Assembly (NCBI RefSeq): GCF_000367345.1
Contig: NZ_BARE01000001.1
Span: forward strand, 62,001 to 126,000
Reading direction: 5' to 3'
Length of the DNA: 64,000 nt
Origin: Sphingobium xenophagum NBRC 107872
Lineage (GTDB): Bacteria; Pseudomonadota; Alphaproteobacteria; Sphingomonadales; Sphingomonadaceae
Shown here: piece by piece, positions 1 through 64,000 of the stretch
How the letters are laid out: each line of letters opens with the position of its first letter
How positions within the stretch are numbered: the first letter of the stretch is position 1
Notes under the pieces: model-generated
Database searches by the model: none
What the model saw: the letters and a program-made list of their open reading frames with translations, nothing else
What the model was told of the DNA's origin: nothing
Position numbers and translations under genes: made by a program

Positions 1-2209
1 CGCCAATATCGACATAAGCGCTGAACACGGTGAACCCCGGCACGCTGGAACCGGGCGAGTTGGTGAAGGTCGACCAGCGCTTGGACGTATATTTGCCCGA
101 AATATTGGCCACCAGCCAGCTCGCCGGCTCCACTGTCACGCCGCCGCTGACGATCCATTTTGCGCTGTCGGGGATATATTTGTCGGCGATCAGGATCGGC
201 GTCGCCGCGGGCACGTCATCCTTGAACTTGGCATTGTTATAGGTGACGTTCAGATTGCCGTACGCCAGTCCGTTCAGGAAGGATGGCTTATAGGTTCCGG
301 CAAATTCCACGCCATAGGAACGGACCCGGCCGACATTCTGGAAGAAGGTTTCGGTCGCTAGGCCGCCGCCCGGTATCAGGCTGGTGATCGACTGGATGCG
401 ATTGTCAAATTTGGTGTAGAAGGCTGCCAGCGACGCATAAAGCTGCCCCTGGTTGGTGCGGATGCCCAGTTCCATATTCTTGGATCGTTCGGGCGCTGGC
501 TCCGGCACCAGCCCGCCGCCGGGGCGGATGACCGAATAGATGTCGTCCAGCCCCTTGGGCAGCGCCATATTTTCGGCGTAGGAGGCAAAGACCTGCGTGC
601 GCTCGTCAAATTTGTAGAGCAGCCCCGCCATCGGCAGGAAGAAATCGCTATAGTGCGCCATGTTGATCTGCGGACCATAGCCGGGCACGCCAACCCCGCC
701 GACGACGCGATAAAAATCGTCAAATTCGCGATAGCCGTTATGGACATAGTCCAGGTTCAGCCCCTTGAAGCCGACATCGATGATGAAACGATCATCCGCC
801 AGCTTGAGCGTATCCTTCAGGAAGATCTGAAGCGTATCGCGCTTCGTCCGATAATCGCGGCGCAGATAGACCAGTTCATCCAGATTGGGTGCGCCATCGG
901 GCGCGCCGCCGACCGTATTATACCGTGCCTGCGTCCGGTGATATTTATCGACTTCGGCCCACACGCCCGCCTCGACCGTGTTGGCGCCCATCTCCCAATG
1001 CAGCTTGCTGGTAATGCCGTAGCGGTCACCGCCCACGCCCGACAGGCCATATTGCACGCCCTTGGGTGCGACCACGGGCAGCCCCGCCTGCGCCTGCGGC
1101 GTGTAGCGGCCCAGCGAGTTGGCATAGCCATCGGGCGACACGCCATAGCCGTCCTTATCCTCCCAATAGAGGGTGGATTCCGCCCATACGCCCTCGGCAA
1201 TCCCGGCATGGAAGGTCGCGCCATACAGCTTGTCCTTCCGCACGTTGATCGCCAGATTATAGACAGCGGTATAGGCGGCGTTCGAATAATAGACGCCGGG
1301 CGCGGTCGCCAATGGCGCAAAGCCGGGCGTTGTGTTGGGCACATTTTCGATCAGCGCAAAATTCCGGCCGCACTGGCCCAGCGCATTCCGAACCGTGCAA
1401 TTATATTGCGCCCGGCTGATCGTGGGCGAATCATAATCGAAAAAGTCGTTCGACACGAATTTGAACCGCGCCCAGCTGTCGCCGCCCAGGTCCGCGTGAA
1501 TCTGCCCTTCCCAATGCTCGCGATCGACCGTGCCGGGACCGCGCCACAATTCCGTGTCCAGCTTGGTGCGGCTGACATAGGCCGTAAACGGCCCGACCCG
1601 CCCCGTGCTCGCGCGAATGAAGGTGCGGCGCAGATCCTGATCGCCAAAGCTTTGCGACACGAACAGGCCCATCTCTTCCTGTGGCGCGATGCTGTTATAC
1701 TGGATGACCGGGCCCAGCGTCGAATAGCTGGGAAGGCTGACGTCGCCCGCGCCGATCGCGGCTTCCACCACGCCCAGATTTTCATTGTCGACGTACCGGA
1801 ATACCGGGCTGCCGCCAAAGGCGTCGCTGCGCCCGGTCGGAATGCCGTCGACCACAAAGCCGATCTGGTCGAGGTTGAAGGCGCGGGTCTGCACGCTGTT
1901 GCCAAATTCATACAGGCCCAGAGCGCCGTCGGTCTGGACGTTGAAACCGGGCAACTGCTCCAGCATTTTCAGGCCCGAAATGCCCGAAGGGGCCGACAGC
2001 AGCGCTTCCCGCGTGACCGCCACGACATTGCTGACCTTATCTTCGCCAATCGCTTCGGACGATTGCGAAATGCGGCGGCCAGTGACGGTGATGCTCATTT
2101 CGTCGTCGGCGGCCGGTTCCTGCGCGAAGGCCACCGGCGTCAGTGTGCCCGCCGCGCAGGCGAGCAGCAGCGCGCGAATGGACGGGCGGGCGGAAAATAG
2201 GTCGGACAT
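1..2209 (-). CDS. TonB-dependent outer-membrane receptor (3' end outside the window)
   Basis: The minus strand is open from an ATG at 2209 to the window edge without a stop, giving 736 residues of a beta-barrel receptor. A signal peptide (about residues 1-29, ending AFA) is followed by a TonB-box-like EMSITVTGRR near residue 37. A plug domain (LLSAPSGISGLKMLEQLPGF, then a VDGIP segment) comes next, and then a long barrel rich in aromatic residues. An AGGGAG ribosome site lies 7 nt before the ATG. Such receptors import siderophores, vitamin B12, sugars or other large substrates with TonB-ExbBD energy. The substrate cannot be read from the sequence, and no siderophore or cobalamin genes lie nearby. 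Only the last barrel strands appear to be missing. Family assignment is firm; substrate unknown. Confidence 0.93.
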   Translation of the reverse strand, partial: MSDLFSARPSIRALLLACAAGTLTPVAFAQEPAADDEMSITVTGRRISQSSEAIGEDKVSNVVAVTREALLSAPSGISGLKMLEQLPGFNVQTDGALGLYEFGNSVQTRAFNLDQIGFVVDGIPTGRSDAFGGSPVFRYVDNENLGVVEAAIGAGDVSLPSYSTLGPVIQYNSIAPQEEMGLFVSQSFGDQDLRRTFIRASTGRVGPFTAYVSRTKLDTELWRGPGTVDREHWEGQIHADLGGDSWARFKFVSNDFFDYDSPTISRAQYNCTVRNALGQCGRNFALIENVPNTTPGFAPLATAPGVYYSNAAYTAVYNLAINVRKDKLYGATFHAGIAEGVWAESTLYWEDKDGYGVSPDGYANSLGRYTPQAQAGLPVVAPKGVQYGLSGVGGDRYGITSKLHWEMGANTVEAGVWAEVDKYHRTQARYNTVGGAPDGAPNLDELVYLRRDYRTKRDTLQIFLKDTLKLADDRFIIDVGFKGLNLDYVHNGYREFDDFYRVVGGVGVPGYGPQINMAHYSDFFLPMAGLLYKFDERTQVFASYAENMALPKGLDDIYSVIRPGGGLVPEPAPERSKNMELGIRTNQGQLYASLAAFYTKFDNRIQSITSLIPGGGLATETFFQNVGRVRSYGVEFAGTYKPSFLNGLAYGNLNVTYNNAKFKDDVPAATPILIADKYIPDSAKWIVSGGVTVEPASWLVANISGKYTSKRWSTFTNSPGSSVPGFTVFSAYVDIG

Positions 2210-2397
2210 GAAGAGGCTCCCTGCATATTATGAGCCTTTCAGGGCGGCGCGCTGCGCCACACCTCTCCATGTCTTTTGTTCCGTTTCCAAGTGAAACGAA
2301 AATGCCGGAAAACCCCTCCATGGGCCGATGCGAATTTGTCAGCAGACTATCAACCGCCATGGTCCCATGCAGGCGGAACCCAGTTCAGCGGGCCGAC

Positions 2398-2423
2398 TGG
2401 TCTCCCGCCTTCGCAGGAGACCA
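2398..2423. repeat. Short hairpin repeat downstream of the crotonase gene
   Basis: TGGTCTCC (2398-2405) and GGAGACCA (2416-2423) form an 8-bp perfect stem around CGCCTTCGCA. It resembles the common alphaproteobacterial CCCGCCTTCGC intergenic repeat. It lies just past the 3' end of the minus-strand enoyl-CoA hydratase and has no T-run, so a terminator role is only possible. Confidence 0.45.
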
Positions 2424-2438
2424 CAGCACCCTGAACGC

Positions 2439-3215
2439 TTAGCGCCCTTTCCAGACGCCCGGCCGCTTTTCGACAAAGGCAGTCATGCCTTCCTTCTTGT
2501 CCTGCGTCGCCGTCAATATCTGGAACATGCGCCGTTCGGTCAGCAGCCCTTGGGCAAGGCCGGTTTCGAACGCGATATTGACCATTTCCTTGTTCACCAT
2601 CGCGGCCATCGGCGGCATCGCGGCAATCGCGGCGGCCGTCTTGAGCGCATCGTCCAGCAGATCAGCGGCGGCCACGACACGGCTGACAAGCCCGGACCGC
2701 TCGGCTTCCTCCGCGCCCATCATGCGCCCGGTCAGGCACATTTCCATCGCCTTGGCCTTGCCCACCGCGCGGGTCAGGCGCTGCGACCCGCCCATGCCCG
2801 GCGCGACGCCCAGCTTGATTTCGGGCTGGCCGAATTTCGCCGTGTCCGCCGCAATGATGAAGTCCGCCATCATCGCCAGTTCGCATCCGCCACCCAGCGC
2901 AAAACCGGCCACAGCCGCGATCCACGGCTTGCGCGTCGCAACCACGCCGGTCTGCCAGCCGGAAAAGAAATCCTGCAGGAAGAAATCGGCCGCTTCCTTT
3001 TCGACCATTTCCTTGATGTCCGCGCCCGCCGCAAACGCCTTTTCGCTGCCGGTCAGGACCGCACAATGCTGGGTCGGGTCAGCGTCATAGGCGGCAAAGG
3101 CGGCGCTCAGGTCCGTCAACACCTGCCCATTCAATGCATTCAGTGCCTGCGGGCGGTTGAGCGTGATCAGCGTTACCGCGTCGCGCTGTTCCACCAAAAT
3201 CGTCTCATAGGTCAT
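2439..3215 (-). CDS. Enoyl-CoA hydratase (crotonase family)
   Basis: This 258-residue protein should hydrate 2-trans-enoyl-CoA to 3-hydroxyacyl-CoA in beta-oxidation. The crotonase core is clear: oxyanion-hole segment AGADIKEM (63-70), [13 protein letters not shown] with Glu112, and [19 protein letters not shown] with Glu132. The two Glu residues are 20 apart, as are the catalytic pair in mitochondrial ECHS1, so hydratase activity is well supported. Length is typical of a single-domain hydratase. It is transcribed towards the TonB receptor, with about 85 bp separating it from the pteridine-reductase-like gene upstream. No acyl-CoA dehydrogenase is adjacent, so the chain length or pathway it serves cannot be told. 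Confidence 0.93.
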
Positions 3216-3249
3216 CGCCGTCTCCCTTATGCCTTTGGACAGGCTCTAT

Positions 3250-3267
3250 GGTCGACGCGCGTCGACC
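3250..3267. repeat. Perfect 18-bp palindrome
   Basis: GGTCGACGCGCGTCGACC is its own exact reverse complement. It lies in the 85-bp gap between the stop of the SDR gene and the start of the enoyl-CoA hydratase, both on the minus strand. It could be a regulator site, a processing hairpin, or chance in GC-rich DNA. Confidence 0.5.
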
Positions 3268-3300
3268 GCCAGCCCCTACTCCGCCGCATTTGCGCCGCAC

Positions 3301-4137
3301 CTATCGGCACAGATGCATGAAGTCCCGGTCGTAGCTGCGCATATGCGCGCCGCCATCGACATATAGCGTCTGCCCCGTCACCGCACTGGCGTCGACCAGA
3401 TAGAGGACCGCCTGCGCAATCTGCTCCGCCTGCGGCAGGCGACCCAGCGGCATCATATGCTCCAGCCGCGCCATCTGATCCGCATCATAGTCGGGCGTCG
3501 CGATCGTCAGCCCCGGCGCCACCGCATTGACCCGCACCTGCGGCGCCAGACTGCTCGCGGTCGTCCGGGTCAGACCCGCCAGCGCCAGTTTGGACAAGGT
3601 ATAGGCCAGCTGGTCGCCATGGGGATGGTCGATCCGCTGGTCCAATATATTGATGATGCACCTGTCGCCCGATCCGGCCGGGACGGTTGCGAATGCCTTG
3701 GTCAGCATGGCCGGGGCGGCGCAATTGACCGCATAATGGCGCATCAGATCCTCGGCTGTCACATCGTCCAGCCGGTCCTGCCCGAACAGCGCAGCGCTAT
3801 TGATAAGGATGTCGGGCGGGCGGCCAAAGCGCGCCGCGACCTGTGCAATCAGCTCCTCGGCATTTTCGGGGTCGGCGAAATCGACGACAAAGCCTTCCCA
3901 CTGCGTCCCCTCCTCCTCCAGCGTCAGCGCCAGATGCGAATCGAGCCGCGTATCATGGCTGCCATGGATCGCCAGCGAATGGCCCGCCCTGGCCAGCGCC
4001 CCGGCGATGATCCCGCCCAGACGCCGATGGCCGCCGGTCACCAGCGCCAGCCGTTTGTTCGCGATCGGCAGGGCACCCGCCTCGCCCTGACCGCGCGCGC
4101 TGCCCAACGGGCGATAGGGGACGTCCTCCTCGATCAT
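3301..4137 (-). CDS. SDR oxidoreductase of the pteridine reductase / FolM type
   Basis: A 278-residue Rossmann-fold short-chain dehydrogenase. The cofactor loop is TGGHRRLGG (34-42), with the arginine pattern seen in NADPH-dependent PTR1/FolM enzymes. NSAALFG (113-119) matches the NNAG region. The usual catalytic Ser is replaced by Asp166 (ILDQ), followed by Tyr179 and Lys183 in YTLSK. An Asp-Tyr-Lys arrangement is typical of pteridine reductases and FolM dihydromonapterin reductase. The gene overlaps the 3' end of folE by 4 nt (ATGA), so the two are translationally coupled. The inferred role is reduction of a dihydropterin made downstream of FolE. The ~25-residue N-terminal extension before the Rossmann strand is unusual, and an internal start is possible. 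A generic SDR function cannot be excluded. Confidence 0.85.
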   Translation of the reverse strand: MIEEDVPYRPLGSARGQGEAGALPIANKRLALVTGGHRRLGGIIAGALARAGHSLAIHGSHDTRLDSHLALTLEEEGTQWEGFVVDFADPENAEELIAQVAARFGRPPDILINSAALFGQDRLDDVTAEDLMRHYAVNCAAPAMLTKAFATVPAGSGDRCIINILDQRIDHPHGDQLAYTLSKLALAGLTRTTASSLAPQVRVNAVAPGLTIATPDYDADQMARLEHMMPLGRLPQAEQIAQAVLYLVDASAVTGQTLYVDGGAHMRSYDRDFMHLCR

Positions 4138-4751
4138 GACGAGATGAGTTTCAGCACTTCCTCGCGCGATTTTTCATCATCGCGGAATACGCCCAGCATC
4201 CGACTGGTTTTCATGATGACATTGGGCGTCCTGACCCCACGACCGGTCATGCAGCCATGGGTCGCCTCTATCACGACGGCCACACCCTGCGGCTTCAGAT
4301 GCTCCCAGATGCAGTTGGCCACTTCGGACGTCAGCCGCTCCTGCACCTGCAGGCGATTGGCAAAGGCATGCAGCACGCGGGCCAGCTTGGAAATGCCGAC
4401 CACATAGTCGCCCGGCAGATAGGCGATATGCGCCTTCCCCACGATCGGCGCCATATGATGTTCGCAATGCGACTGAAACGGAATGTCCTTCAACAACACG
4501 ACATCGTCATATCCGCCCACCTCATGGAAAATGCGCGAGAGATGATAGGCGGGATCGTCATGATAGCCCCGGCAATATTCGCGCCAGGCCCGCGCCACAC
4601 GTTCAGGCGTCTCGATCAACCCTTCGCGTTCGGGCGCATCGCCCGACCAGCGGATCAGCGTGCGGATCGCTTCCGAAACCTCTGCCGGAACCGGCTCCTT
4701 GCCTTCGCCAACCATCTCCGCATCGGGATCACATGCCATGAACAGGGCCAC
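4134..4751 (-). CDS. folE: GTP cyclohydrolase I
   Basis: This 205-residue enzyme converts GTP to 7,8-dihydroneopterin triphosphate, the first step of folate and tetrahydropterin synthesis. Zinc ligands are visible at Cys96 and His99 (HCEHHMAPI) and Cys167 (HGCMTGRG), with the same spacing as Cys110, His113 and Cys181 of E. coli FolE. QERLTSEVA and the C-terminal TSRMLGVFRDD are further family hallmarks. The gene is first in a two-gene minus-strand unit and overlaps the FolM/PTR1-like SDR. That pairing points to a reduced pterin cofactor besides folate. It diverges from the MocA-like gene across about 145 bp. A second in-frame Met four codons downstream is an alternative start. Confidence 0.97.
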   Translation of the reverse strand: MALFMACDPDAEMVGEGKEPVPAEVSEAIRTLIRWSGDAPEREGLIETPERVARAWREYCRGYHDDPAYHLSRIFHEVGGYDDVVLLKDIPFQSHCEHHMAPIVGKAHIAYLPGDYVVGISKLARVLHAFANRLQVQERLTSEVANCIWEHLKPQGVAVVIEATHGCMTGRGVRTPNVIMKTSRMLGVFRDDEKSREEVLKLISS

Positions 4752-4897
4752 TCCTTATCGTATCGGCCCCGCATATGGCGACTAGCCCCGCCGATGACCA
4801 GACCCTTTGACGGTGGTGGACACAAGATCGCGGCGGTGGCAAATCGGACAAAAACAGAAGGTCGCCACACATAATATGCCAATCATTGTCTCGTCTC

Positions 4898-5497
4898 ATG
4901 CGTACTGAACGGATCGCAGCTGTCTTGTTGGCGGCCGGCACATCATCGCGTTTTGGTGAGGAGGACAAGCTGATGGCGGAGCTGCGCGGCAAGCCGCTCG
5001 CCGCCCACACGCTTGAAACCGTAGCTTCGATGGCGTTTGCCGAACTGATCGCCGTCGTCCGTCCGATAGAGGTCGCCCCCGTCCTGCATCGCAAGCTTGA
5101 CCGGCGCGGCTACACCATCATCGTCAACGATCGTCCCGAAGACGGAATTTCGGGCAGCATCGTGCGCGCGGTCGAGCATGTCATGCCGGTGAACCGCATC
5201 CGCGGCATCCTTATCTGCCTGGCCGATATGCCCGAAGTGCCCCAGACCCACTATAACCGCATCTGCCTGGCAGCGGAGGACATAAGATCGGTCGTCGCCA
5301 GCACCGACGGCTTCTCCTCTTCCCCGCCCGCTTTCATAGGCCGCAAGCATTTCCCCGAATTGCTGGCGCTCAAGGGCGATCAAGGGGCGCGGGCGCTGCT
5401 CAGTCACGGGCTTCAGATCGAAACCACCGGCAATGTCCTGCATGACATCGACACGCCGGAGGACTTGCCCGGCTGGCGACCGGCACCCTCCGATTGA
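4898..5497 (+). CDS. MocA/MobA-like nucleotidyltransferase
   Basis: A roughly 199-residue NTP-transferase-3 protein. It starts MRTERIAAVLLAAGTSSRFG, with the LLAAGxSxRFG nucleotide-binding loop and a downstream Lys in EEDKL. CLADMP is the metal-binding acidic motif, and GDQGARALL is characteristic of molybdenum-cofactor cytidylyl/guanylyl transferases and related proteins. Members attach CMP or GMP to molybdopterin for xanthine-dehydrogenase-type enzymes, but no molybdoenzyme or CoxF/XdhC gene is near, so the substrate is uncertain. I chose the ATG at 4898. A TTG at 4886 would add four residues, and neither start has a clear ribosome site. The gene ends one base before the convergent MFS gene. 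Confidence 0.82.
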   Translation: MRTERIAAVLLAAGTSSRFGEEDKLMAELRGKPLAAHTLETVASMAFAELIAVVRPIEVAPVLHRKLDRRGYTIIVNDRPEDGISGSIVRAVEHVMPVNRIRGILICLADMPEVPQTHYNRICLAAEDIRSVVASTDGFSSSPPAFIGRKHFPELLALKGDQGARALLSHGLQIETTGNVLHDIDTPEDLPGWRPAPSD

Positions 5498-7159
5498 TCA
5501 GCTCGATCGCGTCGGGTCCGTCATCGCATCGCCCATTTCGCGTGGATCGGGCGCGCGGCTGATCGGCAGCGATCCGGTCTGCCGTTCCAGCATCCGGTGA
5601 ACCACTGGCGGGATCGGGCCGGTGTGCAGCGCCCAGATCGCGTCGCTATTGGCAATATCGGCCACGGTGCGCCGCTGGTTATGGCGCACATAGTCCAGCC
5701 AGGTCGACACATGATAGCGTTCCAGCCATAGTTCCGGATCGCCAAGATCGCGCATCAGCGACCAGCCATGCGCGCCGTCGCGCCGCCTGATCCGTCGCCG
5801 CTCGCTCATCGCCGCCAGAAAGGGGACGATCGACCCCGCCGGAATGCGATATTCGATCGTCACGACCACTGGCCCGCTACGCGGTTCGACCGGCACGGCG
5901 GTATCAGGTTCACGCCAGCTATTTTGCAGATCCAGATTATCATCGCCCGTTTGTGGCAAGCGCCAGACAAGGCCCAGCATCGCCGCGACAAACTGGGCTG
6001 CCGCCGACGCATAGAGCGCTTCGACCACGCCATGAGACTCGGCGAGCCAGCCAAACAGCCAGGCGCCGATCGCCATGCCGCCAAAGGCCGTCATCTGATA
6101 AAGCGAGACCGCGCGCGCCACCACCCAGCGCGGCGCGGACATCTGCACCGACACGTTGAACGTCGCCAGCGCCGTCACCCAGCCGAACCCGGCGAGGAGA
6201 TAGCCCAGCAAGGCCAGCGCCAGCCAACCGCTCGCGCCGGTGATCGCGGTTCCCAGCGCCAGCGTCAGCGCCGCTGTCCGCACGATGGTTTCGACGGAAT
6301 AGCGCGTCCGCAGTCGGCGCGTGGACAGCGCGCCAATCACGGCGCCGATGCCGAAAGCCCCGCTAGTCACGCCGAATGTCAGCGCCCCGCCGCCCAATAT
6401 GTTGCGCGCGACGAGCGGCATCAGCGCCGACACCGCACTCGCGCCGATGCCGAACACGCCCGCGCGCAACAGGACCAGCTGGATTTTGGGCGACATCGCC
6501 ACATAACGCACGCCTGCGCGCATAGCGACGCCCAGCCGTTCGCGCGGCAACAGCTTGGCTGGCAGGTCGGGCCGCCAGCGGAACAGCACCGCCAGCAGCG
6601 CGATATAGGTCAGCGCATTGGTCAGGAATGCGGCTGCGGCACCTGCGGTCGCGACGATGACCCCGCCCAGCGCCGGGCCGACGCTGCGCGCCAGGTTGAA
6701 CCCCATGCTGTTCATCGCCACCGCGCTCGGCAGGATTGCGCGCGGGACCATATCGCCCACCGATGCCTGCCAGGCCGGGCCGTTGATCGCCGTGGCGCAG
6801 CCCAGCGCAAAGGTGAAGGCCAGCAGCAGCCATGGCGTAATCATCCCCGCCCAGGCCGTGATTGCCAGCGCAGCCGACACGATCAGCATCGCCAATTGGC
6901 AGCCGATCATCACCATGCGCCGGTCCAGATTGTCCGCAACCGCCCCCGCCCATAGCGACAGCAGCATGATCGGCAGTGTCGTCGCCGCCGGAACCAGCGC
7001 GATCAGCAACGGGGAAGCCGAAAGCGACGTCATCATCCATGCCGCGCCGACAGACTGGATCAACCCGCCAAAATTCGACACCAGACTGGCCGTCCAGATC
7101 GCACGAAAAATGGGAATGGAAAGCGGCGACGGGGCTTTGGGGGAATCAACATCGGGCAC
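5498..7159 (-). CDS. MFS transporter (EntS/DUF894-like) with a C-terminal ABM-like domain
   Basis: A 553-residue protein. Residues ~15-410 hold a 12-helix major facilitator resembling the enterobactin exporter EntS group, with the cytoplasmic loop AGAVADNLDRRMVM between helices 2 and 3. The last ~120 residues, after a polar linker, are soluble: VVVTIEYRIPAGS...FLAAMSERR...HGWSLMRDL then WLDYVRHNQRRT. That pattern fits the ferredoxin-like antibiotic-biosynthesis-monooxygenase fold. The extra domain may bind a ligand or regulate export; this is inference. No siderophore synthesis gene is nearby. It diverges from the thiolase gene, with the TTAC-N6-GTAA sites between them. Confidence 0.88.
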   Translation of the reverse strand: MPDVDSPKAPSPLSIPIFRAIWTASLVSNFGGLIQSVGAAWMMTSLSASPLLIALVPAATTLPIMLLSLWAGAVADNLDRRMVMIGCQLAMLIVSAALAITAWAGMITPWLLLAFTFALGCATAINGPAWQASVGDMVPRAILPSAVAMNSMGFNLARSVGPALGGVIVATAGAAAAFLTNALTYIALLAVLFRWRPDLPAKLLPRERLGVAMRAGVRYVAMSPKIQLVLLRAGVFGIGASAVSALMPLVARNILGGGALTFGVTSGAFGIGAVIGALSTRRLRTRYSVETIVRTAALTLALGTAITGASGWLALALLGYLLAGFGWVTALATFNVSVQMSAPRWVVARAVSLYQMTAFGGMAIGAWLFGWLAESHGVVEALYASAAAQFVAAMLGLVWRLPQTGDDNLDLQNSWREPDTAVPVEPRSGPVVVTIEYRIPAGSIVPFLAAMSERRRIRRRDGAHGWSLMRDLGDPELWLERYHVSTWLDYVRHNQRRTVADIANSDAIWALHTGPIPPVVHRMLERQTGSLPISRAPDPREMGDAMTDPTRSS

Positions 7160-7265
7160 ATGCCCATGAAGCGGAATATCGTCCGGCGGTCAAACCCGTC
7201 AGTCTTTGGCCCCTGCCCCTACGTCAGAGCCACGCCACGCAAAAACTGCATTTCTTGCTTGCACT

Positions 7266-7279
7266 TTACGTAAACGTAA
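7266..7279. promoter_or_regulatory. TTAC-N6-GTAA operator-like inverted repeat upstream of the thiolase gene
   Basis: TTACGTAAACGTAA lies 62 bp before the thiolase ATG and extends outward to TTTAC...GTAAA. The same TTAC-N6-GTAA architecture occurs at the TetR/hydrolase divergent promoter (48299-48312). It is typical of TetR-family operators. Regulation is inferred. Confidence 0.6.
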
Positions 7280-7293
7280 ATACATTCATGTGC
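7280..7293. promoter_or_regulatory. Second operator-like site abutting the first
   Basis: ATACATTCATGTGC directly follows the 7266-7279 site. It matches 11 of 14 positions of TTACATTCATGTAA, the reverse complement of the site at the TetR promoter (48299-48312), including the central ten bases ACATTCATGT. Confidence 0.5.
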
Positions 7294-7340
7294 GTATCCG
7301 ATGCCCCCGGCAAGGGTGACCCACGGAGAGGGAAAATCTT

Positions 7341-8549
7341 ATGGAAGCCTATATTTATGACGCCGTCAGGACGCCCCGTGGTCGGGGCAAGCCCGATGGG
7401 TCGCTGCACGAAATCACCCCGATCCAGCTGGCGACGCAGACGCTGGAAGCGATCCGTGATCGCAACGCCATCGACACCGCCGATGTCGACGATGTGATTC
7501 TGGGCTGCGTGACCCCAGTGGGCGAACAGGGCGCGGACATTGCGCGCACCGCCGTGCTGAACGCCGACTATGCTCAGACAACGCCGGGCGTGCAGGTCAA
7601 CCGCTTCTGCGCGTCTGGCCTTGAGGCCGTGAACATCGCGGCGGCGAAGGTCATGTCGGGCGAAGCGCTCTTCGCCATCGGCGGTGGCGTCGAATCGATG
7701 AGCCGTGTGCCGATGGCATCTGACGGCGGCGCAATCGCGATGGACCCCGCAGTCGCCTACAAGACCTATTTCGCGCCCCAAGGCATCGGCGCGGACGTCA
7801 TTGCCACCAAATTCGGCATCAGCCGCGACGATGCCGACGCCTATGCCGTGGAAAGCCAGAAGCGCGCCAAGATGGCGTGGGACGAAGGCCGCTTTGCCAA
7901 ATCAATCGTCCCCGTGCGCGACGTGATCGGCCAGATCGTGCTCGACCATGACGAACATATGCGCCCGGACGCCACGATGCAGTCGCTGGGCGCGCTGAAA
8001 CCCAGCTTCACCGCCCTTGGTGAGGAGATGCCCGGCTTCGACACCGTCGCCCTGCTGCGCTATCCCGAACTGGAACGGGTCAACCATATTCACCATGCCG
8101 GCAACAGCAGCGGCATCGTCGATGGCGCCGCCGCCGTTCTGGTCGGTGGCAAGGATATTGGCGACAAATATGGCCTGAAACCCCGCGCCCGCATCCGCGC
8201 CATGGCCTCAATCGGTTCGGAACCGCTCATCATGCTGACAGGGCCGGAATTTGTCGCAGGCAAGCTGCTGTCACGCGCCCGTATGACTGCCGCCGACATC
8301 GACCTGTGGGAACTCAACGAAGCCTTTGCCAGCGTCGTGCTGCGCTACATGCAAGCGATGAAGCTCGACCATGACCAGATCAACGTCAATGGCGGCGCGA
8401 TCGCCATGGGTCATCCGCTCGGCGCGACCGGCGCCATGGTGCTGGGCACCGCGCTCGACGAACTGGAACGGTCAGGCAAGGGCACTGCACTCATCAACCT
8501 GTGCGTTGGCGCAGGCATGGGCACCGGCATCATCATCGAACGTATCTAG
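7341..8549 (+). CDS. fadA: Acetyl-CoA C-acyltransferase (thiolase)
   Basis: A 402-residue thiolase that cleaves 3-ketoacyl-CoA to acetyl-CoA in beta-oxidation. The nucleophile is Cys90 in NRFCASGLEA. The C-terminal catalytic residues are His358 in GHPLGATGA and Cys388 in CVGAGMGTG, and NEAFA is also present. A GGAGAGGGAAAA ribosome site precedes the ATG. The FadB-like gene follows on the same strand after 118 bp, so the two form the beta-oxidation thiolase/multifunctional-enzyme pair. The intergenic gap is filled by a paired repeat element. Upstream sit two TTAC-N6-GTAA-type operator sites, suggesting TetR control. Direction (degradation rather than acetoacetyl-CoA synthesis) is inferred from the partner. 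Confidence 0.93.
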   Translation: MEAYIYDAVRTPRGRGKPDGSLHEITPIQLATQTLEAIRDRNAIDTADVDDVILGCVTPVGEQGADIARTAVLNADYAQTTPGVQVNRFCASGLEAVNIAAAKVMSGEALFAIGGGVESMSRVPMASDGGAIAMDPAVAYKTYFAPQGIGADVIATKFGISRDDADAYAVESQKRAKMAWDEGRFAKSIVPVRDVIGQIVLDHDEHMRPDATMQSLGALKPSFTALGEEMPGFDTVALLRYPELERVNHIHHAGNSSGIVDGAAAVLVGGKDIGDKYGLKPRARIRAMASIGSEPLIMLTGPEFVAGKLLSRARMTAADIDLWELNEAFASVVLRYMQAMKLDHDQINVNGGAIAMGHPLGATGAMVLGTALDELERSGKGTALINLCVGAGMGTGIIIERI

Positions 8550-8555
8550 CTATTT

Positions 8556-8652
8556 CCGTTCGGGCTGAGCGACGTCGAAGCCCACCATCGAACGCAGTGA
8601 GATGCCTTCGCTCCGCTCAGGCGAGCCCTTAGACCGGCTCAGGGCGAACGGG
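8556..8652. repeat. Paired REP-like inverted element between thiolase and fadB
   Basis: The left arm CCGTTCGGGCTGAGCGACG...TCGAAG and the right arm ACCGGCTCAGGGCGAACGG bound the element, with an additional CTTCGCTCCGCTCAGG arm inside. It is one of seven copies of the same family in this window and separates two co-directional genes that probably share a promoter. Confidence 0.85.
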
Positions 8653-8667
8653 GGAGAGGAGATCAAA

Positions 8668-10845
8668 ATGAACAGCATCACTATCAGCACCGACGCCGAC
8701 GGTATCGCCACCTTGATGATCGACGTGCCGGACCAGTCGATGAACGTCATCGGCCCGGATTTCATCGCCGATCTGGACGCCGCGATCACCCGCATCGCGT
8801 CGGACGACGCGATCAAGGGCGCCGTGATCGCGTCGGGCAAGGATAGCGGCTTCATGGCCGGCATGGACCTTAAATATTTCGGCTCGATGCTTGCCACCAG
8901 CGATGGCAGCCGCCCGCAGCCCTCTGCGATCTTCGATCAGGTGTTCGTTCTCAACCAGCTGTTCCGCCGCCTCGAAACCTGTGGCAAGCCCATTGCCTGC
9001 GCGATCGAAGGTACCTGCGTGGGCGGGGGCTTTGAACTCGCCCTTGCCTGCCACCGCAGGATCGTCGGCGACAGCCCCAAAACCCGGCTTGGCCTGCCCG
9101 AAATCCTGATCGGCCTGTTCCCCGGCGGCGGCGGGTCGCAGCGTCTACCACGCCTCATCGGCGTGCAGGCTGCGCTCATGTACATGCTGCAAGGCAAGCT
9201 GTTCCGTCCCGCCGAAGCGGCGATGCTGAAAGCCGTCGATCAGGTCGTGCCGCAGGGCACGGCGCTGGAAACCGCGCGCGAATGGGTAAAGGCCAACCCC
9301 AACGCCGCGAGCCAGCCATGGGACGTCAAGGGTTTCAAATTTCCCGGCGGTGCGGGCGGGTTCAACCCCGCCTTCGTGCAGACCATGGTGGGCGCGCTGC
9401 CGATGACGCTCAAGCAGACCCAGCGTAACATGAATGCGCCCATCGCCTTGCTGTCGGCGGTCTATGAAGGGGCGATCCTGCCCTTCGACCGCGCGATCCG
9501 CGTCGAAAGCAAATATTTCGCCAGGGTCGCGGCCGATCCGCAGGCCGGCAACATGATCCGCAGCCTGTTCGTCAACAAGCAGGCCGCCGAACGCGGCGCG
9601 CGCCGGCCCAAGGACCAGCCCAAGGCCCCGACCATGAAGCTCGCCATGCTGGGCGCGGGCATGATGGGTGCAGGGATCGCCACCGTCGCCGCGCAGGCGG
9701 GGATGGAGGTCATCCTGTTCGACCGCGACATTGCCTATGCGCAAAAGGGCAAGGCGCATGTCGAATCCGTCCTGTCCAAGCGGCTTGGCAAGGGGATGAC
9801 GCCCGAAAAGCTGGCTGCCACCCTCGCCCGCGTCACGCCCACCGCAACCTATGCCGACCTGGCAGGCGCGGACTTCGTGATCGAAGCGGTGTTCGAGGAT
9901 GTCGCCATCAAGGCCGAAGTGACGAAGCAGGTCGAGGCTGTGCTTGGCCCAGACGTCATCTTCGGGTCCAACACCTCCACCCTGCCGATCACCAAGCTGG
10001 CGGGCGCATGGTCCAAGCCGGAAAATTTCATCGGCGTCCATTTCTTCTCGCCGGTCGAAAAAATGCCGCTGGTCGAAATCATCCTGGGCAAGCAGACTGG
10101 CCCCGCCGCCATTGCCAAGGCGCTCGATTTCGTCGCCCAGATCAAGAAAACGCCGATCGTCGTCAATGACTCGCGCGGTTTCTACACTTCGCGCTGCTTC
10201 GGCACCTATGTGCAGGAAGGTGCGGAACTGGTGGCCGAAGGGATCAATCCCGCGCTGATCGAAAATGCGGGCAAGCAATTGGGTATGCCCGTCGGCCCGC
10301 TCGCGGTCAGCGACGAAGTGTCGATCGAACTGGGTTACAAGGTAATGACGGCGGCCAAGAAGGAACTTGGCGACGCCTATGTCGCGCAACGTTCCGACGA
10401 TGTCATGACGCAGATGGTGGAACTCGATCGCCTGGGCCGCAAAAATGCCAAGGGATGGTATGACTATCCCGAAAATGGCAAGAAAGCGCTCTGGCCCGGT
10501 ATCGCCGATCTGTTCCCCCGTGCCGAGGATCAGCCGGATGTCGAGGCGGTCAAGGAGCGCCTTCTCTATCGCCAACTGGTCGAATGCGCCCGCTGTTTCG
10601 AGGAAGGCGTGCTGGAAACGCCTGAAGATGGGGACATTGGCGCGATCTTCGGCTGGGGCTTTGCGCCTTACACCGGCGGTCCCTTTGCCCATATGGACAC
10701 GGTCGGCATCGCCCATGTCGTTGCGGTGCTGGACCGGCTGGCAGCGACCCATGGCGATCGCTTCGCGCCCACGGCGCAACTGCGCGAGATGGCGTCCACC
10801 GGCGGCACATTCTACCGCCCTGCGCCATCCCGCGCTGCGGCATGA
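8668..10845 (+). CDS. fadB: FadB/FadJ-like enoyl-CoA hydratase / 3-hydroxyacyl-CoA dehydrogenase
   Basis: A 725-residue fusion carrying two beta-oxidation activities. The N-terminal crotonase part has MAGMDLKYF (63-71) for the oxyanion hole, Glu123 in GGGFELALACHRR and Glu145 in LGLPEILIGLFPGGGG. The NAD-binding dehydrogenase part begins at LGAGMMGAGIA (328-338), with the HAD His458 in GVHFFSPVEKMPLVE and Glu470 following. The C-terminal HAD domains continue to the end. The ATG at 8668 is preceded by GGGAGAGGAGATCAAA. An in-frame start 22 codons upstream would only translate the repeat element and is not used. It pairs with the thiolase gene to give a complete hydratase-dehydrogenase-thiolase set. 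Confidence 0.94.
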   Translation: MNSITISTDADGIATLMIDVPDQSMNVIGPDFIADLDAAITRIASDDAIKGAVIASGKDSGFMAGMDLKYFGSMLATSDGSRPQPSAIFDQVFVLNQLFRRLETCGKPIACAIEGTCVGGGFELALACHRRIVGDSPKTRLGLPEILIGLFPGGGGSQRLPRLIGVQAALMYMLQGKLFRPAEAAMLKAVDQVVPQGTALETAREWVKANPNAASQPWDVKGFKFPGGAGGFNPAFVQTMVGALPMTLKQTQRNMNAPIALLSAVYEGAILPFDRAIRVESKYFARVAADPQAGNMIRSLFVNKQAAERGARRPKDQPKAPTMKLAMLGAGMMGAGIATVAAQAGMEVILFDRDIAYAQKGKAHVESVLSKRLGKGMTPEKLAATLARVTPTATYADLAGADFVIEAVFEDVAIKAEVTKQVEAVLGPDVIFGSNTSTLPITKLAGAWSKPENFIGVHFFSPVEKMPLVEIILGKQTGPAAIAKALDFVAQIKKTPIVVNDSRGFYTSRCFGTYVQEGAELVAEGINPALIENAGKQLGMPVGPLAVSDEVSIELGYKVMTAAKKELGDAYVAQRSDDVMTQMVELDRLGRKNAKGWYDYPENGKKALWPGIADLFPRAEDQPDVEAVKERLLYRQLVECARCFEEGVLETPEDGDIGAIFGWGFAPYTGGPFAHMDTVGIAHVVAVLDRLAATHGDRFAPTAQLREMASTGGTFYRPAPSRAAA

Positions 10846-10875
10846 AAAGACTGTAAATCGTAGCGTCGCTCGTTT

Positions 10876-10904
10876 AGGTCTCCCCATGACATCTGGGGAG
10901 ACCT
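10876..10904 (+). terminator. Perfect 10-bp hairpin enclosing the galE ribosome site
   Basis: AGGTCTCCCC (10876-10885) pairs exactly with GGGGAGACCT (10895-10904) around a 9-nt loop, and ATTCTTT follows. It may end fadB transcription. The only Shine-Dalgarno-like sequence for galE, GGGGAG, is in its right arm, 11 nt before the ATG. Confidence 0.75.
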
Positions 10905-10911
10905 ATTCTTT

Positions 10912-11910
10912 ATGAGCGACAAACCGACGATCCTGGTAACAGGCGGCGCAGGCTATATCGGCAGCCACGCCGTATTGGCTCTGAAGGACGCCGGCTATGG
11001 CGTCGTCGTCATCGACAATCTTGTCACCGGGTTCGACTGGGCGGTGCCCGATGGCGTACCGCTGGTGCGTGGCGACATTGCCGATCAGCCTTTGGTCGAA
11101 GCCACCCTGCGCAAGCATGAAATCCGCGCGATCATGCATTTTGCAGGATCGGTCGTCGTGCCGGAGTCCGTCGAAAACCCGCTCAAATATTACCACAATA
11201 ACAGCGCCAAGACCCGCGACCTGATAGAGAGCGCGGTTCGCGTCGGCGTCAAACATTTCATCTTCTCTTCGACGGCCGCCACCTATGGTATTCCCGAAGA
11301 AAGCCCGGTCAAGGAAACGACGCCGCAACGGCCGATCAACCCGTACGGCATGTCGAAACTCATGACCGAATATATGCTGCGCGATGTCGCGGCGGCCCAT
11401 CCGATGAACTTTTGCGCCCTGCGCTATTTCAACGTCGCGGGGGCAGACCCGCAGGGACGCAGCGGCCAGTCGACCGCAGGCGCCACCCACCTCATCAAGG
11501 TCGCGGTTGAAGCGGCGCTCGGCAAGCGGGCTGGCGTCTCGGTTTTCGGCACGGACTTCGACACCCCTGACGGCACCGGGGTGCGCGACTATATCCATGT
11601 AACGGACCTTGCCGCCGCCCATGTCCTCGCCCTCGAAGCGCTGATGGCCGATCCCGCGCGCAGCCATCTGCTCAATTGCGGCTATGGCCGGGGCTTCTCC
11701 GTCCTTGAAGTGCTCGATGCGGTGGATCGTGTCACCAACATGACCATCAACCGCACCTTGGGACCGCGCCGCGCGGGCGATCCCGATGCGCTGATCTCCG
11801 ACAATCGCGCCATTCTGTCCACCTTCCCATGGGAACCGCGCTACGCCGATCTCGACCTCATCGTCCGCCACGCCCTGGCATGGGAGCGCAGCCTGAGCGA
11901 ACGCGCCTGA
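10912..11910 (+). CDS. galE: UDP-glucose 4-epimerase
   Basis: A 332-residue extended SDR that interconverts UDP-glucose and UDP-galactose for envelope polysaccharide synthesis. The NAD loop is TGGAGYIGSH (10-19). The catalytic residues line up as Ser120, Tyr145 and Lys149 (PYGMSK), with the spacing of E. coli Ser124, Tyr149 and Lys153. YFNVAGA and GVRDYIHVTDLA are GalE signatures. The start lies 7 nt after a perfect hairpin that contains the ribosome-binding bases, so translation may depend on hairpin opening. The stop overlaps the next gene's ATG by one base (TGATG), indicating coupling to the YbaK-type gene and 6-phosphogluconolactonase gene. Confidence 0.95.
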   Translation: MSDKPTILVTGGAGYIGSHAVLALKDAGYGVVVIDNLVTGFDWAVPDGVPLVRGDIADQPLVEATLRKHEIRAIMHFAGSVVVPESVENPLKYYHNNSAKTRDLIESAVRVGVKHFIFSSTAATYGIPEESPVKETTPQRPINPYGMSKLMTEYMLRDVAAAHPMNFCALRYFNVAGADPQGRSGQSTAGATHLIKVAVEAALGKRAGVSVFGTDFDTPDGTGVRDYIHVTDLAAAHVLALEALMADPARSHLLNCGYGRGFSVLEVLDAVDRVTNMTINRTLGPRRAGDPDALISDNRAILSTFPWEPRYADLDLIVRHALAWERSLSERA

Positions 11911-12386
11911 TGAGCGAAGCCTCCGTACGCGCCTGGTTCGCTGCAAATGCGCCGGACATCGCGATCATCGACCAGGGCGTCAGCACAGCTACCGTGCTGG
12001 AGGCAGCGCAGGCGCTGGGCGTCGAGCCTGCTCGCATCGCCAAGACGCTGTCGCTGCGCGTCGGTGACACCGTCGCCTTGGTCTGCGCCCGCGGCGATGC
12101 CCGCCTGCATAACGCCAAGGCGAAAGCCGCGCTCGGCGCCAAACCCCGCATGCTTGGTGCTGACGAAGTCGAAGCCATCACCGGCCACCCGGTCGGCGGC
12201 GTCTGCCCCTTCGGCCTCGCTGCGCCGCTCCCGGTCTATTGCGACATCTCGCTCCAAGCCTTCGCCACCGTCTTTCCCGCCGCCGGTTCACGCACCAGTT
12301 CGGTCGAACTCACCCCCGCCCGCCTCGCGCAACTGACTGACGCTACATGGATCGACATCTGCACCCTGCCTGAAACCGTGGAATAA
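11910..12386 (+). CDS. YbaK/EbsC-type aminoacyl-tRNA deacylase
   Basis: A 158-residue single-domain protein of the prolyl-tRNA editing superfamily, which hydrolyses mischarged tRNAs such as Cys-tRNA(Pro). The core strand ARIAKTLSLRVGD supplies the Lys of the INS/YbaK active site. HNAKAKAALG, EVEAITGHPVGGVCPFGL and the late DISL strand match the family. The start at 11910 is fixed by the one-base TGATG overlap with galE; a longer in-frame version would run inside galE. The 6-phosphogluconolactonase gene follows after 4 nt, so galE, this gene and pgl form one transcription unit. Which tRNA it edits is not visible. Confidence 0.88.
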   Translation: MSEASVRAWFAANAPDIAIIDQGVSTATVLEAAQALGVEPARIAKTLSLRVGDTVALVCARGDARLHNAKAKAALGAKPRMLGADEVEAITGHPVGGVCPFGLAAPLPVYCDISLQAFATVFPAAGSRTSSVELTPARLAQLTDATWIDICTLPETVE

Positions 12387-12390
12387 TCAC

Positions 12391-13080
12391 ATGCCGACAG
12401 AGTATCATTTCACCGACGGTGGTGCAGCCGCTGCCGACCTCGCCACCCGCATCGCGACCCTGCTGAGCGAAGCGATCGCAGCGCGCGGCACTGCCAGCCT
12501 CGCTTTGTCCGGTGGCCGGTCGCCAAAGCCCGTGCTGGAGGCACTCGCCCGCACCCCGCTCGACTGGAGCAAGATTGTCGTAACTTTGGTCGACGAACGC
12601 TGGGTGGCGCCCGATGCGCCCGACAGCAATGAACGGCTGCTGCGCGATACCCTGCTGACCGGCCCGGCCGCCGCCGCGCACTTCGTGCCGATGAAAAATG
12701 ACGCGGCAGATGCTTATGCAGGCCAGCCCGTCGTCGAAGCCGCCTTCGCCGCCATTCCCTGGCCGCTCGACATAGTGCTGCTGGGCATGGGGGAGGATGG
12801 CCACACCGCCTCGCTCTTTCCCGCTGCGGCGGAACTGGCCGATGGCCTATCGAGCACCGCCCGCACCATCGCGGTCACGCCCCCCGCAGCGCCGCACCAG
12901 CGCCTCTCGCTGACCGCCAGCGCCATATTGGCCGCGCGCCACATCTTTCTGCAAATCAGCGGCGACGCCAAGAAGGCGGTCTATGCCCAAGCGCTGGAGG
13001 ATGGCCCGGTCGAAACACTGCCTATCCGCCTTGCCCTGCTTCAGGCGCAGACGCCGGTGGAAGTCTGGATCAGCGCCTGA
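12391..13080 (+). CDS. pgl: 6-phosphogluconolactonase
   Basis: A 229-residue DevB-type lactonase that hydrolyses 6-phosphogluconolactone in the oxidative pentose phosphate and Entner-Doudoroff routes. Signatures are LALSGGRSP (about 37-45), the LVDERWV segment followed by DSNERLLRD, and GMGEDGHTASLFP. The length is normal for the bacterial enzyme. It ends a three-gene run behind galE and the YbaK-like gene. No zwf, edd or edaA is present in the window, so it is detached from the usual sphingomonad Entner-Doudoroff cluster. A compound inverted repeat follows immediately and probably ends transcription from both sides. Confidence 0.95.
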   Translation: MPTEYHFTDGGAAAADLATRIATLLSEAIAARGTASLALSGGRSPKPVLEALARTPLDWSKIVVTLVDERWVAPDAPDSNERLLRDTLLTGPAAAAHFVPMKNDAADAYAGQPVVEAAFAAIPWPLDIVLLGMGEDGHTASLFPAAAELADGLSSTARTIAVTPPAAPHQRLSLTASAILAARHIFLQISGDAKKAVYAQALEDGPVETLPIRLALLQAQTPVEVWISA

Positions 13081-13091
13081 AAAGGCTTCCC

Positions 13092-13150
13092 CTGGCAGGA
13101 GAGGATTGACGACGAAACGCCGCCTCCCCCCGGAAGCGGCGTCCTGCCAG
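13092..13150. terminator. Nested double hairpin between convergent genes
   Basis: The outer arms CTGGCAGGA (13092-13100) and TCCTGCCAG (13142-13150) enclose an inner hairpin, ACGCCGC (13117-13123) with GCGGCGT (13136-13142). It sits between pgl (+) and the minus-strand gene ending at 13153 and likely serves both as terminator. Confidence 0.6.
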
Positions 13151-13152
13151 CC

Positions 13153-13701
13153 TTAGTTGGCTTTGCTCATATCCACCTTCTCGACCCATTCGGGGTAGAA
13201 GGTCGGCTCACGGTTGGACCAGCCAGCCGCCGTCGCCGCCGCTTCGCTGATCGACTGAAGCAGCGTACGACGCTTTTCGGGATGCAGATGCGGCAGACTG
13301 GCCGCCGCGCAGAAAGCGCCTGGAAGCCAGGGCCGTGCCCCCGCACCCAGCAGCCGCTCATAAAGAAAACGATAGGCCGAAAAACTTGCCAGCCGGTCCT
13401 GCCCCAGATCGAAGGCGGAGATGGTAACGAGCGGCGCCATGAATGGCTCGACCTGGTCCAGCCCACTATCATCGGGCACGCGCGCCTTGATCTCCTCGAT
13501 CCGACCATAGATCCGCGCCTGCGCACGGATGGAGGCTTCCTCCACCATGTCGCGCGACCACAGCTTCATGGCATCGCGACGATGCAGGCCAATATCCAGC
13601 GACCGACGAATATAGCGTTGCGTGGCAGACGGGAAACTGGCGAATTCACGCAATTCAGCCAAGGTTACGGCCCCGTCCGCAGGTCTTGCACTCGTACCCA
13701 T
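13153..13701 (-). CDS. Conserved hypothetical protein
   Basis: I do not recognise a family. The 182-residue product is soluble, without signal peptide or membrane segment. Its helix-rich N-terminal half contains FPSATQRYIRRSLDIGLHRR and a central stretch of charged residues. A C-terminal region follows with HLHPEKRRTLLQSISEAAA and a tail ending VDMSKAN. I chose the ATG at 13701 because GGAGG lies 8 nt before it. The ATG at 13707 would leave only 2 nt, and a TTG at 13722 lacks a site. It is convergent with pgl and stands alone. Codon usage matches neighbouring genes, so it is probably a real host gene of unknown role. Confidence 0.75.
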   Translation of the reverse strand: MGTSARPADGAVTLAELREFASFPSATQRYIRRSLDIGLHRRDAMKLWSRDMVEEASIRAQARIYGRIEEIKARVPDDSGLDQVEPFMAPLVTISAFDLGQDRLASFSAYRFLYERLLGAGARPWLPGAFCAAASLPHLHPEKRRTLLQSISEAAATAAGWSNREPTFYPEWVEKVDMSKAN

Positions 13702-13850
13702 TGTCATGCCCTCCGACTCCAAGTCGATCGTAGGAACATGCGCCTCTTATGGTTGCTAAAGGCTTAAGCGCCTGTTCCACGGCCATTCACAACGGACCAG
13801 ATTTTGTTGTGCGGCGCAACATGAAAATTTGGCCTCGGTTGCGCAATCTT

Positions 13851-14105
13851 TCACGCGCCCGTTTGTCGCTCCAGCACTGCGCCGATCATGCTGCGCCACA
13901 CCGCCACGTCGCCCGCCTGCGCCATCTGCGCGTCCGGTTCGCGGAGGGTGTGCAATATTGCATAGGCATCATCGACATGACTGGGCCACGCCGCATCCAC
14001 CGCGCCTGCCGCATGGGGATCACTGCCGCCGCCATTCAGGCTAAGCTGACGGCCGGCAAGAACGCGGGCTATGCGTTCGATCGCGGGGGTGGCAGATGTC
14101 GGCAT
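13851..14105 (-). CDS. Small conserved hypothetical protein
   Basis: An 84-residue product starting MPTSATPAIERIARVLAG with GSDPHAAGAVDAAWPSHVDDA in the middle and LREPDAQMA near the end. It looks like a compact helical protein with no signal peptide or cysteine. From memory, proteins of this pattern recur in sphingomonads without assigned function; I cannot verify that here. GAGGAGC lies about 9 nt before the ATG. It is on the same strand as the 182-residue hypothetical gene but separated from it by about 150 bp. Function unknown. Confidence 0.65.
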   Translation of the reverse strand: MPTSATPAIERIARVLAGRQLSLNGGGSDPHAAGAVDAAWPSHVDDAYAILHTLREPDAQMAQAGDVAVWRSMIGAVLERQTGA

Positions 14106-14187
14106 GGATGATCGCTCCTCTCAAAAACGCAGGTGCGTATTCGCAGTCCCGCGAAGCAAAACTAGCATGATTTGCGGCAAAGAACCA

Positions 14188-14400
14188 TCAATCCTGCCCT
14201 TCCTTGAAGCCCGACGAAGGCACTGGATCGCCCTTGTCACCCGGACGGGTGGCTGCTGGCGGATCGGACGCGTCCATCGAATCCTTCAACCCTTCGTCCA
14301 GCTTCTCTTCCTCGCTCAGCACATGATCCTGAGCATCGGATTCACGCGCATCGCCCGCTTCCTCGCGACTGTTGGGGCGGACATCATCCTGATCGTTCAT
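14188..14400 (-). CDS. Small acidic, probably disordered protein
   Basis: A 70-residue protein starting MNDQDDVRPNSREEAGDARE and ending SSGFKEGQD. It is dominated by Asp, Glu, Lys, Ser and Pro, with no hydrophobic core, so it is likely unstructured. GAAGGAGAGTGTG right before the ATG at 14400 is a strong ribosome site, which favours a real gene and excludes a longer version beginning at 14463. It lies head to head with the LytS-type kinase gene across about 135 bp. Such acidic small proteins are often stress related in sphingomonads, but nothing in this sequence shows a function. Confidence 0.7.
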   Translation of the reverse strand: MNDQDDVRPNSREEAGDARESDAQDHVLSEEEKLDEGLKDSMDASDPPAATRPGDKGDPVPSSGFKEGQD

Positions 14401-14534
14401 CACACTCTCCTTCTTGCCTGTTTCAACGGGCGGCGACGGGCGGCGGTTCCCATGTTCGACCAACGGGCGGGGCAGTTCGACCAGCTACCGTGCCATGGGG
14501 CGACATTTCCCCCGCCAGCGCGTAAAAGGTGAAG

Positions 14535-15647
14535 ATGACAAGCCTTCCCGACGATGGCGAACGCGGCGTATCCCCCGCGATCGCGCTTTATTCCATTCTT
14601 GGTTTCTGGCTCTTTTACGCCATACTCGTAACCCTGCGCGCCGCCGTGATGGGCTTTGAATCGCAGGGCGAACTGGGTATTCGCCGCGCCGTCGTCACGG
14701 TGATCGGCATAGTCGTCACATGGGTTCTCTACTTGGTGCTGCGCCGCTTCGACGCCAAGCCTTTAAGCGTCCGCATCGTCGCCGCCTTCTCGCTCGCCGC
14801 CCCCTTCGCGCTCGCCATGGCGTCTGCCAATTTCTACATGTTCAACGTCTATGACCCGGTGAATATCTTCACCGACGGCGATCGGGGCAAATATGCCAGC
14901 GAAGAGGCTTTTGCCCTGATCCAGATCGTCGAAGATGCGATCAGCCGCTATTTCTTCCTCGCCGCCTGGGCTGGCCTCTATCTCGCCTTGTCCTACGCCA
15001 GCGAAGCCCATCGGACGGAACGCCGCGCTGCCCGGCTGGAGCGCGCGGCCCAGCAGGCCGAACTGCGTTCACTGCGCTATCAGGTGAACCCGCATTTCCT
15101 GTTCAACACGCTCAACTCCCTCTCCTCCCTCATCATGAAAGACAGGCGGGACGAGGCGGAGCAGATGATCATGTCACTCTCCAACTTTTACCGCACCAGC
15201 CTGACCGGCGATCCGCTGGACGACGTGCCGTTGGAGGAGGAAGTCCATCTCCAGAAACTCTATCTCGATATTGAGGGGGTTCGCTTCCCCGACCGGCTGA
15301 ATACGGTGATCGATATTCCTCCCGGCCTGATGAGCGCTTGCGTCCCCGGCCTCATCCTCCAGCCGCTCGTCGAAAATGCCATAAAATATGGCGTCTCGCG
15401 CACCTCCAGCCCGGTCGAGATCCGTATCACCGCAAGGGAAGATGGTGGATTGATGCACATCGCCGTCACCGACGATGGCGACAACCCGCCCAGCCTGTCG
15501 GACAGCGGCAGCGGCATTGGCCTTGCCAATGTGCGGGACAGGCTGTCGGCGCGCTTTGGCGATCAGGGCCAGATCGCCTATGGTCCGCGCGAGGAGAAAG
15601 GATTTTCCGTCCTCCTCACCCTACCCATTATCCGCCGGGGTTGCTGA
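14535..15647 (+). CDS. LytS-type sensor histidine kinase
   Basis: A membrane histidine kinase of 370 residues. Four predicted transmembrane helices span about 15-38, 51-70, 80-98 and 139-156. A coiled segment of Arg/Ala-rich sequence then leads to the His_kinase box LRYQVNPHFLFNTLNSL with phospho-acceptor His187. A C-terminal HATPase follows, with LVENAIKYG and GSGIGLANVRDRL. There is no periplasmic sensor domain, so a membrane-linked signal is likely. I chose the ATG at 14535, preceded by AAAGGTGAAG; a GTG at 14529 is the alternative. The LytTR regulator starts 5 nt after its stop, so the two form a two-component pair. Confidence 0.92.
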   Translation: MTSLPDDGERGVSPAIALYSILGFWLFYAILVTLRAAVMGFESQGELGIRRAVVTVIGIVVTWVLYLVLRRFDAKPLSVRIVAAFSLAAPFALAMASANFYMFNVYDPVNIFTDGDRGKYASEEAFALIQIVEDAISRYFFLAAWAGLYLALSYASEAHRTERRAARLERAAQQAELRSLRYQVNPHFLFNTLNSLSSLIMKDRRDEAEQMIMSLSNFYRTSLTGDPLDDVPLEEEVHLQKLYLDIEGVRFPDRLNTVIDIPPGLMSACVPGLILQPLVENAIKYGVSRTSSPVEIRITAREDGGLMHIAVTDDGDNPPSLSDSGSGIGLANVRDRLSARFGDQGQIAYGPREEKGFSVLLTLPIIRRGC

Positions 15648-15652
15648 CGCCC

Positions 15653-16396
15653 ATGTCCATCCGCACCATGATCGTTGACGATGAACCGCTTGCCGTCGAG
15701 CGGCTCCAGATGCTGTGCGCGCGTGAACCGCGCATCGCGCTTGTGGGCACCGCCACCGATGGCGAAGCTGCGCTACGCCTGATCGAAGGATTGAAGCCCG
15801 ACCTTGTCATGCTCGACATCGCCATGCCGTTGCTCGACGGCATCGGCGTTGCCCGCGCGGTCGGGCGCATGGGCATCCGCCCGGCCGTCATCTTCGTTAC
15901 CGCCTTTGAAGGGTTCGCGGTCGAAGCCTTCGACCTGGCCGCCATCGATTATATGCTCAAGCCCGTGGCGCACGATCGCCTGACCCGCGCCATCGACCGG
16001 GTCGAGGCAGTGTTGCGCAATCGCGCGCCCGAAGGCATCCCTGCACCCGCCGAACCCCAACCCGACTGGGCCGAAGAATTCTGGGTGCCCCATCGTTCCG
16101 AACTGATCCGCATCGCCACTGACCAGATCGACCGGATCGAAGCAGAGCGCGACTATATGCGCCTGCATGTCGGCAGCCACAGCTATCTGCTGCACCAGAC
16201 GATCAGCAGCCTGGAGGAGCGGCTCGATCCGCAGCAGTTCGTGCGTCTCCACCGTTCCCACATCGTCCGGCGCGATCATATTGCGCGCCTGCGCCATGAC
16301 GGCAGCGGCGTCTGGTTCGCCGCGCTCGTCGACGGTAACGAAATCCGCATTGGCCGCACCTTCCTGGCGAACGCCCGTGCCATGACGGGACGCTGA
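15653..16396 (+). CDS. LytTR-family response regulator
   Basis: A 247-residue regulator. The receiver domain has the acidic pair DDEP (9-12), phospho-acceptor Asp55 in LVMLDIAMP, and Lys in YMLKPV. A C-terminal LytTR DNA-binding domain covers about 140-247, including DRIEAERDYMRLH and FVRLHRSHIVRRDHI. It is partnered with the adjacent LytS-type kinase. LytTR proteins bind pairs of short direct repeats and often control envelope or secreted-protein genes. Here the convergent UrcA gene follows, but nothing shows it is a target. The start ATG is 5 nt after the kinase stop. Confidence 0.93.
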   Translation: MSIRTMIVDDEPLAVERLQMLCAREPRIALVGTATDGEAALRLIEGLKPDLVMLDIAMPLLDGIGVARAVGRMGIRPAVIFVTAFEGFAVEAFDLAAIDYMLKPVAHDRLTRAIDRVEAVLRNRAPEGIPAPAEPQPDWAEEFWVPHRSELIRIATDQIDRIEAERDYMRLHVGSHSYLLHQTISSLEERLDPQQFVRLHRSHIVRRDHIARLRHDGSGVWFAALVDGNEIRIGRTFLANARAMTGR

Positions 16397-16434
16397 GGCG
16401 GAACAACGGCGCGTCGCCCTGCCCTCACGCAAAA

Positions 16435-16456
16435 AAGCCCGGCATTGGCCGGGCTT
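16435..16456. terminator. Bidirectional intrinsic terminator
   Basis: AAGCCCGGC (16435-16443) pairs with GCCGGGCTT (16448-16456) around ATTG. It is preceded by an A-run (16431-16436) and followed by CTT. The A-run gives a U-tract on the minus strand, so it can serve both the LytTR gene and the convergent UrcA gene. Confidence 0.85.
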
Positions 16457-16484
16457 CTTCACGATTTGGCGGGTATACCGGCAA

Positions 16485-16817
16485 TCAGTTCTGCATGCCC
16501 TTCGCGCCTGCATCGGCATAGCGTTCGCTGGTTTCGGCGCGAGCGATGGCGGCGTTGACCGGCGCTTCGACATGCGCGACCGCCTGCGTCTTGCATGCCT
16601 GCTTGGTGGCATAGTCGGTCGACTTGCAAACCTGGTTTGCCGCGCGGGAAATGCGCTGACGCAATTCCCGCTGGTCGGACGCCTTGGACAGGTTCAGGTC
16701 GCCATGGCGCACTTCGCTCGTGCGGCCATTGGATATAAATTCACCAGCCGAAGCCGAACCGGCGGTGGCGATCAGCGCGAAGGAACCGAGCGCGGCGAAA
16801 AGGGTCGAACAGAACAT
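16485..16817 (-). CDS. UrcA family secreted protein
   Basis: A 110-residue exported protein. A signal peptide ends at about residue 24 (SASA/GEF). The mature part carries the UrcA pattern VRHGDLNLS, then LRQRISRAANQVC with Cys64 and a second Cys75, which probably form a disulfide. UrcA proteins are small periplasmic proteins found mainly in alphaproteobacteria, especially sphingomonads and Caulobacter relatives; their function is not settled. It stands alone, convergent with the LytTR regulator across a shared terminator. Confidence 0.88.
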   Translation of the reverse strand: MFCSTLFAALGSFALIATAGSASAGEFISNGRTSEVRHGDLNLSKASDQRELRQRISRAANQVCKSTDYATKQACKTQAVAHVEAPVNAAIARAETSERYADAGAKGMQN

Positions 16818-17202
16818 GGGCTTATCTCCTCAAATCTGCTGTGGCTCAATCGCCACTTATCGACCACCGCCTGTTAGGGGCGGGCGGCGGTCCGGGTGCG
16901 AACGGGGCGGGCCTGGGGGTCATTTGGGGTCGGCGCCGTCTCCCGTTCGCCCACCCTGTTTAGGCGCGGGCCGATGATGACGCCCGCCTGGTTCGACCGG
17001 CGGCACTCCGCATCGGCCAACGACGCTCCCATCGACAAAGCGCCGCACGGCTCGGACAAACAGCGCGACGAACGACATGAACAAGCCGCCAAACGACATT
17101 TGCCGTAACGGAAAGCGGGAATCGCAACGAATGGCGGATGCGGAATTCGCTCGCCTGCAACAGCAGGGTCAGCGCATCGGTCCGCGCCAGCCAGACGCGA
17201 AA

Positions 17203-17234
17203 ACGCCCCCGGCGCAAGGGATGGCCGGGGGCGT
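17203..17234 (-). terminator. Orphan intrinsic terminator on the minus strand
   Basis: ACGCCCCCGGC and GCCGGGGGCGT are exact complements of 11 bp around a 10-nt loop. Read on the minus strand, the stem runs into TTTTCGC. It would end a transcript coming from the uvrA side, where no gene is assigned. Confidence 0.65.
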
Positions 17235-17658
17235 ATCCAGGATGCTGTCGGGCACCGGGATCGGGATGAACTGTTGCGGAAAAGACGGTGCGACATGGGC
17301 ACAGCCGTTTTCTGCATGGCGCTCATCATAGCTGCAATGCCGCTGCGCGAACGCGCCGTTCGACAACCTGCCCCGGCAATACGCCCGGCGGCATTCCCCG
17401 GCGACAAACCGCCGACCGACATCCACCAACGACATGGGACGCGCCGTTGGCTGCGATCCTGCGTTGGCCGGGACAGGATGAATCGGTCGACAGGACGCTA
17501 CGTCATGGCCGACAAAATCGGCAATGATGCGCAAATCAACGCCCATGTCTTTGGTACAGGGCCGCCAGCTTTGCGCTCCACGATGCGGATTTTCCCTTCT
17601 CAAATCCCTGCTCCCGTCCCATCTGTCGGGACGATCGGCAGATGGACTTGCCCGAACA

Positions 17659-17673
17659 GAACAAATCTGGAAC
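17659..17673. promoter_or_regulatory. LexA (SOS) box upstream of uvrA
   Basis: GAACAAATCTGGAAC matches the alphaproteobacterial LexA direct repeat GTTC-N7-GTTC in reverse complement. It ends 10 bp before the uvrA ATG. SOS control of uvrA through this motif is known in rhizobia, which supports the call. Confidence 0.8.
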
Positions 17674-17683
17674 AACACGCCCC

Positions 17684-20602
17684 ATGAGTCTGACCCACAT
17701 AAGTGTGCGCGGCGCGCGCGAGCATAACCTCAAGGGCGTCGATGTCGATTTGCCCCGCGATTCCCTCATCGTCATTACTGGCCTGTCGGGATCGGGCAAA
17801 AGCTCGCTCGCCTTCGACACCATCTATGCCGAAGGACAGCGGCGCTATGTGGAATCGCTTTCCGCCTATGCGCGCCAGTTTCTGGAGATGATGCAGAAGC
17901 CCGATGTGGAGCATATCGAGGGTTTGAGCCCCGCAATCAGCATCGAGCAGAAGACCACATCCAAGAATCCGCGCTCGACCGTCGCGACCGTTACCGAAAT
18001 CTACGATTATATGCGCCTGTTATGGGCGCGGGTCGGCATCCCCTACAGCCCCGCCACCGGCCTGCCGATCAGCGCCCAGACCGTCAGCCAGATGGTCGAT
18101 CGCGTGATGCTGCTGCCGCAGGGCACGCGCTTTTACCTCCTTGCGCCCGTCGTGCGCGGGCGGAAGGGCGAATATCGCAAGGAATTGGCCGAATGGCAGA
18201 AGGCGGGCTATACCCGCGTCCGCATCGACGGCGAGATGATGCTGATCGAGGACGCCCCCGCGCTCGACAAGAAATATAAGCATGACATCGAAGTCGTGGT
18301 CGACCGCCTGGCCGTGGAAAACGACATGGGCACCCGCCTCGCCGACAGTTTCGAGCAGGCGCTCAAACTTGCCGACGGCCTGGCCTATGTCGATCTGGCC
18401 GATGGCGTCGTGCCGGGCCGCGAGGATGAAGCCCCCGCCGCCGACAAGAAGATGAAGGGGTCCGGCATCCCCGCCAACCGCATCGTGTTCAGTGAAAAAT
18501 TCGCTTGTCCCGTCAGCGGTTTCACCATCGCGGAGATCGAGCCGCGCCTCTTTTCCTTTAACGCGCCCATGGGCGCCTGTCCGGCGTGCGACGGCCTTGG
18601 CGAACGGCTGGAGTTCGACCCCGAACTGGTCGTCCCCAACGAAGCCCTGAGCCTCAAGAAGGGCGCGGTCGTCCCCTGGGCAAAATCCAACCCGCCCAGT
18701 CCCTATTATATGCAAGTGCTCGGCTCACTGGCCAAGGAATTCGGCTTCAGCCTCGACACGCCCTGGGCGGACCTGCCGGGCGAAGTGAAGCTCATCATCC
18801 TGCACGGTACCGGCGGCAAGCCGGTCACCCTGAAATTCATGGATGGCCGCAAAAGCTATGAGGTCAAGAAGGCGTTTGAAGGCGTCATCGGCAACCTCAA
18901 CCGCCGGCTGTTGCAAACCGAATCCGCCTGGATGCGCGAGGAACTGAGCAAATATCAGCGCGCCCAACCCTGCGAAACCTGTCATGGCGCGCGCCTCAAA
19001 CCCGAAGCGCTGGCGGTCAAGATTGCGGGCGAGGATATTTCCCTCTCCACCCGCCGATCGGTCGTGGACGCGCTCAATTTCTTCACCGCGATGCCGGACA
19101 AGCTCAACGATCAGCAGAACCAGATCGCCAAGGCCATTCTCAAGGAAATCGTCGAGCGCTTGGGCTTCCTCAACAATGTCGGTCTCGATTATCTCAATCT
19201 CGACCGCACCAGCGGCACGCTGTCCGGTGGCGAATCCCAGCGTATCCGTTTGGCGTCCCAGATCGGTAGCGGGCTGTCCGGCGTCCTTTACGTCCTCGAT
19301 GAACCCTCGATCGGCCTGCACCAGCGCGACAATGACCGTCTGCTCGTGACCTTGAAGCGCCTGCGCGACCTGGGCAACAGCGTGATCGTCGTCGAGCATG
19401 ACGAGGATGCGATCCGCCACGCCGACTATATCGTCGACATGGGGCCGGGCGCGGGCATCCATGGCGGGCAGATCGTGACCCAGGGCACGCTGCCCGACAT
19501 CCTCGCCGCCAAAGGGTCGCTGACCGCCGATTATCTGAACGGCACCCGCCGCATCGACGTGCCCAAGAAGCGCCGCAAGGGATCGGGCAAGAAGATCACC
19601 GTCCACAATGCCCGCGCGAACAATCTGCGCGGCGTCACCGCATCGATCCCGCTTGGCACCTTCACCTGCATCACCGGCGTCTCCGGCTCCGGCAAGTCCA
19701 GCTTCACCATCGACACGCTCTACGCCGCCTCCGCCCGCGCCCTGAACGGCGCCCGCATTCTGGCCGGCGCGCATGACAAGGTGACGGGCCTGGAACATTG
19801 CGACAAGGTGATCGACATCGACCAGTCACCGATCGGCCGCACCCCCCGCTCCAACCCGGCCACCTATACCGGCGCCTTCACCAACATCCGCGACTGGTTC
19901 GCAGGCCTCCCCGAAGCCCAGGCGCGCGGCTACAAGCCCGGTCGGTTCAGCTTCAACGTCAAGGGCGGCCGCTGTGAAGCGTGCCAGGGCGACGGCGTGC
20001 TCAAGATCGAGATGCACTTCCTGCCCGACGTCTATGTGACATGCGACGTATGCCACGGCGCACGCTACAATCGCGAAACGCTGGAGGTGAAGTTCAAGGG
20101 CAAGTCGATCGCCGACGTGCTGGACATGACGGTCGAGGACGCGGTCGAATTCTTCAAGGCCGTCCCCCCTATCCGCGACAAGATGGCGATGCTCGCCGAA
20201 GTGGGCCTTGGCTATATCAAGGTCGGCCAGCAGGCCACGACCCTGTCCGGCGGCGAAGCCCAGCGGGTCAAGCTCGCCAAGGAACTTTCCCGCCGCGCCA
20301 CCGGCAACACCCTCTACATTCTGGATGAACCGACCACGGGCCTGCATTTCGAGGATGTCCGCAAACTGCTCGAAGTCCTCCACGCGCTGGTCGACCAGGG
20401 CAACAGCGTCGTCGTGATCGAACATAATCTGGACGTCATCAAGACCGCCGACTGGATCATCGACATGGGACCGGAAGGCGGCGTGAAGGGTGGCGAAGTG
20501 GTCGCCGAGGGCACGCCGGAAAAGGTCGCCAAGGAACCGCGGTCATTTACGGGACATTATCTCGCACCGTTGCTGGGGTTGGAGAGTGTGGCGGCGGAGT
20601 GA
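17684..20602 (+). CDS. uvrA: Excinuclease ABC subunit A
   Basis: A 972-residue DNA-damage sensor of nucleotide excision repair, an ABC ATPase that loads UvrB. The first Walker A is [13 protein letters not shown] near residue 32, and the second is [13 protein letters not shown] near 665. Signature motifs are [12 protein letters not shown] followed by LDEPSIGLH, and [12 protein letters not shown] followed by LDEPTTGLH. Zinc modules include [17 protein letters not shown] and the later [14 protein letters not shown] pair. I chose the ATG at 17684. An in-frame ATG at 17642 would put the LexA box inside the coding region. The gene is monocistronic and probably SOS-induced. Confidence 0.97.
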
Positions 20603-20973
20603 CAGTAATGCTGATGAACGGAGCGATCTCCAAAGCTGCATAATCTTGCCTGCATCAGCGTGGTGCAGCACGACGCACCGCCTGGCTTGGGCGGATCGCG
20701 GCAAAATGCGCCGAAAGCGCCTTGATCCCCGCTCGACATGCGGCGCGGGCTGGCCGATAGTCACGTCACGACCTGCCCCGCCGGCCTGTTTGGGGCATGT
20801 TGCGGTGCATCATATTATTTCAATGTTAAGACACTTTATTTCGCAATCAGACTTGAGCCTCCCGATGGGCGGAGGCATATAGACGCTCGAAAGCCGAGGA
20901 GACGCATGGCGGCGATCCAGTGCCTCCTCCGTTCAATTCCAAGCGGGACGAACCCGCATGAGAGGTTAGGCGA
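20603..20973. other. 371-bp intergenic region upstream of the glutamate dehydrogenase gene
   Basis: No gene is supportable here. It carries a plausible promoter at 20853-20881, and the rest holds no clear structure beyond a short CCTCC/GGAGG hairpin inside the promoter spacer. Confidence 0.6.
20853..20881 (+). promoter_or_regulatory. Possible sigma-70-type promoter for the glutamate dehydrogenase gene
   Basis: TTGAGC and CATATA are separated by 17 bp. The spacer contains CCTCC...GGAGG, a short inverted repeat that could be an operator. It lies about 95 bp before the start codon. Motif matching only. Confidence 0.35.
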
Positions 20974-23900
20974 ATGACGGCGCTGGCGGACGCGAACATC
21001 AAGGAAGTCGACAAGTTCATTCGGGAGGCGCTGGAGGCAGCGCTGGAGCGTGGTGCGCTGCCCGGCGAACGCGAAGGGCTGGACGAGCATGGCATTGCCG
21101 CCGCCGCCGCCTTTCTGGGCCGCACCGCCAACGGGCGCAAGCCGGGCGAAGCCGCCATCATGGTCGAAACATTGGGCGAAGGCGCCAATGGCCGCTACAT
21201 GCGGATCGCGATCGTCAACGACGACATGCCGTTTCTGGTCGACAGTATCGCCAACGCGCTGGCGGCCGCCGACATCACCATCCACCGCCTGCTGCACCCC
21301 GTCCTGTCGGTAACCCGGCATGCCGATGGATCGATCGCCGCCATTCTGGACGATGACGCGCCGGGCGCGCGACGCGAATCGATGATTTACATGGAAGCGG
21401 ACCGGGCAGACGCCAAGGCGCGACGGGCGCTGGAAAAGGCGATGCGCGATACGCTGGCCGACGTGCGGGCGGCGGTGGCGGACTGGGCGCCGATGCAGGC
21501 GGCGATGTCGGCGGACGCCGATGCTGTGCCGGATGAGGAAGGCGCGGCGCTGCTGCGCTGGTTCCTGGCGCGCCATTTCACCCAGACCGGGCACGAACTG
21601 TGCAACCGCGACGGCACCACCCAGTCGCAGCTCGGCATCTGCACCCTGCGCGACAAGACGCTGATCGCCCCGGCTTCGCTGGAAGCCGCCTTCGTGTGGT
21701 TCGAGGAAGGCAAGCGCACGCCGCTGATCATAAAGTCCAGCCGCCTTTCGCGCATTCATCGCCATGTGCTGCTCGACCTGATCATCATCCCCGTGCGCGA
21801 AGGGCGCGAGGTCAAGGCGCTGTCGATCCATGCGGGCATGTGGACCAGTTCGGGCCTGTCGGCGACCCCGGACAAGGTGCCTCTGCTGCGATCGACGCTG
21901 TCGAACCTGATGGACAAGTTCGGCTTCGATCCGGCGGGCCATGCGGGCAAGACGCTGGCCCACGCGCTCACCGCCCTGCCCCATGACATCACGATCGGCT
22001 TTGATCGCGAGACGCTGGAGCGGCTGGCGCTGACCTTCATGTCGCTGACGGACCGGCCGCGGCCGAAACTGGCGCTCGCGACCAGCGCTCTGGCGCGCCA
22101 TCTTTATGCCTTTGTCTGGCTGCCGCGCGACGAATTGTCGACCGCACGCCGGATGGCGGTGCAGGATATGCTGGCGCAGGCGTCGAACGGGCCGGTTCTC
22201 AGCTGGTCGATCGCGCTGGAGGAAGGCGGACTGGCGCTGCTGCGCATCACGCTCGACCTGCGCGAAGGCGGCGTGGTGCCGGATGACGCGGAACTGGACC
22301 ATCAACTCAAGCAGATGGTGCGCGGCTGGCTGCCCGCCGTCGAGGAAGCGCTGGCCCAGACCGAGGAGCCGGGCCGCGCCGCCGCGCTGGCGCAACGCTA
22401 CGCCGGGGGTTTCCCTGCGGTCTATCGCAACGGCGCCGGGCCAGCCGAAGCGGCTATCGACATCCGCCTGATCCATGGTCTGTCCGGGGCGGACGACAAA
22501 TCGATCCGCATCTATCGCAATCCTGAGGATAGCGCGGAACGGCTGCGGCTCAAACTCTACAGCCATATGACGATCGCCTTGTCCGAAGTCGTCCCGGCGT
22601 TCGAGAATTTCGGTTTTCGCGTGATCGAGGAGATGACGACGGCCATCGACGCCAATGGCCAGAAGGGTGCGCTGGGCCATGTCCAGCGTTTCGTGCTGGA
22701 ACTGCCCGCTGGCGGCGATGCGCAGGGCGTGGTCGACCGCGCCGACATCGTCACCGAAGCGATCGCCCAGGTGCTGGAAGGCCGGGCGGAAAATGACCGC
22801 TTCAACGAACTGATCGTCACCGCCGGGCTGACGCCCCGATCGGTCGTGCTGTTCCGGGCACTGTTCCGCTATCTGCGCCAGACCGGCATGGCCTATGGCA
22901 TGGCGACCTTTGCCGAAACGCTGCGCCGTGCGCAGGGGGTTGCGGTCAATCTGGTCGCCCTGTTCGAAGCGCTGCACGATCCCGCCGCGCGCGATGGCGC
23001 GGACGCGCGCGTGACGGAGGCGCAGGCGGCGATCGACGCCGGGCTGGAGGCCGTGACCGCGATTGACGAGGATCGGGTGCTGCGCCTGTTGCGCGCGGTC
23101 ATCACCGCGACGCTGCGCACCAATTTCTTCAGCAAGGCCGCAGTCGAGGCGCTGGCGTTCAAGCTGGACAGCGCCCAGGTTCCCGGCCTGCCTGCGCCGC
23201 TGCCATGGCGCGAAATCTGGGTCTATTCCCCCAGGGTAGAGGGCATCCATCTGCGTGCCGGGCCGGTCGCGCGCGGCGGGTTGCGCTGGTCCGACCGGCG
23301 CGACGATTTCCGCACCGAGATATTGGGCCTGATGAAGGCGCAGCGGGTGAAGAACGCCGTGATCGTGCCGACCGGGGCCAAGGGCGGCTTCTATCCCAAG
23401 CAATTGCCCAATCCGCAGGCCGATCGTGATGCCTGGCTGGCCGAGGGCACGGAAAGCTACCGCATCTTCATCCGCGCGCTGCTGTCGGTCACCGACAATA
23501 TCGTCAACGATCATGTAAAGCACCCCGCCCAGGTCGTCGTGCGCGACGGCGACGACCCCTATTTCGTGGTCGCCGCCGACAAGGGGACGGCGACCTTCAG
23601 CGACGTGGCCAATGCCATTGCGCTCGACCGCAAATTCTGGCTGGGCGATGCCTTTGCCAGCGGCGGGTCCAACGGTTACGACCATAAGGCGATGGGCATC
23701 ACCGCGCGCGGGGCGTGGATCTCCGTCCAGCGCCACTTTGCCGAAATGGGCGTCGACGTGCAGAACGAGCCGATCAGCGTCGTGGGCTGCGGCGATATGT
23801 CGGGCGATGTGTTCGGCAACGGCATGTTGCTCAGCAAGGCGATCAAGCTGGTCGCCGCCTTCGATCATCGTCACATCTTCTTCGATCCTGCGCCCGATCC

Positions 23901-25650
23901 CGCCAGAAGCTGGGAGGAGCGCAACCGCATGTTCCAGCTGCCCCGCTCAAGCTGGGACGATTATGACAAGGCGCTGATCTCGAAGGGCGGCGGCGTATTT
24001 TCCCGCGCGCTCAAGAGCATAACGCTGACCCCGGAAATTCAGGCGATACTGGGCGTCACCGATGCCGAGATGGAGCCGACTGCGCTGATTTCCGCGATCC
24101 TCAAGGCCCCGGCCGACCTGCTCTGGTTCGGCGGCATCGGCACCTATGTAAAGGCAGCCGCGCAAAGCCACAGCGATGTCGGCGATCCCGCCAATGACCG
24201 GTTGCGCGTGAATGCAGAGCAACTGCGCGTCAAGGTGATTGGTGAAGGTGCCAATCTGGGCACGACGCAGGCTGGGCGCATCGCCTTTTCGCTGCATGGC
24301 GGACGGATCAACACCGATTTCATCGACAATAGCGCGGGCGTCGATTGTTCGGATAATGAGGTCAATATCAAGATCGCGCTCAACAAGGAGATGGCCGAGG
24401 GTCGCCTGCCGTTCGAGGAGCGCAATGCGCTGCTGGAAAGCATGACCGATGCCGTCGGCGCGATCGTGCTGGAGGATAATCGCCTTCAGGCTCTGGGACT
24501 GTCGATCGCCGAAAATGGCGGCGCGGCGGATCTGGCAAGCTATGTCCGCCTGATCGAGACATTCGAGGAAAGCGGGCGCCTTGACAGGCAGGTTGAAGGA
24601 CTGGCCGCCAATGACCAGTTGCTGCGGCGTGGGCAGGACGGCCAGGGGCTGACCCGACCCGAACTGGCTGTGCTGCTGTCGACCGCCAAGCTGTCCTTGC
24701 AGGATGCGATCGAACAAAGCGACATCGCCAGCGACGACAGCATGACTGGCGAATTGATGGCCGCCTTCCCGCCTGCGATGCAGGAAAAGGAGGCTGATGC
24801 AATCGCCGCCCATGCGCTGCGCAGGGAAATTATCGCCACCAAGGTCGCCAATCGCATCGTGAACCGGCTGGGCCTGATCCATCCGTTCGAAATGGTGGAG
24901 GAGGAAGGCTGTTCGCTGGGCGACATGGCCAGCGCCTTCCTGATTGCCGAGCGCCTCTATGACATCGACGCGCTATGGGCGGATATTGACGCCGCCGAGA
25001 TGGCGGAAAGCGCGCGCCTTGCCCTGTTCGGCGACATTGCGAGCGGGATGCGGGCGCAGATTGCCGATATCTTGCGCAGCCAACCGGCCGGAACATTGCC
25101 CAGCGCCGGACTCGCTGCCCTTAAGCAGGGAGTCGGCACATTGGCGGCGCAGGTCGACGATCTGCTGACGAGCGAAGCGCAGCGCCGCACCAATGCGGTG
25201 ACGGACAGGCTGCTGGCCCTCGGCGCGCCGGAGGCTCTGGCGCGGCGTGCGGCGGGTCTGTTCAAGCTGGACGGCGCAGTCGGAATCGCGGCCCTGGCCG
25301 GAAAGATGGGCGTGGATGAAGTCGCGCTGACCCGCGCCTTCACCCATCTGGGCGAAGCGGTCGGAATCGACTGGGTCCAGTCCGCCGCCGCGCGCATGGA
25401 ACCGAGCGACCCGTGGGAGCGGCTGCTGATTTCGGGCGTCGCCCGCGACATGCAGCAGGTCCGGCTCGATTTCCTGGCCCATGGCAAAGGCAAGGACATA
25501 TCAGACCATGTCGAGCAATGGCTGATCCAGCGCGGCCCCCGCATCCGCCAGTTCCGCACCCTGGTGCAACGCGCCAAGGCCGCGGCGACCCCCAATGTGG
25601 CTATGCTGGCCGAGATTGCCGGTCAAGCGCGCGGACTGCTGGGCCGGTAA
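20974..25650 (+). CDS. NAD-specific glutamate dehydrogenase (large type)
   Basis: A 1,558-residue enzyme of the ~180-kDa class, oxidising glutamate to 2-oxoglutarate and ammonia with NAD. The N-terminal third holds ACT-like regulatory modules (MPFLVDSIANALAAADI near residue 86). The catalytic region starts near residue 760 with GPVARGGLRWSDRRDDFRTE, then VPTGAKGGFYPK with the catalytic Lys near 802. The NAD-binding part follows, with VVGCGDMSGDVFGNGML and GEGANLGTTQAGRIAF. The C-terminal helical region completes the protein. Length and motif order match known large bacterial GDHs. Members are allosterically regulated by amino acids. AGAGGTTAGGCGA precedes the ATG. It is a single-gene unit. 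Confidence 0.96.
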   Translation: MTALADANIKEVDKFIREALEAALERGALPGEREGLDEHGIAAAAAFLGRTANGRKPGEAAIMVETLGEGANGRYMRIAIVNDDMPFLVDSIANALAAADITIHRLLHPVLSVTRHADGSIAAILDDDAPGARRESMIYMEADRADAKARRALEKAMRDTLADVRAAVADWAPMQAAMSADADAVPDEEGAALLRWFLARHFTQTGHELCNRDGTTQSQLGICTLRDKTLIAPASLEAAFVWFEEGKRTPLIIKSSRLSRIHRHVLLDLIIIPVREGREVKALSIHAGMWTSSGLSATPDKVPLLRSTLSNLMDKFGFDPAGHAGKTLAHALTALPHDITIGFDRETLERLALTFMSLTDRPRPKLALATSALARHLYAFVWLPRDELSTARRMAVQDMLAQASNGPVLSWSIALEEGGLALLRITLDLREGGVVPDDAELDHQLKQMVRGWLPAVEEALAQTEEPGRAAALAQRYAGGFPAVYRNGAGPAEAAIDIRLIHGLSGADDKSIRIYRNPEDSAERLRLKLYSHMTIALSEVVPAFENFGFRVIEEMTTAIDANGQKGALGHVQRFVLELPAGGDAQGVVDRADIVTEAIAQVLEGRAENDRFNELIVTAGLTPRSVVLFRALFRYLRQTGMAYGMATFAETLRRAQGVAVNLVALFEALHDPAARDGADARVTEAQAAIDAGLEAVTAIDEDRVLRLLRAVITATLRTNFFSKAAVEALAFKLDSAQVPGLPAPLPWREIWVYSPRVEGIHLRAGPVARGGLRWSDRRDDFRTEILGLMKAQRVKNAVIVPTGAKGGFYPKQLPNPQADRDAWLAEGTESYRIFIRALLSVTDNIVNDHVKHPAQVVVRDGDDPYFVVAADKGTATFSDVANAIALDRKFWLGDAFASGGSNGYDHKAMGITARGAWISVQRHFAEMGVDVQNEPISVVGCGDMSGDVFGNGMLLSKAIKLVAAFDHRHIFFDPAPDPARSWEERNRMFQLPRSSWDDYDKALISKGGGVFSRALKSITLTPEIQAILGVTDAEMEPTALISAILKAPADLLWFGGIGTYVKAAAQSHSDVGDPANDRLRVNAEQLRVKVIGEGANLGTTQAGRIAFSLHGGRINTDFIDNSAGVDCSDNEVNIKIALNKEMAEGRLPFEERNALLESMTDAVGAIVLEDNRLQALGLSIAENGGAADLASYVRLIETFEESGRLDRQVEGLAANDQLLRRGQDGQGLTRPELAVLLSTAKLSLQDAIEQSDIASDDSMTGELMAAFPPAMQEKEADAIAAHALRREIIATKVANRIVNRLGLIHPFEMVEEEGCSLGDMASAFLIAERLYDIDALWADIDAAEMAESARLALFGDIASGMRAQIADILRSQPAGTLPSAGLAALKQGVGTLAAQVDDLLTSEAQRRTNAVTDRLLALGAPEALARRAAGLFKLDGAVGIAALAGKMGVDEVALTRAFTHLGEAVGIDWVQSAAARMEPSDPWERLLISGVARDMQQVRLDFLAHGKGKDISDHVEQWLIQRGPRIRQFRTLVQRAKAAATPNVAMLAEIAGQARGLLGR

Positions 25651-25671
25651 CCAGCCCCGCTGAGGAACGAA

Positions 25672-25696
25672 GGAGGCGGCGGTCATCGCCGTCTCC
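25672..25696 (+). terminator. Hairpin after the glutamate dehydrogenase gene
   Basis: GGAGGCGGCG (25672-25681) pairs with CGCCGTCTCC (25687-25696), one pair being a G-U wobble, around a 5-nt loop. It lies 21 bp past the stop codon. No T-run follows, so efficiency is uncertain. Confidence 0.5.
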
Positions 25697-25730
25697 GCTT
25701 CCCGCATGATTCGATGATGTTCAGAAAAAC

Positions 25731-25805
25731 TGGCTGGGGCGGCAGGATTCGAACCTGCGCATGGCGGCATCAAAAGCCGCTGCCTTACCGCTTGGCGACG
25801 CCCCA
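25731..25805 (-). tRNA. tRNA-Gln (anticodon TTG)
   Basis: On the minus strand a full cloverleaf starts TGGGGCG and ends CGCCCCA-G-CCA, so CCA is encoded. The anticodon stem GCGGC/GCCGC holds the loop TTTTGAT, giving TTG (Gln). The T arm has GGTTCGAATCC. The acceptor stem is seven perfect pairs. Confidence 0.97.
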
Positions 25806-25875
25806 GCAGGGCCGACTATCGTCGACGCGGTCAGGCATATAGCGTGTGATTGGCGAAAGGAAAGCCCGGTGAATT

Positions 25876-25931
25876 GATTTTGACATTTGCATCCCCCTGG
25901 CGGCTGGGATGGGCCTGCAAATGTCAAAATC
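25876..25931. repeat. Long hairpin, first of a related tandem pair
   Basis: GATTTTGACATTTGCA (25876-25891) and its exact complement TGCAAATGTCAAAATC (25916-25931) flank a 24-nt interval. That interval contains ATCCC (overlapping the arm end) and GGGAT. It lies between tRNA-Gln and the MarR gene, and its arms match those of the hairpin at 25973-26024. Confidence 0.85.
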
Positions 25932-25972
25932 GCAAAATCCACCAGGATAAAAGCGGGCTAGCGGTCCGAAAA

Positions 25973-26024
25973 GATTCTGACATTTGAACAGGCCTTACCC
26001 CATAAGGTAGCAAATGTCAGAATC
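25973..26024. repeat. Long hairpin, second of a related tandem pair
   Basis: GATTCTGACATTTG (25973-25986) and CAAATGTCAGAATC (26011-26024) are perfect complements around 24 nt that hold a CCTTA/TAAGG stem. GGTCCG and CGGACC extend pairing outward past an AAAA bulge. The T-to-C change from the first copy is matched by A-to-G in the other arm. Confidence 0.85.
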
Positions 26025-26093
26025 GGACCACTAGTCATCATCCTTTTGGGACGGCAATAAGATATTTTCCTCCCGCGCTGGATCATCACAGCC

Positions 26094-26609
26094 ATGACCG
26101 TTACCAGTTCATCGCCTTCCTCGGCCCAGATGTCGCCCGCTTCCCCGCTGTTCCTGCGCGAGGATGAGATACGGCGCGGGATCGAAATGCTCTATTTCGG
26201 CTATTCGGCGCTGACCCGGTCCATCGACGAGGGGTTGGCCGCGATCGGGCTGGGCCGGGCGCATCATCGCGCGCTCTATTTCATTTCGCGCCAGCCCGAC
26301 CTGACCGTCAAAGATCTGCTGCGGCTTCTGGCCATTACCAAACAGTCACTGGGTCGGGTTCTTAACGACCTGATCGAGCGCGGCTATATCGAAACGCGGC
26401 CCGGCGCCAGCGATCGCCGCCAGAAATTGCTGCGGCTGAGCGAAGCGGGCGCAGCGCTGGAGGCGGAACTGTTCCGCGCCCTGCGCGAGAAGATGGCGGC
26501 TGCCTATGCGCAGGCGGGACAAGGATCGGTCACCGGCTTCTGGCGGGTGCTGGAAGGGCTGATCCCCGATCAGGACCGGTCGATGGTGTTCGGCCTGCGC
26601 GGAGGATAG
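26094..26609 (+). CDS. MarR family transcriptional regulator
   Basis: A 171-residue winged-helix regulator. An N-terminal helical region with IEMLYFGYSALTRSID is followed by the helix-turn-helix LTVKDLLRLLAITKQSLGRVLNDL, and the wing RGYIETRPGASDRRQKLLRLSE (DRR motif) is clear. MarR proteins are dimers that usually repress adjacent genes and respond to phenolic or oxidative ligands. Immediately upstream are the two tandem hairpins, whose inverted repeats could include its operator. Downstream, 70 bp away, is a small lipoprotein gene on the same strand. Targets cannot be read from sequence. Confidence 0.9.
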   Translation: MTVTSSSPSSAQMSPASPLFLREDEIRRGIEMLYFGYSALTRSIDEGLAAIGLGRAHHRALYFISRQPDLTVKDLLRLLAITKQSLGRVLNDLIERGYIETRPGASDRRQKLLRLSEAGAALEAELFRALREKMAAAYAQAGQGSVTGFWRVLEGLIPDQDRSMVFGLRGG

Positions 26610-26679
26610 GCCCGCCGACGCAACCTTATCGCGCCTGCTGCGCTTATCTCCTTCCATGCCATGGGGAAAAGGAGACATC

Positions 26680-26994
26680 ATGCGCACTTCAGTTCTGGCC
26701 GCCCTCGCGGTCCTGTCTATCGCCAGCCTGTCGGCTTGCTCGGAAAAGACCCAGGATAGCGTCGAAAATGCTGGCGCTTCGATCGGCAATGACATCAGCC
26801 AGTCGGTTGATCGGGCTGGCGACAAGATCGACAATGGCCTGGATGAGGCCGGACGGACGATCGACGAGGGCACGGACAAGATCGGCGCCGCGACGAGCGA
26901 TGCCGCCGCAGACGCGGAACGCAAGGCAGACGCCGCCAAGCGCGATGTTGGCGCGTCGCTGGAAGAAGCGGGCAAGGATCTGAAGAACGAATAA
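26680..26994 (+). CDS. Small lipoprotein with charged helical repeats
   Basis: A 104-residue protein with a lipoprotein signal: MRTSVLAALAVLSIASLSAC, lipobox LSAC, lipidated Cys20. The mature part is a regular run of Asp/Glu/Lys/Ala, such as DRAGDKIDNGLDEAGRTIDE. That pattern predicts long amphipathic helices resembling YtxH or apolipoprotein-like stress proteins. AAAAGGAGACATC before the ATG at 26680 fixes the start. Function unknown; it probably lies on the inner face of the outer membrane or in the periplasm. It follows the MarR gene and may be under its control. Confidence 0.8.
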   Translation: MRTSVLAALAVLSIASLSACSEKTQDSVENAGASIGNDISQSVDRAGDKIDNGLDEAGRTIDEGTDKIGAATSDAAADAERKADAAKRDVGASLEEAGKDLKNE

Positions 26995-27068
26995 TCCGTC
27001 CGGGTGCGCGGGCACATCCCGCGCACCCTTGGCTTGACCGCGCCCTGCGCGGTCCATAGCGGTCGGTC

Positions 27069-27986
27069 ATGACCCATGCCGCCGTCCTAGACCATAAGCC
27101 CGTCCCAAGCCGCTGGCTGATCGGCCGCGCGGAACTGGCCCTGATCGGCATAACGATCCTGTGGGGCGGCACATTTCTGATCGTGCATGGCGCGGTAGCC
27201 AATTCTGGCCCGCTCTATTTCGTCGGGCTGCGCTTCGGTACGGCGGCCTTGCTCACCCTGCCGCTGGCGGCTCCGCTGCTGCGGGGCATGACGTTGCGCG
27301 AATTGTGGGCCGGGCTGGTGATCGGGCTGGGCATATTCGCGGGCTACACGCTCCAGACCTGGGGCCTTCAGACGATTTCGAGCAGTTCTTCGGCCTTCAT
27401 CACGGCGGCCTACGTCCCGCTGGTGCCGGTGCTGCAATGGATCATTTTGCGCCGCCGCCCGCGTCTTGCCAGCTGGATCGGGGTGGTTCTGGCCTTCATC
27501 GGCCTGCTGCTCGTCGCCGCGCCGCAAGACGGGGTGAAGATGGGCAAGGGCGAGTTGATCACGCTGGTCAGCACGGTGCCGATCGCGCTGGAGATTATTT
27601 TCATCAGCCTGTTTGCAGGCAGCGTCAACATATTGCGGGTGACGGTGGTGCAGCTCGCGGTAACGTCGCTGCTGGCCTTCGCCTGCATGGTGCCCGTGGG
27701 CGAGGCAATCCCGCCCTTTTCCTGGGCGGTGGTGATCGCCGCCTGCGGCCTGGGCGCGATGACGGCGATCATCCAATTGGTCATGAACTGGGCGCAGCGC
27801 ACCGTGTCGCCGACGCGGGCGACCCTGATCTATGCGGGCGAGCCGGTCTGGGCCGGGATAATCGGGCGGATCGCTGGCGACCGGCTGCCGCCCATGGCGC
27901 TGCTGGGCGGGGCGATGATCGTCGCAGCGGTGATCGTGAGCGAATTACGGCTGGGCAAGCAGGCCGACGGCCCTAGCCTCGCCTGA
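27069..27986 (+). CDS. EamA/DMT superfamily transporter
   Basis: A 305-residue inner-membrane protein with about ten transmembrane helices and two EamA repeats. The first repeat starts LIGITILWGGTFLIVHGAV, and the second includes PTRATLIYAGEPVWAGIIG. Both are typical of drug/metabolite exporters. The substrate is unknown. The 3' end overlaps the convergent crotonase gene by 14 bp, so the two transcripts are antisense at their ends. It may share a transcript with the lipoprotein gene 75 bp upstream. Confidence 0.88.
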   Translation: MTHAAVLDHKPVPSRWLIGRAELALIGITILWGGTFLIVHGAVANSGPLYFVGLRFGTAALLTLPLAAPLLRGMTLRELWAGLVIGLGIFAGYTLQTWGLQTISSSSSAFITAAYVPLVPVLQWIILRRRPRLASWIGVVLAFIGLLLVAAPQDGVKMGKGELITLVSTVPIALEIIFISLFAGSVNILRVTVVQLAVTSLLAFACMVPVGEAIPPFSWAVVIAACGLGAMTAIIQLVMNWAQRTVSPTRATLIYAGEPVWAGIIGRIAGDRLPPMALLGGAMIVAAVIVSELRLGKQADGPSLA

Positions 27987-28734
27987 ACACCGGCGCGCGC
28001 TTTTCGAAGAAGGCGGTGAAGGCTTCCTGTGCTTCGGGTGATGTCAGCGATTCGCGGAACAGTCGCGCCTCTTCGTCGATCCGGGCAGTGAGCATGGCGG
28101 GATCGCCCTTCATCAAGCGGCGGGTGACGGCGAGAGCCTGGGGCGGTTTCGCCATCAGTGCAGCGGCCTTGGCGCGGGCATGGTCGAGCAGTTGGTCGGC
28201 CGGAACGATGGCGGTGACGAGCCCTGCGCGATCGGCCCCTTCCGCATCCATGGGTTCGCCCAGCATCAGCATCGCTGCGGCCTTCGCATGACCCATCAAC
28301 GCTGGCGCGAGCAGGCTGGACCCGGCTTCCGGCACGATCCCCAGATTGACGAACGGCATGACGAAGCGCGCATCGGGCGCGGCGTAGATCAGGTCGCAAT
28401 GGAACAACATGGTCGTGCCGACGCCAACGGCCAGCCCCTGCACCGCCGCGACCAGCGGTTTGTCGAACGCGGCGATCGCGCGGATGAAAGCGAAGGCGGC
28501 AGCGCCCCCTTCCGGCCCGGCCAGAAAATCCTTCAGATCATTGCCCGCGCAAAAGGCGTCGCCACGCCCCGCGAACAGCACGGCGCCAATGTCCGCACGG
28601 GCAGACGCATCGGCGAGCGCGGCGGTCATGGCGCGATACATGGCGGCGGTCAGCGCATTTTTCTTGTCGGGTCGGTCGATGTGGATTTCCAGCACGCCAG
28701 CCTGCTCGATCACCGCAATATGTTCGCTCATCAT
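27973..28734 (-). CDS. Crotonase-fold enoyl-CoA isomerase-like protein
   Basis: A 253-residue crotonase-fold protein with oxyanion-hole segment FCAGNDLKDF (61-70). Neither hydratase Glu is present. The first position reads GVGTTMLFHCD and the second MPFVNLGIVPEAGSS. A single Glu136 in PEAGSS lies where delta3,delta2-enoyl-CoA isomerases such as ECI2/PECI carry their catalytic base. Isomerisation of unsaturated acyl-CoA is therefore more likely than hydration. The gene diverges from the SBF-like transporter and overlaps the DMT gene tail to tail. It starts MMSEH, so the start may be one codon later. Confidence 0.85.
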   Translation of the reverse strand: MMSEHIAVIEQAGVLEIHIDRPDKKNALTAAMYRAMTAALADASARADIGAVLFAGRGDAFCAGNDLKDFLAGPEGGAAAFAFIRAIAAFDKPLVAAVQGLAVGVGTTMLFHCDLIYAAPDARFVMPFVNLGIVPEAGSSLLAPALMGHAKAAAMLMLGEPMDAEGADRAGLVTAIVPADQLLDHARAKAAALMAKPPQALAVTRRLMKGDPAMLTARIDEEARLFRESLTSPEAQEAFTAFFEKRAPVFRRG

Positions 28735-28826
28735 CCGCTCCTTGCCTGCTTGTGCGAATCTGTTGGCTCAATGAAGAGGCGGCGTCTATCCCCGATTTTG
28801 CGCCCTTCCCTGCCCAAGGCTGACCC

Positions 28827-29813
28827 ATGACCCGCCTTCGTGAACTGATCGATCCATTCCTCTTGCTGCTGCTGGGCACGGTTGCGCTAGCGTCATTGCT
28901 GCCCGCGCGTGGTGACGGGGCACGGATCGCGGATGCCGTGGCGGATGCGGGCATCGTCCTGCTGTTTTTTCTGCATGGCGCAAAATTGTCGCGCGCCGCA
29001 ATCTGGGACGGGGCCAAGGCCTGGCGGCTGCATCTGGCGGTACTGGCGACGACTTTCGCCGTCTTTCCGCTGCTGGGGCTGGCAAGCCAGCAGATCGGCG
29101 CGGTGCCAGACGGGATGCGGGCCGGGCTGCTGTTCCTGACGCTGCTGCCATCGACTGTGCAATCGTCCATCGCCTTTACCGCTATCGCGCGGGGGAATGT
29201 CGCCGCTGCGGTCGTCAGCGCCTCCTTCTCCAATCTGCTGGGCATTGTCCTGACGCCTTTGCTGGTCGCGCTGCTGATGCAGAGGACGGGCAGCGGCAGT
29301 CTGATCTCGCTGGCCTCGGTCGAGGGGATCGTGCTGCAATTGCTGCTCCCCTTCCTGATCGGGCATCTGGCGCGGCCCTGGATTGGCGGGTTCGTGGCGC
29401 GGCACAAGGCGATGATCGGACGGGTCGATCGCGGATCGATATTGCTGGTGGTCTATGCCGCCTTCAGCGCGGCAGTGGTTGAGGGGCTGTGGCAGACGGT
29501 GTCTGCGGGGGAAATGGCGCTGCTGGCGGGTCTTTGCGTTGCCCTGCTGGCGGTGGTCCTGTGCTTCACCTGGGGGCTGGGGCGGATGATGGGCCTGGCG
29601 CGGGCGGAGCGGATCGTGCTGGTCTTTTGCGGGTCGAAGAAAAGCCTGGCAACCGGGGTACCGATGGCCGGATTGCTGTTCCCGGCGAGTAGCGTCGGCG
29701 CGATCCTGCTGCCGGTGATGCTGTTCCACCAGATCCAGTTGATGGCCTGCGCCGTGCTGGCGCGGCGTTATGGCGCGCAGGTCGACAAAGCCGACACTGA
29801 GCTGGACATATAG
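28827..29813 (+). CDS. Bile acid:sodium symporter-like (SBF-like) transporter
   Basis: A 328-residue membrane protein with about nine or ten helices, starting LIDPFLLLLLGTVALASLLP. Features of the SBF-like/SLC10A7 branch are VLLFFLHGAKLS, LTLLPSTVQSSIAF (pseudo-repeat core), and FCGSKKSLATGVPMA near the C-terminus. Homologues move organic anions with sodium; the substrate here is unknown. The Rieske oxygenase gene starts 67 bp downstream on the same strand, so uptake of that enzyme's substrate is a possible role (inference). Confidence 0.88.
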   Translation: MTRLRELIDPFLLLLLGTVALASLLPARGDGARIADAVADAGIVLLFFLHGAKLSRAAIWDGAKAWRLHLAVLATTFAVFPLLGLASQQIGAVPDGMRAGLLFLTLLPSTVQSSIAFTAIARGNVAAAVVSASFSNLLGIVLTPLLVALLMQRTGSGSLISLASVEGIVLQLLLPFLIGHLARPWIGGFVARHKAMIGRVDRGSILLVVYAAFSAAVVEGLWQTVSAGEMALLAGLCVALLAVVLCFTWGLGRMMGLARAERIVLVFCGSKKSLATGVPMAGLLFPASSVGAILLPVMLFHQIQLMACAVLARRYGAQVDKADTELDI

Positions 29814-29880
29814 CTGGCATGAACGCGGGTTATATTATACGTTTGTAAAATTGATCGGCAGCGTCGGGGGATGCGCGGAA

Positions 29881-31041
29881 ATGGTGGAGCAGGCAGGAAG
29901 CGGGGCAGACCCGGATGCGGGCTGGAGCCTGCCGGCCTGGACCTATAGCGACCCGGAATTTTTCGCCGCCGAAGTCGAGCGCATCTTTCGCCCCGCTTGG
30001 CAGATCGTCTGCCACATCAGCGACATAGCCCAGCCGGGCGATTTCCAGACGCTCGACTATATCGGTGAAAGCGTCATCGTCATCCGGGGCGAGGATGGCG
30101 CGGTGCGCGCCTTTACCAATGTCTGCCGCCATCGCGGCGCGCGGATCGTCGACGGGGTGTCGGGCTGCGCCAGAAAGCTGGTTTGCCCCTATCATGGCTG
30201 GACCTATGAGAGTGACGGACGGCTGACCGGCGTGCCGATGAAGGCGGGCTATGCCATGGACCTGGCCGACCATGGCCTGACGCCCGTGCAGGTCGAGGAT
30301 TTTCACGGATTTCTCTTCGTCCGCCTGACCGATGATGGTGGCCCTTCGGTCGCGCAGATGATGGCCCCCTATGTCGAGGAAATCGCGCCCTATCGCTTTG
30401 CCGACCTGCGCGCGCTGGGGCGGGTGACGTTGCGGCCACGCAGCGTGAACTGGAAGAACATCGGCGACAATTATTCCGACGGGCTGCACATCAACGTCGC
30501 GCATCCGGGCCTTAAACGGCTGATGGGCGACGGCTATGGCGTGGAGGCCAGCGCCCATGTCGACAAGATGTGGGGGCCGATCGTCGATCGGCCATCGGCC
30601 AACTGGTCGGAGCGCGCCTATCAGCACTTCCTGCCCGCCGTGCCGCACCTGTCGCCGGAGCGGCAGCGGCTATGGACCTATTTCAAGCTGTGGCCCAATT
30701 TCGCGTTCGACATCTATCCCGATCAGGTCGATTTCATGGCCTGGCTGCCCGTGTCGCCGACGCAGACGCTGATCCGCGAGATCAGCTATGCGGTGCCGGA
30801 TGACCGTAGGGAGATGAAGGCGGCGCGCTATCTCAACTGGCGGATCAACCGGCAGGTCAATGCAGAGGATACGGCGCTGGTCGCGCGGGTGCAGGCGGGC
30901 ATGGCGTCGCACAGTTTCACCGTCGGGCCGCTGCATCATGATGAAGTGGCGCTGCGCCATTTTTGCGGGCGGATACGGGCGATTATTCCACAGGCGCGGC
31001 AGCACCGCGCACCCGCGGCGGGATGGAGCGCGAACGCATGA
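29881..31041 (+). CDS. Rieske non-heme iron oxygenase, large subunit
   Basis: A 386-residue ring-hydroxylating-type oxygenase. Rieske ligands are Cys82, His84, Cys102 and His105 (CRHRG...CPYHGW). The mononuclear iron site is Asp200, His203 and His208 in GDNYSDGLHINVAH, with the same 3- and 5-residue spacing as naphthalene dioxygenase. The C-terminal catalytic domain fits an alpha subunit. No small subunit, ferredoxin or reductase gene is adjacent, so electron supply must come from elsewhere. The stop overlaps the next gene by 4 nt. Substrate unknown. The start was taken at the ATG at 29881; an upstream in-frame start would run back into the transporter gene. Confidence 0.9.
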   Translation: MVEQAGSGADPDAGWSLPAWTYSDPEFFAAEVERIFRPAWQIVCHISDIAQPGDFQTLDYIGESVIVIRGEDGAVRAFTNVCRHRGARIVDGVSGCARKLVCPYHGWTYESDGRLTGVPMKAGYAMDLADHGLTPVQVEDFHGFLFVRLTDDGGPSVAQMMAPYVEEIAPYRFADLRALGRVTLRPRSVNWKNIGDNYSDGLHINVAHPGLKRLMGDGYGVEASAHVDKMWGPIVDRPSANWSERAYQHFLPAVPHLSPERQRLWTYFKLWPNFAFDIYPDQVDFMAWLPVSPTQTLIREISYAVPDDRREMKAARYLNWRINRQVNAEDTALVARVQAGMASHSFTVGPLHHDEVALRHFCGRIRAIIPQARQHRAPAAGWSANA

Positions 31042-32648
31042 CCAAAAGCTACGACGCCGTCATCATCGGCGGGGGGCATAACGGGCTGGTGTGCGCCTTC
31101 TATCTGGCGCGGGCTGGCTATAAGGTGCGTATTCTGGAGCGCCGCGACGTCGTTGGCGGTGCCGCGGTGACGGAGGAATTTCACCCCGGTTTCCGCAACT
31201 CGACCGCCAGCTACACGGTCAGCCTGCTCAATCCCAAGGTCATTGCCGATATGAAGCTGGCCGATCACGGCTATCGCGTCATCGAACGGCCCATCAGCAA
31301 TTTCCTGCCCCAGCCCGATGGCGGCTATCTGAAACTGGGCGGCGGGCTGGAACGGACGCAGGCGGAATTCGCCCGGTTCAGCACGAAGGACGCCGCCGCC
31401 CTGCCCGCTTATTATGATGCGCTGGAGGTGGTGGCCGACATATTGCGCGACCTGGTGCTGAAGAGTCCGCCCAATGTCGGCGACGGCCTGTCGATGATCA
31501 TCGACGCGCTGAAACAGGGGCGACGCATTGCGGGACTGACCATCGAACAGCAGCGCGATACGCTCGACCTGTTCACCAAATCGGCGCGCAGCTTCCTGGA
31601 CGGCTGGTTCGAGAGTGACGCGGTGAAGGCTGCGTTCGGGTTCGATGCCGTGGTAGGCAATTATGCGTCGCCCGACACGCCAGGCAGTGCCTATGTGCTG
31701 CTGCACCATGTCTTTGGCGAGGTGAACGGAAAGAAGGGCGCCTGGGGCCACAGCGTCGGCGGCATGGGGATGATCACCCAGATCATGGCACGGGTCGTGA
31801 CCGCCATGGGGGTGGAGATCAGCCTGGAAGCGCCGGTCGGGCGCGTGCTGGTGGACGGCGCGCGGGCCGTGGGCGTGCGGCTGGAGAGCGGCGAAGAGGT
31901 GATGGGCAAGGCAGTGATCGCCAATGTCGGGCCGAAACTTCTGTATGAACGGATGATGGCTCCGGCCGATCTGCCCGCCGATTTCGCCAGGCGGATCAAG
32001 GCGTTCAAGGCCGGTTCCGGCACGTTCCGCATGAATGTGGCGCTGAGCGCCCTGCCCGATTTCACCTGCCTGCCCGGCGTGGGGGAGCATCATCAGTCGG
32101 GCATTATCTTGGCGCCGACGCTGGATTATATGGATCGGGCGTTCATGGACGCCAAGCGCGATGGCTGGTCGAAAGCGCCGATCGTCGAAATGCTGATCCC
32201 GTCCACCATCGACCCCTCTCTGGCGCCTGAAGGATGCCATGTCGCCAGCCTCTTCTGCCAGCAATTCGCGCCTGAACTGCCGGATGGCCGTAGCTGGGAC
32301 GATGAGCGGGAGGCGGCGGCGGACTGCATCATCGCCACGGTGGAGGCCGCCGCGCCCGGCTTTGCGCAAAGCGTGATCGCGCGGCAAATCCACTCGCCGC
32401 TGGACCTGGAGCGCAAATTCGGGCTGGTCGGCGGCGACATCATGCACGGCCATCTGTCGCTGGACCAGATGTGGGCCGCGCGCCCGGTGCTGGGCCATGG
32501 CTCCTATCGCGGGCCGGTGAAGGGCCTGTATATGTGCGGCGCGGGGACGCATCCCGGCGGCGGCGTGACCGGCGCACCGGGGCATAACGCCGCGCGGGAG
32601 GTGTTGCGGGACGGGGCGCTGCTGGGGCGGCTTCGGGGCCGAGGGTGA
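31038..32648 (+). CDS. FAD-dependent phytoene-desaturase/PYROXD2-like oxidoreductase
   Basis: A 536-residue flavoprotein. The dinucleotide loop AVIIGGGHNGLVCAFYLARAG starts at residue 7, followed by the ERR acidic end of strand 2 and VVGGAAVTEE. The C-terminus holds MCGAGTHPGGGVTGAPGHNA, the FAD-binding end of the CrtI/PYROXD2 family. No carotenoid synthesis gene is nearby, so it is more like the PYROXD2 branch than a true phytoene desaturase. It is translationally coupled to the Rieske oxygenase (ATGA), implying the two act on one substrate or successive steps. Reaction unknown. Confidence 0.88.
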   Translation: MTKSYDAVIIGGGHNGLVCAFYLARAGYKVRILERRDVVGGAAVTEEFHPGFRNSTASYTVSLLNPKVIADMKLADHGYRVIERPISNFLPQPDGGYLKLGGGLERTQAEFARFSTKDAAALPAYYDALEVVADILRDLVLKSPPNVGDGLSMIIDALKQGRRIAGLTIEQQRDTLDLFTKSARSFLDGWFESDAVKAAFGFDAVVGNYASPDTPGSAYVLLHHVFGEVNGKKGAWGHSVGGMGMITQIMARVVTAMGVEISLEAPVGRVLVDGARAVGVRLESGEEVMGKAVIANVGPKLLYERMMAPADLPADFARRIKAFKAGSGTFRMNVALSALPDFTCLPGVGEHHQSGIILAPTLDYMDRAFMDAKRDGWSKAPIVEMLIPSTIDPSLAPEGCHVASLFCQQFAPELPDGRSWDDEREAAADCIIATVEAAAPGFAQSVIARQIHSPLDLERKFGLVGGDIMHGHLSLDQMWAARPVLGHGSYRGPVKGLYMCGAGTHPGGGVTGAPGHNAAREVLRDGALLGRLRGRG

Positions 32649-32673
32649 CTCCGATCCCAAGGAAAGAACAAGG

Positions 32674-32740
32674 CTTCGACAAGCTCAGCCCGAACGGTTG
32701 AGATATTCTATCCCCGTTCACCCTGAGCCTGTCGAAGGGG
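32674..32740. repeat. Paired REP-like element 3' of the GIY-YIG gene
   Basis: CTTCGACAAGCTCAGCCC-GAACGG (32674-32697) and CCGTTCACCCTGAGCC-TGTCGAAG (32714-32737) are arranged tail to tail. The second arm supplies the last codons and stop of the GIY-YIG gene. Confidence 0.85.
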
Positions 32741-33023
32741 CGTCCTTTCTGCTTCGTGCCAACACGCTGATCTCGTCCCAATCGCCCCGGATCAACGCCA
32801 TTTTCTTGGCCCTGCTCCAGCCTTTCAAACGACGCTCCATTTCCAGCGCCTCAATGCGCTGGGTGAAACATTCGCACCAGACCAGTTTTACCGGCAGCCT
32901 GTCACTGGTGAAACCGGCGATACTCCCCTGCTCATGCTGAGCGATACGCTGTTCCAGATTGTCGGTATGACCAACATAGAAAGCGCCGCCTGCGCAATGC
33001 AGCATATAGGTCCAGAATGGCAT
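32718..33023 (-). CDS. GIY-YIG nuclease family protein
   Basis: A 101-residue single-domain protein of the YhbQ/UPF0213 kind. It starts [20 protein letters not shown], with the TYML...FYVG version of the GIY-YIG core. The rest of the active-site framework follows: [35 protein letters not shown] (the Glu metal ligand) and [11 protein letters not shown]-like elements bound it on both sides, and its final six residues and stop codon are read from the 3' element. It is antisense to the surrounding + strand genes. Small members have unclear roles in DNA processing. Codon usage is a little less GC-biased than that of its neighbours. Confidence 0.88.
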
Positions 33024-33048
33024 CGGGACAGAACAACAGAAGAGCGGG

Positions 33049-33073
33049 CCTTCGACAAGCTCAGCCCGAACGG
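33049..33073. repeat. Single REP-like arm 5' of the GIY-YIG gene
   Basis: CCTTCGACAAGCTCAGCCCG-AACGG is a single arm of the window's repeat family, 26 bp upstream of the GIY-YIG start codon. Confidence 0.8.
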
Positions 33074-33144
33074 ATGTCGGGTTTGCGTTCAACTTCATCA
33101 CCGCTCCCTTGCCCTCTCTCCTCCCCTCGCCTAAAGCGCATCCC

Positions 33145-34140
33145 ATGCCCGAAACGACCGCCGCGCCCGCTTCGTCCGACCTGACCGGTCGGGCGCTGTT
33201 TCCGCACAGGCATTTGCTGTCCATTGCGGACCTGATGCCCTGGGAAATCCGTTTTTTACTGGACGAGGCGGAGCATTGGGCGCGGGCGAACCGCAGCGGC
33301 GCGCGCAAGCATGATGACCGGCTGGCCGGGATGACGCAGATCAACGCCTTTTTCGAGAATAGCACGCGGACATTGCTGTCGTTCGAGATTGCGGGCAAGC
33401 GGCTGGGCGCCGACGTGGTCAATATGCATGCGGGCCAGTCGAGCGTGAAGAAGGGCGAGACGCTGATCGACACGGCGATGACATTGAACGCCATGGCCGC
33501 CGATGTCATCGTGATCCGCCATGCCAGTTCCGGCGCAGTCGCGCTGATCGCGGACAAGGTGGACTGCCCGGTGCTGAACGCGGGCGATGGCTGGCACCAG
33601 CATCCCACGCAAGCGCTGCTGGACGCGCTGACCATCCGGCGGCGCAAGGGCGGTTTCGAAGGGCTGGTCGTCGCGATCTGCGGCGATGTGTTGCACAGCC
33701 GGGTCGCGCGCTCCAACATGCTGTGCCTTGCCGCTCTGGGCGCGCAGGTCCGGGCGGTCGCGCCCCCCACGCTGATGCCACCGGAAGTGGAGATGCTGGG
33801 CGCGACGCCCTTCACCAACATGGCGCAGGGGCTGGACGGTGCGGACGTGGTGATGATGCTGCGGCTTCAGAATGAGCGGATGGACGGGGCGTTCATTCCG
33901 TCGGCGCGCGAATATCACATGCTCTACGGCCTGACGCCTGAGCGGCTGGCGCTGGCCAAGCCCGACGCGCTGGTGATGCATCCCGGCCCGATGAACCGGG
34001 GCGTGGAGATTGCCAGCGTGGTGGCGGATCATCCCACGCGCTCCGCGATCACCGAACAGGTGGAAATGGGCGTGGCGATCCGCATGGCGTGCCTGGACGT
34101 ACTGACGCGCGGCGCGCGGGGTGTGGAGGGATGGGCGTGA
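33145..34140 (+). CDS. pyrB: Aspartate carbamoyltransferase catalytic chain
   Basis: A 331-residue enzyme that makes carbamoyl-aspartate in pyrimidine synthesis. The carbamoyl-phosphate loop is [13 protein letters not shown] (69-81), SVKKGETL is the mobile loop, [12 protein letters not shown] and the later [12 protein letters not shown] are further active-site motifs. It is about 20 residues longer than E. coli PyrB, with an N-terminal extension. No pyrI follows. Instead the next gene is a dihydroorotase homologue lacking metal ligands, as in the Pseudomonas-type ATCase complex. The ATG at 33145 is preferred over one 12 codons upstream by homology of the N-terminus. Confidence 0.95.
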
Positions 34141-34155
34141 TGAATTCCACAACCT

Positions 34156-34240
34156 CCGTTCGGGCTGAGCCTGTCGAAGCCCTGACCTTTTCCTTGACGC
34201 AAAAGAAAGAACGGCCCTTCGACAGGCTCAGGGCGAACGG
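34156..34240. repeat. Paired REP-like element between pyrB and the pyrC-like gene
   Basis: CCGTTCGGGCTGAGCCTGTC-GAAG (34156-34179) and CTTCGACAGGCTCAGGGCGA-ACGG are head to head across about 36 nt that contains AAGAAAGAACGGCC. The element lies within a likely operon and ends about 18 bp before the GTG start of the next gene. Confidence 0.88.
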
Positions 34241-34257
34241 TTTAGGGGTGTTTCTCG

Positions 34258-35481
34258 GTGACTAAACTCGCCATCATCAACGGTCGCCTGGCCGATCCTG
34301 CGGGGGATGCGCTGCTCTCCGGCTCCATCCTGATCGAAGGCGATCGGATCGTCGCAGCCGGGGACATCGCCGTGCCTGCGGACGCGGAGCGGATCGATGC
34401 GCAGGGGCAGGTTGTCGCGCCGGGCCTTGTCGACCTGGGCGTCTTTGCGACGGACAAGCCCGCCTTTCATTTTGGCGGGATCACGCGCGCGGCGCTGATG
34501 CCCGACCAGTCGTCGCTGCTGGACGATGCGGCGCTGATCCGGCAGGCGACGCGGGCGGGGAAGCCCGATTTCTGGGTCCACCCGATCGCGGCGGCGACGC
34601 GCGGCCTCAAGGGAACGGAACTGGCCGAGATTGGCATGATGCAGGCGGCCGGCGCGAAGGCGGTCGGCACCGGGCGGCAGTGGATCGCGGATTCGGGCGT
34701 GATGCTGCGGGTATTATCCTATGCGGCCGGGCTGGGGCAGACGGTGATCGCCCATGCCGAGGATGGCGGGCTGGCGGGCAAGGCGGTGGCGACGAGCGGT
34801 GAGACGGCGACGCGGCTGGGCCTGCCGCACGCGCCCGCCTGCGCCGAAGCCATGGCGATCGCGCGGGACATCATGCTGGCGCGGCAGGCGGGCGCGGCGA
34901 TCCATTTCCGGCTGGTGACGACCAGGGCTGGCTTCGACCTCATTCGCGCGGCCAAGGCGGAAGGGCTGCGGGTCAGTTGCGGCATCAGTCCTGCCTATCT
35001 GTTCCTGGCCGACAATGCGGTGACCGATTTCCGCACCTTCGCCCGCCTGTCGCCCCCGCTCCGGTCGGAGGATGATCGCAAGGCGAGCATCGCGGCGGTC
35101 GCGGACGGCACGGTGGACGTCATCACGTCCAGCCATGATCCGCGCGGGGCGGAGGACAAGCGCCTGCCCTTCGCCGACGCCTCGCCCGGCATGGCGGGGG
35201 CGGAGACGCTGCTGGCGCTCTCGCTCAATCTGGTGCGGGATGGGCATGTGTCGCTCAACCGGCTGATGACACTGCTGAGCGCCAATCCGGCCAGGATTTT
35301 GGGCGTCAATGCGGGCAGCTTTGCAAGCGGCAGCGCGGCGGACCTGATCTTTGTCGACCCCGACGCGCCGTGGATCGTCGACAGCGGAAAAATGGCGGCG
35401 GCGGCAGGCAACACACCGTTCGACCGGGTGCCGGTGCAGGGCCGCGCCCGGCGGATCATGAAGGGCGGCGTGTTTTTGTAA
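34258..35481 (+). CDS. pyrX: Dihydroorotase homologue without metal-binding motifs (PyrC'/PyrX type)
   Basis: A 407-residue amidohydrolase-fold protein starting with GTG. Where active dihydroorotases have DxHxH after PGxxD, this one reads PGLVDLGVF (56-63). The SPHH ligand site is SPAYLFL (244-250), and the TDHAPH catalytic site is SSHDPRG (291-297). An isolated AHAED remains at 165-169. Catalysis is therefore unlikely. In Pseudomonas an inactive homologue beside pyrB is a structural subunit of aspartate carbamoyltransferase, and the same is inferred here from the adjacency. A separate active PyrC should exist elsewhere in the genome. Confidence 0.88.
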   Translation: MTKLAIINGRLADPAGDALLSGSILIEGDRIVAAGDIAVPADAERIDAQGQVVAPGLVDLGVFATDKPAFHFGGITRAALMPDQSSLLDDAALIRQATRAGKPDFWVHPIAAATRGLKGTELAEIGMMQAAGAKAVGTGRQWIADSGVMLRVLSYAAGLGQTVIAHAEDGGLAGKAVATSGETATRLGLPHAPACAEAMAIARDIMLARQAGAAIHFRLVTTRAGFDLIRAAKAEGLRVSCGISPAYLFLADNAVTDFRTFARLSPPLRSEDDRKASIAAVADGTVDVITSSHDPRGAEDKRLPFADASPGMAGAETLLALSLNLVRDGHVSLNRLMTLLSANPARILGVNAGSFASGSAADLIFVDPDAPWIVDSGKMAAAAGNTPFDRVPVQGRARRIMKGGVFL

Positions 35482-35546
35482 CCCCTGCGGGCGGGAACCG
35501 CCCTCCCCCTTCATGCGCTTGCCTGGTGTAGCAACAGGGGAAACCG

Positions 35547-36464
35547 ATGAAGCAGCCAGTCGCGCAGCAGGTGCATGTCGATGCGCCGTGGAAAATTCCG
35601 CCGCGGGCCTGGTGGGAGATTTTGAAGCGGGTTTATGGCGCGCTGTCGGCCAACCATGTCGGTTTGCTTGCAGCAGGCGTCGCTTATTATGCGTTCCTAT
35701 CGATTGCGCCGATGATGGCGGCCGTCGTGCTGACCTATGGCCTGTTTGGCGATCCGGCGATGGTCGGACGGCATATGCAGGCGATCATCGCGGTCGTGCC
35801 GGCCGATGCCGCCAAGCTGATCAACGACCAGTTGCTGGGCGTCGTCAGCACCGCCAAACCGGCGATCGGCTTTGGCCTGGCCGCCGCGCTCGGCATTGCG
35901 ATCTATGGCGCGACGCGCGCGGCATCGGCCATCATGGAGGCGCTGAACATCGTCTATGGGCAGAAGGAAGGGCGCGGCATCATCGCGTTCACCCGCGTGT
36001 CGATGGGCATTACCTGTTCCGCCGTGCTGGTGATGGTGGCGGGCGTTTTTACCGCCACGGTCATCGGCCTGCTGCAAAAGCTGCTGGTCAACTGGGGACC
36101 GGGCGTACTGTTCGCGATCAAGGCCGTGACATGGATTTGCGCCGGCCTGTTCGCCAGCCTGATATTCGGACTGATCTACCGTTTCGGGCCGCACCGGCGG
36201 CAGGCGCAGTGGCAATGGCTGACGGTCGGGTCGGTCACAGCCACCCTGTTCTGGCTGGTGGTCACGCTGGGCGTGTCCTTCTATGTCGCGACATTTGGCA
36301 ATTATAACGAGACATACGGGTCGCTGGGCGCGGTCGTCGTGCTGCAATTATGGCTTTTCGTGTCGGCCTATGTCGTGCTGCTGGGCGCGCAGATCAATGC
36401 GGAGGCAGAGCGGCAGACCAGTGCCGAAACGAGCATCGCGGACCGCCAGGAAAAAGCTGCATAA
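35547..36464 (+). CDS. YihY/BrkB family inner-membrane protein
   Basis: A 305-residue protein with about six transmembrane helices after a cytoplasmic N-terminus. Family marks are LSANHVGLLAAGVAYYAFLSIAP, the central YGATRAASAIMEALN, and the last helices with YGSLGAVVVLQLWLFVSAYVVLLGAQINAE. This family was once called ribonuclease BN; it is now treated as an envelope or transport protein of uncertain function. CAGGGGAAACCG precedes the ATG. It follows the pyrC-like gene and is followed by tRNA-Trp. Confidence 0.9.
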   Translation: MKQPVAQQVHVDAPWKIPPRAWWEILKRVYGALSANHVGLLAAGVAYYAFLSIAPMMAAVVLTYGLFGDPAMVGRHMQAIIAVVPADAAKLINDQLLGVVSTAKPAIGFGLAAALGIAIYGATRAASAIMEALNIVYGQKEGRGIIAFTRVSMGITCSAVLVMVAGVFTATVIGLLQKLLVNWGPGVLFAIKAVTWICAGLFASLIFGLIYRFGPHRRQAQWQWLTVGSVTATLFWLVVTLGVSFYVATFGNYNETYGSLGAVVVLQLWLFVSAYVVLLGAQINAEAERQTSAETSIADRQEKAA

Positions 36465-36517
36465 TCGCGCTTGCCCTGCCCGTCATGCCACGCTAAAGCG
36501 CCCTCCTTCGCCGGCAC

Positions 36518-36593
36518 AGGAGTGTAGCTCAGTTGGTAGAGCGTCGGTCTCCAAAACCGAATGCCGGGGGTTCGAGTCCCTCCACTCCTGCCA
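36518..36593 (+). tRNA. tRNA-Trp (anticodon CCA)
   Basis: A 76-nt cloverleaf from AGGAGTG to CACTCCT-G-CCA, with encoded CCA. The D arm has GCTCAGTTGGTAGAGC. The anticodon arm CGGTCTCCAAAACCG gives CCA (Trp). The T arm has GGGTTCGAGTCCC. It heads the conserved tRNA-Trp, secE, nusG, rplK, rplA order. Confidence 0.98.
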
Positions 36594-36763
36594 GGCGTTC
36601 CAGCAGCATCCTTGTCTTGCATGAGGTTTGCCGCTAGACGCGCCGTCGAAATTGTGTCGCGAAGCTATGCGGCCGCATCCCCCGGACGCCGATATGGGCG
36701 GGATCGGGAGGGCGGACTATTGCTTCGCGTTTTGGTGTTTGTGCGAAGGGTTTGAGGCAGGCG

Positions 36764-36970
36764 ATGGCGAAGGTTTCCCCCGGCGAATTCGTCAATCAGG
36801 TGCGGACCGAAGCGTCGAAGATCGTGTGGCCCACGGGTCGCGAAACGATCATGACCGGCGTGATGGTCGTCATCATGACGACGATGCTGGGCCTGTTCTT
36901 CTTTGGCATCGACACTTTTTTCGGCGCGATCGTCCAGTGGCTGCTGAGCCTCGCGGCGGGTCGGGCCTGA
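36764..36970 (+). CDS. secE: Preprotein translocase subunit SecE
   Basis: A 68-residue short-form SecE with one transmembrane helix (about 33-55, MTGVMVVIMTTMLGLFFFG). The preceding amphipathic stretch VRTEASKIVWPTGRET contains the conserved VxWPT motif. It stabilises SecY in the SecYEG channel. The start was set at the ATG at 36764; four extra codons upstream from a TTG lack a ribosome site. It stands in the canonical position before nusG, 40 bp apart. A CTTCGC/GCGAAG hairpin lies about 15 bp upstream in the leader. Confidence 0.94.
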   Translation: MAKVSPGEFVNQVRTEASKIVWPTGRETIMTGVMVVIMTTMLGLFFFGIDTFFGAIVQWLLSLAAGRA

Positions 36971-37009
36971 GCATGACCGCCTTGGTTTTTGGGAGTTTGA
37001 AACGGTAAC

Positions 37010-37546
37010 ATGGCGCGCTGGTACATCATCCACGCCTATTCGGGCTTCGAGAACAAGGTCAAGGAATCGATCCTGTCCGAAGCCGAGCGCATGGGCCTTT
37101 CCCAGCTGGTCGAACAGGTCGAAGTGCCTGTTGAAACCGTGACCGAAGTGAAGCGCGGCAAGAAGGTGCAGGTCGAGCGCAAGTTCATGCCTGGCTATGT
37201 TCTGGCCAAGCTGGCGATGAACGACGACATCTATCACCTGATCAAGAACACGCCCAAGGTGACAGGCTTCCTGGGTTCGATGGGCAAGCCGCAGCCGATC
37301 AGCGAATCGGAAGCCGCACGCTATTTCGGCGCCCGCAAGGAAGCCGAGGCCGCGCCCAAGCACAAGGTCAGCGTCGATTACGAAATCGGCGATGCGGTCA
37401 AGGTGCTGGACGGTCCCTTCGCGAGCTTCAACGGCACGGTCGAGGAACTGGATTTCGAAAAGAACCGGGTCAAGGTGTCGGTGTCGATCTTTGGTCGCGC
37501 CACGCCTGTGGAACTGGATTTCGAGCAGGTAGAGCTTTCCAAATAA
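37010..37546 (+). CDS. nusG: Transcription termination/antitermination protein NusG
   Basis: A 178-residue NusG. The N-terminal NGN domain starts [20 protein letters not shown] and contains [12 protein letters not shown]. The C-terminal KOW domain has [19 protein letters not shown] and [15 protein letters not shown]. NusG binds RNA polymerase and couples it to Rho and the ribosome. It lies between secE and the L11/L1 genes. An alphaproteobacterial repeat element fills the 217-bp gap before rplK. Confidence 0.97.
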
Positions 37547-37552
37547 GGAAAG

Positions 37553-37645
37553 CTCGTGTCCCGGCGAAGGCCGGGATCCAGGGCGTCTGGGCGTGACGTC
37601 GCATGATTTCGCCCTGGGTGCCGGATCAAGTCCGGCATGACGGGG
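37553..37645. repeat. Alphaproteobacterial intergenic repeat between nusG and rplK
   Basis: TCCCGGCGAAGGCCGGGA starts the element and GCCGGATCAAGTCCGGC ends it, each a short hairpin. CCAGGGCG and CGCCCTGG also pair between them. The same pair of modules is widespread in alphaproteobacterial intergenic DNA. It lies in the leader of the L11-L1 genes. Confidence 0.8.
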
Positions 37646-37763
37646 CAAACAGAATTTCCGGGCGACCGGGAATAAGCGCGGGAGGAGGCTTCGCCTTCGT
37701 TAGTACCGCTAAACTTGAACCGGGCGTGGCTTTCGGGTCCGCCCAGCAACAGAGTGAGTCATA

Positions 37764-38195
37764 ATGGCCAAGAAAATTACGGGCTATATCAAGCTCCAGG
37801 TGCCCGCTGGAGACGCCAAGCCTGCACCGCCGATCGGCCCGGCCCTGGGTCAGCGCGGCGTGAACATCATGGAATTCTGCAAGGCGTTCAACGCGCAGAC
37901 GGCCAATGTCGACAAGGGCACGCCCCTGCCGACGATCATCACCGTCTATGCCGACCGCAGCTTCACCTTCACCACGAAGCAGCCGCCTGCGACCTTCCTG
38001 ATCAAGAAGGCGATCAACCTGAAGTCGGGTTCCAAGGAACCGGGCAAGGTCGTCGCTGGCAAGATCACCCGCGCCCAGCTCGCCGAAATCGCCCAGGCCA
38101 AGATGGTTGACCTGAACGCGAACGACATCGACGCAGCAACGAAGATTATCGAAGGCTCCGCGCGCGCGATGGGCCTCGACGTGGTGGAGGGCTAA
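37764..38195 (+). CDS. rplK: 50S ribosomal protein L11
   Basis: A 143-residue L11 that binds the GTPase centre of 23S rRNA. It starts [16 protein letters not shown] and contains [22 protein letters not shown], the linker with [10 protein letters not shown], and the rRNA-binding end with [11 protein letters not shown]. rplA follows after 4 nt, so the two are co-transcribed, as in most bacteria. An L1-binding autoregulatory site is expected in the leader but I could not identify it. Confidence 0.98.
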
Positions 38196-38199
38196 GACC

Positions 38200-38898
38200 A
38201 TGGCAAAGCAGACCAAGAAGGCGAAGGCTCTCGCCGCCGCGATCGACAAGAACAAGCTGCACGGCGTTGACGAAGCGCTGGGCCTGATCAAGACCCACGC
38301 GACCGCCAAGTTCGACGAAAGCGTCGAAATCGCGATCAATCTGGGCGTCGATCCCCGTCATGCCGACCAGATGGTCCGTGGCGTCGTCACCCTGCCCGCC
38401 GGCACCGGCAAGGACGTTCGCGTCGCCGTGTTCGCCCGTAACGACAAGGCTCAGCAGGCGCTCGACGCCGGTGCCGACATCGTGGGTGCAGAAGACCTGC
38501 TGGAATCGATCCAGGCCGGCAACATCGACTTCCAGCGCGTCATCGCGACGCCGGACATGATGGGCCTGGTCGGTCGCCTGGGTAAGGTTCTCGGCCCCAA
38601 GGGCCTGATGCCGAACCCCAAGCTGGGCACCGTGACCCCGAACGTCGCCGAAGCCGTGAAGGCCGCCAAGGGTGGTCAGATCGAATTCCGCGTCGAAAAG
38701 GCCGGTATCATCCATGCGGGCCTGGGCAAGTCGAGCTTCACCGCCGAAGACCTGCGCAAGAATTTCGACGCGTTCGTCGATGCGATCGTCAAGGCTAAGC
38801 CGACCGGTTCGAAGGGCAAATATGTGCGCAAGATCGCCCTGTCCTCCTCGATGGGTCCGGGCGTGAAGGTCGATGTGGCGGAAGTCGCCGCAGTCTGA
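38200..38898 (+). CDS. rplA: 50S ribosomal protein L1
   Basis: A 232-residue L1 with the signature [20 protein letters not shown] and [20 protein letters not shown] near the N-terminus. It forms the L1 stalk and normally represses its own operon. It ends the secE-nusG-rplK-rplA run. rplJ/rplL do not follow; a strong terminator and a repeat element come next, so the operon ends here. Confidence 0.98.
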
Positions 38899-38922
38899 TT
38901 TTTGCGTTATAGACAATCAGGC

Positions 38923-38957
38923 AAGCCTCCTTCCTCGCGAAATGGGGAAGGAGGCTT
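38923..38957 (+). terminator. Intrinsic terminator after rplA
   Basis: AAGCCTCCTTCC (38923-38934) and GGAAGGAGGCTT (38946-38957) form a perfect 12-bp stem with an 11-nt loop, followed by TCCTGTTTT. Confidence 0.88.
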
Positions 38958-38996
38958 TCCTGTTTTGGGGAACGGCGAACAGGTCGTTCCCCTCGA

Positions 38997-39073
38997 CCGT
39001 TCGGGCTGAGCCTGTCGAAGCCTCGTCCTTCTGATCAAGAAGTGCGGCCCTTCGACTGGCTCAGGGCGAACGG
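38997..39073. repeat. Paired REP-like element between rplA and the helicase gene
   Basis: CCGTTCGGGCTGAGCCTGTC-GAAG starts at 38997 and CTTCGACTGGCTCAGGGCGA-ACGG ends at 39073, with TTCTGATCAAGAAG between. Same family and orientation as the copies at 34156 and 50171. Confidence 0.88.
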
Positions 39074-39207
39074 AGGTTGGTTTCCAACCTGGAACCGAAG
39101 CGTGCGACCTTGCGCTTCGGGCGTCCGATTGAACGGGCGGAAGGAACAGGTCTTTTGGTATCCGTCGGTATATGGCGGGTCGCTATTATCCGATGGAATA
39201 CAACAAT

Positions 39208-40998
39208 ATGGCATTTGAAACTCTCCCCCCCATCCTGGCGCAGGCGCTCACGACCAAGGGGTATGAAAACCTGACCGAAGTGCAGGCGTCGGTCATCGAA
39301 CCCGAAGCGATTGGCCGCGACATGATCGTGTCGGCCAAGACCGGGTCGGGCAAGACCGTCGCCTTTGGCCTGGCCATGGCGGGTGAATTGCTGAACGAGG
39401 AAGGCCGCCTTCCCCCGCCCGCCTGGCCGCTGGCGCTGGTCATCGCGCCGACGCGCGAACTGGCATTGCAGGTCAGCCGCGAACTGGAATGGCTCTACGC
39501 CGGAGCGCGGGCGCGCATCGCCACCTGCGTTGGCGGCATGGACGCCGCTCGCGAGCGCAAGGCGCTGGCGCAGGGCGCGCATATCGTCGTCGGCACGCCG
39601 GGCCGCCTGCGCGACCATCTGGAACGCGGCGCGCTCGACCTGTCGGCGCTGAAAACCGCCGTGCTGGACGAGGCCGACGAAATGCTCGACATGGGCTTTC
39701 GCGAAGATCTGGAAGGGATTCTCGACGCCACCCCTGATGGCCGTCGTACCCTGCTATTCTCGGCGACCATGCCAAAGCCGATCGTGGCGCTGGCCCGCCG
39801 TTATCAGAAGGATGCGTTCCAGATCCAGTCCGCCGGCAATGATCGCGGCCATGGCGACATCAGCTATCAGGCGATGACCGTCGCGCCAGCCGACATTGAA
39901 AATGCCGTGGTCAACCTGCTGCGCTTCCATGAGGCGGAGACGGCGATCCTGTTCTGCGCCACGCGCGACAATGTCCGCCATCTCCACGCCAGCCTGACCG
40001 AGCGTGGCTTTGCCGCCGTCGCGCTGTCGGGCGAACATAGCCAGAATGAGCGCAACCATGCACTGCAAGCGCTGCGCGACAAGCGGGCGCGCGTGTGCGT
40101 GGCGACCGACGTGGCCGCGCGCGGCATCGACCTGCCCACGCTGACGCTGGTGGTGCATGTCGAAATCCCGCGTGACGTCGAAACCATGCAGCATCGCTCC
40201 GGTCGTACCGGCCGCGCGGGCAAGAAGGGCACCGCCGTCCTGATCGTCCCCTATCCGCGCCGCCGCCGGGTGGAAGGGATGCTGAAAGGCGCGAAAATCC
40301 CCGTCGAATGGACGTCCGCCCCCACCAAGGAAGCGATCGCCGCGCAGGATGCCGAACGGCTGCGCGCGCGCCTGCTGGAGCCGATGGAACTGGAAGAGTC
40401 CGACTGGGCGCTGGGCGGCGAACTGCTGGAAGCCAAGAGTGCCAAGGAAATCGCGGCCATGCTGGTGCGGTCCGCCCGCGCCGCCCTGCCTGCGCCCGAA
40501 GAGTTGCTGGACGGCAGCGAAGCGCCCGCCCGCCGCGACGGGCCACGTCCCGGTTTTGAGGATACGCAGTGGTTTCGCATCAATATCGGTCGCCGCCAGA
40601 ATGCCGATCCGCGCTGGATCCTGCCGCTGATCTGCCGTCGCGGCCATGTGTCGCGCGGTGACATCGGCGCAATCCGCATCACCACCAACGACACGATGTT
40701 CGAAATTCCCAAGGCGATCGCGTCCAAATTCCTGGCCGCCGTTCGCCGCACCGGCGAAGCGGGTGACGAGGGCGCGGACGTGCTGTTCGATCCGGTCGAT
40801 GGTGCGCCGCGCGAGGAAGCGCGCGAAAAGCGCAAGCAGTTGCGCCCTGCCAATGGCGACCGGCCCAACCGCAGCGGTCCGCCCCGCGGCGGTCCCGGCA
40901 ATTTTTCGCGTGGCGGCGCAGCGCCGCATAGCCCACGCCCGTTCAAGGGCGCTGGCGCGGGCGGCCCGCGCAAGGGTCCGCCGCGCAGCCGGGGGTAA
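39208..40998 (+). CDS. DEAD-box RNA helicase with a DbpA-type RNA-binding domain
   Basis: About 597 residues. The Q motif is LTEVQASVI, Walker A SAKTGSGKT, then PTRELALQ, VLDEADEMLDMGF (DEAD), LFSATMP, and the C-terminal helicase motifs ATDVAARGIDLP and HRSGRTGRAGKKG. After the helicase core, TQWFRINIGRRQNADPRWIL through ITTNDTMFEIPKAIA is a DbpA/CsdA-type RNA-recognition domain. A basic Gly/Arg/Pro tail ends the protein. It probably remodels rRNA or structured mRNA. The start is uncertain: ATG at 39208 (MAFETLPPIL) fits the family best; in-frame ATGs also occur at 39172 and 39193. Confidence 0.93.
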   Translation: MAFETLPPILAQALTTKGYENLTEVQASVIEPEAIGRDMIVSAKTGSGKTVAFGLAMAGELLNEEGRLPPPAWPLALVIAPTRELALQVSRELEWLYAGARARIATCVGGMDAARERKALAQGAHIVVGTPGRLRDHLERGALDLSALKTAVLDEADEMLDMGFREDLEGILDATPDGRRTLLFSATMPKPIVALARRYQKDAFQIQSAGNDRGHGDISYQAMTVAPADIENAVVNLLRFHEAETAILFCATRDNVRHLHASLTERGFAAVALSGEHSQNERNHALQALRDKRARVCVATDVAARGIDLPTLTLVVHVEIPRDVETMQHRSGRTGRAGKKGTAVLIVPYPRRRRVEGMLKGAKIPVEWTSAPTKEAIAAQDAERLRARLLEPMELEESDWALGGELLEAKSAKEIAAMLVRSARAALPAPEELLDGSEAPARRDGPRPGFEDTQWFRINIGRRQNADPRWILPLICRRGHVSRGDIGAIRITTNDTMFEIPKAIASKFLAAVRRTGEAGDEGADVLFDPVDGAPREEAREKRKQLRPANGDRPNRSGPPRGGPGNFSRGGAAPHSPRPFKGAGAGGPRKGPPRSRG

Positions 40999-41018
40999 GT
41001 TGCAAGATACTTACACAT

Positions 41019-41194
41019 CCGTTCGTGCTGAGTAGAGACTGAGCTTGTCGAAGTTGAACAGGTCGGATCGTCCCCCGGACGATCCTGAACCATCCGGGGG
41101 ATGGTTCACCTGTTCAAGTATCGAAGCATCGTGCGCATACGCATCCTTCGATACGCCATTTCGACTTCGCTCAATGGCTACTCAGGACGAACGG
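41019..41194. repeat. 176-bp compound inverted repeat with a perfect three-way junction
   Basis: The outer arms CGTTCGTGCTGAGTAG (41020-41035) and CTACTCAGGACGAACG (41178-41193) pair with one mismatch. Within lies stem P1, TTGAACAGGT (41054-41063) with ACCTGTTCAA (41108-41117). It encloses two perfect 9-bp hairpins: GGATCGTCC/GGACGATCC (41065-41085) and GAACCATCC/GGATGGTTC (41087-41107). It fills the gap between the helicase and photolyase genes. Confidence 0.88.
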
Positions 41195-41263
41195 TGTTGA
41201 TGTAAACCAGCACCCTTTAGAACAGCTAGGAGCAAAAGGGGCCGTCGGTCATTGCTATGAAGC

Positions 41264-42802
41264 ATGACCGACGGCCCCTTTCTCATTCCGGTGCTGGGCG
41301 ACCAGTTGACGCCCGACATCGCCGCGCTGCGGCACGCTGACAAGGCACGCAGCGTCGTGCTGATGATGGAGGTGGCGGATGAGACCCGCTATGTCCGCCA
41401 TCACAAGGCGAAGATCGCCTTCATCCTGTCCGCCATGCGCCACCATGCCGATAGGCTGCGCGCGCTGGGGTGGACAGTCGATTATGTGAAACTCGACGAT
41501 CCGGCCAATAGCGGCAGCTTCACTGCCGAGGTCGCGCGCGCCATCGCGCGGCATGATCCCGCCGCCATTCACGTGACGGAGGCAGGTGAATGGCGGGTGC
41601 GCGCGATGCTGGAAGATTGGGAACTGCGTTTCGGGCTGCCGGTCACGATCCATGAGGATGACCGCTTCCTCTGTTCCCATGCGGAATTCGACAGTTGGGC
41701 GGCGGCGCGCAAGCAGTTGCGGATGGAGTTTTTCTATCGCGACATGCGGCGAAAAACCGGACTGCTGATGACGAGCGCGGGCAATCCGGAGGGTGGCGAA
41801 TGGAATTATGATGCGGAAAATCGCAAGCCCCCGCCGGGGCGCGACCTGTTGATGCCGCAGCCCGTCCGGTTCCGGCCTGACGCGATGACGCAAGATGTGC
41901 TGGCGCTGGTTGCGGATCGCTTTGCCGACCATATCGGCAGCCTTGACCATTTCCATTTCGCTGTGACGCATGAGGAAGCGATGCGCCAGCAGCACCGCTT
42001 TCTGGACGAGGCATTGCCGCGCTTTGGCGACTATCAGGACGCGATGCTGACGGACGAGCCGTTCCTGTGGCACTCGATCCTCTCGCCCTATATCAATGCC
42101 GGGCTGCTCGATCCGCTGGCGCTCTGCCACGCGGTCGAGGCGCGCTATCGGGCGGGCAAGGTGCCGTTGAACGCAGCGGAGGGCTTTGTCCGCCAGATCA
42201 TCGGCTGGCGCGAATATGTGCGTGGCATCTACTGGCATGAAGGGCCGGACTATGCGCAGCGTAACGCGCTGGGGGCGACGCGGCCCCTGCCCGGCTTTTA
42301 CTGGACCGGCGAAACCGACATGCATTGTATGGCGCAGGCCATCGGCCAGACCATCGACCATGGCTATGCCCATCATATCCAGCGACTGATGATCACCGGC
42401 AATTTCGCGCTACTGGCCGGGATCGATCCGCACCAGGTTCATGTCTGGTATCTGGAAGTCTATGCCGACGCCTATGAATGGGTCGAACTGCCCAATACGC
42501 TGGGGATGAGCCAGTTTGCCGATGGCGGCCTGCTGGGGTCAAAGCCCTATGCCGCGAGCGGCGCCTATATCAACCGCATGTCGGATTATTGTAAGGCCTG
42601 CCGCTATGACGTGAAGCAGAAGCTGGGCGAGGATGCGTGTCCTTTCAACGCCCTTTATTGGGATTTCCTGGCCCGCAATGAAAAGCTGCTGGGTGGCAAT
42701 ATGCGGCTGGCCATGCCCTATCGCAGCTGGGCGAAGATGGCGCAGCCCGACCGCGCGGCGATCCGGGATCAGGCCGCGCGGTTTCTGACGTCTCTCGATT
42801 AA
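41264..42802 (+). CDS. phrB: Iron-sulfur bacterial cryptochrome/photolyase (PhrB/CryPro type)
   Basis: A 512-residue flavoprotein of the FeS-BCP group, typified by Agrobacterium PhrB, which repairs (6-4) photoproducts with light. Four Cys residues for a 4Fe-4S cluster are visible: Cys355 (TDMHCM), Cys443 and Cys446 (YCKAC) and Cys459 (EDACPF). Their spacing equals that of PhrB Cys350, 438, 441 and 454. The FAD-binding helical domain includes FVRQIIGWREYVRGIYW and LMITGNFALLAGIDP. Repair of DNA damage is the likely role; a sensory role cannot be ruled out. Its 3' end overlaps the convergent ybaL by 4 bp. Confidence 0.94.
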   Translation: MTDGPFLIPVLGDQLTPDIAALRHADKARSVVLMMEVADETRYVRHHKAKIAFILSAMRHHADRLRALGWTVDYVKLDDPANSGSFTAEVARAIARHDPAAIHVTEAGEWRVRAMLEDWELRFGLPVTIHEDDRFLCSHAEFDSWAAARKQLRMEFFYRDMRRKTGLLMTSAGNPEGGEWNYDAENRKPPPGRDLLMPQPVRFRPDAMTQDVLALVADRFADHIGSLDHFHFAVTHEEAMRQQHRFLDEALPRFGDYQDAMLTDEPFLWHSILSPYINAGLLDPLALCHAVEARYRAGKVPLNAAEGFVRQIIGWREYVRGIYWHEGPDYAQRNALGATRPLPGFYWTGETDMHCMAQAIGQTIDHGYAHHIQRLMITGNFALLAGIDPHQVHVWYLEVYADAYEWVELPNTLGMSQFADGGLLGSKPYAASGAYINRMSDYCKACRYDVKQKLGEDACPFNALYWDFLARNEKLLGGNMRLAMPYRSWAKMAQPDRAAIRDQAARFLTSLD

Positions 42803-44436
42803 TTGGCTCCGCACAGGCTGAGCATGCGGCCCGCCAGTTCCCGTTCCCCCATCACGATTTGCGGCACGCCCAGCTTCTCCAGATAGTCGACCTCCGCGTC
42901 GCTGTGCGCGCGGGCGACGACGGCCAGGTTGGGGTTCAAGCGGATCGCATGTTCAAAAATCGCCCCGCCCTCGAAACCTTCCGGCACGGCAATCAGCAGA
43001 TGATGCGCCTTTTTAACCCCCGCCTTTGTAAGGTGCCGGTCCTCCAGTGCGCTGCCGCGTACCACGGACAGGCCGGCGGATTGGGCATCCTCGGCTTTCG
43101 CGCCATCGCCCTCGATCACGACGAACGGCACGGATCGCTCGGTCAGGCGGGTGGCGATCAGCTTGCCGACGCGGCCATAGCCTACCAGCACGACATGCCC
43201 CACCGGCGGGCGCTCCGCCGCGACGCGGGCGGCTTCTGCATCCACCTCGTCCTGCTTGCGGCCACGCACGGCCAGGGAGAAGAGGATGGGGTTGAGGAAG
43301 ATCGAGACGATGGCGCCCGCCAGGATCAAATCTCGCGCATCGGCAGGCAGGACGCCAAGTCCCGTCCCCAGCGTGGCGAGGATGAAGGAAAATTCGCCGA
43401 TCTGCGCCAGGCTGATCGCGATGGTCATGGCGGTGTCGGCTGGCTTGCCAAAGAGCCGGACAATGGCATAGGCGGCGATCGATTTGCCCACGATGATGAT
43501 CGCCACGGTGGCCAGCAGCGGCAGCGGCTGTTCAACCAGCACAGCCGGATTGAACAACATGCCGACCGATACGAAGAAGAGCACCGCAAATGCGTCGCGC
43601 AGGGGCAGCGTCTCCTCGGTCGCGCGGCGGCTGAGCGGCGTTTCGCCCAAAATCATGCCCGCGAAGAATGCGCCGAGCGCGAAGGACACATCGAACGCAT
43701 AGGCCGCGCCGAACGCCACGCCCAGCGCGATGGCCAGGACCGCAAGCCGGAACAGTTCGCGCGATCCGGTATGCACCACCCAGTGCAGCGCCCAGGGGAT
43801 CACCCGTCGTCCCACCACCAGCATCAGGGCGACGAAGCCCGCAACCTTGAGCAGGGTACCGACCAGCGGCGCGATCAGGGCGCCTGCCCCCACCCCTGCA
43901 TTGGCGTCGTTGATGACGGTGGCGAGTGCGGGCAGCAGGACCAGCGCCAGGACCATCACCAGATCCTCGACAATCAGCCAGCCGATCGCGATGCGGCCCC
44001 GCCGCGTCTCGACCAAATCGGCGCCCTGTAACGCCCGCAGCAGTACGACGGTGCTGGCGACCGACAAGGCAAGGCCAAAGACGATGCCCCCCATCAGCGG
44101 CCAGCCCATGACATGCGCCAACGCCATGCCAAGGCCGGTCGCGACTGCAATCTGCACCAGTGCGCCGGGGATGGCGATATTCTTGACCGACAGCAGGTCT
44201 TTCAGCGAAAAATGCAGTCCTACCCCGAACATCAGCAGGATGACCCCGATTTCGGCCAGTTCGTTGGCCAGCGCAGTGTCGGCAACGAAACCGGGGGTGA
44301 AGGGACCAACCATGATCCCGGCGACAAGATAACCGACGAGCGGCGAGAGTTTGAGGCGATGCGCGATCGCCCCCATGATGAAGGCAACAACGAGACCGGC
44401 GACAATCGTGCCGATCAGGGGCGTGTGATGGGGCAT
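42799..44436 (-). CDS. ybaL: YbaL-type CPA2 cation/proton antiporter
   Basis: A 545-residue membrane protein. The Na/H-exchanger domain (about 5-390, 12-13 helices) starts MPHHTPLIGTIVAGLVVAF and includes SPLVGYLVAGIMVGPFTPGF and the GIVFGLALSVASTVVLLRAL helix. The C-terminal TrkA-N domain has VVLVGYGRVGKLIATRL. This closely follows E. coli YbaL. Substrate ions are probably K+ and/or Na+. I chose the ATG at 44436 because E. coli YbaL begins there; a start at 44481 adds 15 unrelated residues. A 35-residue membrane-protein gene lies just upstream on the same strand. Confidence 0.94.
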   Translation of the reverse strand: MPHHTPLIGTIVAGLVVAFIMGAIAHRLKLSPLVGYLVAGIMVGPFTPGFVADTALANELAEIGVILLMFGVGLHFSLKDLLSVKNIAIPGALVQIAVATGLGMALAHVMGWPLMGGIVFGLALSVASTVVLLRALQGADLVETRRGRIAIGWLIVEDLVMVLALVLLPALATVINDANAGVGAGALIAPLVGTLLKVAGFVALMLVVGRRVIPWALHWVVHTGSRELFRLAVLAIALGVAFGAAYAFDVSFALGAFFAGMILGETPLSRRATEETLPLRDAFAVLFFVSVGMLFNPAVLVEQPLPLLATVAIIIVGKSIAAYAIVRLFGKPADTAMTIAISLAQIGEFSFILATLGTGLGVLPADARDLILAGAIVSIFLNPILFSLAVRGRKQDEVDAEAARVAAERPPVGHVVLVGYGRVGKLIATRLTERSVPFVVIEGDGAKAEDAQSAGLSVVRGSALEDRHLTKAGVKKAHHLLIAVPEGFEGGAIFEHAIRLNPNLAVVARAHSDAEVDYLEKLGVPQIVMGERELAGRMLSLCGAN

Positions 44437-44496
44437 AGCAGGCTTTCTATTCTGCACGGCGGCCACGCGCATGACAGGCACGGCCAGCCGGGCGAC

Positions 44497-44604
44497 CTAT
44501 CCCTGGGCGGTGGGCAGCATGGCGAGCGATAGCGCGGCAGCGGCAATGGCCAGCGCGACCATGACGGCCGGCATGAACCACCAGGGCGGGCGTTTGCGGG
44601 GCAT
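44497..44604 (-). CDS. 35-residue single-span membrane protein
   Basis: A short gene starting MPRKRPPWWFMPAVMVALAI and ending SLAMLPTAQG, then TAG. Basic residues and two Trp precede one strong transmembrane helix (about 11-30), so the N-terminus should stay in the cytoplasm. AAGGAGC lies 7 nt before the ATG, an unusually good site that supports translation. It ends 60 bp before the ybaL start on the same strand, and the 130-residue membrane protein lies 57 bp upstream. It could be an accessory peptide for the antiporter or part of a separate complex (inference). No named family recognised. Confidence 0.65.
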   Translation of the reverse strand: MPRKRPPWWFMPAVMVALAIAAAALSLAMLPTAQG

Positions 44605-44661
44605 GAGCGAAGCTCCTTGTTCCGAACGAAGGGCCGCACAGGCGGGCCGGGACTCGATTCG

Positions 44662-45054
44662 TCAGGAACTGGCGGGCGGAGCGCGGGCGCGTCTATCTTT
44701 GGAGTGGAAGCCCGATCGCGCTCTTTCCCCGACAGGGGCGAAGGCGGGGGCAGCAGATTGCCGCCACAGGATCACCAAAGCGGCGGCAAACGCCGCCGGC
44801 AACAGCAGCGGGACCGACGGACCTTCGCCGTCCGGTTGCGTGGCCTGCACCGCCTGCGGGGCCAGAGGCGCGCGCGCCTTGATCACGACATCGATCGTCG
44901 CGGGATTGAAGGCGGAACCCGCTACCCGGCTAAGCGGCGGCCCAAGCGGCGCAAGCGCGGAGAGCAGGATGACCGCAATCAGCGTCCACACAGCAGCGAT
45001 GACCGACAGGCGCTGGCCCGCCGATGCTCCACTGTCCGTTGCGATGCGCTTCAT
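44662..45054 (-). CDS. Hypothetical membrane protein with two helices
   Basis: A 130-residue product starting MKRIATDSGASAGQRLSVIA. Helix 1 spans about 17-36 (VIAAVWTLIAVILLSALAPL) and helix 2 about 84-97 (LLLPAAFAAALVILW). A periplasmic loop of about 45 residues lies between them, and an Arg-rich cytoplasmic tail ends the protein. I recognise no family. It precedes the 35-residue membrane-protein gene and ybaL on the same strand and may be co-transcribed with them. It diverges from rplU across about 190 bp. The start could be three codons earlier. Confidence 0.55.
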   Translation of the reverse strand: MKRIATDSGASAGQRLSVIAAVWTLIAVILLSALAPLGPPLSRVAGSAFNPATIDVVIKARAPLAPQAVQATQPDGEGPSVPLLLPAAFAAALVILWRQSAAPAFAPVGERARSGFHSKDRRARAPPASS

Positions 45055-45243
45055 AGGTGTCACTATCCCTTTATCCTGCTATAGATAGGGCAAGGCAGGT
45101 CGAAAACCACCCCTCGAACCAGCCTATCGTGGTTGACAGGTCCGAGTCATTCCACTACCGGGCCACATTCCCGCGCGGGTCGGCTAAGGCTTCATGTCTT
45201 TGGTGATCTGCGTAAAGCAGATTTGAACGAGAAGAGACAAGCC

Positions 45244-45609
45244 ATGTTCGCTATCGTGCGCACGGGCGGCAAGCAATATCGCGTCGCCGCCGGAGACAAG
45301 ATCGTCGTCGAAAAGATGGCCGGTGAGGCCGGCGACAAGATCACGCTGGACGACGTCCTGCTGGCCGGTGAAGGCGGCGATCTGAAGGATGTGGCCGGTC
45401 TGACCGTCGCAGCCGAGATCATCGCGCAGGCGAAGGGCGAGAAGGTCATCGTCTTCAAGAAGCGTCGCCGCCACAATTATCGCCGCAAGAACGGCCACCG
45501 TCAGCGTCACACGATCCTGCGGATCGTTTCGATCGGCAGCGAAGCGAAGAAGGCCAAGAAGGCCGCTGCCAAGACCGAAGACGCGGCCCCTGCCGCTGCC
45601 GAAGCCTGA
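45244..45609 (+). CDS. rplU: 50S ribosomal protein L21
   Basis: A 121-residue L21 starting [20 protein letters not shown], with [20 protein letters not shown] near the end and an extra Lys/Ala tail of about 20 residues that is common in alphaproteobacteria. GAGAAGAGACAAGCC precedes the ATG. ATCTGC/GCAGAT forms a small hairpin in the leader (45206-45222). rpmA follows 32 bp downstream. An in-frame start 37 codons upstream is only leader sequence. Confidence 0.97.
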
Positions 45610-45641
45610 TCGCTTCGCGACTAGAATTAGGAGTTTAGACA

Positions 45642-45911
45642 ATGGCACATAAGAAAGCTGGCGGTTCGTCGCGCAACGGTCGTGATTCGGAATCGAAGCG
45701 CCTTGGCGTCAAGAAGTTCGGCGGTCAGGAAGTGATCGGCGGCAACATCATCATTCGCCAGCGCGGCACCCGCGTCTATCCCGGCCGCAACGTCGGCATG
45801 GGCAAGGACCACACGCTGTTCGCACTGGGCGAAGGCCGCGTGGTATTCCACGCTGGCAAGCAGGGCCGCAAATATGTGTCGGTAGACGCCGTCGCACAGG
45901 CTGCTGAATAA
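45642..45911 (+). CDS. rpmA: 50S ribosomal protein L27
   Basis: An 89-residue L27 starting [20 protein letters not shown]. The N-terminal tail reaches the peptidyl-transferase centre. No Firmicute-type cleavable extension precedes AHKK. TAGGAGTTTAGACA is the ribosome site. It completes the rplU-rpmA pair and is followed by three successive hairpins. obgE, often the next gene, is here about 3.1 kb downstream. Confidence 0.98.
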
Positions 45912-45912
45912 C

Positions 45913-46030
45913 GGACGATCGATGACGGATCGTCCCTCCGCAAAGGGGCGATCCTCCCGACAGGGCCAATAGGCACTGTCGGTTTTCGAGGGAAAAAGGG
46001 GCGCTCCTTCCACAAGGAGCGCCCCTTTTT
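45913..46030 (+). terminator. Three successive hairpins after rpmA
   Basis: GGACGATC/GATCGTCC (45913-45935) starts one base after the stop. CCGACAG/CTGTCGG (45957-45982) is followed by TTTT. AAAAAGGGGCGCTCCTT/AAGGAGCGCCCCTTTTT (45993-46030) is a perfect 17-bp stem with the loop CCAC and a built-in T-run. The last is a very strong terminator. Confidence 0.92.
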
Positions 46031-46183
46031 CATTGTCACGGGCCTCCCCTCCACTTTCCCTCAAGTCCTTGGAACTTAAGCCCTTCTCGCGCGTCATGCG
46101 GGCGGGGCCAGTCCATGAACCCACGCCGTCGTCAAGCCGTCATCATTGGCGGCTATCGGCGCCGACAAAGAGGAGAGACGAGA

Positions 46184-46759
46184 ATGTTCGCCCGTACCCC
46201 CCGCCTGCTCCTGCGTCCGGGCTGGATGGAAGATGCCCCTGCCCTGGCCCAGGCCATTGGCGACCCTGCCGTCCTGCGCAACCTGACGCGCGTGCCCAGC
46301 CCCTATGGCCTGGAAGACGCGCTGGCGTTTCTGGAAAGGCCGCAGGACGTGCATCTGCCCAGCCTGCTTGCCTTCACCCGCACCCACGGCGCGCCGCGCC
46401 TGGTCGGCGGCTGCGGCATCACCCGCGCCGAAGATGGCGGCCATGAACTGGGTTACTGGATCGCCCGCCCCTATTGGGGACTGGGTTTCGCGACGGAAGC
46501 CGCACAGGCCGTGCTGCGCATGGCGCGCGCCAATGGCGTCAGCGGCATCCGTGCCGCCCATTTCGCCGACAATGGCGCGTCGGGCAATGTCCTGCGCAAG
46601 CTGGGCTTTCGCCAGACTGGCCGCGTCGAACCCCGTTTCAGCCCGGCGCGCGGCGACACTGCGCCCTGCCTGATCCTGGAGGAAGGCGGCGTGGCCCGAC
46701 GGGGCGATGACCCGGCGATGGATCTGTACGCTGACGCCATGCCTGCTATGGCGGCTTGA
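46184..46759 (+). CDS. GNAT family N-acetyltransferase
   Basis: A 191-residue acetyltransferase of the RimJ/RimL group. It starts MFARTPRLLLRPGWMEDAPA. The acyl-CoA loop region is GYWIARPYWGLGFATEAAQA and the C-terminal half has NGASGNVLRKLGFRQTG. AGGAGAGACGAGA precedes the ATG at 46184, which excludes a longer start. Substrates may be protein N-termini, antibiotics or metabolites. Another GNAT gene lies convergent 90 bp downstream. Confidence 0.9.
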   Translation: MFARTPRLLLRPGWMEDAPALAQAIGDPAVLRNLTRVPSPYGLEDALAFLERPQDVHLPSLLAFTRTHGAPRLVGGCGITRAEDGGHELGYWIARPYWGLGFATEAAQAVLRMARANGVSGIRAAHFADNGASGNVLRKLGFRQTGRVEPRFSPARGDTAPCLILEEGGVARRGDDPAMDLYADAMPAMAA

Positions 46760-46849
46760 TCCTTCCCCGTTAACCGGGCCGTGACAAGACGGAGGGGGTC
46801 AGTGCCCGGACATGAAATTTGTGTCAGGCATCTAAATCCCCTCCACCCG

Positions 46850-47401
46850 CTATGCCGGTCCCCCTTCCCGTGTCTGGCAAGATGGCGAACGATCGAACAG
46901 CCTGATCGCCTTGCCCGCCAGCATCGCATCGCCAAATTCGGCAAAGCCCAGCTTTCCCGCGACCTTGATTGACGCGCCATTATCGGGTTCGATGATGCAG
47001 CGGATAGTGGCCGCGTCCAGATGGGCGTCCGCCCAGCCCAGCACTGCCGTCATCGCCTCGGTCGCCAATCCCCGCCCCCAGGCCTGCGGTCCCAGCACCC
47101 AGCCGGCTTCGGGTACGCCCTCCAGTTCGGGCAAACCGCGCGCGGCGCTCAGCAATCCCGCCTCCCCGATCAGCGTGCCGGTCGCCCGGTCCTCCATCAC
47201 CCACATGCCATAGCCCAGCAGCGACCACATGCCCGCATAGCGCAGCAGGCGGAACCACACCGCCTGCGCATCCTGCGGCGATCCGCCGATATGGCGCACG
47301 ACATCGGCGTCGGCCCACAGCGCACAACAGGCGGGATAGTCCGCAACGCCGTGCGGACGCAGGATCAGCCGGTCGGTTTGGAGCGTCGGGGGATGGAGCA
47401 T
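46850..47401 (-). CDS. GNAT family N-acetyltransferase
   Basis: A 183-residue RimJ/RimL-like acetyltransferase starting MLHPPTLQTDRLILRPHGVA. The CoA-binding segment is GWVLGPQAWGRGLATEAMTA, and EPDNGASIKVAGKLGFAEFG closes the domain. It follows the PF10118 hydrolase gene by 32 bp on the same strand and is probably co-transcribed with it, hence likely part of the TetR-controlled unit. Its similarity to the convergent GNAT at 46184 suggests an old duplication, but the sequences are clearly different. Substrate unknown. Confidence 0.9.
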   Translation of the reverse strand: MLHPPTLQTDRLILRPHGVADYPACCALWADADVVRHIGGSPQDAQAVWFRLLRYAGMWSLLGYGMWVMEDRATGTLIGEAGLLSAARGLPELEGVPEAGWVLGPQAWGRGLATEAMTAVLGWADAHLDAATIRCIIEPDNGASIKVAGKLGFAEFGDAMLAGKAIRLFDRSPSCQTREGGPA

Positions 47402-47433
47402 GGCCACGATAAGACCGCACCCCGCCCCGCCGG

Positions 47434-48279
47434 TCAAGCCGTGGCGGGCGCCGCCATCCGCGCATCGGCATAGGCGCTGTCGGCCAGCGCGATCAATGCC
47501 CGGTCGTCCACGCGCCACGGATGAAAGCCCGGCAGGAAGTAGCTCATCCACGGTCGTGCCACGCGCCGCAATATGCCGGGCCGCACCAGAGCATAGTGCA
47601 GCAACCCGCCCCATGCGCGCACATTTGTAATCCCGTCCTGCCGCAACAACTCCATCATCCCGCGCGCACGATGGTGCAGGAAATGCTTGGTCACGATCAG
47701 CATCATCAGCGTCTTGACGCGCCAGCGTTTCGCCCTGCTCCAGTTGCGGGTTGCATGCATCCATGTGTCATGCGCCACCCCCTTATGCTCGATCTCCTCG
47801 ATCGCGTGCCAGCGCCACATCGCGGCCGCTTCCGGTTCTGCCCCGACCAGGTAGCGCGGATCGCGCAGCAGTTCATGGGCCAGGATGGCGGTAAAATGTT
47901 CCAGCGCCATGGTCGCGGCCAGGCTGATGATCGGCGGGCGCTGCCGGGCAAGGTCCAGCAAGCGAACCACGTCGGCGTCGAGCAGCGACACGTCATAGCC
48001 ATTGTCCGTCACTTGCCGGTTGAAGGCCAAATGCTCGCGGCTATGGACCACTTCCTGCCTGGTGAAGGCCGCGATCTCCTGCGCCAGCCGATCAGGCACG
48101 CCTTCGCGAAAAACCCGCACACTGTCGATGAAATAGGCTTCGCCGCGCGGAAAGGTGATCGACAGGGCGTTGAAGAAAGCCGTGGCGATCGGATCGCCAT
48201 TCAGCCAATGTCGGGCGGACCCTTGCCCGCGCCCGAAACGGCGGTCGCGCGGCGTGATGGTCAAGTCAGTCGGGGTCAT
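47434..48279 (-). CDS. PF10118-type metal-dependent hydrolase
   Basis: A 281-residue protein of the predicted metal-dependent hydrolase family. It contains the di-metal-like helices FTRQEVVHSREHLAFN, TMALEHFTAILAHELL and WRWHAIEEIEHKGVAHD, each with Glu/His ligands in a ferritin-like pattern. Members lie near TetR regulators and lipid genes in sphingomonads; the substrate is not established. It diverges from the TetR gene, sharing operator-like sites. The GNAT gene follows. The operator motif in common with the thiolase promoter suggests a role linked to fatty-acid metabolism (inference). Confidence 0.88.
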   Translation of the reverse strand: MTPTDLTITPRDRRFGRGQGSARHWLNGDPIATAFFNALSITFPRGEAYFIDSVRVFREGVPDRLAQEIAAFTRQEVVHSREHLAFNRQVTDNGYDVSLLDADVVRLLDLARQRPPIISLAATMALEHFTAILAHELLRDPRYLVGAEPEAAAMWRWHAIEEIEHKGVAHDTWMHATRNWSRAKRWRVKTLMMLIVTKHFLHHRARGMMELLRQDGITNVRAWGGLLHYALVRPGILRRVARPWMSYFLPGFHPWRVDDRALIALADSAYADARMAAPATA

Positions 48280-48298
48280 GGGGACATCTCCTCACTAC

Positions 48299-48312
48299 TT
48301 ACATGAATGTAA
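48299..48312. promoter_or_regulatory. TetR operator-like inverted repeat in the divergent promoter
   Basis: TTACATGAATGTAA is a 6-2-6 inverted repeat 19 bp from both the hydrolase and TetR start codons. It has the same TTAC-N6-GTAA form as the site at the thiolase promoter. Confidence 0.75.
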
Positions 48313-48323
48313 ATATGAGTTGC

Positions 48324-48337
48324 TTACACTAATGTCA
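48324..48337. promoter_or_regulatory. Second, weaker TetR operator-like site
   Basis: TTACACTAATGTCA matches TTAC-N6-GTAA with one mismatch. Its centre is 25 bp from the first site and it overlaps the TetR start codon, consistent with autorepression. Confidence 0.6.
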
Positions 48338-48961
48338 ATAAAACGTGCCCGCCTTAGCCCCGATGAAAGCCGTCACGCGGCCATGGAAGCGGCGCGCGTG
48401 CTGCTGATCGAGGCCGGACCGCAAGCCGTGACGCTCAAGGCCGTGGCGGCGCGGATCGGACGGACCCATGCCAATCTTCTCCATCATTTCGGGTCGGCCG
48501 CGGGCTTGCAAAAGGCGCTGGCGGCGCATCTGGGCGAAACGATCACCGCGACGATCGGCAAAGCGGTGGACGCCATGCGGCGCGGCGAAGTCGCCCCCCG
48601 CCTGATCGTCGACATGACGTTCGATGCGTTCGACGCGGGGGGCGCGGGCGCGCTGGCCAGTTGGATGCTGGCGTCGGGCAATGAGGATGCGCTCGACCCT
48701 GTGGTAGAGGCGATCCACCGGCTGGTCGACAAGCTGGTCGCCACCGCGCTGACCCCGGACCTGGGCGATGTAATCCGCGACAATACGCTGATGCTGGTTC
48801 TGCTGGCGCTGGGCGATTCGCAGATGGGCGGGCCGATGGCGGCGTCGCTGGGCCTGCCGCGCGAAAAGGCGCGCGAGATCGCCACGCGCAGCCTGGTCGC
48901 TGCCCTGATGGCCGAAGCTGCCGCCTTTGCCGCGACCGAAGCGGCGCAGGCCAAGGTTTAA
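48332..48961 (+). CDS. TetR family transcriptional regulator
   Basis: A 209-residue regulator starting MSIKRARLSPDESRHAAMEA. The helix-turn-helix is AVTLKAVAARIGRTHANLLHHFGSAAGL (about 32-60). The ligand-binding helical domain follows. The ATG at 48332 lies inside an operator-like repeat; an in-frame start further upstream would run through the divergent promoter and is rejected. It should repress itself and the PF10118 hydrolase/GNAT unit, and perhaps the thiolase-fadB genes. The ligand is likely an acyl-CoA or lipid (inference). Confidence 0.92.
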   Translation: MSIKRARLSPDESRHAAMEAARVLLIEAGPQAVTLKAVAARIGRTHANLLHHFGSAAGLQKALAAHLGETITATIGKAVDAMRRGEVAPRLIVDMTFDAFDAGGAGALASWMLASGNEDALDPVVEAIHRLVDKLVATALTPDLGDVIRDNTLMLVLLALGDSQMGGPMAASLGLPREKAREIATRSLVAALMAEAAAFAATEAAQAKV

Positions 48962-49015
48962 CCTTGTGCGATTGCACGCTATTTCTCATTTTCCGCATTC
49001 CGCGAACGCTCGGCT

Positions 49016-49030
49016 GTTCCAGCAGAGTTC
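49016..49030. promoter_or_regulatory. LexA-box-like direct repeat upstream of obgE
   Basis: GTTCCAGCAGAGTTC fits GTTC-N7-GTTC exactly, 21 bp before the obgE ATG. About two chance matches are expected in a window this size on both strands, so this one is uncertain. Confidence 0.3.
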
Positions 49031-49051
49031 AGAATGCTCTATGGGCGCCCC

Positions 49052-50152
49052 ATGCATTTTCTCGATCAAGCAAAAATCTTTATCAAATCCGGCTGGGGCG
49101 GCCCCGGCGCGGTCAGTTTCCGGCGTGAAAAATATGAAGAATATGGCGGCCCGGACGGCGGCAATGGTGGCAAGGGCGGCGACATCATCTTTGAAGCGGT
49201 GCAGGGCCTCAACACCCTCATAGACTTTCGCTACACCCAGCATTTCAAGGCGCAGCGCGGCACGCCCGGCATGGGCAAGAATCGCTATGGCGCGGGCGGC
49301 AAGGATCTGGTGATCAAGGTGCCGGTCGGCACGCAGATATTGTCCGATCCCAAGCCGATCGAGGGCAGCGAGGATGAGGACGGCATTCCCGATTATGAGG
49401 ATCAGGAAGTGCTGGCCGACTTTACCGAAGTGGGACAGCGCATCACCTTCCTGCGCGGCGGCGATGGCGGCCGGGGCAACATGTCCTACAAGACCAGCAC
49501 CAACCGCGCGCCGCGCCAGCATGGCACGGGCTGGCCGGGCCAGGAAATGTGGGTGTGGCTGCGGCTCAAGCTGCTGGCCGATGTCGGCCTTGTCGGCATG
49601 CCCAATGCGGGCAAATCGACGCTGATCAATCAGGTCACCAATACCAAGGCGAAGGTCGGCGCCTATGCCTTTACGACCACCAAGCCGCAACTGGGCGTGG
49701 TGCTGCACAAGAATCGCGAATTCGTGCTGGCGGACATTCCGGGCCTGATCGCGGGCGCGGCCGAGGGCGTGGGGATTGGCGACCGCTTCCTGGGGCATAT
49801 CGAACGCTGCCGCGTGCTGCTCCATCTGATCGACGCGACCGGAGACGATCCGATCGAGGCTTTCCACATCGTACAGGACGAACTGGCCGCCTATGGCGAG
49901 GGGCTGGACGAAAAGCCGCAGATCGTCGCGCTCAACAAGGGCGACCTGCTTGGCCCGGAACTGATGGAAGATATTGCCGGCCAACTGCGCGAAGAAGGCG
50001 TGGAAGATGTGTTCATCATCTCGGCAGGCACTGGCGAGGGCGTGGAAGCGCTGCTCGACGCGATCCTGCCGATCGTGGGACAGGCGCTGGACGATGCGAA
50101 GGCTGAAGGCAGCGCGGATGACGAAGGCGAAGGCCCATGGTCGCCGCTCTAG
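49052..50152 (+). CDS. obgE: GTPase Obg/CgtA
   Basis: A 366-residue GTPase involved in 50S assembly and cell-cycle control. It starts MHFLDQAKIFIKSGWGGPGA with the glycine-rich Obg fold. The G domain contains GMPNAGKST (G1), ADIPGLIAGAAEG (G3) and NKGDLL (G4). Between beta strands of the Obg domain there is an acidic insert of about 15 residues, GSEDEDGIPDYEDQEV, not present in E. coli. The C-terminal tail is acidic. The start is the ATG at 49052; one six codons upstream is less likely. A REP-like element separates it from proB. Confidence 0.96.
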   Translation: MHFLDQAKIFIKSGWGGPGAVSFRREKYEEYGGPDGGNGGKGGDIIFEAVQGLNTLIDFRYTQHFKAQRGTPGMGKNRYGAGGKDLVIKVPVGTQILSDPKPIEGSEDEDGIPDYEDQEVLADFTEVGQRITFLRGGDGGRGNMSYKTSTNRAPRQHGTGWPGQEMWVWLRLKLLADVGLVGMPNAGKSTLINQVTNTKAKVGAYAFTTTKPQLGVVLHKNREFVLADIPGLIAGAAEGVGIGDRFLGHIERCRVLLHLIDATGDDPIEAFHIVQDELAAYGEGLDEKPQIVALNKGDLLGPELMEDIAGQLREEGVEDVFIISAGTGEGVEALLDAILPIVGQALDDAKAEGSADDEGEGPWSPL

Positions 50153-50170
50153 GCGTCAACCAACCCACCC

Positions 50171-50248
50171 CCGTTCGGGCTGAGCCTGTCGAAGCCCTGC
50201 ACGTCTCTTCAAGAAAGAACGGCCCTTCGACAAGCTCAGGGCGAACGG
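50171..50248. repeat. Paired REP-like element between obgE and proB
   Basis: CCGTTCGGGCTGAGCCTGTC-GAAG and CTTCGACAAGCTCAGGGCGA-ACGG are head to head, with TTCAAGAAAGAACGG inside. The right arm ends next to the earliest possible proB start. Confidence 0.88.
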
Positions 50249-50264
50249 AATGATAGCTGTGTCC

Positions 50265-51392
50265 ATGCCCCCCCTCTCCGGCTTTCCCCCCGCCCTCGTT
50301 CGCCGTCTGGTTATCAAGATCGGCTCTGCCCTGCTGGTCGATCCGGCGGGTCAGGTGCGGGTGGACTGGTTGCGTACGCTGGTCGCCGACGTCGCGGCGC
50401 GGAAAAGCGCGGGGCAGCAGGTGATCATCGTGTCGTCCGGCGCGATCGCGCTCGGCGCGCGCCGGTTGAAACTGCCCAAGGGCGGACGCGGCAGCCTGGA
50501 GGATGCGCAGGCAGCGGCGGCAACCGGACAGATCGCCCTGTCGCAATGCTGGGCCAGCCTGCTGGACGAATGCGGCATCACTGCCGCGCAGATGCTGGTG
50601 ACGCTCGACGACCTGGAAAATCGCCGCCGCTATCTCAATGCGTCCGCTACGCTCGAACGGCTGATGACGCTGGGCGTCGTGCCGGTGGTGAACGAGAATG
50701 ACAGCGTCGCTACCGCCGAAATCCGCTTTGGCGATAATGACCGGCTGGCGGCGCGTATCGGACAGGCGGCACGGGCTGACGCAGTTGTCCTGCTGTCGGA
50801 CGTCGACGGGCTTTACACCGCCAACCCGCACGTCGATGCGGACGCGATGCTGATAGAGACAATAGAACGCATCGATGCGCGAATCGCTGCCATGGCCGAT
50901 GGCGGTTCCGCGTCCGGCATGGGATCGGGCGGGATGACCTCAAAGATCGAGGCGGCCAGGATCGCGACCGGCGCGGGCGCCCATCTGGCCATCATTTCGG
51001 GCAAGGTCGATGCGCCCCTGTCGCACTGGACCAATGGCGGCAAGGGGTCGATCTTTCTCGCCGCGCCAGCGAAACGTGCGCGCAAGGGCTGGCTTGCCGG
51101 GCGGTTGACCGTGAGCGGGCGGATCATCGTGGATGCGGGCGCGGAACGGGCGCTGGGCCAGGGCAACAGCCTGTTGCCGGCCGGTGTCGCCAGTGTCGAA
51201 GGCGTGTTTGCGCGCGGCGACGTGGTCGATATCATGACCCCCGATGGCCGGACGATCGCGCGCGGCCTCAGCGAATATGACAGCGAGGAAGCGGCGCGGA
51301 TCGCGGGCAAGCGCAGCGAGGATATTGCCGTGCTGCTGGGCCACCTGCCACGATCCGTGCTGGTCCATCGCGACCATATGGCGATGGTCTGA
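50265..51392 (+). CDS. proB: Glutamate 5-kinase
   Basis: A 375-residue kinase for the first step of proline synthesis. The amino-acid-kinase domain starts RRLVIKIGSALLVD and includes IIVSSGAIALGARRL, VPVVNENDSVAT and LLSDVDGLYTANP. A C-terminal PUA domain follows, with GRIIVDAGAERALGQGNSLL. No ribosome site is clear: ATG at 50265 or ATG at 50250, the latter abutting the repeat element. proA, often adjacent, is not here. The epimerase-like gene follows after 4 nt. Confidence 0.95.
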   Translation: MPPLSGFPPALVRRLVIKIGSALLVDPAGQVRVDWLRTLVADVAARKSAGQQVIIVSSGAIALGARRLKLPKGGRGSLEDAQAAAATGQIALSQCWASLLDECGITAAQMLVTLDDLENRRRYLNASATLERLMTLGVVPVVNENDSVATAEIRFGDNDRLAARIGQAARADAVVLLSDVDGLYTANPHVDADAMLIETIERIDARIAAMADGGSASGMGSGGMTSKIEAARIATGAGAHLAIISGKVDAPLSHWTNGGKGSIFLAAPAKRARKGWLAGRLTVSGRIIVDAGAERALGQGNSLLPAGVASVEGVFARGDVVDIMTPDGRTIARGLSEYDSEEAARIAGKRSEDIAVLLGHLPRSVLVHRDHMAMV

Positions 51393-51396
51393 CGCC

Positions 51397-52311
51397 ATGA
51401 CATTGCGGATTGCGATGACCGGCGCGACGGGTTTCGTCGGCACGGAGACGTTGGATCAGGCGTTGGCGGCGGGGCATCATGTCACCGCGCTGACCCGCAA
51501 GGCACAGCCGCCGCGCGCGCGGCTGAAATGGGTGCCGGGATCGCTGGAGGACGCCGCGGGGCTGGATACGCTGGTCCGCGACGCCGATGTCGTGGTGCAT
51601 ATCGCGGGCGTGGTGAACGCGCCTGACAGGGCGGCTTTCGCTGTCGGCAATGCGCGCGGGACCATCGCGGTGATCGACGCGATGCGCAAACGTGGCGTGC
51701 GGCGGTTGATCCACGTCTCTTCACTGGCGGCGCGCGAACCGGACCTGTCCGACTATGGCTGGTCCAAGGCGCTGGCCGAACGCCATGTACAGGCCAGCGG
51801 CCTTGACTGGACGATCGTGCGCCCGCCCGCCATTTATGGACCCAATGATCGGGAGATGCTGGAACTGTTCCGCATGGCCAAGCGCGGCGTCATGATGCTG
51901 CCGCCCGGCGGGCGCCTGTCGGTGATCGAAGTGGGCGATCTTGCCAGGCTGCTGCTGACGCTGGCGGGCGAGCAGGAAATCAGCCTGACGCACATCTATG
52001 AGGCGGACGACGGCACTGTCGGCGGGTGGGACCACAAGGATTTTGGCGCAGCGATCGGCCGCGCTATGGGGCGCACCGTACGGACGCTGGCGACCCCGGC
52101 ATGGCTGCTGGGCGTGGCGGCACGGACTGACCGGATGATCCGGGGCAAGGGCGCGAAGCTGACCCCCGACCGGGTCGATTATTTCTGCCATCCCGACTGG
52201 GTCGCCGCGACCGGCGCGCATGTCCCCCGGCAATTATGGATGCCGCAGGTGCCGACCGAAGCGGGGTTGAAGGCGACGGCGGAGGCCTATCGGGCCAAGG
52301 GCTGGGTGTAG
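51397..52311 (+). CDS. NAD(P)-dependent epimerase/reductase-like protein
   Basis: A 304-residue extended/atypical SDR starting MTLRIAMTGATGFVGTETLD, with the TGATGFVG cofactor loop. VVVHIAGVVNAPD is the fourth-strand segment. LIHVSSLAAREPDLSDYGWSKALAE holds a YxxxK pair. Related proteins act on sugar nucleotides or as complex I assembly factors; the substrate is unknown. It is coupled to proB (4-nt gap). The long in-frame upstream extension lies wholly inside proB and is rejected. Confidence 0.87.
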   Translation: MTLRIAMTGATGFVGTETLDQALAAGHHVTALTRKAQPPRARLKWVPGSLEDAAGLDTLVRDADVVVHIAGVVNAPDRAAFAVGNARGTIAVIDAMRKRGVRRLIHVSSLAAREPDLSDYGWSKALAERHVQASGLDWTIVRPPAIYGPNDREMLELFRMAKRGVMMLPPGGRLSVIEVGDLARLLLTLAGEQEISLTHIYEADDGTVGGWDHKDFGAAIGRAMGRTVRTLATPAWLLGVAARTDRMIRGKGAKLTPDRVDYFCHPDWVAATGAHVPRQLWMPQVPTEAGLKATAEAYRAKGWV

Positions 52312-52335
52312 GTCCGCGCGCCTGACCCTCCTCCG

Positions 52336-52848
52336 TTATGATTCGACGGGCTTCTTCGCTCGCTGTTCCGCCAGAAATTCGCTGATCGCCTGCCCGCTGG
52401 CATTGAGCAGCGGAAAGGTGCGCGCGTCGGACAGCCAGTCCGGGCGGCGCGCGCCGCTGCCATACATGGTGTCATAGACCAGGCTGAACGCCAGGAAGAT
52501 CAGGGTCGCGCCGATCAGTCCCTTGACCGCGCCAAAGCCGCCGCCCAGCACCCGATCGACCGGCCCCAGCACGGACTGGCGGGTACGGCGGCCAATGGCG
52601 TGGGCGACCATCTTGCCCGCTGCGAAGGTGACGCCGAACACCAGTCCCAGCGCCAGCACGGCGGCCCCGCTGGTCGTCCCGACAAAGGCGCTGAGCAATT
52701 CGGTGGCGGAGGCATGGAACAGGCGAATGGCGAAGATCGCCAGCACCCACGCCATCAGCGAAAGGGTTTCCAGCACGAAACCGCGCAGCAAGCCCAATAT
52801 GGCGCAACCGCCAATGGCGAGCAGGACAAGAATATCGACGGCGTTCAT
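52336..52848 (-). CDS. cvpA: CvpA family membrane protein
   Basis: A 170-residue protein with four predicted helices. It starts MNAVDILVLLAIGGCAILGL, with the CvpA features GLLRGFVLETLSLMAWVLAI and GPVDRVLGGGFGAVKG. E. coli CvpA is needed for colicin V production and bile resistance; the biochemical role is not settled. It is on the same strand as radA, 11 bp downstream of it, so it is likely co-transcribed. purF, a frequent neighbour, is absent. Confidence 0.9.
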   Translation of the reverse strand: MNAVDILVLLAIGGCAILGLLRGFVLETLSLMAWVLAIFAIRLFHASATELLSAFVGTTSGAAVLALGLVFGVTFAAGKMVAHAIGRRTRQSVLGPVDRVLGGGFGAVKGLIGATLIFLAFSLVYDTMYGSGARRPDWLSDARTFPLLNASGQAISEFLAEQRAKKPVES

Positions 52849-52859
52849 CGCCTGCGTGG

Positions 52860-54227
52860 CTATCCCCTGCCCAGCATCTGGTCAACCAGCCCTGCAAGGG
52901 TGCGAAAGCCATTGACCGCAATTCCCTTCACCCCGTCCGCCGCCGCGGCGGGGATGAAAGCGCGATTGAACCCCAACTTGGCCGATTCGCGCAGCCGCAG
53001 CGGCGCATGGGCGACGGGCCGGATTTCACTCGACAGCGCGATTTCGCCGAATAGCACGACGTCGGCGGGAACCGGCTTTTCCGACAGGGCGGAGACCAGC
53101 GCCGCTGCCACCGCCAGGTCCGCCGCCGGGTCCGACAGGCGATAGCCACCCGCGACGTTCAGATAGACTTCGCAGGTCGAAAAGCTGAGGCCACAGCGCG
53201 ATTCCAGCACCGCCAGCACCATCGCCAGCCGCCCGCTGTCCCAGCCTACCACAGCCCGGCGCGGCGTCGCCCCGCTCGACAGGCGCACGACCAGCGCCTG
53301 TATCTCCACCAGCACTGGCCGGGTTCCTTCCAGCGCCGGGAACACGGTCGCGCCGGTCACGCTTTCATCACGATGGGTCAGGAACAAGGCGGACGGGTTG
53401 GCGACTTCCTCCAGCCCCTCAGCCACCATCGCGAACACGCCGATCTCGTCCGTGCCGCCAAAGCGGTTCTTGATCGCGCGCAGGATGCGGTACTGGTGGC
53501 TGCGCTCCCCCTCGAACGCCAGCACCGTATCGACCATATGTTCCAGCACGCGCGGCCCGGCGATGCTGCCATCCTTGGTCACATGCCCGACCAGCACGAG
53601 CGCACTGTTGCGCTGCTTGGCGAAGCGGATCAGTTCCTGAGACGATGCCCGCACCTGGCTGACCGTGCCGGGCGCACCCTCTATCAGGTCGCTATGCATC
53701 GTCTGGATCGAATCGATGATGAGCAAGGCGGGCGGCTCCCCCTCCCCCAGCGTCGTCAATATGTCGCGCACCGACGTGGCGCTCGCCAGCATCACCGGCG
53801 CGCCCCCCAGGCCCAGCCGCTGCGCGCGCAGCCGCACCTGATCGGTCGCTTCCTCGCCACTGATATAGACGACTGACAGCCCGCGCGCCGCCACCCGCGC
53901 CGCGGCCTGCAACAACAGGGTCGATTTGCCGATGCCCGGATCGCCGCCGATCAGCGTGGCCGATCCCGCCACGATTCCGCCGCCCAACGCCCGATCGAAC
54001 TCGGCAATGCCGGTGCTGGTGCGCGGCGGCAGCTCGACCTTGCTGTCCAGCCCGATCAGCGTGATCGCCCGTCCGCCAGCATGCAGGTCGTGCCGCGCCG
54101 AAAACGCGGTTTCCGGCGCTTCCTCGACGATGCTGTTCCACTCGCCGCAATCCTCGCACTGGCCCTGCCACCGCGGCGAGACTGTGCCGCATTGCTGACA
54201 GACGAATTTCCGCTTTGCCTTGGCCAT
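52860..54227 (-). CDS. radA: DNA repair protein RadA
   Basis: A 455-residue RecA-like protein that helps branch migration during recombination. The N-terminal zinc finger is CQQCGTVSPRWQGQCEDCGE. Walker A is GGDPGIGKSTLLLQ, and the RadA motif KNRFGGTDEIGVF is present. The C-terminal Lon-like domain has GGYRLSDPAADLAVA. The ATG at 54227 (MAKAKRKFVC) is the family start; a longer frame to 54326 runs through the divergent promoter. A GTTC-N7-GTTC box lies 24 bp upstream, suggesting SOS control. cvpA follows downstream. Confidence 0.96.
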   Translation of the reverse strand: MAKAKRKFVCQQCGTVSPRWQGQCEDCGEWNSIVEEAPETAFSARHDLHAGGRAITLIGLDSKVELPPRTSTGIAEFDRALGGGIVAGSATLIGGDPGIGKSTLLLQAAARVAARGLSVVYISGEEATDQVRLRAQRLGLGGAPVMLASATSVRDILTTLGEGEPPALLIIDSIQTMHSDLIEGAPGTVSQVRASSQELIRFAKQRNSALVLVGHVTKDGSIAGPRVLEHMVDTVLAFEGERSHQYRILRAIKNRFGGTDEIGVFAMVAEGLEEVANPSALFLTHRDESVTGATVFPALEGTRPVLVEIQALVVRLSSGATPRRAVVGWDSGRLAMVLAVLESRCGLSFSTCEVYLNVAGGYRLSDPAADLAVAAALVSALSEKPVPADVVLFGEIALSSEIRPVAHAPLRLRESAKLGFNRAFIPAAAADGVKGIAVNGFRTLAGLVDQMLGRG

Positions 54228-54251
54228 GGCGGAGATATGCCGACCATGCGC

Positions 54252-54266
54252 GAACATTGCAAGAAC
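54252..54266. promoter_or_regulatory. LexA-type box between radA and the EEP gene
   Basis: GAACATTGCAAGAAC on the + strand is GTTC-N7-GTTC in the radA direction, 24 bp before the radA ATG and 50 bp before the EEP ATG. It equals the uvrA box in form. Confidence 0.55.
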
Positions 54267-54316
54267 ATCCGGCGACGGACTGGAAACATCATCGCGGCTC
54301 AGGCATTGAAGCGGTA

Positions 54317-55012
54317 ATGAAGACAATCCGCGTTGCCAGCTACAATATCCGCAAGGCCATCGGCACTGACCGGCGGCGGATACCCGAACGGGTGCTGGAG
54401 GTGCTGGGCGAGGTGGACGCGGACATCATCGCGCTACAGGAAGCCGACCGGCGCTTTGGCGTGCGATCGGCGGCCATTCCACCACTGCTGATGGAGCGCC
54501 TGAGCGATTACAAGCCGGTGCCGCTCGACGTGCAGGTCGATTCGATGGGCTGGCACGGCAACGCCCTGCTGGTGCGCAAGGCTGCACAGATCGACCTGAG
54601 CGACGTGCTGCATCTGCCCTATCTGGAACCGCGCGGCGCGACCATGGCGGAAGTGACGCTGAACGGCCTGTCGCTGCGCGTGTTCGGCATGCATCTGGAT
54701 CTATCGGGTCTGTGGCGGCGGCGGCAGGCCGCGGCCGTCATCAATGCGGCGGCACAGGGCGCGCCCATGCCCACCGTGCTGATGGGCGATCTTAACGAAT
54801 GGAGCGCCAATCGCGGCTGCCTGGCCGACTTTGCGCATCATTATAGTTTCGCGCCGTGCGGACGCAGTTTCCATGCGCGCCGTCCGGTGGCGCGGCTCGA
54901 CCGGATCATGCATTGCAACCGGTTGACGCTGACCGACTGCGGCGTCCATGACAGCGCTTCGTCGCGCAAGGCGTCCGACCATTTACCGATCTGGGCCGAT
55001 TTCCGCGCCTGA
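54317..55012 (+). CDS. Endonuclease/exonuclease/phosphatase (EEP) family protein
   Basis: A 231-residue metal-dependent phosphoesterase starting MKTIRVASYNIRKAIGTDRR. Active-site segments are ASYNIRKAIG (Asn), ALQEADRRFG (Glu), GMHLDLSG (His), MGDLNEW (Asp, Asn) and the final SDHLPIWADF (Asp-His). The substrate may be DNA, phosphoinositide-like lipid or another phosphodiester. The patatin-like gene follows after 42 bp. The promoter region is shared with radA and holds a LexA-type box. Confidence 0.92.
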   Translation: MKTIRVASYNIRKAIGTDRRRIPERVLEVLGEVDADIIALQEADRRFGVRSAAIPPLLMERLSDYKPVPLDVQVDSMGWHGNALLVRKAAQIDLSDVLHLPYLEPRGATMAEVTLNGLSLRVFGMHLDLSGLWRRRQAAAVINAAAQGAPMPTVLMGDLNEWSANRGCLADFAHHYSFAPCGRSFHARRPVARLDRIMHCNRLTLTDCGVHDSASSRKASDHLPIWADFRA

Positions 55013-55054
55013 CAGCCCCTCGACAAGCCGTCTCCGCTCTGCGACGTTCACGCC

Positions 55055-57388
55055 ATGAAGGAGAGGGAACTCAGGCTTGGGCTGGTCTGCTATGGCGGCA
55101 TCAGCCTGGCCATTTACATGCATGGCATCACCAAGGAGGTATGGCGGTTGGCGCGCGCCAGCCGCGCCTATCATGACGGCGTGCAGCCGGAGACAGGCAG
55201 CGAGGCCGTCTATCACAAGCTGCTTGCCGATATGGAGGAGGCCAGCGGGGTGCGGCTGCGCGTGCTGCCGGACATTATCGCCGGGGCCAGCGCCGGCGGG
55301 ATCAATGGCATCTTTCTGGCGCAGGCGATCGAGACCGGCCAGTCGCTGGAGCCGCTGACCAACCTGTGGCTCGACAATGCCGATGTCGACAGCCTGCTCG
55401 ATCCCGACGCCCGCCCGACCCGCGCGCTCACCAAATTCTGGGCGACGCCGCTGGTCTGGATGGCGGCGCGGCGGCCCGGCGATGCGGTGGAGCGCACGGT
55501 CGCGCCGGACACGCGCGAGGAAGTGCGGATGAAATTGTCCCGCTTCATCCGCTCCCGCTGGTTCGAACCGCCCTTTGGCGGGGAGATTTTCACGACGCTG
55601 ATCCTCGACGCCTTCGACGCGATGGCGGCCAGCGAGCGCGGGCCGGTGCTGTTGCCCGATGGCCATCCGCTCGACCTGTTCGTCACCGTCACCGATTTTG
55701 AAGGGCATCCGCAAAGCCTGACCCTCAACAGCCCGCCCCAGGTGATCGAGACCGAACATCGCCTGTCGATCGGCTTCCGGGCGCGGGGCCGGGGAGCGCG
55801 AGAATTTGCCGATACCGCCGAACTGGTGTTCGCGGCGCGCGCCACCGCCAGCTTTCCGGGCGCCTTCCCCCCCTTCACCGTGCGCGAACTGGACCGGGTG
55901 CTCAAGCGCCGCCATCGTAATTGGCCGACGCGCGACGCCTTCCTGGCCCGCGCGCTGCCGCGCCACTGGGCGCGCGGCACGGCCGAGGATGCGGTGCTGA
56001 TCGACGGGTCGGTGCTGGCCAATGCGCCGTTCGCGCAGGCCATCGGCGCGCTGCGCAACCGGCCATCGCGGCGGGAGGTCGACCGGCGCTTCGTCTATAT
56101 CGATCCAAAGCCCGGCCATCGCACCATCCAGCTCAACCGCCATGGCGATCAGGTCGCGGTGCCCACGGGCGAGGATGCGCCGCTGCCCGGCTTCTTCCGC
56201 ACCATCTTCGGCGCGCTGAGCGACATTCCGCGCGAACAGCCGATTCGCGACAATCTTGAGGCGATCGACCGCCATTCCTCGCGCATTCGCCGGATGCGCC
56301 GCATATTGAACGCGCTGCGCCCCGGTATCGAGGCGGAGGTGGAAGGGGCGATCGGCGGGATGCTGTTCCTCGACCGGCCAACCCCGTCGCGCCTGTCGGC
56401 CTGGCGCGCCAAGGCGCAGCAGCGGGCGGCCAGTTCCGCCGGTTTCGCCTTTCCCGCCTATGGCCACCTCAAATTGTCAGGCATCGTCGAATCGCTCGCG
56501 ACCTTGCTGTTCCGCCTGTCGGGGGAGGACAGCCGGATGCTGCGCGAAACCTATCGCGCGGCGATATGGGCGCAGGTGCGCAAGGATGGCGCGGATCAAC
56601 TGGACGGGAGCGGCGGGTCGGCTTCCGGGCCGGTCACCTTCTTCCGCACCCATGATCTGGCGTTCCGCATTCGCCGCCTGCGCTTTCTGGCGCGACATCT
56701 GGCCGACACGCTGGAAAGCGAGGGCGCGGCGGAGGATGAAGCGGTACTGGCAATGCATGACGCGATCTACCGCGCGCTGGCGCTCTATGCCGAATGCGAG
56801 GAGAGCGATTTTCACGGGGCCGCCGTGCTGGCCGCCGCGCGCGACGTGCCGGGCGATGCCGCCGCCGCACTGGAAGCGGTCGCGCAGGAACGCGGCCTTC
56901 GGACGCGGGACGAGGGCGCGGACATGATCCTGGCCGAAGCCTTCGCCGCCCTGCCCAAGGCCGGTCGCAGGTCCATGCTGCTCGCCTATCTGGGCTTCCC
57001 CTTCTACGACATAGCCACCCTACCGTTGCTTCAGGGTGACACTATGGACGAATATGATCCGGTGAAGGTCGACCGGATTTCGCCCGAAGATTGCTCCGCG
57101 ATCCGGCCCGGCGGCGCTGCCGCCACACTTAAAGGCATTGAATTCAATAATTTCGGCGCTTTCTTCAGCCGGGTCTATCGAGAAAATGACTATCTGTGGG
57201 GCCGCCTTCATGGGGTCGAGCGGCTGCTGGACATCGTGATTTCAGCCATGCCCACCGCAAGCCGCCTTTCCCCCGACGCGCTGCGCGACTATAGGCGGGC
57301 GGCTTTTCTGGCGATCCTGGACGAAGAAGAGTCGCGGCTACCGCATGCCGCGGACCTGATCGCCAGCTTGCGGGAGGAAATCGGGTGA
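55055..57388 (+). CDS. Patatin-like phospholipase-related protein (large form)
   Basis: A 777-residue protein. The patatin domain has the oxyanion segment VCYGGISLAIYMHG (11-24), the nucleophile Ser79 in GASAGG (77-82), and the Asp317 of the DGS dyad in IDGSVLANAPF. The remaining ~400 residues form a helical extension typical of the DUF3376-containing patatin-like group, which is common in alphaproteobacteria. There is no signal peptide. Activity is probably lipid acyl hydrolysis. The lipoprotein gene downstream starts inside the last codons (GTGA overlap), so the two are coupled. Confidence 0.9.
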   Translation: MKERELRLGLVCYGGISLAIYMHGITKEVWRLARASRAYHDGVQPETGSEAVYHKLLADMEEASGVRLRVLPDIIAGASAGGINGIFLAQAIETGQSLEPLTNLWLDNADVDSLLDPDARPTRALTKFWATPLVWMAARRPGDAVERTVAPDTREEVRMKLSRFIRSRWFEPPFGGEIFTTLILDAFDAMAASERGPVLLPDGHPLDLFVTVTDFEGHPQSLTLNSPPQVIETEHRLSIGFRARGRGAREFADTAELVFAARATASFPGAFPPFTVRELDRVLKRRHRNWPTRDAFLARALPRHWARGTAEDAVLIDGSVLANAPFAQAIGALRNRPSRREVDRRFVYIDPKPGHRTIQLNRHGDQVAVPTGEDAPLPGFFRTIFGALSDIPREQPIRDNLEAIDRHSSRIRRMRRILNALRPGIEAEVEGAIGGMLFLDRPTPSRLSAWRAKAQQRAASSAGFAFPAYGHLKLSGIVESLATLLFRLSGEDSRMLRETYRAAIWAQVRKDGADQLDGSGGSASGPVTFFRTHDLAFRIRRLRFLARHLADTLESEGAAEDEAVLAMHDAIYRALALYAECEESDFHGAAVLAAARDVPGDAAAALEAVAQERGLRTRDEGADMILAEAFAALPKAGRRSMLLAYLGFPFYDIATLPLLQGDTMDEYDPVKVDRISPEDCSAIRPGGAAATLKGIEFNNFGAFFSRVYRENDYLWGRLHGVERLLDIVISAMPTASRLSPDALRDYRRAAFLAILDEEESRLPHAADLIASLREEIG

Positions 57389-57885
57389 GCAGGCGTTTGA
57401 GGCTGGTTCCGATAGGCATGACGCTGGCGCTCGTCGCCGGCTGCGGAGATTCGTCACCGCAGGTTGCGCAGGCCGATCCCAGCCCCAGCCCGCCGGTCGT
57501 TCCCGCGCCTGCCGCGCCACCCCCGCCCAAAGCGGTCGTCAGCCCACCACCTGCGCCCAAAGCCGGGCCGGTCGTTACCGTTCGCGCCCAGCCCGCGCCA
57601 TGGCATTCGCTCGACCTGCCGCCGTCGGACGTCGCTGCCAGCGCGGCCCCCTTCCCGCGCGAAGTGACCCAGTTCATGGTGGAGCGCGACAGTTGCGACC
57701 ATTTCCGGGGCGAAGAAGCCTATGATGCGGAACGGCGCGCCTATATCGAGGAAAATGTCGCGGAACTGTGCCACGGGTCCGACGCGATGCTGGCGACGCT
57801 CCGCCGCCGCTACGCCGCCGATCCGTCCGTCACCGCCGCACTGCATGGCTATGAGGACCGGATCGAAGGGCGCGACGAAGAATAG
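57385..57885 (+). CDS. Proline-rich putative lipoprotein
   Basis: A 166-residue protein starting with GTG that overlaps the patatin-like gene by 4 nt. A lipoprotein signal ends in LVAGC with Cys20. A Pro/Ala-rich linker follows (about 30-75), then a small domain with SCDHFRGEEAYDAERRAYIEE and a second Cys in AELCHGSD, which may form a disulfide. I recognise no named family. The overlap implies joint expression with the patatin-like protein, possibly as an envelope partner (inference). Confidence 0.8.
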   Translation: MSRRLRLVPIGMTLALVAGCGDSSPQVAQADPSPSPPVVPAPAAPPPPKAVVSPPPAPKAGPVVTVRAQPAPWHSLDLPPSDVAASAAPFPREVTQFMVERDSCDHFRGEEAYDAERRAYIEENVAELCHGSDAMLATLRRRYAADPSVTAALHGYEDRIEGRDEE

Positions 57886-57909
57886 GCGCTCCCCCCCACC
57901 CGTTCGGTA

Positions 57910-58197
57910 TTACAACAACCCGTCGACCTGGTGCGCCAGGTCAATGTCCCGCTGCGACAGGCCGCCTGCGTCATGCGTGGTCAAAACCATGTCCACCCGG
58001 TTATAGACATTGCTCCATTCGGGATGATGATCCGCCTTCTCGGCCAGGATCGCCACCTGCGTCATGAAACCGAAGGCGGCGACGAAATCCGGAAAGGTGA
58101 AACGGCGCGAAATGCCGTCCGGCTCCGCGACCGCGGACCATTCGGGCAGGTCGGCCAGCGCCAGCGCGCGCGCCTCATCGCTCAGCTTCTCGATCAT
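57910..58197 (-). CDS. phhB: Pterin-4a-carbinolamine dehydratase
   Basis: A 95-residue enzyme that dehydrates 4a-hydroxytetrahydropterin to recycle the cofactor of aromatic amino-acid hydroxylases. The active site is [12 protein letters not shown], with His57, His58 and Trp61, and His75 in TTHDAGGLS. It is complete and normal in length. No phenylalanine hydroxylase is in the window. Together with folE and the FolM/PTR1-like SDR at 3.3-4.8 kb it supports use of a reduced monapterin or biopterin cofactor. It lies head to head with the metallopeptidase gene, 40 bp apart. Confidence 0.95.
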
Positions 58198-58237
58198 GTC
58201 CCTATCCTCTGAAAATAGTTTCGCCTATGTGGCAGCC

Positions 58238-58645
58238 ATGTCGCACGAAGGTCAACCGCACCGCTTCGCTCCCACTGCGCAGGATATTGAGGCGCTGGCG
58301 CTTGAAGCGCTCGCGCGCCTGCCCGCCCCCTTTACCGACCATCTGCACAATGTCGTCCTGTTCGTCGAGGAATTTGCCGATGCGCAGACGCTCAAGGACA
58401 TGGACATTGACGATCCGTTCGGCCTGACCGGCCTCTATACCGGCCGCCCCGTCGGGCAGGAGGCGCAGACCGGGGATGCGCCGCCCACCGTCCACCTGTT
58501 CCGCCGACCCCTGCTGGACGAATGGATCGAAACCGGGGTGCCGCTGGACGCGCTGATCACCCATGTCGTCGTTCATGAAATCGGCCATCATTTCGGCCTG
58601 TCGGACATCGACATGCATGTGCTGGAGGATATGGTCGCGCCATGA
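58238..58645 (+). CDS. Minimal zincin-like metallopeptidase family protein
   Basis: A 135-residue protein of the DUF1025/minimal gluzincin type. The metal site is HEIGHHFGLSD with His113, Glu114 and His117. It starts MSHEGQPHRFAPTAQDIEAL and has GLYTGRPV in the middle. Such proteins are small cytoplasmic zinc proteins of unknown substrate. The stop overlaps the ccmA start by 4 nt (ATGA), so it is translationally linked to heme export genes. The long in-frame leader is antisense to phhB and rejected. Confidence 0.88.
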   Translation: MSHEGQPHRFAPTAQDIEALALEALARLPAPFTDHLHNVVLFVEEFADAQTLKDMDIDDPFGLTGLYTGRPVGQEAQTGDAPPTVHLFRRPLLDEWIETGVPLDALITHVVVHEIGHHFGLSDIDMHVLEDMVAP

Positions 58646-59253
58646 GCCGTGCGGCGCTGGCCCTGTCGGACGTCGCCTGCCTGCGCGGCGGACGGATATT
58701 GTTTCGCGGCGTCAACCTGACGCTCGATGCAGGCGCCAGCGCGTTGCTGACCGGCCCCAATGGCGTCGGCAAATCCAGCCTGTTGCGGCTATGCGCCGGG
58801 CTTCTCCCCGCCTTTTCCGGTACGATGGAACGCCACGGCGCGGTCGCGCTGGCCGATGAGCGGCTGACGCTCGACAGTGAATTGTCGCTGGCGCGCGCAC
58901 TCCATTTCTGGGCGCGGCTGGACCGCAGCGCAGAGAATGCCGTCGCCGCGGCGCTCGAGGCGATGGCGCTTACGCGGCTTTCCGACGTGCCGGTTCGGAT
59001 GTTGTCGACCGGGCAGCGCAAGCGGGCGATGCTGGCGCGGGTCATCGCCAGCGGCGCGCCGATCTGGCTGCTGGACGAGCCGGGCAATGGTCTGGACAGC
59101 GCCTCGCTGGACCTGCTGGGATCGGCCGTGTCCGCGCATCTGGCGGGCGGCGGCATCGTCGTTACAGCGTCGCACCAGCCGCTGCCGCTAGGCGCGCCGG
59201 TCGTGCTGTCGCTGGCCGACCATCTGCCCGATCCGGCGGAGTGGGACGCATGA
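58642..59253 (+). CDS. ccmA: Cytochrome c biogenesis heme exporter ATPase
   Basis: A 203-residue ABC ATPase. Walker A is GPNGVGKSSLLRL, the signature LSTGQRKRAMLARV, and Walker B IWLLDEPGNGLD. With CcmB it drives release of heme from CcmE in System I cytochrome c maturation. It overlaps the metallopeptidase gene at its start and ccmB at its end. ccmC, often next, is absent; a DMT transporter gene follows ccmB instead. Confidence 0.92.
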   Translation: MSRAALALSDVACLRGGRILFRGVNLTLDAGASALLTGPNGVGKSSLLRLCAGLLPAFSGTMERHGAVALADERLTLDSELSLARALHFWARLDRSAENAVAAALEAMALTRLSDVPVRMLSTGQRKRAMLARVIASGAPIWLLDEPGNGLDSASLDLLGSAVSAHLAGGGIVVTASHQPLPLGAPVVLSLADHLPDPAEWDA

Positions 59254-59897
59254 GGATGCTCTGGTTGCTCGCCTCGCGCGATCTGGGCACCGCCTGGCGC
59301 TCGTCCGGCCTGTGGCTGCCGGTTGCCTTCCTGCTGCTGGTTGCCAGCCTCTATCCCTTTGCGGTCGGCCCGGACCTTGGCCTGCTGCGCCGCACCGGGG
59401 GCGGGATGGTGTGGATCGCCGCGCTGCTGGCCAGCCTGCTGCCGGTCGACCGGCTGATCGCGCCGGATCGCGACGCGGGGGTGCTGGATCAGATGGCGCT
59501 GCGCGGCATTGGCGACGAAATGGTCGTGCTGGCCCGGCTGATCGCTCACTGGCTGGGCTTTGGCCCGCCGCTGATGATCGCCACTCTGCCCGCCGCCGCC
59601 TTGCTGAAACTGGATGGCGGGACGATCTGGATGCTGGAGGCTGGCCTGCTGATCGGCACGCCTGCGCTGGCCGCGCTCGGCCTGCTGGTCGCGACGCTGA
59701 CGGCGGGCCTGCGATCCAGCGGTGCGCTGGCGGGATTGCTCGCTCTGCCGCTGGCGGTGCCGCTGCTGATCTTTGGCGCCGGCACGCTGGGCGATGGCAG
59801 TGGCGCAGCACTCAAATTCCTCGCCGCCGCCTCGCTGCTGCTGGTCGCGATCACGCCATTTGCCGGTGGCGCAGCGATACGGGCGGGGCGGGAATAG
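59250..59897 (+). CDS. ccmB: Heme exporter membrane protein CcmB
   Basis: A 215-residue inner-membrane protein with six helices, starting MRMLWLLASRDLGTAWRSSG. It contains GGGMVWIAALLASLLPVDRL, then DAGVLDQMALRG and GTPALAALGLLVATLTAGLR as in CcmB. It pairs with CcmA, whose stop it overlaps by 4 nt. No ccmC, ccmE or ccmF follows, so the rest of the system must be elsewhere. Confidence 0.92.
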   Translation: MRMLWLLASRDLGTAWRSSGLWLPVAFLLLVASLYPFAVGPDLGLLRRTGGGMVWIAALLASLLPVDRLIAPDRDAGVLDQMALRGIGDEMVVLARLIAHWLGFGPPLMIATLPAAALLKLDGGTIWMLEAGLLIGTPALAALGLLVATLTAGLRSSGALAGLLALPLAVPLLIFGAGTLGDGSGAALKFLAAASLLLVAITPFAGGAAIRAGRE

Positions 59898-60001
59898 TGC
59901 GGCATCCGCTGATGGCGAGGCTGTAGAAGGCGAACAAGCCCGACACGGCCCTGTTCCTTCCGCCTCTCGACATCGCTCTTCGCCTGCGCCACAGCCGCCC
60001 C

Positions 60002-60895
60002 ATGCTTGCCCTTGCTGCCTCGATCCTGTTCGTCCTGATCTGGTCCACCGGATTCATCGTCGCCCGCGCGACGGTGGCGCATGGCGCGCCCGAACTGGTG
60101 CTGGCGATCCGCCTGACGCTGGTTGCGATTCTGTTGTGCGGCGCGGCCCTGTTCGCGCGGCAGGACTTTCCGCGCGGGCGCAGGCTGGCCCTCCACCTGC
60201 TTGCCGGCGCCATGTTGCACGGCGTCTATCTTACGGTCGGCTGGTGGGCGATCAGCCGTGGCATGCCCGCCGGGATCATGTCGCTGCTGGGGGCGCTTCA
60301 GCCGCTGATGGTCGCGGTCGCCAGCGTCGTCCTGCTGGGCGACCGGCTACCGCGCCGCACCTGGGTGGGGCTTGCGATCGCGATCCTGGGCGTCACCTGC
60401 GTCCTGCTGCCCGCCATCATGCGCAGCGGCACCGGCTCCATCTCCATCGGGTTGGCGATTGCGGGCCTTGTCGCGGTCATCGCCATGACCGGCGGCACGT
60501 TGATCCAGCGCGGCGGACTGGCGGGTGATCCGATTTTGGTGTCGGGCGGGGTGCAGAATATCGGCGGCGCACTGGTCGCGATCACCGCCACGCTGATCGT
60601 GGGCGAATGGCGTTGGGACAATGATCCCATGCTCTGGGCCGCGCTCGGCTGGTCGGTGCTGGTCCTGTCGGCGGCTGGTCTCAGCCTGCTCGTCTGGCTG
60701 GTCCGCCATCAGGGGCCGACCGCCATGTCGATGCTGTTGCTGCTCGTCCCGCCGCTTGCCGCGATCGAGGCTTGGCTGCTCTTTGGCGAACGGCTTGGCC
60801 CGATCCAGCTTGTCGGTTTTGCGCTGGCGCTGGGCGGAGTGCTGCTCGGTCGATCGGCGCCCGCCAGACAAACAGACCTTACCGAACCGGCCTGA
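60002..60895 (+). CDS. EamA/DMT superfamily transporter
   Basis: A 297-residue membrane protein with about ten helices and two EamA repeats. It starts MLALAASILFVLIWSTGFIV and holds GIMSLLGALQPLMVAVASV at the end of repeat 1. The substrate is unknown. It is a distant paralogue of the DMT protein at 27069. It ends one base before the convergent chorismate mutase gene. The 100-bp gap from ccmB makes co-transcription possible but not certain. Confidence 0.9.
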   Translation: MLALAASILFVLIWSTGFIVARATVAHGAPELVLAIRLTLVAILLCGAALFARQDFPRGRRLALHLLAGAMLHGVYLTVGWWAISRGMPAGIMSLLGALQPLMVAVASVVLLGDRLPRRTWVGLAIAILGVTCVLLPAIMRSGTGSISIGLAIAGLVAVIAMTGGTLIQRGGLAGDPILVSGGVQNIGGALVAITATLIVGEWRWDNDPMLWAALGWSVLVLSAAGLSLLVWLVRHQGPTAMSMLLLLVPPLAAIEAWLLFGERLGPIQLVGFALALGGVLLGRSAPARQTDLTEPA

Positions 60896-61180
60896 TCAGC
60901 CTTCGCGCAGCCTTTCATGGTGGCGGATCACTTCGTCGATGATGAAGCGCAAGAATTTTTCTGTGAAGTCAGGGTCCAGCTTCGCGTCCAGCGCGAGCTG
61001 CCGCAAGCGGGCGACCTGCCGTTCCTCCCGCCCCGGATCGGCCGGGGGCAGCGCATGGCTCGCCTTATATTCGCCCACCGCCTGCGTCACCTTGAACCGC
61101 TCGGCCAGCATGAACACCAGCGCGGCGTCGATATTGTCGATGCTTTCGCGGTAGCGCTGCAATGTGTCGGTCACGTTCAT
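60896..61180 (-). CDS. Chorismate mutase (AroQ type)
   Basis: A 94-residue all-helical mutase converting chorismate to prephenate. Helix 1 has RYRESIDNIDAALVFMLAER with the Arg and Lys (FKVTQAVGEYKA) of the AroQ site. PPADPGREERQVARL and KFLRFIIDEVIRHHE complete the fold. GGAGG touches the ATG at 61180 directly, so a GTG two codons later (61174), 6 nt from GGAGG, may be the true start. It diverges from the polyprenyl synthase gene and is convergent with the DMT gene. Confidence 0.9.
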   Translation of the reverse strand: MNVTDTLQRYRESIDNIDAALVFMLAERFKVTQAVGEYKASHALPPADPGREERQVARLRQLALDAKLDPDFTEKFLRFIIDEVIRHHERLREG

Positions 61181-61277
61181 CCTCCGGTCAATCGGCGCGC
61201 TTTTTGCGCCATCTGGCCTCACAGGCAAGCTATTCCCGCTTGCCATCTGCATTTTGCCCGGCCAAGGGACGCACATC

Positions 61278-62306
61278 ATGACAGCACCCGCCCCCGGTAA
61301 CGTCCACCCCATCGGCCGCGCCAAAAGCGCGCCGTCGCTGGCCCCCATCATGAATCTGGTCGCCGACGGCATGAACCAGGTCAATGCCGTGATTCTGGAC
61401 CGGATGCAGTCGCGCATCCCGCTGATCCCCGAACTGGCCGGGCATTTGATTGCAGGCGGCGGCAAGAGGCTGCGGCCTATGCTGACATTGGCCTGCGCCG
61501 ATCTGGTCGGCTATGCCGGATCGCGCCACTACAAGCTGGCCGCCGCGGTCGAATTCATCCACACCGCTACGCTGTTGCATGACGATGTCGTCGATGGATC
61601 GGGCCTGCGCCGGGGCCGCAAGACCGCCAACATCATCTGGGGCAACAGCGCGAGCGTGCTGGTCGGCGACTTCCTCTTCTCCCGCTCCTTCGAGCTGATG
61701 GTCGAGGCGGAATCGCTCAAAGTCCTGAAAATCCTGGCCAACGCATCGGCGGTGATTGCGGAGGGTGAAGTCAACCAGCTGACCGCCCAGCGCAAGATCG
61801 ACACCAGCGAGGACCAGTATCTCGACATTATCGGCGCCAAGACCGCAGCGCTGTTCGCCGCCGCCTGCCGCATTTCCGCCGTGGTCGCCGACCGGGACGA
61901 GCGGGAGGAGCAGGCGCTCGACGTCTATGGCCGCAATCTGGGCATCGCCTTCCAGCTGATCGACGATGCGATCGATTATGAATCGGACGGCGCGACCATG
62001 GGCAAGGATGCGGGCGATGATTTCCGCGATGGCAAGGTGACGCTGCCGGTGATCCTGGCCTATGCCCGTGGCAGCGATGAGGATCGCGCCTTCTGGAAGG
62101 CGGCGATCGCGGGCCACAAGATCAGCGATGATGATCTGACCCACGCCACCGGCCTGCTGCGCCGCACCGGCGCGATCGCCGACACGCTCGCCCGCGCCCG
62201 CCATTACGGCCAGCGCGCGATCGACGCGCTGGGCATGTTCGACAATGGCAAGGCCAAGGCCGCGCTGACCGAAGCCGTCGAATTTGCAACGATCCGCGCC
62301 TATTGA
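61278..62306 (+). CDS. ispB: Polyprenyl diphosphate synthase (ubiquinone side chain)
   Basis: A 342-residue trans-prenyltransferase. The first Asp-rich motif is LLHDDVVDGS, the second LIDDAIDYESD, and GGGKRLRPML is the IPP-binding site. Length and motifs match octaprenyl/decaprenyl synthases that make the ubiquinone tail; sphingomonads usually make Q-10. The start at 61278 (MTAPAPG) is preferred over an upstream in-frame ATG that is antisense to chorismate mutase. A repeat element follows. Confidence 0.93.
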   Translation: MTAPAPGNVHPIGRAKSAPSLAPIMNLVADGMNQVNAVILDRMQSRIPLIPELAGHLIAGGGKRLRPMLTLACADLVGYAGSRHYKLAAAVEFIHTATLLHDDVVDGSGLRRGRKTANIIWGNSASVLVGDFLFSRSFELMVEAESLKVLKILANASAVIAEGEVNQLTAQRKIDTSEDQYLDIIGAKTAALFAAACRISAVVADRDEREEQALDVYGRNLGIAFQLIDDAIDYESDGATMGKDAGDDFRDGKVTLPVILAYARGSDEDRAFWKAAIAGHKISDDDLTHATGLLRRTGAIADTLARARHYGQRAIDALGMFDNGKAKAALTEAVEFATIRAY

Positions 62307-62341
62307 GGATTTGGGCCCGCATTTCGTCTGACCAGCAAAGG

Positions 62342-62411
62342 CCGTTCGCCCTGTTTCGAAGGGTCATTCTCCTTAGAAAGTATCAGGCTCCGACAGGCTC
62401 AGCCCGAACGG
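62342..62411. repeat. Paired REP-like element between ispB and the TauE gene (inverted copy)
   Basis: CCGTTCGCCCTGTTTCGAAG and CCGACAGGCTCAGCCCGAAC-GG pair head to head. Here the CCC-type arm comes first, the opposite order from the copies at 34156, 38997 and 50171. Confidence 0.82.
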
Positions 62412-62436
62412 GATGGGGTGGCGGGCCAAAGCACCC

Positions 62437-63216
62437 ATGATCCTGACCCCCGAAACCCTCGCCTTCCTGATGGCCGCCGCATTGACGGCGAGCTGTATCG
62501 ACGCGATGGCGGGTGGCGGCGGGCTTATCACCCTGCCCGCGCTGATGGCCGCCGGCATTCCGCCGGTGCAGGCTGTCGCCACCAACAAGCTGCAAAGCTG
62601 CTTTGGCACATTCGGCGCGTGCCTCGCCTATGCCCGGCGCGGGCATATGGACCTCAAAACCTACAAGGCGCCGGTGATCGCCGCCTTCATCGGCTCGGTC
62701 GGCGGCGCATGGCTGCTCCAGCGGGTCGATCCGTCGATCCTGGCCGGGCTGATGCCTGCCTTGCTCATCACCATCGCCGCCTATTTCACCTTCTCTCCCA
62801 AGCTGGGCGAGGCAGACCGGCACGCGCGCGTCGGCATTGCTGCGCTAAGCGGCCTGATCGGCGTCATCGGCTTTTACGACGGCTTTTTCGGTCCAGGCGC
62901 GGGCGCTTTCTACACAACCATCTTTCTGGCGCTGGGCGGCCTGTCGATCCTGCGCGCCACCGCCCAGACCAAGGCCGCCAATTTCGCCAGCAATGTTGCA
63001 GGCCTGCTGACCATGGTGGCTGGCGGCCATGTGCTATGGGTCGCGGGCCTCACCATGGCGATCGGCAGTATCATCGGCGGGCAGGTGGGATCGCATCTGG
63101 CCATGCGCTTCGGCTCCAGGCTGATCAAGCCGCTGCTGATCATCATGTCGCTGGCGCTGACGACCAAGATGCTGATCGATCCGAAGAACCCGATTCACAT
63201 CTACCTGTTCGGCTGA
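62437..63216 (+). CDS. TauE/SafE family anion exporter-like protein
   Basis: A 259-residue membrane protein with about eight helices. It starts MILTPETLAFLMAAALTASC and has DAMAGGGGLITLPALMAAGI and the repeat-2 match YDGFFGPGAGAFYTTIFLAL. The family moves sulfite, sulfoacetate or similar anions. No sulfonate genes are nearby, so the substrate is unknown. The last 16 bp overlap the convergent hybrid kinase gene. An ATG eight codons upstream, in the repeat, is less likely. Confidence 0.92.
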   Translation: MILTPETLAFLMAAALTASCIDAMAGGGGLITLPALMAAGIPPVQAVATNKLQSCFGTFGACLAYARRGHMDLKTYKAPVIAAFIGSVGGAWLLQRVDPSILAGLMPALLITIAAYFTFSPKLGEADRHARVGIAALSGLIGVIGFYDGFFGPGAGAFYTTIFLALGGLSILRATAQTKAANFASNVAGLLTMVAGGHVLWVAGLTMAIGSIIGGQVGSHLAMRFGSRLIKPLLIIMSLALTTKMLIDPKNPIHIYLFG

Positions 63217-64000
63217 TCGTCGGACTGGAGCAAGGCGGCGACCCGGCGGCGCAATTCCTCGACGGCGAAGGGCTTGGTCAGCACTTCCATGCCATGTTCG
63301 ATATGCCCGTGGTTCAGCACGGCATTTTCAGCATAACCCGTCACGAACAAGATGCGCAGGTCCGGCCGCAATGCCCGCGCCGCGTCGGCTACCTGCCGCC
63401 CGTTCAGCCCGCCCGGCAAGCCGACATCGGTAACCAGCAGGTCTATCCGCGCCGGTGATTCCAGCACCTTGAGGCCCGATGGCCCATCGCCCGCTTCGAC
63501 GCAGGCATAGCCAAGATCGGTCAGGGCATCGACCATCAGCATGCGAACCGATGGTTCATCGTCGATTACCAGCACCGTCTCGCCCGCTTCGGCTTCGGTG
63601 GCGGCGTCGGGCAGGGCCGGACTTTCCTCATCCTCTTCGCCGCGATGGCGCGGCAGATAGACGCACACCGTCGTCCCCTGTCCGATTTCGGAATAGAGGC
63701 GGACATGGCCGTGGCTCTGCCGGGCAAAGCCATAAACCATCGACAGGCCCAGCCCCGTCCCCTGCCCCATCGGCTTGGTGGTGAAGAAGGGATCGAACAC
63801 CCGGTCCAGAAGCGTCTTTTCAATGCCGGTCCCGGTATCGCTGACGGACACGGTAACATATTGGCCCGGCGTCAGCCCATGGTCGCGGGCGGTGCGATCG
63901 TCCAGCCATCGATTGGCGGTCTCGATGGTGATCTTGCCCCCGTCCGGCATGGCGTCGCGCGCATTGATGCACAGGTTGAGCAGCGCATTTTCCAGCTGGT
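63201..64000 (-). CDS. Hybrid sensor histidine kinase/response regulator (5' end outside the window)
   Basis: The C-terminal 265 residues of a larger protein; the frame is open to the window edge. The visible HATPase part has QLENALLNLCINARDA (N box), SDTGTGIEKT (G1), FDPFFTTKP (F box) and GTGLGLSMV (G2). A C-terminal receiver domain follows with VIDDEPSVRML, phospho-acceptor Asp in LLVTDVGLPGG and the Lys in LTKPFAVEEL. Sensor and dimerisation domains are missing. It overlaps the TauE-like gene tail to tail by 16 bp. Confidence 0.93.
   Translation of the reverse strand, partial: QLENALLNLCINARDAMPDGGKITIETANRWLDDRTARDHGLTPGQYVTVSVSDTGTGIEKTLLDRVFDPFFTTKPMGQGTGLGLSMVYGFARQSHGHVRLYSEIGQGTTVCVYLPRHRGEEDEESPALPDAATEAEAGETVLVIDDEPSVRMLMVDALTDLGYACVEAGDGPSGLKVLESPARIDLLVTDVGLPGGLNGRQVADAARALRPDLRILFVTGYAENAVLNHGHIEHGMEVLTKPFAVEELRRRVAALLQSDDQPNR

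Follow-up and report, generated by a model that had tools for sequence, protein, structure and literature searches.

A folded 64-nt module nested in REP doublets and other palindromic repeats of the Sphingomonadaceae

The window, the whole 64,000-nt stretch of Sphingobium xenophagum NBRC 107872 DNA analysed here, contains a 176-bp element (41019-41194, CCGTTCG...CGAACGG) flanked by genes for a helicase (39172-40998) and a photolyase-like protein (41264-42802), both gene names being those given by the initial annotation from the sequence alone. That annotation described the element as a compound inverted repeat with a perfect three-way junction, which the sequence and an inverted-repeat search confirm. 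Outer arms at 41019-41044 and 41169-41194, 85% complementary in the inverted-repeat search, enclose a perfect 10-bp base stem (41054-41063 with 41108-41117), which in turn holds two hairpins; C41064 and T41086 are unpaired linkers, and all 28 inner pairs are Watson-Crick. The core is as described, but a third hairpin at 41118-41154 had been overlooked, and the whole exceeds a single junction. None of the other REP-like repeats noticed in the window has a core of this kind; they occur singly or in pairs, and in this respect the architecture is distinct, as had been proposed. The element and its surroundings are composed as follows.

40999-41210, no strand assigned: extra DNA of the window lineage, about 212 nt, located after the helicase stop codon and before the conserved photolyase leader, absent in syntenic relatives
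41019-41053, plus strand: left REP arm CCGTTCGTGCTGAGTAG-AGACTGAGCTTGTCGAAG, with GTAG at 41032-41035; the module replaces the 3' arm of its hairpin
41054-41117, plus strand: 64-nt three-way-junction module (inverted-repeat search, covariance model and copy alignment)
41054-41063, plus strand: 5' side of the module base stem, pairing with 41108-41117 (inverted-repeat search)
41065-41085, plus strand: module hairpin 1 (HP1), 9 bp with loop CCC, arms 41065-41073 and 41077-41085 (inverted-repeat search)
41087-41107, plus strand: module hairpin 2 (HP2), 9 bp with loop GGG, arms 41087-41095 and 41099-41107 (the inverted-repeat search lists one further pair)
41108-41117, plus strand: 3' side of the module base stem (inverted-repeat search)
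41118-41154, plus strand: third hairpin GTATCGAAG...CTTCGATAC of the REP doublet, equal to the central hairpin of the short form (inverted-repeat search and genus comparison)
41155-41194, minus strand: right REP arm, reading CCGTTCGTCCTGA-GTAG-CCATTGAGCGAAGTCGAAATGG on this strand, with the GTAG complement at 41178-41181 (sequence and genus comparison)

The 176 nt fold far more stably than shuffled versions, both as RNA (-101.5 kcal/mol against -53.6 +/- 4.3 in shuffles, z -11.0) and as DNA (z -11.3). Folded with DNA parameters, the window core has its predicted energy minimum in the two-hairpin junction; RNA parameters, by contrast, favour a long HP1-HP2 hairpin for the window copy by 1.6 kcal/mol (-42.9 against -41.3 for the junction). 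This long hairpin was rejected as an alternative fold. Although 84% of its cells pair, its HP1-HP2 part shows zero both-side changes across copies, whereas the three-way junction does show them. The very stable fold and the position of the window copy just downstream of the helicase stop codon would suit a functional RNA or an element acting at the RNA level, such as a bidirectional terminator, an mRNA stabiliser or a small RNA domain. We consider this explanation improbable. In Rfam, the whole window gave only two tRNAs at gathering score, and the seven matches within 40900-41300 were all below threshold.

Comparison with 94 Sphingobium genomes shows the outer frame to be a widespread REP doublet, some 100-115 bp long. 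Its short form, read by inspection, is CCGTTCGTGCTGA-GTAG-GGxCTGAGC...GTCGAAG-xCCC-GTATCGAAG...CTTCGATAC-GCCATTTCGACTTCGCTCAATGG-CTAC-TCAGGACGAACGG. Where the short relatives have GTCGAAG-xCCC-GTATCG or something similar, the window copy has GTCGAAG-[64 nt]-GTATCG; in core-bearing doublets, the core thus substitutes for the 4-nt 3' arm of one REP hairpin. GTAG is found at 41032-41035 and, on the minus strand, at 41181-41178, followed each time by a TGAGC...GTCGAA hairpin, the left one of which has its 3' arm replaced by the module. Judged by these sequence features, the outer frame is a GTAG REP doublet: GTAG stands beside an imperfect palindrome, and two inverted REPs form a dispersed hairpin unit. 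With the whole 176-bp element as query, matches were obtained in 58 of the 94 genus genomes at E <= 1e-4, most of the listed ones covering the right half only, and the 64-nt core alone matched 17 of the 94. The core lies in the left arm of the Sphingobium doublet in most copies and in the right arm in L072 and L073; it is inverted in L070, L071 and L089. Some Sphingobium doublets (L036, L065 and L062) carry extra hairpins of other sequence, inserted in either the left or the right arm, which shows that the 64-nt module is not the only nested insert.

At the window site itself, six relatives with the same gene order (L303-L308) lack the element, the helicase stop running directly into the photolyase leader, and a seventh (L302), cut off by its contig end, lacks it as well. 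Absence from the six relatives also speaks against a role as functional RNA. The photolyase-like start codon (41264) lies inside a perfect 18-bp inverted repeat at 41235-41281 (AAAGGGGCCGTCGGTCAT...ATGACCGACGGCCCCTTT). This leader hairpin is kept by eye in L302-L308, with both-side changes in some of them, e.g., L303 and L306, which suggests a leader that masks the start codon.

Relatives of the module were collected in two rounds. A pattern search for hairpin 1 in sequence records yielded at least 119 stretches, 80 loci of which were analysed. Alignment A1 has 67 rows, 13 of the 80 loci having been left out (six duplicates and seven with off-geometry, L152 and L220 looking false), and the window copy was taken for L164, to which it is identical. 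Covariance model R1 was built from A1. Of 36 copies found with the model, L278, L283 and L167:5317 were dropped for shifted registers and two as duplicates; the other 31, added to A1, make up a set of 98 copies, outside which there are further covariance-model matches. Most of HP1, together with the CCC loop and the linker T, was set by the A1 pattern, a constraint that R1 inherited, so the conservation of these parts is partly selected for. The C linker (64/67 in A1) and the GGG loop (63/67) occupy positions that the pattern did not set.

Standard pairs make up 97.1% of the pair cells in the 67 distinct copies. Both-side changes affect 344 cells, as against 99 +/- 10 for shuffled versions and 20-47 for slid structures, and the pairs with a both-side change (17) are only modestly above the shuffles (14.4; 14 of 500 reach 17). 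Some covariance-model copies have wholly different HP1 letters, e.g., GGTCATGCC-CCC-GGCATGACC and GAATGTGCC-CCC-GGCACATTC. The 98 distinct copies have 2653 Watson-Crick cells (96%), 32 G.T, 36 A.C and 32 other cells; two or more Watson-Crick types occur at 24 of the 28 pairs, and all four at each of the six outer base-stem pairs. Within this set, the 64-nt copies have an average pairwise identity of 0.69 and a minimum of 0.41, while the linkers are C in 95/98 and T in 98/98 copies, and the loops are CCC in 96/98 and GGG in 92/98. A scan by geometry alone of 1.72 Mb of DNA, largely collected through the modules themselves, found 130 distinct two-hairpin junctions, the loops being CCC/GGG in 118; block-shuffled copies of 250 of the loci gave none. 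The module is a dispersed family in the Sphingomonadaceae, which keeps shape, linkers and loops while the stem letters drift. Since the unpaired letters are among the most conserved, something appears to read them. Deviating forms also occur: L069 has lost hairpin 2, L347 is a single-hairpin form of about 49 nt, and L285 and L288 are longer relatives whose base stem is apparently extended to about 20 bp.

These numbers bear on two of the alternatives. The similar frequency of G.T (32) and A.C (36) cells argues against selection as an RNA of one fixed strand. The copies are, however, not oriented by transcription, and equal numbers could also result from RNA used in mixed orientations or from palindrome repair. 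The latter belongs to an explanation that needs no dedicated enzyme: template switching or palindrome repair at stalled forks, together with gene conversion between repeats that share arms, would spread the module, and repair would keep the hairpins perfect. Near-perfect pairing without a wobble preference is the outcome expected of palindrome correction. Repair alone, on the other hand, is not expected to keep the identity of loops and linkers, which is seen in the C linker and GGG loop of A1, both outside the pattern, and in the 118 of 130 junctions with CCC/GGG loops. Overall, we regard this explanation as unlikely, albeit one to be taken seriously.

With the covariance model, matches at E 0.001, a few of them weak, were found in 45 of 298 Sphingomonadaceae genomes, belonging to 19 of 96 genera. 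In a sample of the class, two of 289 genomes matched, both within the Sphingomonadaceae; no match was found in the other 287, among which two are family members and the rest, where listed, belong to other families. An order sample gave 21 matches among 196 genomes; apart from a weak one in G782 (E 5.8e-4), they all belong to the family. Copy numbers per genome are lower bounds, as the best 17 (family), 18 (class) and 27 (order) candidates were scored. The 80 loci of the pattern search are, by title, nearly all sphingomonad (Sphingomonas, Sphingobium, Sphingopyxis, Sphingosinicella and MAGs). L150, L158, L161, L207 and L170, titled Bacillus sp. 2B10 or Arthrobacter sp. TPD3018, contain sphingomonad-type repeats along with modules, and these records are probably mislabelled genomes. 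In one Syntrophomonadaceae pattern match, the junction is not formed. Six stretches in IMG/VR carry the module; two of them share sequence around it, and one agrees in length and match position with a Sphingobium contig from the pattern search. Two sphingomonad plasmid records matched, one of which, a Sphingomonas plasmid, has the module. The 176-nt query had no match in a phage collection, nor did the 64-nt query in E. coli.

Chance, or a one-off rearrangement of simpler repeats, is ruled out by these relatives (58/94 and 17/94 genomes in the genus, 45/298 in the family). The initial annotation had named a missing second junction copy and missing covariation as signs of such an event; instead, numerous covarying copies exist in other sphingomonad genomes. 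The covariance-model search it proposed likewise returned many copies with the same junction and strong covariation, but all of them elsewhere, the window's own genome holding a single module. A single copy gives no indication of recent activity in this strain.

Outside Sphingobium, the module sits, by eye, mostly in other inverted repeats. The junction is thus a separate module, which also occurs in other repeats, and not a property of REP arms. Its insertion sites were compared with empty counterparts in a gap test, in which the 13-nt flanks of 77 modules (duplicates included) were sought in all collected DNA, separated by 0-14 nt and each allowed at most two mismatches. A counterpart was found for 62 of the 77 modules and none for 15. 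The commonest gap was exactly 4 nt in 51 of the 62; in the other 11, it was 3 nt in four, 5 nt in three, and 0, 2, 9 or 14 nt in one each. After shuffling of the right flank, 10 of the 77 had any counterpart and one had it at gap 4. Among modules with at least three counterparts, the gap was 4 nt in 38 of 44, 3 nt in three and 5 nt in three. Of 21 further modules, 13 had a counterpart and eight had none; here, gap 4 was found in 8/13, gap 3 in four and gap 7 in one.

At a lenient threshold, the flanks of the 51 gap-4 modules form 12 clusters, which by eye represent at least five host types, some of them resting on one or two counterparts. Besides the REP frames and the murD palindrome CCCCTCCCCTGAAGGGG, there are repeats centred on GGCACGG-GGAG-GGGG, a group centred on CCCCGCGAAGG-CGGG and GAGACC-CCAG, and a type with CTCGACG-GACG. 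When 45 distinct empty contexts, many from one REP family, were folded as DNA, the 4 nt lay wholly in a hairpin arm in 37, partly in six and outside in two. Both orientations of the module occur at one and the same host site, e.g., in L168 and L170. The module therefore usually resides in one arm of a small host hairpin, where it replaces 4 nt, in either orientation and in several host palindromes, some of which lie in genes. The recurrence of one and the same 64-for-4 change, in either orientation, across five or more different host palindromes argues against the explanation without a dedicated enzyme.

A filled and an empty site can be compared directly in the orthologous pair G038 (L073) and G092 (L056), which are identical at 762 of 805 aligned bases (94.7%). 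Their REP doublets are identical except that CCAT in one corresponds to the 64-nt module in the other. Among the eight best full-length Sphingobium copies, chosen by overall similarity, the core is identical (64/64) in seven, which match the eighth at 62/64, while the frames are 80-89% identical in 27 of the 28 pairs and 99% in one. Cores that are more alike than their frames, and the long arms that REP copies have in common, are also what the repair explanation would lead one to expect. Gene conversion between REP copies could explain the spread within one family of host repeats, including the L073/L056 pair and the identical cores.

Some of the host palindromes lie within genes. In genus g91, a murD match was found in 79 of 81 genomes and is split in many of them. 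Twenty of the loci with a split match (L339-L358) were analysed; every one has additional residues, in frame and at a single place, which by eye correspond to inverted repeats in the 14 whose DNA was inspected. The murD of g91 is thus an in-frame insertion hotspot for several different palindromic repeats at one place. The covariance model was run on four of the 20 loci. In L348, one module is nested in the murD palindrome with the frame open, where it replaces CTCC for a net gain of 60 nt or 20 codons. L349 holds two modules of opposite orientation in murD palindromes, again in an open frame, which is a further argument against a functional RNA. The murD frame is open in L159 as well, whose module lies between perfect inverted flanks of 29 bp, whereas the modules of L189 and L206 appear to break the frame of another gene.

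A third alternative sees the element as a kind of REPIN that is moved by a RAYT (REP-associated Y1 transposase), with a recognition structure that includes the junction. The outer arms, with GTAG beside a hairpin in an inverted doublet, are what such an element would show. A gene for a RAYT-type transposase, the search for which had been suggested at the outset, finds no support in the window's own genome: PF01797 (Y1_Tnp) has no match there at E 0.001 (99.99% completeness, 138 contigs), and the REP frame is thus without a cognate RAYT gene in that genome. At the same threshold, PF01797 is without a match in 32 of the 45 module carriers. In the family sample, it was found in 13/45 carriers and 26/253 other genomes (Fisher OR 3.5, p 0.003, uncorrected for relatedness or genome size), an association in favour of a RAYT, whereas the genus shows none (4/17 carriers against 19/77 others, p 1.0). 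No module was present in the 13 Y1 loci examined (31.8 kb), and the module also occurs in repeats that have no GTAG REP arms. In five of ten longer, RAYT-like Y1 genes of Sphingomonadaceae (L370-L379), a GTG(A/C)CAGTTTACT-like end takes, by eye, the place of REPs on one or both sides; these genes resemble the TIR-flanked group as presented in PMC3733652. Mobilisation by a RAYT is accordingly a poor candidate, with little probability in our estimation. A simple motif search showed no clear Y1 gene in L381 and L382. When ORFs within 1.5 kb of modules were clustered, the 25 largest clusters consisted mainly of the repeats themselves or of ordinary genes, and no transposase was recognised among them by eye.

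The initial annotation had offered three functions for the element: a terminator, a stable RNA or a structure recognised by a transposase. The mobile-element option fits best because of the empty orthologous site, the nesting, the replacement of 4 nt, the use of either orientation and the cores resembling one another more closely than the frames do. Neither the terminator nor the RNA option is supported, since G.T and A.C are equally frequent and one gene (murD of L349) holds modules in opposite orientations. The reading we prefer, with a probability of roughly 0.55, is that the 176-bp element is a sphingomonad GTAG-type REP doublet with a nested, independent 64-nt module, which would be a non-autonomous mobile element recognised by its shape and moved by an enzyme. 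According to this reading, the module would be recognised as a folded single strand, either on the lagging-strand template or in an extruded cruciform. An enzyme supplied in trans would then cut the host hairpin inside its arm and swap about 4 nt for the module. Within one family of host repeats, the module may also have spread by gene conversion through shared arms.

The findings suggest an undescribed kind of tiny mobile DNA that is recognised by its fold; in a literature search among open-licence papers, none was recognised as describing the module. A broader proposal, which we put forward as tentative and rather doubtful, is a new class of mobile DNA. Its enzyme would read the folded junction (equal arms, CCC/GGG loops, C and T linkers) almost independently of the stem sequence and exchange the module for 4 nt in any suitable hairpin arm, so that palindromic repeats would serve as nested docking sites. 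Small palindromic repeats are common in bacteria, and how they spread and maintain their palindromy are mostly open questions. The rigid shape, the free stems, the sharp 64-for-4 rule and the matched filled and empty sites make the mechanism testable here, and the answer would be either a shape-reading enzyme or unexpectedly precise repair. In-frame nesting in murD also represents a route by which repeats enter essential proteins.

Several known systems share features with the element. Like the REPINs and BIMEs outlined in PMC3116915, the outer frame is a dispersed, non-autonomous, inverted doublet of GTAG-adjacent REP hairpins. The module, which is not itself a REP, differs from them as they are characterised there: it lies within other palindromes, is defined by its shape and not by its sequence, is linked to no RAYT, consists of two hairpins on a base stem and, by inspection, has no GTAG at either end. 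GTAG-tagged palindromic repeats, as surveyed in PMC3733652, which leaves sphingomonads unnamed in its main text, likewise have their counterpart in the GTAG beside a hairpin at each end of the REP frame, whereas the module itself is without this tag. The insertion sequences ISPsy8, ISPpu9, ISPpu10, ISRm19 and ISRm22 encode a transposase and use REPs as specific targets, according to the account in PMC1525189. Palindromic repeats are insertion targets in both cases, but the module, at 64 nt, encodes no enzyme and takes the place of 4 nt within an arm. Rickettsia palindromic elements, as portrayed in PMC10969869, are small (about 150 bp) and lie in frame inside unrelated bacterial genes. The modules in L348, L349 and L159 are comparable by their features, being small palindromic elements in frame within a gene; in contrast to the Rickettsia elements of that account, each is nested in another palindrome of murD (net +60 nt in L348), is about 64 nt long and has a fixed junction geometry.

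The module does not fit a classical MITE of a DDE insertion sequence. It has no fixed terminal repeats, as its six outer stem pairs occur in four Watson-Crick types each, and there is no target-site duplication: the orthologous pair shows replacement of 4 nt without any duplication, with which 51 of the 62 gap tests agree. Integron attC sites and the ends of IS200/IS605 elements are recognised as folded single-stranded DNA, structure and extrahelical bases outweighing sequence. To these the module bears a resemblance, by which it may be likened to them and no further. Overall, the module would work like small non-autonomous mobile DNA, and its target rule is reminiscent of the REP-targeting insertion sequences and of the Rickettsia elements within genes.
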